From an uncultured Dorea sp. (lineage in GTDB: Bacteria > Bacillota > Clostridia > Lachnospirales > Lachnospiraceae): a DNA stretch of 28,646 nucleotides. This document shows, one piece after another, positions 1 to 28,646 of the stretch. The notes under the pieces were generated by a model. It saw only the letters and a list, made by a program, of their open reading frames with translations. It was not told the origin of the DNA and made no database searches. How positions within the stretch are numbered: position 1 is the first letter of the stretch; every line of letters begins with the position of its first letter. A program made the translations under genes and the position numbers. Where the stretch lies: assembly GCA_934295165.1 (NCBI GenBank), contig CAKRAT010000028.1, positions 1-28,646 of the forward strand, written 5' to 3'.

Positions 1-746
1 ACTTTACATGTAGCGTCAACAAAGTTCATCTGTGGTGATCCGATGAATCCGGCTACGAACTGGTTGCATGGATAATCATACAGAGTCTGTGGTGTATCTA
101 CCTGCTGAACGACACCTGCGTTCATAACTACGATTCTGGTTCCCAGTGTCATAGCTTCTGTCTGGTCATGTGTTACATAGATGATTGTTGTACCTAATCT
201 CTGGTGTAATTTAGAAATCTCGATACGCATCTGTCCACGGAGTTTTGCATCCAGGTTTGAAAGAGGCTCGTCCATAAGGAATACCTTAGGATTACGAACG
301 ATCGCACGTCCCATAGCAACACGCTGTCTCTGTCCACCTGAAAGAGCCTTTGGTTTACGGTCAAGCAGGGCTTCCAGATCAAGGATCTTAGCTGCATCAC
401 GAACCATCTTATCAATCTGATCCTTTGGTACTTTTCTTAACTTCAGACCGAATGCCATGTTATCGTATACTGTCATATGTGGATACAGAGCGTAGTTCTG
501 GAATACCATTGCGATATCTCTGTCTTTTGGCTCTACGTCATTGACTACTTTATCACCGATCTTCAGTTCTCCGGAAGTGATGTCTTCCAGACCTGCAACC
601 ATACGGAGTGTTGTAGACTTACCACATCCTGATGGTCCTACGAAGATGATGAATTCTTTATCTTCAATCTCAAGATTGAAATCTTTTACTGCTTCATATC
701 CGTTAGGATAAGTTTTATTAATGTGTTTTAATGATAAACTTGCCAT
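1..746 (-). CDS. ugpC: Sugar ABC transporter ATPase, UgpC/MsmK type (3' part missing)
   Basis: The nucleotide-binding subunit that powers carbohydrate import, normally shared by several CUT1-type sugar permeases at the inner face of the membrane. I translated it from the minus strand; it runs off the window edge, so 248 of roughly 360-370 residues are present and the C-terminal regulatory (TOBE/MalK-like) domain is largely missing. Visible motifs are Walker A (GPSGCGKST, about residue 37), the Q-loop ([10 protein letters not shown]), signature [16 protein letters not shown], Walker B VFLMDEP, D-loop SNLDAKLR and switch TH in YVTHDQTEA. The start ATG at 746 has a perfect AGGAGG (757-762). It sits alone downstream of the rsmI terminator, so it probably has its own promoter in 747-818. 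Substrate cannot be told from an ATPase alone. Confidence 0.95.
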
Positions 747-819
747 TGTTATAATTCCTCCTGATTTATAATCATGATTGTTCCAGTTGTGATCTGTTTC
801 ACTCTGTTAAAAAGTATAT

Positions 820-855
820 AAAAAAAGTTCAACCCGGGTAATGCCCAAGTTGAAC
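820..855 (-). terminator. Intrinsic terminator of the decarboxylase-to-rsmI operon
   Basis: On the minus strand a hairpin with stem GTTCAAC/GTTGAAC (849-855 with 827-833), then a 2x2 internal loop, a GGG/CCC pairing and a 5-nt loop, is followed at once by seven T (complement of 820-826). It lies about 50 bases past the rsmI stop and before the ABC ATPase gene, separating the two units. The opposite strand has only an interrupted T-run. Confidence 0.85.
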
Positions 856-907
856 AATCTTTTTCTGATTTTCTATACAAGTTGACGAATAGCCGGGAAA
901 ACTTTGG

Positions 908-1753
908 TCAATCTGCCTGTAATAGTGCCTGGTAGATATCTCTTTTTCCTACACCTCTGTCTTTTGCCACCTGTTTCATTGCAGATTTCTTATCCATGCC
1001 CTGTCCAAGATAGAGTTCCATATGCTCTCCGATACTCATTTCTTCCCATCTTGCTTTCTCTTCATTGCGGATCTCTTCCCTGCTCCTGCCTTCGATCACC
1101 ATGACACACTCACCTTTTGGTTCCTGTACATCATAATATGCCAGCGCATCTTCAATCGTTGTCGCAAATACCGTCTCGTGCTTCTTCGTAAGTTCCCGGC
1201 AGATACTGATGCGTCTGTTGCCAAGCGTCTCCTGAAGTGTCTTTAACGTGCGGACCAGTCTGTGTGGTGCTTCGTAGATGACCATTGTTCTGGTCTCATC
1301 TTTCAATTCATTCAGAACGGACTGCCTTTCCTTCTTATCCGCCGGGAGAAATGCTTCAAATGCGAATCTCCTCGTTCCAAGTCCGGATATCGTAAGTGCA
1401 GTCACACATGCACATGCTCCCGGAACAGCCGTAACTGTGATCCCAGCCTCCTGACACATCTTCACCAGTTCTTCTCCCGGATCAGAGATTCCCGGCATAC
1501 CGGCATCTGTGATCACTGCGATATCTTCACCATTCTGCAGACGTTCTACAAGCTTGTGCCCTTTTTCAATCTTATTATATTCATGATAGCTGGTCATCGG
1601 TGTTTTAATCTCAAAATGATTCAGAAGCTTGATACTGTTCCTGGTATCTTCTGCCGCGATCAGATCCACTTCTTTCAAGATCCGCACCGCCCGGAAGGTC
1701 ATATCTTCCAGATTTCCTATCGGTGTTGCACATAAGTACAATGTTCCTGCCAT
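908..1753 (-). CDS. rsmI: 16S rRNA (cytidine1402-2'-O)-methyltransferase RsmI
   Basis: SAM-dependent enzyme that 2'-O-methylates C1402 in the ribosomal P site. The 281-aa protein has the usual family length. It opens with LYLCATPIGNLEDMT, then AAEDTRNS (about residues 33-40) and the conserved glycine-rich stretch TDAGMPGISDPG (82-93), all hallmarks of the tetrapyrrole-methylase fold in RsmI. The C-terminal tail (KDRGVGKRDIYQALL) is the small helical domain usual in this family. The start ATG at 1753 is preceded by GGAGGAG six bases upstream. It is the last gene of the operon, 22 bases after the trmN6-like gene and just before the terminator at 820-855. The same end position after yabB is seen in Bacillus (yabC). 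Confidence 0.95.
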   Translation of the reverse strand: MAGTLYLCATPIGNLEDMTFRAVRILKEVDLIAAEDTRNSIKLLNHFEIKTPMTSYHEYNKIEKGHKLVERLQNGEDIAVITDAGMPGISDPGEELVKMCQEAGITVTAVPGACACVTALTISGLGTRRFAFEAFLPADKKERQSVLNELKDETRTMVIYEAPHRLVRTLKTLQETLGNRRISICRELTKKHETVFATTIEDALAYYDVQEPKGECVMVIEGRSREEIRNEEKARWEEMSIGEHMELYLGQGMDKKSAMKQVAKDRGVGKRDIYQALLQAD

Positions 1754-1775
1754 CTCTTACTCCTCCATCTTGTGT

Positions 1776-2522
1776 TTATCCCTGATTCATCCCGTACATT
1801 TCAAGCAGTTCTTCTGTATAGCTTCCGTCTTTCTGATATACGATCAGCGGCGGTTCCACCTGCATCCTCGGATTACCACCCTTCATTCCTTCGATCAGAA
1901 CCATATTTGGCTCTTTATCTACATGCGGATATACCAGCCGCATACGCTTCGGTTCGATTCCATATGCACACATCTTTGTCATGATCTCCGGAAGACGGAA
2001 TGGTCTGTGAACCATATAGAATCTTCCTTTCACCTTCAATATCTCCGCACTTTCTCTTAAGATATCATCCAGTGTACAAAGTGCCTCATGTCTGGCAATA
2101 TATAATGCTTCATTTTGATTCTTCAGTCCGTGCTCTCCGATCATGTATGGGGGATTCGTCGTAATAACTCCAAAAGAGGCGGCTCCGAATATGGAAGCTG
2201 CCTCCTTGATATCTCCCGTTACAATATCGATTCTCTCTTCCAGTCCGTTATGGCTGACACTACGTCTCGCCATATCTGCACTCTCCTCCTGGATTTCCAG
2301 TCCTGTATAATGCAGTCCCGGATATTTTGCTTCCAGAAGAATCGGAAGAATCCCCGTCCCCGTTCCGAGATCCAGTGCTTTTTCATTCTTTTTCACATTT
2401 GCGAATGCGGACAAAAGCACAGCATCCATTCCAAAACAGAACCGTCCCGGACTTTGGATGATCTCATATCCTTTAATCTGCAGATCATCCAGTCTTTCAT
2501 TCGGAAGTAAATTAGTCATCAT
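1776..2522 (-). CDS. trmN6: TrmN6/YabB-like tRNA (adenine-N6)-methyltransferase
   Basis: A class I SAM-dependent N6-adenine methyltransferase of the type that modifies A37 of tRNA1(Val) in E. coli (YfiC/TrmN6); Bacillus YabB is the positional counterpart. In the 248-aa product, motif I is DLGTGTGILPILL (51-63) and the catalytic NPPY is at 123-126 (TTNPPYMIGE), the signature of N6-amino-adenine methylation. The start ATG at 2522 (a second ATG follows directly) overlaps the 3' end of ricT by 11 bases, so translation is probably coupled. The methyltransferase class is secure; the exact target nucleotide is inferred from family and gene order. Confidence 0.85.
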   Translation of the reverse strand: MMTNLLPNERLDDLQIKGYEIIQSPGRFCFGMDAVLLSAFANVKKNEKALDLGTGTGILPILLEAKYPGLHYTGLEIQEESADMARRSVSHNGLEERIDIVTGDIKEAASIFGAASFGVITTNPPYMIGEHGLKNQNEALYIARHEALCTLDDILRESAEILKVKGRFYMVHRPFRLPEIMTKMCAYGIEPKRMRLVYPHVDKEPNMVLIEGMKGGNPRMQVEPPLIVYQKDGSYTEELLEMYGMNQG

Positions 2523-3423
2523 TTAACTTTGACGCTCCGTTCTTTTCTTCTAATGCCCTCAGTTCCTTCATCTCTTCTTTGGAAAGCCTTACATCTTTCT
2601 TCTTACGTCTCGGCTTGAACTTCAACTCTGCTGCCGTATATTCACGGATCTCTTTCTCATCATTATCCAGTGTCACAACAACCTTCACAAGCTGACGGAG
2701 TACATTGACAGACTGAACATCTCCTCTTAAACCTTCCGGCGTTGTAACATGGTCTCCATTTGCCGGAAGATGACTGTTCAATTCTTCATAGGTCTCCTCT
2801 TCATTCGTCAGACAGCACATCAGTCTTCCACACACACCCGAGATCTTCGTCGGGTTCAGTGAAAGGTTCTGCTCTTTTGCCATCTTGATCGATACCGGTG
2901 CGAACTCAGATAAATATGTGTGGCAGCAAAGTGGTCTGCCACAGATACCGATCCCGCCGCGGATCTTCGTCTCGTCACGCACGCCGATCTGTCTCAGTTC
3001 GATTCTTGTGCGGAATACACTTGCCAGATCCTTTACCAGTTCACGGAAGTCAATCCGTCCATCCGCAGTGAAATAAAACAACACTTTATTATTGTCAAAT
3101 GTATACTCTGCATCGATCAGCTTCATCTCAAGACCATGCTTCTGGATCTTTTCCAGACAGATCTTGAATGCTTCTTTTTCTTTTTCTTTATTCTTTTCTT
3201 CTTTTTTCTTATCTTCTTCTGTCGCAAGACGGATCACAGATTTTAACGGCTGTGTGATCTTATCATCTTCTACCTCTTTCGGTCCTGTAACTACGGAACC
3301 GAACTCCACACCTCTTGCAGTCTCAACGATCACCTTATCTCCGATTTTAATCTCCAGCTTTCCCGGTGAAAAAAAATAAATCTTCCCGGCAGTTCTGAAT
3401 CTAACGCCTATTACCTTCGTCAT
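2512..3423 (-). CDS. ricT: RicT (YaaT), PSP1-domain regulatory protein
   Basis: A 303-aa PSP1-domain protein. In Bacillus, RicT forms an iron-sulfur complex with RicA and RicF that promotes RNase Y-dependent mRNA processing and affects sporulation and competence. The sequence has the two cysteine clusters expected for RicT: C161, C166, C167 (CGRPLCC) and C198, C203, C204 (CGRLMCC). A Lys/Glu-rich segment (about 70-86) interrupts the N-terminal part, and the C-terminal tail is basic then acidic. It overlaps the trmN6-like gene by 11 bases and follows holB with a 4-base gap, matching Bacillus holB-yaaT order. No ricA or ricF gene is visible here. Confidence 0.92.
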   Translation of the reverse strand: MTKVIGVRFRTAGKIYFFSPGKLEIKIGDKVIVETARGVEFGSVVTGPKEVEDDKITQPLKSVIRLATEEDKKKEEKNKEKEKEAFKICLEKIQKHGLEMKLIDAEYTFDNNKVLFYFTADGRIDFRELVKDLASVFRTRIELRQIGVRDETKIRGGIGICGRPLCCHTYLSEFAPVSIKMAKEQNLSLNPTKISGVCGRLMCCLTNEEETYEELNSHLPANGDHVTTPEGLRGDVQSVNVLRQLVKVVVTLDNDEKEIREYTAAELKFKPRRKKKDVRLSKEEMKELRALEEKNGASKLNDD

Positions 3424-3427
3424 ATGA

Positions 3428-4417
3428 TTAGTTCTCCTTTATGGTCAGGAACAAAAGCTCCATAACCAGATCGAAGTTAACATTCGCTTTCAGTCTGGCC
3501 TTCGCCTTCTCAAGGCTCTCCAGAATCAGTTCGATTCCCTCATAAGAGCTCTTTCTCGCCTGTTCTTTAATATACTGTAACTGGTCTTTGAATACGACCT
3601 TGTCAATCTCTTTTGTTGCTTTATATAACAAAACATCTCTGTACCAGATCATAATAATGTCCAGATAGTCTGTAACTTCTAATTTGTACACAGCTATATT
3701 CTTAACCGCAGCAACAACCTCACTCAGTTCCATATCATGGATATGCTTCAGAAGCTGTACCGCCTCTTCCCTGATTTCATTAAAATGATCTGAATTCGCC
3801 AGCATGATCGCACGTCCCATATTTCCCTGGGCAAATGCTGTACACATCTCTGCCTTGTAATCCGGAATCTCCAGATTCTCCATCAGATACTTCTTGATCA
3901 GTGTATCTTTGATGTTACGCAGTTTCAACATAACACATCTGGAATTGATCGTCGGAAGTAATGTCTCCGCATTCTCCGTCAGCAGTAAGAACACTGCGTA
4001 TGACGGTGGTTCCTCAATCGTCTTTAAGATTGCATTCTGCGCCTGCAGTGTCATCAGATCTGCCTGTGGGATAATGTATACTTTATACGGTCCCTGGTAT
4101 GGTTTGATATCCACAGTGTTATTCACCTGTGTACGGATATCATCTACACTGATGCTATTCGGCTTCTCATGTGTCACACGGATAATGTCCGGATGGTTTG
4201 CACTCTCTGCCTGTTTGCAGGAGTGACACTTTCCACATGGCTCACTCGCCCCGCTCTCACACAAAAGCGTCATGGCGAACAGATTCGCCAGCATCTTCTT
4301 GCCGGAACCTCTCTCCCCGTTCAGAATATAGGCATGAGAGACTCTGTTATTCTCCACTGCACTACTGATATATTTTAATATGTCTTTGTGACCAACCACA
4401 TCTTTAAAGCTTCCCAT
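3428..4417 (-). CDS. holB: DNA polymerase III subunit delta' (HolB)
   Basis: Clamp-loader subunit that, with delta and tau/gamma, opens the sliding clamp at replication forks. The 329-aa protein starts MGSFKDVVGHKDILKYI and has an AAA+ fold: a P-loop-like GERGSGKK (34-41), in which the usual Thr/Ser is Lys, fitting a delta' subunit that need not hydrolyse ATP. A zinc knuckle follows (C53, C61, C64, C67). The sensor region around INSRCVMLKL carries the SRC motif typical of the family. The gene overlaps the upstream kinase-like gene by 14 bases and lies 4 bases before ricT. Confidence 0.93.
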   Translation of the reverse strand: MGSFKDVVGHKDILKYISSAVENNRVSHAYILNGERGSGKKMLANLFAMTLLCESGASEPCGKCHSCKQAESANHPDIIRVTHEKPNSISVDDIRTQVNNTVDIKPYQGPYKVYIIPQADLMTLQAQNAILKTIEEPPSYAVFLLLTENAETLLPTINSRCVMLKLRNIKDTLIKKYLMENLEIPDYKAEMCTAFAQGNMGRAIMLANSDHFNEIREEAVQLLKHIHDMELSEVVAAVKNIAVYKLEVTDYLDIIMIWYRDVLLYKATKEIDKVVFKDQLQYIKEQARKSSYEGIELILESLEKAKARLKANVNFDLVMELLFLTIKEN

Positions 4418-4991
4418 CTCGTATTACCTCTACTATCTCTTCTTTGCATCGTACTTTATCGTCATTCTGATATCTTCTTGTAATTCCTGCCTCCGCAAGA
4501 TTCTCTTCTGAGAAATCTTTCTGATCTGCCAGAAATCTTCTGCAGACTTCTTCATATCCCGGGTGCTCCTGCTGCTGTTCCCTTGCGATCGCTCGAATCA
4601 GGCGTTCCCCGTCCTCCACTTCGATATAAAGCGGAACCAGATTCTCATTTCCATAATACGCTTTTGTCTTAATATAAGACTCCAGTGTACCGATCATCAG
4701 ATAATCCATTTCGGACAAATTAATCTGTCCATCATCTATTGTAGCATATTTCCAGTCACCATACACGGTCTGATAGGTACGAAGTTCAATTATTTTTCCC
4801 TCTTCACGGTATTTTTCAAGAACTTCATCCGTTACAAAGTGATATTCGACTCCGTTTTTTTCTCCTTCCCGCATCGGTCTGGTCGTATATAAAGTTAATG
4901 TCTTAAGTTCCGGCAGTTCTTTTCTGATCTCTTTATAGATCGTATCCTTCCCCGACGAACTTTTTCCCATCATGTAATATATCTTACCCAT
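4404..4991 (-). CDS. Guanylate-kinase-like nucleotide kinase (in the tmk position)
   Basis: A 195-aa P-loop kinase related to guanylate kinase, which phosphorylates GMP to GDP. The sequence shows a nucleotide loop GKSSSGKD (9-16), an Asp replacing the usual Ser/Thr after the lysine, then TTRPMREGEKNGVEYHFV (36-53), the GMP-binding segment of guanylate kinases, and a diverged YGDWKYAT in place of YG-x-YYGT. A lid-like Arg-rich region lies near 120-140. It overlaps the decarboxylase by 8 bases and holB by 14. In Bacillus this slot between yaaO and holB holds tmk (plus yaaQ and yaaR); none of those is seen here. The kinase fold is secure; the substrate is uncertain because P-loop and substrate motifs deviate. 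Confidence 0.75.
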   Translation of the reverse strand: MGKIYYMMGKSSSGKDTIYKEIRKELPELKTLTLYTTRPMREGEKNGVEYHFVTDEVLEKYREEGKIIELRTYQTVYGDWKYATIDDGQINLSEMDYLMIGTLESYIKTKAYYGNENLVPLYIEVEDGERLIRAIAREQQQEHPGYEEVCRRFLADQKDFSEENLAEAGITRRYQNDDKVRCKEEIVEVIRDGKL

Positions 4992-6621
4992 CTATCCACA
5001 CCTCTATGCCATCTTCCGACTGAAGACCTTCAATCGCAAAATCATGTTCCTGATACCAGTGAAGAATCTCCACTGCTTCCCTTGAAATCCGTTCTCCCGG
5101 AACGATCAGGGGACTGCCCGGTGGATAGAGATATGCATATTCCAGAGAAATACATCCGATGCTGTCTTCGAAACTGCGCTTTTCCGCCTTTCCCGGATTA
5201 ACGAAATACAGGATATCCTTTAAATCCTCCTCACAGCTCCGGCTCTGCATCGCATCTCTGCGGTTCACAGCTTCTGCAATTGTCCACACTTTTTCAAGTG
5301 ACGGCTGTCTGCCGGAAAGCGGAAGATCAGTGTCTGTTGCGTCCGTCCGGCTCTGCCGTGTACTTTCCCCACCATTCGGATTATCACCTTCCGGCTGTGG
5401 CTTTGTATCAGCTTTCATATCTATTTCTGTATCTATTTCGATCAACGCATCTCTTAATCTGTCCAGTCCTTCCTGCGTATCCCCTGCCGTCGTCATGGCA
5501 AGCACATAGGTTCCCGCCAGCATCTCCATCTGCAGATGATATTTATGAAGTAAAATCTCATATAATTCATGACTGGTCATCGGTGCATGTTTTACGGAAA
5601 TCACAAATTTGGATCTGTCGTACCGGTCCATATTATCTGTCCGTATAATTTTCAGATACTCAAGCTGTTCCAGATCTTTGCGTAACGCATCAATGCGTGC
5701 GGCATATTCAGAAAAAATATTTTTATAAAAGATATTTCTACATCTGCTGTCTGATATTGCATCCATCTGCTTTTCAGATGCATCTTCCTGCTCTTCCTGC
5801 ACATGTTCCTTCTGCGTTTCTTCCAGCAATCCGATACAAGCGTCAATACTTGCCATCAGTATATATGACGGACTGCTGCTCTGCAGCATATCCAGATACC
5901 GCTTCACCCTGCTCCGGTTCACCAGCTCTCCATTCACATGTAAAAGTGCCGTCTGTGTCAACGACGGAAGCGTCTTGTGCAGACTGTTGATCACCAGATC
6001 CGCACCATATACATTTGCACTCTTTGGAAAATATGGTTCGAATCCGAAATGTGCGCCATGTGCCTCATCCACGATCAGCGGACATCCGGCATCATGTACA
6101 ATCCCTGCAATTTTTTCAATATCTGACACCACTCCATCATAAGTTGGTGATACAATCATTACCGCACGGATATTCGGATGTATTTCCAGTGCTTTCCGCA
6201 CATCCTCTGCATCTATCTCCATACTCAGTCCCAGCTCCTTGTCGAACTTCGGGTAGAGATATACCGGATTCAGTTCATTCAGATATACTGCATGATACAC
6301 AGACTTGTGGCAATTTCTTGCCACAAGTATAGAATCTCCTTTTTTAGTTGTTCCCAGTATTGCACTCAAAATTCCGACCGTACTTCCATTGACGAGAAAA
6401 TGTGTCTCATCCGCATGATACACTCTTGCCGCTCTTTCCTGTGCTTCTTTCAATATCCCTTCCGCATGATGCAGGTCATCAAAGCCATCGATCTCTGTGA
6501 TATCGATCCGATACGGGGATATCCCGTTCATCAGATCCAGATTCCTTTTATGGCCCGGCATGTGAAATGCGTAGTAGTCGGAATCACTGTAATTCTTTAG
6601 TTTATCAAATATATTATTCAT
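4984..6621 (-). CDS. Orn/Lys/Arg decarboxylase family PLP enzyme (YaaO/SpeA-like)
   Basis: A 545-aa fold-type I PLP enzyme of the Orn/Lys/Arg decarboxylase group, expected to decarboxylate a basic amino acid toward polyamines; which one is not decidable from sequence. It begins with the family mark FHMPGHKRN (about 19-27), has DEAHGAHFGF (185-194) just before the PLP lysine K216 in NSLHKTLPSLTQ, and ends with YLYPPGSPLIVPGERIS, the conserved C-terminal motif. Two low-complexity inserts are unusual: an acidic Gln/Glu stretch near 270-290 and a Thr/Asp/Pro-rich one near 408-445. The start ATG at 6621 has no Shine-Dalgarno sequence, and a promoter is placed so that transcription would begin at the ATG. 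First gene of the operon running to rsmI. Confidence 0.9.
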   Translation of the reverse strand: MNNIFDKLKNYSDSDYYAFHMPGHKRNLDLMNGISPYRIDITEIDGFDDLHHAEGILKEAQERAARVYHADETHFLVNGSTVGILSAILGTTKKGDSILVARNCHKSVYHAVYLNELNPVYLYPKFDKELGLSMEIDAEDVRKALEIHPNIRAVMIVSPTYDGVVSDIEKIAGIVHDAGCPLIVDEAHGAHFGFEPYFPKSANVYGADLVINSLHKTLPSLTQTALLHVNGELVNRSRVKRYLDMLQSSSPSYILMASIDACIGLLEETQKEHVQEEQEDASEKQMDAISDSRCRNIFYKNIFSEYAARIDALRKDLEQLEYLKIIRTDNMDRYDRSKFVISVKHAPMTSHELYEILLHKYHLQMEMLAGTYVLAMTTAGDTQEGLDRLRDALIEIDTEIDMKADTKPQPEGDNPNGGESTRQSRTDATDTDLPLSGRQPSLEKVWTIAEAVNRRDAMQSRSCEEDLKDILYFVNPGKAEKRSFEDSIGCISLEYAYLYPPGSPLIVPGERISREAVEILHWYQEHDFAIEGLQSEDGIEVWIDG

Positions 6622-6627
6622 GCGTAC

Positions 6628-6656
6628 ATTTTAGCAAAATAAACTTATATTATCAA
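6628..6656 (-). promoter_or_regulatory. Sigma-A type promoter of the decarboxylase operon, predicted leaderless
   Basis: On the minus strand, -35 TTGATA (6651-6656), a 17-base spacer and -10 TAAAAT (6628-6633). Six bases later comes the decarboxylase ATG at 6621, so the expected start of transcription is the A of the start codon. The -35 box overlaps the TGA stop of the preceding gene. Confidence 0.65.
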
Positions 6657-7681
6657 GCCATAAACTCCCTCAGGATCTGTCGGATCATCTCGTCTTTCGG
6701 AAGCTCTTCTGTGAGATCCTGGTCTGCTTGTTTTGAAGATTTCTGGTCTGTAATCTCATCATCCGGCAAGTCCTCCGGAATCGTATCTGCAATACTTTTA
6801 CTGCCGTTTTCTTCCGTACCTGCAAGCCTCGCCGATGCCCTGGCCAGATTCCCCGCCGTTCCTTTTGCACGTTCCCTTCTCCGGTTCTCCCTCTGCATCC
6901 GGACTACACTGTGTCCGGCTTCTGACAGCCTGTTCTCTGTTTCTCCGGTTTCCACGGCTTTCGGTCCTTTAACTTCCGCTTTATTTTCTATCTTACTTTC
7001 CGGCACTCCGTTCTCTACTGTTCCGGCTTCTGCCACTCTGACTTTCTGCAGTTCATTTCCCAGTGCCTCTTTACTTTGTACCTCCTGCACATCTGCTTCC
7101 TGTTCTCCGTTTCCGGTCATTTCATTCACTGCATGAATCCGGCAGGCACGTTCCTTTTGATTTACCTTTTCATACTTGTGAAGACATACATTTTCCAGAT
7201 AATCTACCATGTAATTCTTCGCCATCTGCATACAGTAGTTTTCATCCGTTGTCAGATGGAACAGCCACACCAGAATTCCAAGCCCACATCCAACGGCACC
7301 CGTCCGCAGCACTACATCTCCCATTCCATAGACCTGGTATGTAATTCCTGCTCCCACAAGACCTGTTACGATCAGAAGTCCGGAACATACCTTCTCCATC
7401 CGCTGCAGCGTATGAAGACGTAATCCACATACCTTGTACTCATACAGATATTTATCCACAAATACCCCTACGTTTTCCACCGTGTCACTGATCATACACG
7501 CATGTTCGAACTTCGCCCGGACCAGGCGCATCAGCGGATGATTACTCTTGCTCATACTTCCCGCCGCCTCCACCATACGTTTCATCGTCATACTCACGAT
7601 ACACTTGTCCGCCACTCCCATACCCGTCAGAATCCCCATGAGTATGAACAGTAACTTCTTATCCAATAACATTTCCAGCAT
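6653..7681 (-). CDS. Unrecognised membrane protein with long charged tail
   Basis: I do not recognise this 342-aa protein. It has a hydrophobic N-terminal helix (about 8-25), a second hydrophobic region of two closely spaced segments (about 99-140), then a hydrophilic C-terminal half from about 165 that is rich in Glu, Lys, Arg and Ala and looks disordered. The central part has conserved-looking blocks (LVRAKFEHACMISD, VGVFVDKYLYEYKVCGLRL). The start ATG at 7681 has a good AAGGAGG. It lies 31 bases upstream of the decarboxylase, on the same strand, and may belong to the same transcription unit as an upstream member. Membrane localisation is supported; function is unknown. Confidence 0.75.
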   Translation of the reverse strand: MLEMLLDKKLLFILMGILTGMGVADKCIVSMTMKRMVEAAGSMSKSNHPLMRLVRAKFEHACMISDTVENVGVFVDKYLYEYKVCGLRLHTLQRMEKVCSGLLIVTGLVGAGITYQVYGMGDVVLRTGAVGCGLGILVWLFHLTTDENYCMQMAKNYMVDYLENVCLHKYEKVNQKERACRIHAVNEMTGNGEQEADVQEVQSKEALGNELQKVRVAEAGTVENGVPESKIENKAEVKGPKAVETGETENRLSEAGHSVVRMQRENRRRERAKGTAGNLARASARLAGTEENGSKSIADTIPEDLPDDEITDQKSSKQADQDLTEELPKDEMIRQILREFMA

Positions 7682-7697
7682 AATAAAAGCCCTCCTT

Positions 7698-7725
7698 TTT
7701 GATTTGCATTATACTGTAAATCAAA
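7698..7725 (-). promoter_or_regulatory. Dyad centred on a -10 box upstream of the membrane-protein gene
   Basis: An 11-bp inverted repeat (7698-7708 with 7715-7725; TTTGATTT and AAATCAAA plus three inner pairs, one a G-T) encloses a minus-strand TATAAT at 7708-7713. No good -35 sequence is placed 16-18 bases upstream. The arrangement suggests an operator covering a promoter, or a short hairpin; the sequence cannot separate these. Confidence 0.4.
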
Positions 7726-7834
7726 GAGGAGAGCGCCTTAATTCGTTCTTCATGTTCCGCACGGAAAACGGCTCTTTTTGTCATTTTGCGGCATAGTATG
7801 CAGCCTTTTGTATCCTGCTATTCATTCCGAATGT

Positions 7835-8527
7835 TTAAATCATTGGAAGTAATTCCTTCATAAGCCTTACACTATGGGCAATTGCCTTCTTCTCGAATGT
7901 CGGATAGTCCATTGTTGCACTGTTGTCAGCTTTGTCCGAAATAGCACGAATGATGACATACGAAACTTTGTTCAGGTACGCTGCCTGAGCGATTCCCGCA
8001 CCTTCCATTTCTACACACATTGGATGAAATAATGATACAATCTTTTCTTTTACTTCTTTATCGGAAATGAACTGATCCCCGCTCGCCACTCTTCCGGTAA
8101 ATGTATGAATATCCGGATTCGCTTTCTCATTGGCCGCTACAGCCTTCTTCACCAGCGCTTCATCTGCCGGGAACGACAGCGTATCCATTCTTGGAATCTG
8201 TCCTGCCGGATCACCGAATATAGTTGCATCCATATCATGATGCAGGGCATCTGTGGAAATGACCATATCCCCGATATCGATCTGTGCATCAAGAGAGCCC
8301 GCAATACCTGTATTGATCAATGTATCTACACCAAATTTATCTACCAGGATCTGTGCACAGATTCCCGCATTCACCTTGCCGATTCCACTTCTTACGATGA
8401 CAACATCTTTTCCGCCAAGTGTTCCTTTGCAGAATACCATACCAGCCTGCTCTACTGTCTCCTCGATCTGCATATCCTTTTTCAACTCTGCAACTTCTTC
8501 TTCCATTGCGCCGATAATACCTATCAT
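7835..8527 (-). CDS. mtnN: 5'-methylthioadenosine/S-adenosylhomocysteine nucleosidase
   Basis: Hydrolyses MTA and SAH to adenine and the thiosugar, recycling products of SAM use and feeding autoinducer-2 and methionine salvage routes. The 230-aa length is typical. The N-terminus MIGIIGAMEEEVAELK carries the catalytic-region Glu cluster; the NTGIAGSLD segment, the MEGAGIAQAAY motif (substrate-binding Glu) and the AISDKAD motif (catalytic Asp) are all present and intact. The start ATG at 8527 follows AGGAGG by six bases, and a strong promoter lies at 8613-8641. No clear terminator was found in the 150 bases after the stop, so some transcripts may continue into the membrane-protein gene. Confidence 0.95.
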   Translation of the reverse strand: MIGIIGAMEEEVAELKKDMQIEETVEQAGMVFCKGTLGGKDVVIVRSGIGKVNAGICAQILVDKFGVDTLINTGIAGSLDAQIDIGDMVISTDALHHDMDATIFGDPAGQIPRMDTLSFPADEALVKKAVAANEKANPDIHTFTGRVASGDQFISDKEVKEKIVSLFHPMCVEMEGAGIAQAAYLNKVSYVIIRAISDKADNSATMDYPTFEKKAIAHSVRLMKELLPMI

Positions 8528-8612
8528 ATATAAATCCTCCTGTAATTCATTTCAAATTCTTCATGTAAATAAAAGAGCTGGAATATATCTACCCCAAACT
8601 TACCTATGCCTT

Positions 8613-8641
8613 ATTATAGACGATAGGAAAATGGATTTCAA
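8613..8641 (-). promoter_or_regulatory. Sigma-A type promoter of mtnN
   Basis: Minus strand: -35 TTGAAA (8636-8641), 17-base spacer, perfect -10 TATAAT (8613-8618). The predicted leader to the mtnN ATG is about 80 bases. It is back to back with the TSCPD-gene promoter; their -35 boxes are 13 bases apart. Confidence 0.75.
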
Positions 8642-8654
8642 CCAACGAAATGTG

Positions 8655-8683
8655 TGGATAATTTAACGTTTTTCTGTTATAAT
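8655..8683 (+). promoter_or_regulatory. Extended -10 promoter of the TSCPD gene
   Basis: Plus strand: -35-like TGGATA (8655-8660), 17-base spacer and -10 TATAAT (8678-8683) with an upstream TG giving an extended -10. The leader carries a 7-bp stem-loop (ACAGAAA at 8702-8708 with 8718-8724) before the gene's AGGAGG. Confidence 0.65.
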
Positions 8684-8769
8684 CGGGAAGTATGACAGTA
8701 CACAGAAATCCTCTTTGTTTCTGTCAATTGAAACTAATCATGTAAGAATATTATCAGGAGGTAATAGAT

Positions 8770-9012
8770 ATGGATTACAAACCAACGGGAGTCTGTTCAC
8801 GTCTCATTCACGTTGAACTCGACGGAGATAAAATTGTAAATGTAGAATTCGTAGGCGGATGCGCCGGTAATACATCCGGAATCAGCAGCCTCGTAAAAGG
8901 AATGGATGCTCACGAAGTCATCAAACGTCTGGAAGGAACCAAATGTGGTGCAAGACCAACATCCTGCCCTGACCAGTTATCCAAAGCTTTAAAACAGGCA
9001 CTGGGTGAATAA
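8770..9012 (+). CDS. TSCPD domain protein (TIGR03905 type)
   Basis: An 80-aa protein consisting of one TSCPD domain, named for the conserved sequence near its end, here PTSCPDQLSKAL. Four cysteines are spaced as in the family: CSR near residue 9, GGCAGN near 31, CGARPTSCPD near 59 and 66. The same domain is found as a C-terminal part of some B12-dependent ribonucleotide reductases, where the cysteines are thought to bind metal; the role of the free-standing form is not established. The start ATG is preceded by AGGAGG. It is transcribed alone, divergently from mtnN, from the promoter at 8655-8683 to the terminator at 9053-9095. Confidence 0.88.
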   Translation: MDYKPTGVCSRLIHVELDGDKIVNVEFVGGCAGNTSGISSLVKGMDAHEVIKRLEGTKCGARPTSCPDQLSKALKQALGE

Positions 9013-9052
9013 TTATTCGATTTTATATCAACTCTATACTAACACAAGAGAA

Positions 9053-9095
9053 AAAGGATACTCGTCCCCCGAACGGAGGATCTGTATCCTTTCTT
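9053..9095 (+). terminator. Terminator of the TSCPD gene
   Basis: A 9-bp perfect outer stem AAAGGATAC/GTATCCTTT (9053-9061 with 9084-9092) with a partly paired interior, followed by a short T-rich run on the plus strand and a five-T run on the minus strand. It lies about 40 bases past the TSCPD stop and could act in both directions. Confidence 0.65.
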
Positions 9096-9502
9096 AGGTA
9101 AAAATAGTAACTTTTTATAATTTTCTTTTTTATTGTCTGCATCGCTTTCGGAAAAAACTACATTTACAAGTTACAAATTATTATTGTTTAACAGTTACAT
9201 TACTTATTAAATTTTTAATTTGCTCTCGTAGTTTGGTATTATCGCATTACTTATCGAAGATATAATTATTATGGATACTTGATTTATGGTATGTAAAATC
9301 TTATTTGCTTTGTCTTTTATCCTATATGGATTATATTCTTTAAATTTGCCTCTAATTTTTCGTTTCCGTCCATTTTTGCGTGCATTAAACTTTATAATAT
9401 GTGTATTTCCGTCCTCTGGTTTTACTTTAAAATTTCATCTTAAACGTTGTTGATTTGTCTGTTCTCTTCTTTAGTTGTTGATCCTTTTTGACTTGAAGGA
9501 TT
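9096..9502. other. AT-rich stretch without a convincing gene
   Basis: About 400 bases at roughly a quarter G+C (hand counts of single 60-base lines give 22-23%), well below the coding neighbours. No ORF here has a start with a ribosome binding site. A minus-strand frame of about 75 codons ending at 9207 is open but has no ATG, GTG or TTG at its head and is Lys/Asn/Ile-rich, as chance frames in AT-rich DNA are. No transposase or repeat is seen. It may be decayed sequence downstream of the secreted-protein gene. Confidence 0.6.
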
Positions 9503-9976
9503 TTAGTCGATGTAGATACCGTCGGTAAATGAACTGCTCATGTCACTGTTGGCAACGTGGGTACAACGAACACGGTAATAATATCCACCTTCTACGTAAA
9601 GCGTCCGATTGGATGTCACACGGTTCGTGTCATGACTTTCTTTTTTCCATCCATCGTAGGTTGTCCATTTTGTATCTTCCTCTTTGGCTCTTTCTACGAC
9701 TACGCCTATTTGTACACTATCTACTACCTGTCTTGCAATTGTTGTTCCACCAGCATAAATCTTGCCTTCTCCTAATTTGGTGCACTTGGAATACCCCGTC
9801 ATCAAATCTTTTCCTCTAGTAATCTTGGTGTCATAGCCAATGGATTCTTCATCATGTGTTAATTCCGAACCATCAATTACTTTTGTTCCGGCTGCTTTTG
9901 TCTCCTGTACGGACATCATTGACAGTCCGCCAATCAACATTACAGTTAGACACATAGACACTAATCTCCTTTTCAT
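9503..9976 (-). CDS. Small secreted protein, DUF6147-like
   Basis: A 157-aa protein with a clear Sec signal peptide: MKRR, a hydrophobic core (about 6-20) and a likely cleavage after ETKA (residue 28). The mature part is about 129 residues, rich in Thr, Gly and Tyr, with SKCTKLGEGKIYAGGTTIA, QIGVVVERAKEEDTKWTTYD and YYYRVRCTHVA, resembling the poorly characterised DUF6147 family of clostridial secreted proteins; the match is from memory of the family pattern. Two cysteines remain in the mature part and could form a disulfide. The start has GGAGG six bases upstream. It lies 73 bases after a same-strand membrane-anchored gene and may be its operon partner. No export or immunity gene suggests a bacteriocin. 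Confidence 0.65.
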   Translation of the reverse strand: MKRRLVSMCLTVMLIGGLSMMSVQETKAAGTKVIDGSELTHDEESIGYDTKITRGKDLMTGYSKCTKLGEGKIYAGGTTIARQVVDSVQIGVVVERAKEEDTKWTTYDGWKKESHDTNRVTSNRTLYVEGGYYYRVRCTHVANSDMSSSFTDGIYID

Positions 9977-10049
9977 ATTCCACCTCCATTCTTTTCTGTT
10001 TTGTTTCCCTCATATATTAATACACATAATTATTCAAAAACTGTCGCAT

Positions 10050-10961
10050 TTAATTTGGAAAAATCAAATTTTTTAATATTATTTTAAAATCACTTTCTTC
10101 CATTGTCCCACTCAATAAATATTCTATATCATTATATTTAAATTTTGCGACGCATCCCGGTTCTTTTTCTTTTTTTATTTTATATACTGCAATATCAATT
10201 TTGCAATCATCAACTATTTCTGTATACTCTTTTTCTATCGCATCTTCAAAATCTGCTCCCCACGAATTTTCTCTATATGGTATATTAATAATATATGCCA
10301 CCGTCTTCTCATTAAGCGTATAATACAATTCTGCAACTTGTTTTTCTTTATCTAATTCCATTGTATCAAATTGCATGCCTTTTAAATTTGAAGATAACTT
10401 AACCACATCTATATTAAATGCATCATATATTTCTTGATATGCTTGCTCCTCATCCTCACTATCTACCGTCTTTATCTTCTTTCCCGTTGCAGATTTTTCC
10501 ACATCTCTATTCCCCACAGCCTGTGTCATCATCCGCACAACTCTCTCCGGACCACCCATACTGGTAATCCCCATTGCCATCACGCAGACGATAACTGCTG
10601 CCAGTGCCAGATATAATTTCAGCGGTTTCTTGCGGTGACGTTTCTTCTTTTCCTTATTCTCGCCAACCGCCGGTTCGCTTTGTCCGATCTCAGCTTTCAT
10701 CATCTTCCGTCCAAGTTCGAGAGCTTTTCTGTCTTCTTCAGACAGATGATTAACTGCTTCTTCTCTTTCTTTGGCTTCTCTTTCCGCCTGCTCCTGCTGA
10801 TACACTCTGATCTGCTCTTTTACTCTTGCGAGGACTGCCTCCTTCGTCCCTTCTGGTACAATAAGACTTGTGTCATTTTCCAGAAATTCTTCTTCCTCTC
10901 TGGCAATCTCTTCAAATTCTCTGGCAATGCATTCTTTAAATTCATCTTTCTTATCATTCAT
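10050..10961 (-). CDS. Membrane-anchored protein with DUF4367-like outer domain
   Basis: I place the start at the ATG at 10961, with GAGG nine bases upstream, rather than an upstream in-frame ATG at 11096 without such a site; this gives 303 aa. The N-terminal 115 residues are cytoplasmic and very rich in Glu/Lys (coiled-coil-like), followed by a Lys/Arg cluster, one membrane helix (about 115-133) and an outer domain of about 170 residues resembling DUF4367. The layout is that of some anti-sigma-like or sensor anchors, but no sigma gene is adjacent on this strand. Base composition changes sharply inside the gene: about 45-53% G+C from 10441 upward and 20-32% below it. Confidence 0.65.
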   Translation of the reverse strand: MNDKKDEFKECIAREFEEIAREEEEFLENDTSLIVPEGTKEAVLARVKEQIRVYQQEQAEREAKEREEAVNHLSEEDRKALELGRKMMKAEIGQSEPAVGENKEKKKRHRKKPLKLYLALAAVIVCVMAMGITSMGGPERVVRMMTQAVGNRDVEKSATGKKIKTVDSEDEEQAYQEIYDAFNIDVVKLSSNLKGMQFDTMELDKEKQVAELYYTLNEKTVAYIINIPYRENSWGADFEDAIEKEYTEIVDDCKIDIAVYKIKKEKEPGCVAKFKYNDIEYLLSGTMEESDFKIILKNLIFPN

Positions 10962-11017
10962 TTTTGCTAACCTCAAATTTTTTGTCTGATCTATAAATTT
11001 CTCCTTAGTTTTGCCAC

Positions 11018-11045
11018 TTGACCTATTTCTTTCAGAAAGTATAAT
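11018..11045 (+). promoter_or_regulatory. Sigma-A type promoter of murG
   Basis: Plus strand: -35 TTGACC (11018-11023), 16-base spacer and perfect -10 TATAAT (11040-11045), giving a leader of about 60 bases to the murG ATG at 11112. Confidence 0.75.
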
Positions 11046-11111
11046 ATAGATATAATCTTTATTATATTTATGGTTTCGAAAATAATACATATTCAAAGTC
11101 TGGAGGTAATT

Positions 11112-12179
11112 ATGAAACGTATTATCTTAACCGGTGGCGGCACTGCCGGGCATGTTACACCGAACATTGCTCTTCTGCCACGCCTGAAAGAATTAAACTA
11201 TGATATTCACTATATAGGTTCTTATAACGGAATTGAAAAAGAACTGATTGAACAGTTCGGTATTCCGTATCACGGAATCTCAACCGGTAAGCTCCGCCGC
11301 TATTTCAGCGTGCAGAATTTTACAGATCCGTTCCGTGTGATCAAAGGACTCGGCGAAGCAAAAAAACTTGTCAAAATTCTACATCCTGATGTGATCTTTT
11401 CCAAAGGTGGCTTCGTATCCGTTCCTGTTGTTCTTGCCGGTAAAAGCCGTCATGTTCCAACAATCATTCACGAGTCAGACATGACACCGGGCCTTGCTAA
11501 TAAGATTTCTATGCCATCGGCATCAAAAATCTGCTGTAATTTTCCGGAAACCATTGAGCATCTTCCTGCTGGAAAGGCTGTTCTCACAGGTTCTCCAATC
11601 CGTCAGGAACTGTTATCCGGTGATAAATATAAGGCATTGGAATTCTTACACTTCACGCAGGACAAACCAGTAATCATGGTAGTCGGCGGAAGTCTTGGTT
11701 CCGTTGCAGTCAATGATGCTGTCCGCAGTGTTCTTCCTGAACTGCTTCAGTCTTTCCAGGTTGTGCACCTCTGCGGCAAAGGCAAAATCGACGAATCTTT
11801 GAAAGACCTGGAAGGTTATGCACAGTTCGAATATATCAAAGACGAACTGAAAGATCTCTTCGCTCTGACTGATCTTGTTATCTCAAGAGCCGGAGCCAAT
11901 GCAATCTGTGAACTCCTTGCACTGCATAAACCGAATCTTCTGATTCCGCTTTCTGCTAACGCAAGCCGTGGAGACCAGATTTTAAATGCACGTTCTTTTG
12001 AACGCCAGGGATACAGTGTTGTGCTGGAAGAAGAAGAACTCAATCATGATGTCCTTCTTAATGCGATCACGAATCTTTACCAGAACCGTGAGACCTATAT
12101 TCAGGCAATGAAGAATTCTCCTCAGCAGAATTCGATCGACACGATCATCGATCTGATTGAAGCTGCTGCCAGACATTAA
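11112..12179 (+). CDS. murG: MurG, lipid II-forming GlcNAc transferase
   Basis: Transfers GlcNAc from UDP-GlcNAc to lipid I, making lipid II on the inner membrane face for peptidoglycan. The ATG at 11112 is chosen because GGAGG lies five bases before it and the protein then begins MKRIILTGGGTAGHVTPN, the family N-terminus; an upstream in-frame ATG adds 14 unrelated residues. The 355 aa show GGTAGHVTPN (9-18), SKGGFVSVPV, the HESDMTPGLAN loop, and the acceptor-side GGSLGSVAVN with SRAGANAICELL. It is a GT28-type GT-B enzyme of usual length, outside any cell-division cluster, with its own promoter and terminator. Confidence 0.95.
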   Translation: MKRIILTGGGTAGHVTPNIALLPRLKELNYDIHYIGSYNGIEKELIEQFGIPYHGISTGKLRRYFSVQNFTDPFRVIKGLGEAKKLVKILHPDVIFSKGGFVSVPVVLAGKSRHVPTIIHESDMTPGLANKISMPSASKICCNFPETIEHLPAGKAVLTGSPIRQELLSGDKYKALEFLHFTQDKPVIMVVGGSLGSVAVNDAVRSVLPELLQSFQVVHLCGKGKIDESLKDLEGYAQFEYIKDELKDLFALTDLVISRAGANAICELLALHKPNLLIPLSANASRGDQILNARSFERQGYSVVLEEEELNHDVLLNAITNLYQNRETYIQAMKNSPQQNSIDTIIDLIEAAARH

Positions 12180-12193
12180 CTAACATAACACAC

Positions 12194-12224
12194 CGTAAGA
12201 ATCTGTCTCCGGCAGTTTCTTACG
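12194..12224 (+). other. Stem-loop downstream of murG
   Basis: An 8-bp perfect stem CGTAAGAA/TTCTTACG (12194-12201 with 12217-12224), loop 15 bases, starting 14 bases after the murG stop and 18 bases before the main terminator. It has no T-run and may protect the 3' end or help termination. Confidence 0.5.
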
Positions 12225-12242
12225 AACACATACGATTATGAT

Positions 12243-12277
12243 AAAAAACAGGTGGTTGTACATCCCACCTGTTTTTT
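12243..12277. terminator. Bidirectional terminator between murG and the sigma-factor gene
   Basis: A 13-bp perfect stem (12243-12255 with 12265-12277), core CAGGTGG/CCACCTG flanked by six A and six T, loop nine bases. It is symmetrical, so it can end both murG (plus) and the sigma-factor transcript (minus). It touches the sigma-gene stop codon, which begins at the next base. Confidence 0.9.
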
Positions 12278-12841
12278 CTATATATCGTGTAAGCGGTCAT
12301 ACTGATCTTTATACCTTTTTATCATCCATTTTCTTGCTCTTTTTAACATACCTTCTAAGGCATATAATGTGATACCCCTCTTCTTCGCAACTTCTTTCTG
12401 CTGAACATCTCCATAATAAACAAGGACTACCGCTTCATACCACCTGACATTCTTCTGATACAATTCCTGAAAGATATCAATTCCAAGTTCACGGAAACAC
12501 TGTGCTTTGATCATTGCGATCACCCGTTCTTCTGAGCTGTCATCAATTAATGCTATTGGGTATTTATCGTCCGACATCGTAACTTCTGTCAGTGGAACTT
12601 CCCGCTTGTGATCTCTTACATAATTCATGGCTCTGTATCTTGCAAGCATAAGCATTCTCGTCCTGATCTGCTGTTTTGATTCATTTCCACACTGAACAAA
12701 TGCTGTGAAAAAGGCATCCTGAGCAATCTCTTCTGCTACGTGATGGTTTCCAGAGTATTTTAGTGCCTCTCTGTATACAGCATCAAAATATTCGCTATAT
12801 GCATCCACAAAGGCATTTCCCTCTGTAAACTCTCTTCCCAC
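12278..12841 (-). CDS. ECF-like sigma-70 family RNA polymerase sigma factor
   Basis: A 187-aa sigma factor of two-domain (ECF) layout. Region 2 is seen as YFDAVYREALKYSGNHHVAEEIAQDAFFTAF (in pieces, about 18-48), with the YVRDHKRE stretch ending it, and region 4 as the helix-turn-helix KEVAKKRGITLYALEGMLKRARKWM near the C-terminus. The start is a GTG at 12841 with AGGAG six bases upstream. It follows the HIT gene by 20 bases on the same strand, so the two probably form an operon. No anti-sigma gene is adjacent; the membrane-anchored gene at 10050-10961 is on the same strand but beyond murG. Regulon unknown. Confidence 0.8.
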   Translation of the reverse strand: MGREFTEGNAFVDAYSEYFDAVYREALKYSGNHHVAEEIAQDAFFTAFVQCGNESKQQIRTRMLMLARYRAMNYVRDHKREVPLTEVTMSDDKYPIALIDDSSEERVIAMIKAQCFRELGIDIFQELYQKNVRWYEAVVLVYYGDVQQKEVAKKRGITLYALEGMLKRARKWMIKRYKDQYDRLHDI

Positions 12842-12861
12842 TTTACTCTCCTATCTTTTAT

Positions 12862-13269
12862 CTACTGAATTTTCGATAAAACATCTTCTTTCTCTTCTTC
12901 TGTCAGTTCATGCATTGTCCATCCAAGACCTACTTTATCATCCTTATGTCTCGGAATCATATGTACATGATAATGGAATACCGTCTGTCCTGCAGCTTCA
13001 CCATTATTCTGGACAATATTATATCCGTCACAATCTAAAGCCTTGGTAAGCTTCGTGATCATCTTCTTTGCAAGTATCATAGATTTTCCTGCAAGCTCAT
13101 CATCCAGTTCATACAAATTGGCATAATGCTCTTTCGGCAAGATCAGAGCATGTCCTTTTGCTGCCGGATTTGCATCCAGAATGACACGGAAATCTTCATC
13201 TTCATACACAGTAGCTGTTGGAATGTCTCCGTTAGCAAGTTTGCAAAAAATACAATTATCATCTTTCAT
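12862..13269 (-). CDS. HIT family nucleotide-binding hydrolase
   Basis: A 135-aa histidine-triad protein of the HinT/Hit class, which hydrolyse nucleoside phosphoramidates or related nucleotides. The triad is HYHVHM with H99, H101 and H103. An N-terminal CIFC (C6, C9) is the usual zinc-binding start of bacterial HIT proteins, and GHALILPKEHYANL is the expected substrate-side segment. The start ATG at 13269 has AAGGA about seven bases upstream. It sits back to back with the histidine-kinase gene and in front of the sigma-factor gene. Confidence 0.93.
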   Translation of the reverse strand: MKDDNCIFCKLANGDIPTATVYEDEDFRVILDANPAAKGHALILPKEHYANLYELDDELAGKSMILAKKMITKLTKALDCDGYNIVQNNGEAAGQTVFHYHVHMIPRHKDDKVGLGWTMHELTEEEKEDVLSKIQ

Positions 13270-13301
13270 AATCTTATCCTTCTTTCTCTGAAAATTTATG
13301 A

Positions 13302-13330
13302 TTGATTATTTAAACCGCCAATGCTAAACT
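13302..13330 (+). promoter_or_regulatory. Probable promoter of the histidine-kinase gene
   Basis: Plus strand: TTGATT (13302-13307), 17-base spacer, TAAACT (13325-13330). Each box matches the consensus at four of six positions; placement 28 bases before the ATG and after the divergent HIT gene supports it. Confidence 0.45.
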
Positions 13331-13358
13331 GATACCTCAGAAAGGGGCGGTAGTTATT

Positions 13359-14120
13359 ATGTTATCATCGACAGACTATGACAAATTACAACAGATTATG
13401 CAGGAAAATCCTGAGAACAAAGAACTTTTCAGTAAACTTTTGAAATCTCATCAAATGGAGATCAGTACCATCAGTCACGAAATCCGTAATCCTCTGACTC
13501 TTGTTTACAGTACTCTCCAGCTTATTGAATCACAGCATCCTGAAGTACTCGGGTTTGCTCATTGGACCGAACTTCATCAGGATATCGAATATATGAAATC
13601 ACTTCTGGAAGACTTGTCTTCCTACAACAATGGAGAACGTCTGGAATTTACCTCTGTAAGTACGAGTACATATTTCCGCAGAATTGCATTATCTTTTGCT
13701 GCTTCCATTGTCGGTACGGATGTTGAATTTACTTCCTCTATTCCCGAAAATCTTCCGAAAATATCTGTAGACCCTTTAAAACTCCGTCAGGCAATTTTGA
13801 ATCTTTTACGCAATGCATATGATGCATTAAATTGTGATGCATTGAACAAAAAAGCTTCTGATTTCCAGAAGCCATCCATTACATTCTCTGTCAATATCTC
13901 TACAGATTATCTGCAGATTGAGATCAAAGACAACGGATGTGGTATTACTGCCGAAGATCAGAAGACCATATTTGAGCCATTTGTTACTCACAAAGCAGAC
14001 GGCACCGGTCTCGGACTTGCAATCACACGCCGGATTATTCACGCTCATCACGGAACAGTCACGCTCGACTCCACCTTACATGTCGGAACGGTATTTACTC
14101 TTACCCTTCCGATACAGTAG
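13359..14120 (+). CDS. Soluble sensor histidine kinase without sensor domain
   Basis: A 253-aa histidine kinase made only of a dimerisation/phosphoacceptor domain and an ATPase domain. H-box: TISHEIRNPLTLVYSTLQL with H40; N-box: LNLLRNAYDAL with N152; G1: DNGCGI (191-196); F-box: IFEPF (204-208); G2: GTGLGLA (215-221). There is no membrane helix or recognisable PAS/GAF domain; only 30 N-terminal residues precede the H-box region. No response regulator is adjacent. The SHEIRNPL H-box is of the type found in NtrB and Bacillus sporulation kinases, so feeding a Spo0F/Spo0A-type relay is possible, but that is inference. The last 45 bases overlap the rhomboid gene on the other strand. Confidence 0.9.
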   Translation: MLSSTDYDKLQQIMQENPENKELFSKLLKSHQMEISTISHEIRNPLTLVYSTLQLIESQHPEVLGFAHWTELHQDIEYMKSLLEDLSSYNNGERLEFTSVSTSTYFRRIALSFAASIVGTDVEFTSSIPENLPKISVDPLKLRQAILNLLRNAYDALNCDALNKKASDFQKPSITFSVNISTDYLQIEIKDNGCGITAEDQKTIFEPFVTHKADGTGLGLAITRRIIHAHHGTVTLDSTLHVGTVFTLTLPIQ

Positions 14121-14717
14121 TACTCCCATCAGAAATCCTGCTGCAAGGCCGCCAATATGTGCCATATTATCTACACCGCCACTTGTAAATCCATAATACA
14201 GTGTCAGTGCAACCATAAACGCCAAGCCTCTGCCGGATATCTCTCCGATACGCCCACGGTTACGGATTGCCACATACAAAAGTGCTCCTATTATTCCAAA
14301 AATCGCTCCGGATGCTCCCGCTGACACGGCCATGTTTCCTGTCTGTATGTCCCACCATGCAGACAGAACATTTCCTGCAAGGCCACTTACAAAATATATA
14401 ACAAGAAACTTTATCTTCCCTATATCAAGTTCCAGATTCCATCCCATTGCTACAAGAACAACCATATTATTGAAAAGATGATCATACCCAAAATGAAGAA
14501 ACATACTCGTAAATAACCGGTAATACTCTCCATTTTCAATCATGTATGGAACATACATTGCTCCGTGCTGTAACATAAATCTGCCATCCTCAGTCATTCC
14601 CATAAAAGACAATACCAGAAAAACTATTACATTCACAACTGCCAGCAGCACAGTACACGGTGCTTTTATTGTGTTCTTGTTCATTTTATATAATCCGTTA
14701 CCTTTCGATATATTCAT
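14076..14717 (-). CDS. Rhomboid-family intramembrane serine protease
   Basis: A 213-aa membrane protein with six hydrophobic segments. Catalytic Ser136 is in AGASGAIFG and the partner His187 in NMAHIGGLAAGF; the oxyanion-side HxxxN motif is H80-LFN-N84. All active residues are intact, so it should cut substrate helices in the membrane. Two starts are possible: ATG 14717 (used here) and ATG 14684; neither has a strong ribosome binding site, and the predicted promoter at 14732-14760 would leave only about eight bases before the first. The 3' end overlaps the convergent histidine-kinase gene by 45 bases, with no terminator between. Confidence 0.9.
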   Translation of the reverse strand: MNISKGNGLYKMNKNTIKAPCTVLLAVVNVIVFLVLSFMGMTEDGRFMLQHGAMYVPYMIENGEYYRLFTSMFLHFGYDHLFNNMVVLVAMGWNLELDIGKIKFLVIYFVSGLAGNVLSAWWDIQTGNMAVSAGASGAIFGIIGALLYVAIRNRGRIGEISGRGLAFMVALTLYYGFTSGGVDNMAHIGGLAAGFLMGVLLYRKGKSKYRSDM

Positions 14718-14731
14718 TTTCTGTCTCTTTT

Positions 14732-14760
14732 AGTATAACATAGATTACTCGAATTCTTAA
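14732..14760 (-). promoter_or_regulatory. Probable promoter of the rhomboid gene
   Basis: Minus strand: TTAAGA (14755-14760), 17-base spacer and TATACT (14732-14737) preceded by TG (extended -10). Transcription would start near 14725, which favours the shorter rhomboid start at 14684. Confidence 0.5.
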
Positions 14761-14841
14761 TCCTTTTTATTCATTATTCTTAAATTTTATTCATTTCCGT
14801 ATTCAATAATATCCTCCGCCTCGGAGTTATTCTGGTGTATG

Positions 14842-14876
14842 TATAGTTATTTCAAAAGTTTTTTGTGATAACTATA
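14842..14876. repeat. Inverted repeat after the pilus operon
   Basis: A 9-bp perfect inverted repeat TATAGTTAT/ATAACTATA (14842-14850 with 14868-14876) with a 17-base loop, 22 bases past the last pilus-operon gene. There is no T-run after it on the minus strand, so it is not a classical terminator; an operator or 3'-end stabiliser are alternatives. Confidence 0.5.
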
Positions 14877-14897
14877 TTATACAACAATTCTCCGATA

Positions 14898-15647
14898 TTA
14901 TAATTCCTCTTCTTCAATATGTAGTCCATCCCAGTCACCCCACTTGGATTTTTTATGTTTATTCAGAAAGCGTTTTACCGGAAGCCACAAATTATCTGTT
15001 TCTCTCATGATTGAACCGCCCATTTCCAGCTCTGTAATCCAGTCGTGCTCTTCTGTGTCATAATATGATGTTTGTCCTCTTTTTTCTTCTAACAGTTCAT
15101 CTATCATTGTTTTTCTTACTGGTTTTTCCATATCCTTTTCTTCTCTTTCTCCGCATTCTGCAATTAATTTTTCCAGGCTGTAATTTTCGGCCATTGTTCC
15201 TTTATGCAGCAAAAATGTCAGTCGGACACACTCTTCTTCCTGATAATCCGCAACTTTTACCATATATTCTGTCAGCACATGAAACTTTTCCCATATATCC
15301 TGTTTTGCCGGTGGATAATAGCAGAAAAAGAAATGTCCCTCTTCATAAAATATATATTCCGGATCCAGCAAAATACAATGAATATCCAACAGATATTTTT
15401 CTGTTTCCTTTAATGCATTCCCCAGTTGCTCCATAAACTGCCGTATATCTTCTGCCTTTAATTTTGCCCTTGCATACATCGCCTGCATTGATACTTTTCC
15501 ACTCACGTCGTAATCATAATAACTGCTGCCATTGATTCCTCTTCCTGCTACTTTAAGTAACCCTTCCAGTGAATTCGCTTTTAACATTTTCATCTGATAA
15601 TCTTCTTTATACAATTCATGTTCTTCTATCGTTATTTTTCGTTCCAT
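14898..15647 (-). CDS. DUF6382 domain protein lacking the FHA domain
   Basis: A 249-aa soluble protein whose sequence (MLKANSLEGLLKVAGRGING near 21-40, YDVSGKVSMQ, FYYPP-like FCYYPPAKQDIW) matches the DUF6382 domain that, in clostridial Tad-type operons, usually precedes a linker and a phosphothreonine-binding FHA domain. Here the protein stops after the Trp-rich linker and an acidic tail (HIEEEEL); no FHA sequence follows in any frame before the rhomboid gene. The start ATG at 15647 has GGAG eight bases upstream, and the gene follows the TadE-like gene by 16 bases as the last member of the operon. DUF6382 function is not established; a regulatory role in pilus assembly is inference from context. 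Confidence 0.7.
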   Translation of the reverse strand: MERKITIEEHELYKEDYQMKMLKANSLEGLLKVAGRGINGSSYYDYDVSGKVSMQAMYARAKLKAEDIRQFMEQLGNALKETEKYLLDIHCILLDPEYIFYEEGHFFFCYYPPAKQDIWEKFHVLTEYMVKVADYQEEECVRLTFLLHKGTMAENYSLEKLIAECGEREEKDMEKPVRKTMIDELLEEKRGQTSYYDTEEHDWITELEMGGSIMRETDNLWLPVKRFLNKHKKSKWGDWDGLHIEEEEL

Positions 15648-15663
15648 TCTTCCGTCTCCATCT

Positions 15664-16107
15664 TCATTTCTTTATCCTTCGGATATCACGTATGTGCTTC
15701 TCCGGATGCGTCACTGCCGCACTACTTTTCACCGTAAAAGCCATCCGTTTTCTTTTTGCAGTTGCCGACACTTTAATTTCCTCTTCTTCAACAGAACTCG
15801 TAACCCTGATCCCCGAAAATAAAATGCATTTTCTTCCAGTCCGTTCTTGGAACAGCGTATTTAAATCACTTTCACTGATTCCCTCTTTTTCTCTTGCTTT
15901 AGTACTTCCTACGACTGCTGTTTCATATACCACGCCTGCAATAATATTCTTGTCATGATAATAAAAACATGCCAGCACACAGCCCATAATAAGAAATAAA
16001 ATCATCGGCATCAGGAAAGACATCTCCACGGTAAAACTTCCATTCTTATAATTCTTTTTTCTATATATTTTAGTCTGCTTCATACACTTTTCTTCTATCT
16101 GCCACAT
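15664..16107 (-). CDS. TadE-like pseudopilin (second copy)
   Basis: A 147-aa minor-pilin-like protein. The N-terminus is basic (KIYRKKNYKN) followed by G23|SFTVE28, matching the class III prepilin cleavage site with Glu at +5, then a hydrophobic helix (about 29-50) and a mostly soluble, charged C-terminal part. The start ATG at 16107 has a perfect AGGAGG eight bases upstream, placed inside the end of the prepilin-peptidase gene, whose stop is one base away. TadE proteins are pseudopilins processed by the TadV peptidase and needed for Flp pilus assembly; the family assignment rests on the signal and operon context. Confidence 0.78.
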   Translation of the reverse strand: MWQIEEKCMKQTKIYRKKNYKNGSFTVEMSFLMPMILFLIMGCVLACFYYHDKNIIAGVVYETAVVGSTKAREKEGISESDLNTLFQERTGRKCILFSGIRVTSSVEEEEIKVSATAKRKRMAFTVKSSAAVTHPEKHIRDIRRIKK

Positions 16108-16108
16108 C

Positions 16109-16540
16109 TTATAAGCCTCCTATACATATCCCGAGCAGATAGCCCACTGTCAGAAAAGGATAAAACGGAACTGTCAGCCTGGTGTTTTTCCGTCTTATTA
16201 CAAGACAGAAAAGTGTCATCACTGCCAGAATAAAAAAAGATGTCGTAAGAACCTCCAGAAGCCCCCATATTCCAAGATAAATACCAAGAATCAATATTGC
16301 CAGACTGTCTCCATATCCAATCGCCTCCTGTGTGAATCTGCTCATTCCCAGAAACAATATACCGGTCAATCCGCCTATTAATGACAACCGCCAGTCCACC
16401 GCCTTTGTCACAGCCTGATAAATAATGCTCCCTGCCATACACATCATTAATATATCTCCCGGTACTTTTCTGATTTTACAATCCATAACTGAAAGCCCGG
16501 TCAGTACTCCCATTGCTATTACCCTGCTTATTGTCCACAC
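16109..16540 (-). CDS. tadV: TadV/CpaA-type prepilin peptidase (A24)
   Basis: Inner-membrane aspartic protease that removes the leader of Flp pilin and TadE-like pseudopilins. The catalytic aspartates are visible: one in SVMDCKIRKVP (D20) and one in the GYGDS motif (D78); several membrane helices surround them. The open frame extends upstream into the preceding gene, but the extra residues are not family-like. I prefer a GTG at 16540, with GGGAG about ten bases upstream, giving 143 aa and about 19 residues before the first Asp, as usual for the short TadV form. An ATG at 16513 is the alternative. With GTG the gene overlaps the upstream pseudopilin gene by 13 bases. Confidence 0.85.
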   Translation of the reverse strand: MWTISRVIAMGVLTGLSVMDCKIRKVPGDILMMCMAGSIIYQAVTKAVDWRLSLIGGLTGILFLGMSRFTQEAIGYGDSLAILILGIYLGIWGLLEVLTTSFFILAVMTLFCLVIRRKNTRLTVPFYPFLTVGYLLGICIGGL

Positions 16541-17367
16541 CTTGAACACACTCCCTTTCCTGCCGCTTCCGACACCGGTATTGCGTAAATTGTCCGTTTT
16601 AATCCACTGCAAGATAACGAACTGTGATACCGGTCTCCTGAATTTGTAATATATACATTTCCTGTATTTTCTTTCATGCAATGTTCACACGGATAATATT
16701 TTCCTCCGCTTTCATTTCGAAGTCCATCTATGTTATTCATATGTGTTATCCTGATTGACAGATCCAGATGTGAGCAATGATAATCTTTGTGATATACAAG
16801 CCCATTTTCTGCCACATAAACTATATCGTTATCCATATCCGGCAATCCTTCTTTTTCATATCCGCTCCATGCCTTTATCTTCATTGTTTCACAACAATTA
16901 ACCGATGCAATCCCGAACATTGGTACCGGAATTTTCACCTGATATTCTGCTTTCAATTTCCCGATTCCTGTCTGTACAGACATCCGCGAACCACTACAAT
17001 CAATTCCTTTGCTTCCACCAACTATAATACTTCTTGCTATCCTGTCCTCACCAATTGCATATACAACATCATTTTCTATCCGCAGCGGCATTAATAACTG
17101 TGTAACACAGGTTTCCTGTGCCGCTTTCTTTCCTGCATATTGCAGACCACTTCGTACTGCCGTGTGTACTGCCATCATTTCCATCAAATATAGCAAAGTT
17201 ATTACTGCCAGAAAAAATACCGGTACTGCAACAGCTGCCTCCACCGTAACACTTCCTTTTCTTTTATTACACAATAATTGAAATGACAGTTTTGAGGTGG
17301 ATAAAGATACCCTTTCAGATTCTAAATGATAGATAGGTTGTGAGGGGGAGATTAAATATTGTCTCAT
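16528..17367 (-). CDS. TadE-like pseudopilin with two C-terminal Cys/His modules
   Basis: A 279-aa protein starting with a 38-residue basic leader, then G38|SVTVE43 (class III cleavage site, Glu at +5) and a hydrophobic helix (about 44-66), as in TadE pseudopilins. After a central domain (about 70-175) come two tandem modules: residues 183-231 (VYVAENGLVYHKDYHCSHL ... YYPCEHC; H193, C198, C227, C230) and 238-278 (VYITNSGDRYHSSLSCSGL ... GVCSRC; H248, C253, C274, C277). This YH-x(4)-C ... CxxC pattern resembles the small Cys/His module found after some nuclease domains in Firmicutes. Metal binding or disulfide bonding outside the cell is inferred. The start lies in the loop of a long inverted repeat. 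Confidence 0.75.
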   Translation of the reverse strand: MRQYLISPSQPIYHLESERVSLSTSKLSFQLLCNKRKGSVTVEAAVAVPVFFLAVITLLYLMEMMAVHTAVRSGLQYAGKKAAQETCVTQLLMPLRIENDVVYAIGEDRIARSIIVGGSKGIDCSGSRMSVQTGIGKLKAEYQVKIPVPMFGIASVNCCETMKIKAWSGYEKEGLPDMDNDIVYVAENGLVYHKDYHCSHLDLSIRITHMNNIDGLRNESGGKYYPCEHCMKENTGNVYITNSGDRYHSSLSCSGLKRTIYAIPVSEAAGKGVCSRCGQ

Positions 17368-17450
17368 TTTGCGAATCCTTCTCCTTTCTTTTGCTTATTA
17401 TATTTTCGGAATTTTTCTCGATACCTGAAAGGGCATCTTTATCCACCTCA
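17293..17450. repeat. 28-bp inverted repeat flanking a pseudopilin start codon
   Basis: Arms 17293-17320 and 17423-17450 are inverted copies matching at 26 of 28 positions (core GGTGGATAAAGAT and CCCTTTCAG), separated by 102 bases. In the sense (minus-strand) RNA both non-matching positions become G-U pairs, so all 28 positions can pair. The first arm starts five bases after the DUF5702 stop; the second lies in codons 16-25 of the pseudopilin gene; its ribosome binding site and ATG (17365-17367) are in the loop, which also has a TATAAT on the minus strand. No second copy was noticed in the window. Confidence 0.85.
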
Positions 17451-17455
17451 TACTA

Positions 17456-18850
17456 TTATTGATAACCATAATACGTCTGATATTTATACTGTATTCCTCT
17501 TCTTAACTTACACACCGAACTCACTTCCATTCTTCCGGCACAGTAATCGATCCGAAATGACGGTTGACCGTATATACTCTGCATATTCTTCTCAATGATC
17601 CCCATTGCCCGCATAGATACTGTTTCTTTTCCTTCCAGAAATAACAACATCCGTATATAGTCCTTATATCCAATACCGCCTTCTATATCTGCTCCGCCGC
17701 CAATATCTTCTTCTGTTCCGAGTTTCATAAGGCCCGGCAATGACAATTGCCAGCTTGTATCATCTTTTACGATAGCTGCCTTTTTCCCGTTTAACAGCGT
17801 CCTCACATCCATGACCGATTCTCCATATGCCCATGCCAGCAGAATTCCCTGTGCTGCCGCTTCTGTAATAGCCGGTACTGACAGAAGAGTACATAATGTT
17901 CCTGCCGCAGCCCTGGCTTCTGCCTGTTTCACACTGTTCGTCTGAAGATAAATATAATTCGGTACAAATCTTAACAACACCAGCTTTTTTGCAACCGATT
18001 CGAGATTTTCTTTGTCACTTTCTTTTCCCGCCAGAATATATTCCACCTCATAATCCAGACTTCCGCCTTTCGGATCATCCGAAAATGTCACAAAATGCTC
18101 CAGAACATATTCACCCATCATCACAGTACTTAATCTTCCTTCTTCTGCTTCCACATCTTCAAATGTTCCATGTCCTCTTTCATTTTCTCTGTTCTCCGGC
18201 ATATCGCTCCGATCAAGCTGTTTCTCTGACACTTGTTTTCCTTCCGGCATCACCAGATCTAAAAGCGGCGAATGCTTCAGCAGCGCTATATGTTCCATTG
18301 GATTTTCCTCACTAGGAAGTTCCATGTCCTGTTCTCCCAAAAGTTCTTCCAGATAATCTGTCTGCGTTTTTTCCTCTTCCATAAATTCATCCGCCCGCTG
18401 TTCCTGATTTTTCCAGAGAGACGTACTTCCCAGATATTTATCCGCCCACGAGATTCCGTATTTATGTTTCATATATTTCCCAACCTGATCCATAAACAGT
18501 TCCCCGTTTTTATCCGTGAGAAGTTGTATTCTTGTTATCTCATTTTCCATATCTGCTCCATAATAAGATAACCTGTCCAATATATTCTGTTCGCTGTATC
18601 TCCCGGTCTCATATCCGGCTTCTATTGCAAACACATCATAATTTTCCAGCAATTCTTTCTGATACTCAGCAAATACACATTCTATCGAGCGGTTCATATC
18701 CGCTCTTCTATAATTTTTCGCCATCTGAATTGATGCACTTTCCATTAATGCCAGAACGAGCGAAAGAAATAAGACAAATATCAATGTCAGATATACTGTA
18801 ACTTCTCCATTTACATAATCAGATGTTCTCTTTCGGACTCCCTTACATTT
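17456..18850 (-). CDS. DUF5702/TadG-like protein, start codon unresolved
   Basis: A roughly 464-residue exported protein typical of clostridial Tad operons. Recognisable homology begins at NGEVTVYLTLIFVLFLSLVL (about 18811), one membrane helix that begins like a pseudopilin helix but has Tyr, not Glu, at +5; then LMESASIQMAKNYRRADMN, ECVFAEYQKELLENYDVFA and a long outer domain (TadG-like, DUF5702). The puzzle is the start: after an AAGGGAG at 18838-18844 no in-frame ATG, GTG or TTG exists before the helix. The nearest is a GTG at 19024 that would overlap the entire flp gene. The end given here is the first codon clear of flp. A base error, a rare start or an indel are possible. Confidence 0.7.
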   Translation of the reverse strand, partial: KCKGVRKRTSDYVNGEVTVYLTLIFVLFLSLVLALMESASIQMAKNYRRADMNRSIECVFAEYQKELLENYDVFAIEAGYETGRYSEQNILDRLSYYGADMENEITRIQLLTDKNGELFMDQVGKYMKHKYGISWADKYLGSTSLWKNQEQRADEFMEEEKTQTDYLEELLGEQDMELPSEENPMEHIALLKHSPLLDLVMPEGKQVSEKQLDRSDMPENRENERGHGTFEDVEAEEGRLSTVMMGEYVLEHFVTFSDDPKGGSLDYEVEYILAGKESDKENLESVAKKLVLLRFVPNYIYLQTNSVKQAEARAAAGTLCTLLSVPAITEAAAQGILLAWAYGESVMDVRTLLNGKKAAIVKDDTSWQLSLPGLMKLGTEEDIGGGADIEGGIGYKDYIRMLLFLEGKETVSMRAMGIIEKNMQSIYGQPSFRIDYCAGRMEVSSVCKLRRGIQYKYQTYYGYQ

Positions 18851-19026
18851 TAGATTCCGGAACTTTCGCTGGTAATCTTTTCGAATATTGTCTGTACCAG
18901 ACTGGTGAGCTGTGATTTGAAAATGATAACAAGTCCGATCAAAACCACCAAAATCAATATCACTTCTACCACTCCGATCCCACGATCGTCTCTTAATACC
19001 TTTAATGCATATCGAATTCTCCACAT
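18850..19026 (-). CDS. flp: Flp-type major pilin
   Basis: A 58-aa gene, easy to miss for its size. It encodes MWRIRYALKVLRDDRG|IGV, where G16 is the likely prepilin cleavage point with Glu21 at +5, followed by a strongly hydrophobic helix (VILILVVLIGLVIIF, 22-36) and a short tail (KSQLTSLVQTIFEKITSESS). This is the size and layout of Flp/Fap pilins, though the usual Glu-Tyr pair is Glu-Val here. The ATG at 19026 is preceded by AAAGGGG eight bases upstream. Position after tadC and before the TadG/TadE-like genes fits the structural subunit of the pilus assembled by this operon; it would be cut by the TadV-type peptidase. Confidence 0.85.
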   Translation of the reverse strand: MWRIRYALKVLRDDRGIGVVEVILILVVLIGLVIIFKSQLTSLVQTIFEKITSESSGI

Positions 19027-19058
19027 ACTGTATTCCCCTTTCCGAATCTTCTTCCCGT

Positions 19059-20327
19059 CTATATCTGCAATGTTAAAAATGCCGGTACAATCACAATGAT
19101 CAATACCACCGTCAGCATCAAAAACATTGGCAAAAGCAATTTTGTCCCTGCCTCTTCACCAAGTTTTCTGGCTTGTGTCTTTCGTTCTTCAAATGCCTGG
19201 ATTGCTTCCATTTTCAGCAGATCTGTCAGTCCTTTGGTTCCTCTTCTCAGGTTCTGTGATAACAATGCCCCAAACCGTATATACATCTGTACATCACACC
19301 TTCTCCCAAAATTTTCATAACCTTCTGCTTCCGTTACTCCACTGTCCATCTCATGACATGTCTGTATCATCTCCTCATATGCGTATCGCTCATTTCCTTC
19401 TGTTCTCTCCCGCATATATCCTTCCGCCACTTTTCTCCATGCCCGCTTTACCGTCATTCCGGCACCCAGATATAACGTCAGTTTATTAATAATTTCCGGA
19501 TAATCTCTGATCATCTGCTTCTTTTTTTCTTCCCGTTCTTTTTTCTCATTTTGTTTTTTCAAGGCAAATAGAAGTATTCCTATTATTCCCCCCATTGCCA
19601 TTACCACAATTCCACGATTGTTAAATGGATAATAATAATAAAGATTATTTTCTCCAAGTTTTTTCGGAAGAACTAACATTTTCTTTTCTGGTTCTTTTGC
19701 ATCCGCTTTTTCTAATTTTTCTTCTACATTTCTTTGTATCTTTGCACCTCCACTCAGCTTCTTCGGATAGACACAGACTACACACTGATACAAAGCCTGC
19801 TCTTTTTCATTCTCCGTATAGGTCAGCACCGCATTCAGTTTTACAAGAGTGCCTCTTTTCTTAATATTCTTTTCCTGTAATTCCCCTTTTACATTCATCA
19901 CATCATACCGGTTCAGTTCCCAGGAGACCGCTATTGGTTCTCCCGGGATCTCTGTAACCAGATTCAGGCTGTGCTCCACATGATCCGATGTCTGGTTTTC
20001 TCCTAATATCAGCTTATCCATCCGGCGGATAGTCCTTTCAAACAAGTCCTGTATCTCTACACCAGAATACTGCCGTTCCGATACTTTTACCTGTGTTTTC
20101 ACTTTTTTCTTATGATTTTCTACTTTTACATCCAGTTCTTCCGTCCTTGTTCCTTTTCCGTAATCATTCCTCTCAATGAATGGATGAATCTGTGTTGTGG
20201 AATGCAAAATGTCTGCTCCCGTCAGTAAGCTTCCGAATATCACAATCACACTGGCAGCCAGTACTATACGTCGATTCTCAATATTCTTATTCCCAGATAA
20301 TATGCGCCTGCGTAAATTCCAAGACAT
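19059..20327 (-). CDS. tadC: TadC-like pilus platform protein with large outer insert
   Basis: A 422-aa inner-membrane platform protein (type II secretion F fold). The T2SSF part is at about 265-400 (DYPEIINKLTLYLGAGMTVKRAW, then GALLSQNLRRGTKGLTDLL, QARKLGEEAGTKLLLPM) with a last membrane helix (398-419). Unlike compact TadC proteins, it begins with a membrane helix (21-36), followed by about 200 hydrophilic residues predicted outside the cell and a second helix (239-256). That insert contains repeated Lys/Glu-rich stretches and two Cys (QCVVCVYPKK). The ATG at 20327 has GGAG upstream and overlaps tadB by 64 bases. The flp gene follows after 32 bases. Confidence 0.85.
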   Translation of the reverse strand: MSWNLRRRILSGNKNIENRRIVLAASVIVIFGSLLTGADILHSTTQIHPFIERNDYGKGTRTEELDVKVENHKKKVKTQVKVSERQYSGVEIQDLFERTIRRMDKLILGENQTSDHVEHSLNLVTEIPGEPIAVSWELNRYDVMNVKGELQEKNIKKRGTLVKLNAVLTYTENEKEQALYQCVVCVYPKKLSGGAKIQRNVEEKLEKADAKEPEKKMLVLPKKLGENNLYYYYPFNNRGIVVMAMGGIIGILLFALKKQNEKKEREEKKKQMIRDYPEIINKLTLYLGAGMTVKRAWRKVAEGYMRERTEGNERYAYEEMIQTCHEMDSGVTEAEGYENFGRRCDVQMYIRFGALLSQNLRRGTKGLTDLLKMEAIQAFEERKTQARKLGEEAGTKLLLPMFLMLTVVLIIVIVPAFLTLQI

Positions 20328-21079
20328 ACTGTCATCACTCCAATTCCTGCTATATTGCCATATAATCCATCCATAAATTCCGGAAAACTAAGTGACATAT
20401 ACCCGATAATCCCATACGGCACTGCCGACATAATCTGAAATTCATATTTTTTTGCGGCAAGCATTGTTTCAATCTCTCGTTTTACTACAATCTTATCTCT
20501 GATTTGATTCGTTGTATTACGAATGATATCAATCATATCTCCACCGCTTTTCTTTGCTGTTACAAATACTGTTACAAAGTTTTTCACATCCTCCGATGGA
20601 ACCTGTTCCGCAAATTCTTCCAATACTTGTTCCACCGGTATGTGTATCCGCAGTTTTCTCGTAATAATCCGCAATTCTTTTGAAATTCTTGTTTCTTCCG
20701 AATACAGAATCTTAAGTTCTTTCTGTGTTTCATAAAACGCATTTTCCACCGAATATCCGGTATTAAGTGCTGCTGACAAAGACTGTATCATCTCCTGGAA
20801 TTGCTTTTGAAATTCCTGTTCCTTCTTTTTTCTTTCTTCCTCCAGAAATTCTCTGTACAGCCATATTCCCGGTGGGATTAAAAATATTACCGCCCAGATA
20901 TTCCGGTAATAAAGCCATGCTGTAATCCCCAGAATTATCGTCATTTTTATCCCTGCTGCTCCCCGCTCTTTAAATGTGATATCCTGCTGCCACAAGCTTT
21001 TCGCAGTGATAAAGTTCCGCAGTTTTTTTCCACTCTCCGTTGATCTTATCTTCATCACTAATTTTTTTACATTTTTCAT
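20264..21079 (-). CDS. tadB: TadB-like pilus platform protein
   Basis: A type II secretion F-fold inner-membrane protein that, with TadC, forms the platform on which ATPase TadA acts. After a soluble N-terminus come two close helices (about 46-75), the T2SSF core (QFQEMIQSLSAALNTGYSVENAFYE, then VPSEDVKNFVTVFVTAKKSGGDM), and two C-terminal helices. The start is uncertain: ATG 21079 (used here, 271 aa) has no well-placed ribosome binding site and overlaps tadA by 110 bases; ATG 20944 has AGGG six bases upstream and no overlap but removes residues (DITFKERG) that look family-like; a TTG at 20995 lies between. The 3' end overlaps tadC by 64 bases. Confidence 0.85.
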   Translation of the reverse strand: MKNVKKLVMKIRSTESGKKLRNFITAKSLWQQDITFKERGAAGIKMTIILGITAWLYYRNIWAVIFLIPPGIWLYREFLEEERKKKEQEFQKQFQEMIQSLSAALNTGYSVENAFYETQKELKILYSEETRISKELRIITRKLRIHIPVEQVLEEFAEQVPSEDVKNFVTVFVTAKKSGGDMIDIIRNTTNQIRDKIVVKREIETMLAAKKYEFQIMSAVPYGIIGYMSLSFPEFMDGLYGNIAGIGVMTVCLGIYAGAYYLGIRILRIDV

Positions 21080-22232
21080 CCTTTGTTACATTTTCCGCCT
21101 CCTTATGGATTTCTTCGTAGCGGTACAATGGCTGCAAATGGATTTCCTGACTCCAATATCCCAGAACTTCTGTCACCTCCAGTACCTTTCTACTTTTGTC
21201 CCTGAGCCTCCCAAGATGTACGATGATATCCAGACCGGATGCAATCTGCCTTTGAATTGCAGGAAGTGGAAGATCCATCCCCATCAATACCATAGTTTCC
21301 AGACGGCTTAACATATCCCTGGGACTATTTGCATGTCCGGTGCTGAGACTTCCGTCATGCCCCGTATTAAGTGCCTGAAGCATATCAATTGCTTCCGCCG
21401 AGCGCACTTCCCCTACGATGATCCTGTCCGGTCTCATACGAAGTGCCGACTTGATCAGATCCCGAATCGTAACTTCTCCGGTCCCTTCTACATTTGCATT
21501 TCTTGCTTCCAGCTTTACCAGATTCTTTACATTTTGAATTTGAAGTTCCGCATTGTCTTCGATCGTTATGATGCGTTCATTTTTTGGTATATATTGCGAT
21601 AGTGCATTCAAGAAAGTGGTTTTCCCTGATCCGGTTCCCCCACTGATGAATATATTGTATCCGGCGGCCACTAATGCGGCCAGAAAGCCTGATACTTCTG
21701 AATTGATTGACTGCCATTCCATCAGTTTTTTCATTGTAATTGCTTCTTTTGCAAATTTTCGAATTGTAACGATCGGTCCGTTTATTGCGACCGGCGGAAG
21801 TACAACGTTGACTCGTGAGCCATCTGCCAGTCTGGCATCTACAATCGGTGATGCCTCATTTACCAGTCTGTTTGATCCTGCCACAATTTGCTGGATTACA
21901 TCCTCCAGTTTGTCCCTGGATAAGAATCTTTTATCCGACTGAAATATTCTTCCTGATTTTTCGATAAATATATTCTGCGTCCCGTTGATCATAATCTCTG
22001 TAATCTCATCGTCTTCCAGAAATTCCTGCAACAGATCTAATTTCCGGAATGCATTGAAAAGTTCTTTTCCAAGCATTGTTTTCTGATCCAACGGCAGATA
22101 TTCTTCCTGTGAAACCTCCTGAAGTACTTCATAGATCAACTCTGTCAGCTCTTCATCCTCCATATCCCTTGTCATATCCATTCTGGCAAGAATCCTTGCA
22201 TGGAGCTGCTCTGCTTCTATCATTCTTCTCAT
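20970..22232 (-). CDS. tadA: TadA/CpaF-type pilus assembly ATPase
   Basis: A hexameric secretion ATPase that drives Flp pilus assembly from the cytoplasm. The 420-aa protein has an N-terminal domain (1-110), the CpaF core [18 protein letters not shown], the [17 protein letters not shown] segment (131-147), Walker [11 protein letters not shown] (197-206), Asp-box [11 protein letters not shown] (221-231), Walker [13 protein letters not shown] (270-281) with Glu275, and His-box [13 protein letters not shown] (291-303). All catalytic elements are intact. The ATG overlaps the tadZ stop as ATGA (22229-22232), indicating translational coupling. The C-terminal 60 residues are hydrophilic and Lys/Glu-rich. 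Confidence 0.95.
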
Positions 22233-23146
22233 CCTTCCAGCTCTTTTTTTATCATCTTCTGTCTTACATCATCATAGCCCATCAGATGTAATTCTTCTTC
22301 AAACTGGAATAATTTTGCCTTCGCCGCCTCCTCTTTTATTACTGCTACATGTACTTCTGTACACATTCTCAAAAGTTCGTATACACCACGGATTCCTTCG
22401 TCAATATCAATTATCAGCACTTCGTATATACTCTGATCTGCGACCTGCTCCACAAAGTCTGTCCACTCATCAATTTCTACTGCCTTCAGATCTTCCGACA
22501 TCCGCATAGGCAGAAGACAATCAAGCTGTCCCATATGTTTTACCATACCCGCAAGAGCTGCTCTTAAGCGCTTCTTTTCTTGTCTGGAATAATAAAGTGC
22601 ATCCGCTATCGTCTGTCCTGTCTCCGGAAAATGCCCCCCAATGCCTCCGTATATTTCAAGATTCAAATACAATACATTGTACGTCCTTGCCAGTTCTTTT
22701 CCCAGACTTAATGCATAGCTGGTCTTTTTACTTCTATGCACCGGGGAAAATATTCCTATGATCCGAACCTTCTGTTTCTTCGCTGTCCTTAGAAAAAATC
22801 TTTCCGATTCTCCGGACTGCATACACTGTTCGATCACCGCTTCTATAATGGCTTCTCCGGACTGGTACTTGTTAATAAGTTTCTCATGCATCTCATGTGC
22901 TGCATCTTCTGACTGTGCCAGAACAAACACACTCCCGGCCTTTACTTTCTTTCTGTCTTCGATCGGGTATCCGCTTCCGATCAACAGAATATCAATCGGA
23001 GATTCCTCCTGTAAGTTTAAAGCCTGTGCAACACTGTTACACACATGTACGCCAAGCGCCAGCTTCTGCGTCTTCATAAAAAATCCCGCAAGTGCCGCTG
23101 CGTATCTTTCTTCCTGGTCGCAAATCACCAGATTTCTGCTTACCAC
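22229..23146 (-). CDS. tadZ: TadZ/CpaE-like ParA-family pilus localisation protein
   Basis: A 305-aa protein with an N-terminal receiver-like domain (1-110; starts NLVICDQEERYAAALAGFF) and a C-terminal MinD/ParA-like domain. In place of the deviant Walker A KGGxGKTS it has SPVHRSKKTS (134-143): both glycines are gone but KKTS is kept. Walker B is LIIDIDEG (244-251). TadZ proteins place the Tad machine in the cell; CpaE-like members often bind but may not hydrolyse ATP, and this loop suggests altered nucleotide handling. The start is a GTG at 23146 with AGGAGG eight bases upstream; a closer ATG two bases before it hits a stop after one codon. First gene of the pilus operon. Confidence 0.82.
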   Translation of the reverse strand: MVSRNLVICDQEERYAAALAGFFMKTQKLALGVHVCNSVAQALNLQEESPIDILLIGSGYPIEDRKKVKAGSVFVLAQSEDAAHEMHEKLINKYQSGEAIIEAVIEQCMQSGESERFFLRTAKKQKVRIIGIFSPVHRSKKTSYALSLGKELARTYNVLYLNLEIYGGIGGHFPETGQTIADALYYSRQEKKRLRAALAGMVKHMGQLDCLLPMRMSEDLKAVEIDEWTDFVEQVADQSIYEVLIIDIDEGIRGVYELLRMCTEVHVAVIKEEAAKAKLFQFEEELHLMGYDDVRQKMIKKELEG

Positions 23147-23256
23147 ATACTATCCCTCCTTCAATGCTTTTACAAAAAGTCTGAAACGTCTGCCGATACG
23201 GCATTGAATTACTTCTTGAATTTTTTGAATCTAACAATTAGAACTACAAATCAGAT

Positions 23257-23277
23257 ACAAGCTACTTCGTAACTTGT
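23257..23277 (-). other. Stem-loop at the 5' end of the pilus-operon transcript
   Basis: Minus strand: a 9-bp stem (23269-23277 with 23257-23265; one G-U pair) with a GAA triloop. It begins at the position where transcription from the promoter at 23284-23313 is expected to start. Such 5'-terminal hairpins often stabilise mRNA. Further down, ATTCAA occurs three times in the leader (about 23205-23232). Confidence 0.5.
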
Positions 23278-23283
23278 AGGCTG

Positions 23284-23313
23284 ATTATATACTGGAAGTC
23301 TGGCATTTGTCTA
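23284..23313 (-). promoter_or_regulatory. Sigma-A type promoter of the pilus operon
   Basis: Minus strand: -35 TAGACA (23308-23313), 18-base spacer, -10 TATAAT (23284-23289). It lies about 130 bases before the tadZ GTG, leaving a long leader, and follows the bofA gene. Confidence 0.6.
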
Positions 23314-23349
23314 TGCCCTTTTTGAAACTTTTTAATCTTTGTGCAATGT

Positions 23350-23559
23350 TTACATAATCTGATAAAAAGTTATGCCATAAAGCAGGGCAACCCCAGGAAA
23401 TCCAAGGGTTCCGGATGTCAAAAAAGTTATCGGATTCATGCCAACACAGGCTGAAATCCCCTGCCCGTCAAGAAATTCGTTTACAAAAAATATGATTGCC
23501 AGCCCAATTATCCCCCGAATCAAAAAATTTATAATGATTTTTGTTCCCCATTTTTTCAT
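23350..23559 (-). CDS. bofA: BofA-family membrane protein (pro-sigma-K processing inhibitor type)
   Basis: A 69-aa membrane protein with two hydrophobic segments (about 8-27 and 46-66). The stretch GMNPITFLTSGTLGFPGVAL is the conserved C-terminal mark of the BofA family. In Bacillus, BofA holds the SpoIVFB protease inactive in the mother cell until engulfment is complete. This copy is shorter than the roughly 87-aa Bacillus protein at its N-terminus. The start ATG at 23559 has only a weak AGAGA upstream; a TATAAT lies at 23591-23596 on this strand. It is separate from the operon upstream (terminator at 23649-23690) and just before the pilus promoter. No spoIVFB or sigK is in the window. Confidence 0.85.
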   Translation of the reverse strand: MKKWGTKIIINFLIRGIIGLAIIFFVNEFLDGQGISACVGMNPITFLTSGTLGFPGVALLYGITFYQIM

Positions 23560-23648
23560 ATTTTTCTCTTTATATTTCTTTATTTTTTTAATTATATGTC
23601 TACCGGTATCACTCTTATACCCTTAATATCTGACAAATAATTTCATGT

Positions 23649-23690
23649 ACAAAAACAGGTTTGAGAACTTTTACATTCCCAAACCTGTTC
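23649..23690 (-). terminator. Terminator of the GH18-to-dCMP-deaminase operon
   Basis: A 10-bp perfect stem AACAGGTTTG/CAAACCTGTT (23654-23663 with 23680-23689), 16-base loop, followed on the minus strand by five T. It lies 26 bases after the dCMP deaminase stop and before bofA. Confidence 0.8.
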
Positions 23691-23715
23691 CATAATCTCT
23701 GATATGATTTTTATT

Positions 23716-24204
23716 TTATAAAGAGATCTTAATTTCCCGTTCTGTATGGTGATATTGATGATAATTCACCCCTGCAGAATCAAACATCTTCATGGAAGCC
23801 ATCACAGACGCAGTACCTTCATACTTGTTGCTATCGTAGATAACCTCTTTGATCCCACTTTGGATAATCGCCTTTGCACATTCATTACATGGAAAAAGGG
23901 ATACATATAATTTTGCTCCTTCAAGACTTCCGCCGCGGTAATTTAAAATCGCATTCAGTTCACTGTGGACGGTATATACATACTTTGTCTCCAGCGGATC
24001 ATTCCCTTCTCTTGCCCATGGAAATACATCATCCGAGCAGCCGCTTGGAAGCCCATTATATCCCATTGACAAAATCTTGTTATCCTGACTGACAATACAA
24101 CATCCTACCTGTGTATTTGGATCTTTGGAACGCATTCCAGAAAGTTTTGCAACTCCCATAAAATATTCATCCCAGCTGATATAATCCGTTCTTTTATCTC
24201 CCAT
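23716..24204 (-). CDS. dCMP deaminase (ComEB family)
   Basis: Zinc enzyme converting dCMP to dUMP for dTMP synthesis. The 162-aa protein shows the cytidine-deaminase-fold zinc site: HSE (H80, catalytic E82) and PCNEC (P105, C106, C109), with the family's NTQVGCCIVSQDNKILSMGYNG start region (in parts, about 30-51). Length is normal. The gene lies 17 bases downstream of upp, a neighbourhood known from other Firmicutes, and is the last of its operon. The ribosome binding site before ATG 24204 is weak (GGGGTG), so coupling to upp may matter. In some organisms the homologue is called comEB, though a competence role was not upheld. Confidence 0.93.
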   Translation of the reverse strand: MGDKRTDYISWDEYFMGVAKLSGMRSKDPNTQVGCCIVSQDNKILSMGYNGLPSGCSDDVFPWAREGNDPLETKYVYTVHSELNAILNYRGGSLEGAKLYVSLFPCNECAKAIIQSGIKEVIYDSNKYEGTASVMASMKMFDSAGVNYHQYHHTEREIKISL

Positions 24205-24221
24205 AAGTTGACACCCCGCTG

Positions 24222-24851
24222 CTATTTTGTTCCGAAAATACGGTCTCCTGCATCTCCCAGACCCGGAACAATATATTTATGTTCATTCAGATGATCATCC
24301 AGGGCACCGATATAGATATCTACATCCGGGTGTTCTTCCTGGAGACGTTTTACACCTTCCGGTGCTGCAATAATACACATAAAGCGCATATGTTTTACAC
24401 CTTTGTCTTTCAGCATCTGAAGTGCTGCCGCACAGGATCCGCCTGTTGCAAGCATTGGATCTACAACAAATACTTCTCTTTCATCACAGTCTGACGGAAG
24501 TTTGCAATAATATTCTACTGGTTCGTATGTGTCCGGATCTCTGTAGAGACCAATGTGGCCAATCTTTGCAGACGGAATCATATTCAGCATTCCGTCAACC
24601 ATTCCGAGTCCTGCCCTTAAGATTGGCACTACAGCGAGCTTTTTGCCGCTTAATTCCTTTCCTACCATCTCGCAGATTGGTGTCTTTATCTTGACATCTT
24701 CCAGTTTCAGATCTCTTGTCGATTCATAACACATTAATGATGCGATCTCCCCAACGATCTCCCTGAATTCTTTCGATCCTACCTCTTCGTTTCTGATGTA
24801 GTTGATTTTGTGCTGAATCAACGGGTGATCCATAACCTGTACTTTTGACAT
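24222..24851 (-). CDS. upp: Uracil phosphoribosyltransferase
   Basis: Salvage enzyme making UMP from uracil and PRPP. The 209-aa product matches family length and motifs: [19 protein letters not shown] at the start, [14 protein letters not shown] (76-89), the PRPP-binding [16 protein letters not shown] (129-144) and the C-terminal uracil-binding [16 protein letters not shown]. The start ATG at 24851 is preceded by AAGGAGGAG. It lies 27 bases after the sua5-type gene and 17 bases before the dCMP deaminase gene; together these two supply pyrimidine nucleotides. Confidence 0.97.
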
Positions 24852-24878
24852 GTTTCTCCTCCTTGTTGTGAAATGATT

Positions 24879-25940
24879 TTATACCAATTTTTCTATATGA
24901 TGTCCTGCAGCTTTCAGAAGGCGGTTCATAATTGCACTTCCGATTCCTGCAGTATCAAACGACTCGCTGTAGATATAATCTACCTGGTCATCATCAAACT
25001 CTCTTAAAATCCTGAACAGATTCGCAGCAATGGTTGTTTCGTCCTCTCTGGTTCCGATGCATTTTACATCTCCGGATCTATATTCTGCTACTGTCTCTTC
25101 TGTTCCGATAATGCCGACCTTATAGCCTGCGTCAGACTTTTCTTTGGCACGTTTATTGATCTCTGCCGTCACTTTTTCCAACGGTCCCTCTATAATGGTC
25201 AGATCTGCTTTTGGAGCATAATGACGGTACTTCATTCCCGGTGCTTTCGGTACCTGTTTGCTGTCCGGCTTAATCAGTGTCCTGTCAATTGTGACTTTCC
25301 CGATTACTTCTTCAAACATCTCTTTCGTGATTGCTCCCGGTCTTAAGATCATCGGCGGTTCCACCGTCACGTCCAAAATCGTAGATTCCACTCCGATCTG
25401 CACTGCGCCGCCATCTACGATCATATCTACCCTTCCGGTAAGATCCTCCGCTACATGCTGTGCAGTCGTCGGACTTGGCCGTCCGGAAGTATTCGCACTT
25501 GGTGCCGCAATGTATCCGCCGCCCGCATCGATCACTTCTCTTGCAATCTCATCTACCGGCATTCTGACAGCAACCGTATCCAGTCCTCCGGTCGTTCCGT
25601 ACGGTACAATATCACTTTTATTAAATATCATCGTAAGCGGTCCCGGCCAGTATTTTTCAGCAACTTTTACTGCTTTTTTCGGAATCTCGGAAACAATCTT
25701 TTCCAGCGCATTCATATTCGTAATATGGATGATCAAAGGGTTATCAGACGGTCTTCCTTTTGCAGCATATATCTTCTTCGCCGCATCTTCATTCAATGCA
25801 TCTGCTCCCAGACCGTATACAGTCTCTGTGGGAAATGCAACCAGACCTCCTTCTTTTAAGATCCGTCCTGCTTCTCTTATAATATCTGTATTATTTTGAT
25901 TTTTATCTATTTTTTTTATTATTGTTTTCATGATTTTCAT
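24879..25940 (-). CDS. tsaC: Threonylcarbamoyl-AMP synthase, full-length Sua5 type
   Basis: Makes threonylcarbamoyl-AMP from threonine, bicarbonate and ATP for the t6A37 modification of ANN-decoding tRNAs. The 353-aa protein has the YrdC domain (GGLVAFPTETVYGLGADA, KGRPSDNPLIIHI, PSANTSGRPSPT) followed by the linker KAPGMKYRHYAPKA and a C-terminal Sua5 domain, so it is the longer Sua5/YwlC form. I use the ATG at 25940 (GAG nine bases upstream); an in-frame ATG nine codons earlier would overlap cwlD by 16 bases. A gap of 11 bases separates it from cwlD. The Sua5-upp-dCMP deaminase proximity is known from other Firmicutes. Confidence 0.93.
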   Translation of the reverse strand: MKIMKTIIKKIDKNQNNTDIIREAGRILKEGGLVAFPTETVYGLGADALNEDAAKKIYAAKGRPSDNPLIIHITNMNALEKIVSEIPKKAVKVAEKYWPGPLTMIFNKSDIVPYGTTGGLDTVAVRMPVDEIAREVIDAGGGYIAAPSANTSGRPSPTTAQHVAEDLTGRVDMIVDGGAVQIGVESTILDVTVEPPMILRPGAITKEMFEEVIGKVTIDRTLIKPDSKQVPKAPGMKYRHYAPKADLTIIEGPLEKVTAEINKRAKEKSDAGYKVGIIGTEETVAEYRSGDVKCIGTREDETTIAANLFRILREFDDDQVDYIYSESFDTAGIGSAIMNRLLKAAGHHIEKLV

Positions 25941-25951
25941 TATACTACACT

Positions 25952-26632
25952 CTAGTTTTCCACACAAGCAATGATTCCTTCTACAATTGCATCTGCCAGC
26001 TTTTTCTGATACTCCGGATCGATTAGTTTTTCCGCTTCCTCCGGATTACTTAAGAATCCACATTCCACAATAATCGTCGGCACCTCCGTCCGTTTGAGAA
26101 GGTAATATGTATCATTAGCCTTTGCCTGTCTTGTATTCTCTTCATCTACTTCCAGCAACGCTTTCTGCATTACTTCAGCCATCCGTTTTCCCTCTTCTGA
26201 ATGGGAATAATAGAAAACCTGTGCACCATGGATTTCTTCATCCTGATAGCTGTTCTGGTGAATACTGACCGCCGCCTGCGGCATTGTTTTATTAATCAGT
26301 TCTACCCTTGCTTTCATGTCATGAATCTTCCTATTTCCCGCTTTCGGGTTTCCGAGCATAATATCCTTTTCTCTTGTCATTACCACCTGCCATCCCTTTT
26401 TTTCCAGTCTTTTTTTAATCTTTTTGGAAATATTGAGATTCACCTCTTTTTCTTTTGCCTGATTTACACCAATTTTTCCCGGATCATCTCCACCGTGTCC
26501 ACTGTCCAGAACAAGCACCCTGCTCTTTGCCGTAACATTCCCACTTGATACCATTTTCTGCAGATTTTTACTCAACATAACAAGTGCCGCCAGAAAAATA
26601 ATGACTATCACCAGTTCTATTTTTTTCCGCAA
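25952..26632 (-). CDS. cwlD: N-acetylmuramoyl-L-alanine amidase, CwlD-like
   Basis: Zinc amidase (Amidase_3) that removes peptide side chains from muramic acid; CwlD acts in making cortex muramic-delta-lactam during sporulation. One N-terminal membrane helix (about 5-22), then VLVLDSGHGGDDPG (zinc His), the KEKEVNLNI Glu, SIHQNS (second zinc His) and IVECGFLSNPEEAEKL with the catalytic Glu. I take the start as TTG at 26632, because AGGAGG lies exactly nine bases upstream (26642-26647); the longer frame from ATG 26656 has that site inside its coding part and adds eight residues. The Shine-Dalgarno is in the 3' arm of a hairpin. No GerD partner is seen; assignment to CwlD is by size and domain layout. 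Confidence 0.88.
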   Translation of the reverse strand: MRKKIELVIVIIFLAALVMLSKNLQKMVSSGNVTAKSRVLVLDSGHGGDDPGKIGVNQAKEKEVNLNISKKIKKRLEKKGWQVVMTREKDIMLGNPKAGNRKIHDMKARVELINKTMPQAAVSIHQNSYQDEEIHGAQVFYYSHSEEGKRMAEVMQKALLEVDEENTRQAKANDTYYLLKRTEVPTIIVECGFLSNPEEAEKLIDPEYQKKLADAIVEGIIACVEN

Positions 26633-26641
26633 ATAAAAATA

Positions 26642-26682
26642 CCTCCTGCAATCCATATATTCTACTATATGACTGCAAGAGG
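26642..26682 (-). promoter_or_regulatory. Hairpin enclosing the cwlD ribosome binding site
   Basis: On the minus strand 12 pairs (26671-26682 with 26642-26653), then five more after a bulge, with a six-base loop. The 3' arm ends exactly in AGGAGG, the cwlD ribosome binding site, and is followed by TATTTTTATTTG, which is T-rich. It can therefore be read as a weak terminator after the GH18-type gene or as a structure masking cwlD translation. Confidence 0.6.
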
Positions 26683-26707
26683 CATTTTATCTGCTATTTA
26701 GTTTTCA

Positions 26708-28588
26708 TTAATTGACATATTTCTGGATTAGATTCCAGATATCTGAACTTTCCTGTCCCAGAGACCACTCAGCTGTACCTGCAAGCTTATATTTTTGCAT
26801 GAGCTTGAGCTTTGGTTCGATGGATTTGGCATCTTCCAGCCATATCTCATATTTGGATCCGTCTGCTTCCCATGTCGCATAATTCTGTTCAACTGTCCTG
26901 TCCCAGGTTGTCTCTACACCTGCCTGTGTAACTAATGCCTGCGCATTGTCCATTCCATATGCTTCACTTTCTACATTTACCGTATACTTTTCTGCATCCG
27001 TTCCTTTTTCACTATTCAACTCTTCTTCCGTCTTTGGTGTTTCTTTCCATAGACGCGTAAAGAATGGTATTCCACTGATCACCTTCTTGGCAGGAACCTC
27101 TTTTAATGTCTCTGTAATACCTTCTTTGACATAGTTGTACGAAGATACCGGACCCGCCTCAGGCGAACCTGCATAATACTCGTCATAGCCCATGATTACT
27201 ACATAATCTGCCACAATTCCCTGCTCCTTACGGTCATACTGCGTATTAAAACTCTTCGGAACATAATTATCCACGGATAAAACCAGACCATTCTGTCTGC
27301 ATTTTACCGATAATTCACGGATAAATTCAATATAATGTTCTCCACACTTGTCGGAAATCTTTTCAAAATCCACATTAATACCATCTACTCCGACACGAAG
27401 TGCTTCTGCGATCAACTGGGTGATTAATGTTTCTCGTCTGGATGTGTAACTCAGCAATTCATAAGATTCCTGTTCTGAACTGATTCCTCCATCAAAATCT
27501 CTAACCGTCATCCACACTTCAATATTCTGCTGGTGTGCATAACTTACATAATCCGATGAAGCGATAGAACTGATATTGCCACTTGTATCTGCTATATGAA
27601 TCCACGTAGGTGCCAGTGTTGTAAGACCTTTTGTCTGAACAATCTTCTGTGCCACCGCATTATTGGCATCCTGATTTGTTACATTGTGCCATGCCATATT
27701 AATCGTATAGTCTTTTGTAATACTCGTATAATTCTGCTCTTCAAACTTTCTGGTAATGTTCTTCTTTTCTTCATTCTTCAGAGCATTATTTTTCACATAT
27801 CCGATCACACCATCTGCTGTGAGGACTTTTTTCCAGTTCTGTTCACTCTCAATAACTGTTACTTCGTCTTTTTTCTTAAGTTCTGCCAGTACCGGGCTCT
27901 TTACTCCACCCTGATAACGCACCTGTGTATTCTTTCTCACAGTTGCCACATCCGTTTTTCCCCATTTGGTTCTGATCATAACATGATCCGGATTGTTTGA
28001 CACTTCATAATCAATATTTGTATACTGCTGAACAAAATCTAATGCAATATATGCTGTGTTTCCTTCTGTTTTTAAAATAACGTAATCTTCGCTTTTTTTC
28101 TCTCTGAATACAGAATAATCCTTGCTGCCAACATCTACCGATATCATATCTTTTGGAAGCATATAAAGCAGGACATTCTCATTTGAATCCCAATAAAATC
28201 TGCTGTTGATATAATCTCTGACTATGTCATAAGCAATATAAACTTTTCCATCCGCAATTTTACCATTTGCTTCTACAATCTTATTATCAACGGTGATACC
28301 AACTTGTCCTTCTTTTTCTATTCCATAATATTTCTTCATATCATATTGTTCTTTTGATGGACTGTAACGTCTCCACAAAATGATTCCTGCTATTGCTACA
28401 ATTATAAATATGATCAACAGGACTAGCTGTATCATGCGCTGTCTTTTTCTTTTCCGCCGCATACGCGCACGGTCTGCCGGAGTTCTTGGCCGTCTTGACA
28501 GATTGCTTCCCGACGGTCTTCTTCCCTGATTATCTCCATATGATCTACGGTTTCCATATGTGCGGCTGTTTCTTCCTCTGTCTTCCAT
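26708..28588 (-). CDS. Membrane-anchored GH18-type wall hydrolase with SH3 domain
   Basis: A 626-aa protein; the start ATG at 28588 has AGGAGG six bases upstream, so an in-frame ATG 15 codons earlier is rejected. A very basic N-terminus (Arg-rich, about 1-50) precedes one membrane helix (about 54-73). Outside the cell follow a copper-amine-oxidase-like N-terminal domain (about 95-210, repeated YIAYDIVRDYIN / YIALDFVQQY pattern), a bacterial SH3 domain (about 212-270) and a glycoside hydrolase 18 domain (297-626) with VDGINVDFEKI, whose Glu409 is the expected acid. The layout resembles YaaH/YvbX-like wall or spore hydrolases. First gene of the operon, with a promoter directly upstream. Confidence 0.88.
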   Translation of the reverse strand: MEDRGRNSRTYGNRRSYGDNQGRRPSGSNLSRRPRTPADRARMRRKRKRQRMIQLVLLIIFIIVAIAGIILWRRYSPSKEQYDMKKYYGIEKEGQVGITVDNKIVEANGKIADGKVYIAYDIVRDYINSRFYWDSNENVLLYMLPKDMISVDVGSKDYSVFREKKSEDYVILKTEGNTAYIALDFVQQYTNIDYEVSNNPDHVMIRTKWGKTDVATVRKNTQVRYQGGVKSPVLAELKKKDEVTVIESEQNWKKVLTADGVIGYVKNNALKNEEKKNITRKFEEQNYTSITKDYTINMAWHNVTNQDANNAVAQKIVQTKGLTTLAPTWIHIADTSGNISSIASSDYVSYAHQQNIEVWMTVRDFDGGISSEQESYELLSYTSRRETLITQLIAEALRVGVDGINVDFEKISDKCGEHYIEFIRELSVKCRQNGLVLSVDNYVPKSFNTQYDRKEQGIVADYVVIMGYDEYYAGSPEAGPVSSYNYVKEGITETLKEVPAKKVISGIPFFTRLWKETPKTEEELNSEKGTDAEKYTVNVESEAYGMDNAQALVTQAGVETTWDRTVEQNYATWEADGSKYEIWLEDAKSIEPKLKLMQKYKLAGTAEWSLGQESSDIWNLIQKYVN

Positions 28589-28609
28589 GCTGCACCTCCT
28601 ACAGGTCAC

Positions 28610-28638
28610 ATTATAACAAAACGTAAGATACACGTCAT
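28610..28638 (-). promoter_or_regulatory. Sigma-A type promoter of the GH18-cwlD-tsaC-upp operon
   Basis: Minus strand: -35 ATGACG (28633-28638, four of six), 17-base spacer and perfect -10 TATAAT (28610-28615) with an upstream TG (extended -10). Transcription would start close to 28603, leaving a leader of about 15 bases that contains the AGGAGG of the GH18-type gene. Confidence 0.7.
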
Positions 28639-28646
28639 TATATTTC

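What the first reader, a model, noticed from the sequence alone, without database searches (positions are those of the whole stretch)
16528..16821. Pseudopilin fused to two tandem Cys/His modules
Seen: a TadE-type protein (class III cleavage site and helix) ends in two modules with the order VY..G..YH-x(4)-C ... CxxC (H193, C198, C227, C230; H248, C253, C274, C277). The spacing and the YH/PCxxC pattern recall a small module appended to secreted nucleases in Firmicutes. On a surface pilus it could bind metal, DNA or a surface, or form disulfides that lock the pilus tip. I know of no description of this fusion.
Basis: partly seen in the sequence, partly recalled or inferred. Interest (0 to 1): 0.7.

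Follow-up and report, generated by a model that had tools for sequence, protein, structure and literature searches.

The report
Tad pilin with twin metal-binding tips
A minor pilus protein found in nearly all sampled Lachnospiraceae genomes ends in two small modules with invariant histidines and cysteines that most likely hold zinc, and relatives of the module sit on many other, mostly exported, proteins, nucleases among them.

Summary
The ORF at 16528-17367 (minus strand, 279 aa) has a prepilin cleavage site (G38|SVTVE) and two C-terminal modules VY..G..YH-x4-C...CxxC. It lies in a Tad locus.

The tail is no oddity of this genome: its profile matches 286 of 299 genomes drawn from one family, that of Sporofaciens musculi, and divergent forms occur in order- and class-level samples. 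In 67 diverse tails the only invariant columns are the eight His/Cys. Gene order is conserved.

The module is homologous to a single C-terminal module on many, mostly exported, clostridial proteins: nucleases, ComEC-like MBL hydrolases, others. That set is in turn related to Pfam Ada_Zn_binding.

An invariant His and three Cys per module, with no other Cys in ten single-module ORFs, favour H-C3 metal sites over disulfides. Best reading: a modular Tad minor pilin displaying two zinc-stabilised binding heads. Metal, position and ligand are unmeasured; DNA is a live but untested candidate. PDB fold searches gave nothing useful. New variant of a known kind (modular pilins).

The parts
16528..17367 (-). 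TadE-like minor pseudopilin with two C-terminal His/Cys modules, 279 aa
17239..17256 (-). class III (prepilin) cleavage site G38|SVTVE43
   Evidence: read from sequence; conserved
17110..17253 (-). N-terminal alpha1 helix, residues 39-86
   Evidence: AF2 model
16873..16965 (-). two beta strands of the pilin head, within residues 135-165
   Evidence: AF2 model
16672..16824 (-). module 1, residues 182-232: H193, C198, C227, C230 (codons 16789-16791, 16774-16776, 16687-16689, 16678-16680)
16531..16659 (-). module 2, residues 237-279: H248, C253, C274, C277 (codons 16624-16626, 16609-16611, 16546-16548, 16537-16539)
17456..19024 (-). DUF5702 protein, immediately upstream; its true start is probably inside this ORF, which overlaps the Flp pilin
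   Evidence: PF18960 E 7e-91
18850..19026 (-). Flp-type pilin, 58 aa
   Evidence: PF16982 E 6.5e-23
16109..16681 (-). prepilin peptidase ORF (TadV-like); the listed TTG start lies inside the finding's gene, so the true start is probably further down
   Evidence: PF01478 29.5 bits; the name TadV is recalled
15664..16107 (-). second TadE protein
   Evidence: PF07811 36.5 bits
14898..15647 (-). DUF6382 protein
   Evidence: PF19909 E 1.3e-46
19059..20327 (-). TadC-like platform protein
   Evidence: PF00482 23.8 bits, just below cut-off 25.2; the name TadC is recalled
20264..21079 (-). TadB-like platform protein
   Evidence: PF00482 38.3 bits; the name TadB is recalled
20970..22232 (-). TadA-type ATPase
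   Evidence: PF00437 E 1.2e-57; the name TadA is recalled
22229..23146 (-). TadZ-like protein
   Evidence: PF21194 17.5 bits, below cut-off 27.4

Best explanation
The gene encodes a modular minor pilin of a clostridial Tad (type IVc) pilus. After cleavage at G38|S39 its helix would pack with the other TadE/Flp-type subunits, and the pilin head would carry two tandem small domains outward. Each domain most likely binds one zinc (or another soft metal) through one His and three Cys. The domain is a relative of the Ada zinc-binding module, used here outside the cytoplasm as two binding heads at the tip or base of the pilus; the second, basic head probably makes contact with an anionic ligand (nucleic acid, wall polymer or mucin glycan). 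Shown by calls: the anatomy, the conservation, the synteny, and the homology to the single module on other proteins. Inferred: metal binding, position in the pilus, and ligand.
For: Eight His/Cys are the only invariant columns in 67 tails at 24-71% identity to the window's tail. H-x4-C spacing holds in 115 of 116 (module 1) and 114 of 116 (module 2) arrays, of which 97 are distinct sequences. The AF2 tail model has mean pLDDT 91.9 and shows three strands then a helix in module 1 and three strands then a 3-residue helical turn in module 2. Locus: DUF5702 upstream in 74 of 74 testable loci, prepilin peptidase downstream in 78 of 78, TadE 70 of 75, DUF6382 71 of 73, TadA 66 of 68. DUF5702 is present in 12 of 12 tail-positive and 1 of 13 tail-negative genomes tested. 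The 116 two-module arrays all sit on pseudopilin-like proteins: 107 by pattern, 9 by eye, one of these (L116) without the +5 Glu; the loci had been fetched with pilin or tail profiles. Profile homology to single modules: 98.5%, score 67.9 against a shuffle maximum of 23.4; single modules to Ada_Zn_binding: 97.4%, 53.9 against 21.7. Ten of 51 non-pilin module ORFs hold exactly three Cys in all; two of the ten (L172, L194) have no ATG in frame, so the count is firm for eight. Module 2 has mean net charge +3.6, module 1 -1.1. Tad minor pilins as tip complexes with variable domains: PMC12075869 (abstract and passages). Modular pilins with grafted domains: PMC10191384 (passages).
Against: No metal, ligand or location was measured. 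The direct profile comparison of the tail modules with Ada_Zn_binding is weak (A3-A6 10%, 4 of 60 shuffles as good; A4-A6 35%, 0 of 60 but a narrow margin of 24.0 over 22.1), so the Ada link rests on the intermediate set, and that set (A5) was itself gathered with the tail profile. Foldseek and VIA-align found no PDB relative of the tail. Ten of 51 single-module ORFs show no strong hydrophobic N-terminal segment, and three carry an M78 peptidase domain, so the module is not strictly extracytoplasmic. In Micrococcus luteus TadE/F were not detected in sheared pili and the authors favoured a base or wall-spanning role (PMC4322843, passages), which argues against the tip. The full-length model is only moderate (pLDDT 73, pTM 0.46). 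No coordinates were available, so ligand geometry was not checked. One tail-negative genome, G017, has a Tad locus whose TadE lacks the modules.
Confidence: 0.62

Rival explanations
1. Disulfide-locked tail: the six Cys form three disulfides that stiffen an extracellular pilin head, and the His are incidental.
For: The tail is predicted to lie outside the cytoplasm, and the six Cys per tail (exactly six in 102 of 116 arrays) could all pair.
Against: The His are as invariant as the Cys. Single modules have three Cys, and ten of 51 sit in ORFs with no other Cys (firm for eight), so these cannot all pair within one chain; disulfides between chains are not excluded. The related Ada_Zn_binding family is a metal site by name.
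Confidence: 0.15
2. Purely structural: the zinc modules only cap and stabilise the minor pilin or its contact with DUF5702 and TadE, and bind nothing outside. (Not exclusive of metal binding in the main reading.)
For: Near-universal presence in the sampled family and strict synteny with DUF5702 fit an assembly part; recalled: variable adhesins usually diverge faster.
Against: The same kind of module is used C-terminally on unrelated enzymes and Ig-type proteins, where it cannot serve pilus assembly.
Confidence: 0.3
3. DNA-capture head: the modules bind extracellular DNA and the Tad pilus is the uptake pilus of these bacteria. (A special case of the main reading.)
For: Module partners include 2 SNase, 2 Endonuclease_NS and 13 ComEC-like MBL proteins of 51 (recalled: the Ada zinc domain contacts DNA). 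Module 2 is basic. ComEC is in 25 of 25 genomes tested and ComEA over its cut-off in 23 of 25. R. gnavus and E. ventriosum are listed with a tad operon but no pil or com operon (PMC3244431, table passage). Tad/Flp pili serve transformation in M. luteus (PMC4322843, passages).
Against: ComEC is kept in 7 of 7 and ComEA over cut-off in 6 of 7 genomes without a strong TadA hit, so there is no co-loss. Many partners have no link to nucleic acid (copper amine oxidase N1 in 9 of 51). No binding data.
Confidence: 0.15
4. Metal or redox sensor: loss of zinc on oxidation changes pilus behaviour on oxygen exposure.
For: Inference only: H-C3 sites in an anaerobe could oxidise.
Against: Nothing here tests it.
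Confidence: 0.07

Closest known systems
Single C-terminal YH-C-CxxC module of clostridial SNases, ComEC-like MBL hydrolases and other proteins (no family name found)
   Same: Order H, C, CxxC; VY..G..YH lead; C-terminal in 51 of 51; profile match 98.5%
   Different: One copy, usually H-x3-C (37 of 51; H-x4-C in 14); tailed pilins mostly have two copies, H-x4-C, and module 1 mostly has 28 rather than 20 residues before CxxC
Pfam PF02805 Ada_Zn_binding
   Same: Four ligands in the same order; C-terminal on SNase- and MBL-type proteins too (classes by eye); related through the single modules
   Different: The tail does not reach the Pfam cut-off; His replaces the first Cys of Ada proper, as it also does in the secreted PF02805 members (recalled: that Cys is the methyl acceptor in Ada)
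Modular type IV minor pilins with grafted C-terminal domains (PilB/PilC of Streptococcus sanguinis; PMC10191384, PMC6916266, passages)
   Same: Pilin plus C-terminal functional domain
   Different: Here the Tad class, with tiny metal modules instead of lectin or vWA domains
TadE/F/G tip complexes of Tad pili (PMC12075869, abstract and passages)
   Same: Minor pilins of the Tad locus, proposed to expose variable domains at the tip
   Different: The passages read deal with Myxococcus and other Gram-negatives; no such module is mentioned in them

Membership tests
TadE/TadF-type minor pseudopilin | class III site with Glu +5 and hydrophobic N-terminal helix | tested here: met
TadE/TadF-type minor pseudopilin | encoded in a tad locus beside prepilin peptidase and pilus ATPase | tested here: met
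Pfam PF07811 TadE | score over curated cut-off | tested here: not met
   14.6 against 22.9 bits; only 3 of 55 homologues match at E 0.01. Hence called TadE-like, not a PF07811 member
Pfam PF02805 Ada_Zn_binding | score over curated cut-off | tested here: not met
   not among the 18 families matched by 36 tails at E 1; single modules reach E 0.002-0.11, below cut-off where shown
Pfam PF02805 Ada_Zn_binding | four ligand positions ending in CxxC | tested here: met
   as H-C-C-C; metal itself not tested
Pfam PF02805 Ada_Zn_binding | same fold | tested here: inconclusive
   no PDB match by Foldseek or VIA
Single YH-C-CxxC module | profile similarity with ligands in register | tested here: met
Modular pilin | C-terminal domain that also occurs on non-pilin proteins | tested here: met
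Modular pilin | domain exposed on the filament | not testable with these tools
   needs microscopy or surface labelling

The most novel reading that the evidence does not exclude
The twin Ada-type modules form a nucleic-acid-binding head, and the clostridial Tad pilus is the DNA-capture and uptake pilus of Lachnospiraceae, feeding the ComEA/ComEC they keep, in species that have no com or pil pilus.
Probability: 0.12. Interest if true: 0.85.

Novelty: new variant of a known kind. Interest (0 to 1): 0.55.

Why it matters
Lachnospiraceae are dominant gut anaerobes (recalled) and nearly all sampled genomes of the family carry this tail, yet no Pfam or NCBIfam model was found to cover it, and the paper searches listed no description of it. 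It names a likely functional end of a Tad pilus of uncharted role, and ties it to an unnamed metal module shared with nucleases and ComEC-like hydrolases. Both can be tested with one 100-residue protein.

Tried and rejected

Competence co-loss test: ComEC in 25 of 25 genomes; ComEA over cut-off in 23 of 25, missing in the tail-negative G101 and G235; so no clear correlation with Tad.

Tail-negative genomes: 13 of 299. DUF5702 is lacking in 12 of the 13. A strong TadA hit (E below 1e-100) is in 6; G179 has a weak one, E 8e-24. Of the 6, contigs end within about 2 kb downstream of TadA in G058, G073 and G265; in G235 the cluster stops after a TadB/C-like ORF; G294 has a truncated TadA beside a recombinase; G017 has a different Tad locus whose TadE lacks the modules, a true exception. 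In one search at most 16 candidates per genome were scored, the match list was cut, and not all 286 hits were inspected; 284 of 299 have best E of 1e-12 or less. The two weaker ones, G078 and G206, do carry two-module pseudopilins.

One search's pattern missed 12 of the first 80 loci; 10 of these have intact tails, L043 and L050 are broken.

Of 35 rows listed I fetched 18 regions, covering 20 rows: 11 pseudopilins with two modules and 7 other proteins with one. From one search's longer list I used the 30 loci it returned and 20 further regions, not all rows. The class-level pseudopilins L173, L179, L182, L183 (one module) and L195-L197 (two) come from genomes whose order is not told; Tad neighbours were seen for L195-L197 only, and a Pfam scan of L173, L179, L197 and L127 was not completed. 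One search's set of 53 'non-pilin' ORFs still held two pseudopilins (L173, L196); I count 51, as.

Full report
What is there. The ORF at 16528-17367 on the minus strand encodes 279 residues. It has a prepilin site G38|SVTVE43, a long N-terminal helix and a short pilin head, and a tail of two modules with H193, C198, C227, C230 and H248, C253, C274, C277. The DNA was read. It lies between a DUF5702 gene and a prepilin peptidase gene in a locus with a T2SSE ATPase, two T2SSF-type platform proteins (one just below the Pfam cut-off), a Flp1-like pilin, a second TadE that passes the Pfam cut-off, and DUF6382. The finding's own protein is below the Pfam TadE cut-off, so I call it TadE-like.

How general it is. 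A protein search returned 1449 relatives at E <= 1e-3 (120 listed). A scan of species genomes confirmed 273 stretches, 80 kept, mostly with Lachnospiraceae-type names such as Dorea, Faecalicatena, Mediterraneibacter and Butyrivibrio, a few only as Clostridia or Eubacteriales. With a profile of the tail, 286 of 299 genomes of the family of G001 (the genome of L005, Sporofaciens musculi) match at E <= 1e-3, 284 of them at 1e-12 or less. In a sample spread over the phylum 7 of 149 genomes match at E <= 0.01: 2 carry the double tail, 5 a single module on another protein. At order level 28 of 116 genomes match at E <= 1e-3; of 18 regions fetched, 11 hold divergent pseudopilins with two modules and 7 other proteins with one. 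Seven more pseudopilins, four with one module and three with two, come from the class-level sample.

Link to the Tad locus. In the 80 loci DUF5702 is just upstream in 74 of 74 testable cases, the prepilin peptidase just downstream in 78 of 78, TadE in 70 of 75, DUF6382 in 71 of 73, TadA upstream in 66 of 68. DUF5702 is found in 12 of 12 tail-positive genomes tested and 1 of 13 tail-negative ones. The six tail-negative genomes with a strong TadA hit are cut or incomplete loci (four), an interrupted locus (G294), and one, G017, with a different Tad locus whose TadE lacks the modules.

Conservation. In 67 diverse tails the only invariant columns are the eight His/Cys. H-x4-C holds in 115 and 114 of 116 arrays; the stretch before CxxC is 28 in 104 of 116 (module 1) and 20 in 107 of 116 (module 2) (97 distinct sequences). 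The tail model is confident (mean pLDDT 91.9) and shows three strands followed by a helix in module 1 and by a three-residue helical turn in module 2, as expected of a duplication.

What the module is. Single modules found with these profiles sit at the C-terminus of 51 of 51 non-pilin ORFs examined. At E <= 0.01, 13 match MBL families and the ComEC/Rec2 model (best 1e-51), 9 copper amine oxidase N1, 3 M78 peptidase, 3 Big_2, 2 SNase, 2 Endonuclease_NS_2, among others (the 25 commonest families shown). By a simple script 41 of the 51 have a hydrophobic N-terminal segment; ten do not, three of them (L184, L194, L207) lacking an ATG in frame. Tail modules and single modules match at 98.5% probability with ligands in register; single modules and PF02805 members at 97.4%; no shuffle that kept the ligand columns came near (0 of 60 each). 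The single-module set had been gathered with the tail profile, so its likeness to the tail is partly by choice; the PF02805 set was gathered independently. The direct comparison of tail modules with PF02805 is weak: A3-A6 4 of 60 shuffles as good, A4-A6 0 of 60 by a narrow margin. So the tail belongs to a family of modules related to Ada_Zn_binding without being a PF02805 member.

Metal or disulfide. The His is as invariant as the Cys. Each module has three conserved Cys, and ten of 51 single-module ORFs have no Cys beyond those three (firm for eight). Complete pairing within one chain is therefore impossible there, though disulfides between chains are not excluded, while an H-C3 metal site fits and matches the related metal-binding family. 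Zinc is an inference; no tool here measured it.

Function. Minor pilins of Tad pili are proposed to form tip complexes that expose variable domains (PMC12075869, abstract and passages), and grafted domains on minor pilins are a known design (PMC10191384 and PMC6916266, passages). PMC6916266 also cites work in which Bifidobacterium breve TadE promotes epithelial proliferation. Against the tip, TadE/F were not found in sheared M. luteus pili (PMC4322843, passages). The partners (nucleases, ComEC-like hydrolases) and the basic second module hint at nucleic acid; partners without such a link and the lack of co-loss with ComEC/ComEA keep this open.

Novelty. Searches for the fusion and for the module listed no paper that describes it; the library holds open-licence papers only, so this is not proof. 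PMC3244431, which surveyed Gram-positive tad operons, has no occurrence of 'zinc' or of words beginning with 'cys' in its main text (term counts and passages). I rate it a new variant of a known kind: a modular pilin, in the Tad class, with twin metal modules.

Noticed in passing
window 23350-23559 (-): BofA (sigma-K processing regulator, PF07441) sits directly upstream of the Tad locus; a BofA match is present in 54 of 80 related loci, not all of which reach that far.
   Followed up: partly
L123, L125, L126, L134, L135, L142, L143: SNase- and MBL-type proteins carry the single module at their C-terminus; others of the same two classes carry PF02805 at that place (L154-L158, L160, L164; classes partly by eye): two related modules on the same kinds of host protein.
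   Followed up: partly
L150 (genome G294): Tad locus with a truncated TadA ORF beside a recombinase-like ORF: probably interrupted by a mobile element.
   Followed up: no
L145 5314-10920 (genome G017): A different Tad locus in the sampled family: a 1175-aa DUF5702-like protein and TadE-like proteins without the modules.
   Followed up: no
L043 and L050: Broken copies of the tailed pilin gene: frameshift into the prepilin peptidase frame (L043) and early truncation (L050).
   Followed up: no
proteins P0017 and P0033: Relatives of 413 and 416 aa annotated with PF01478: apparent fusions of the tailed pilin with the neighbouring prepilin peptidase.
   Followed up: no
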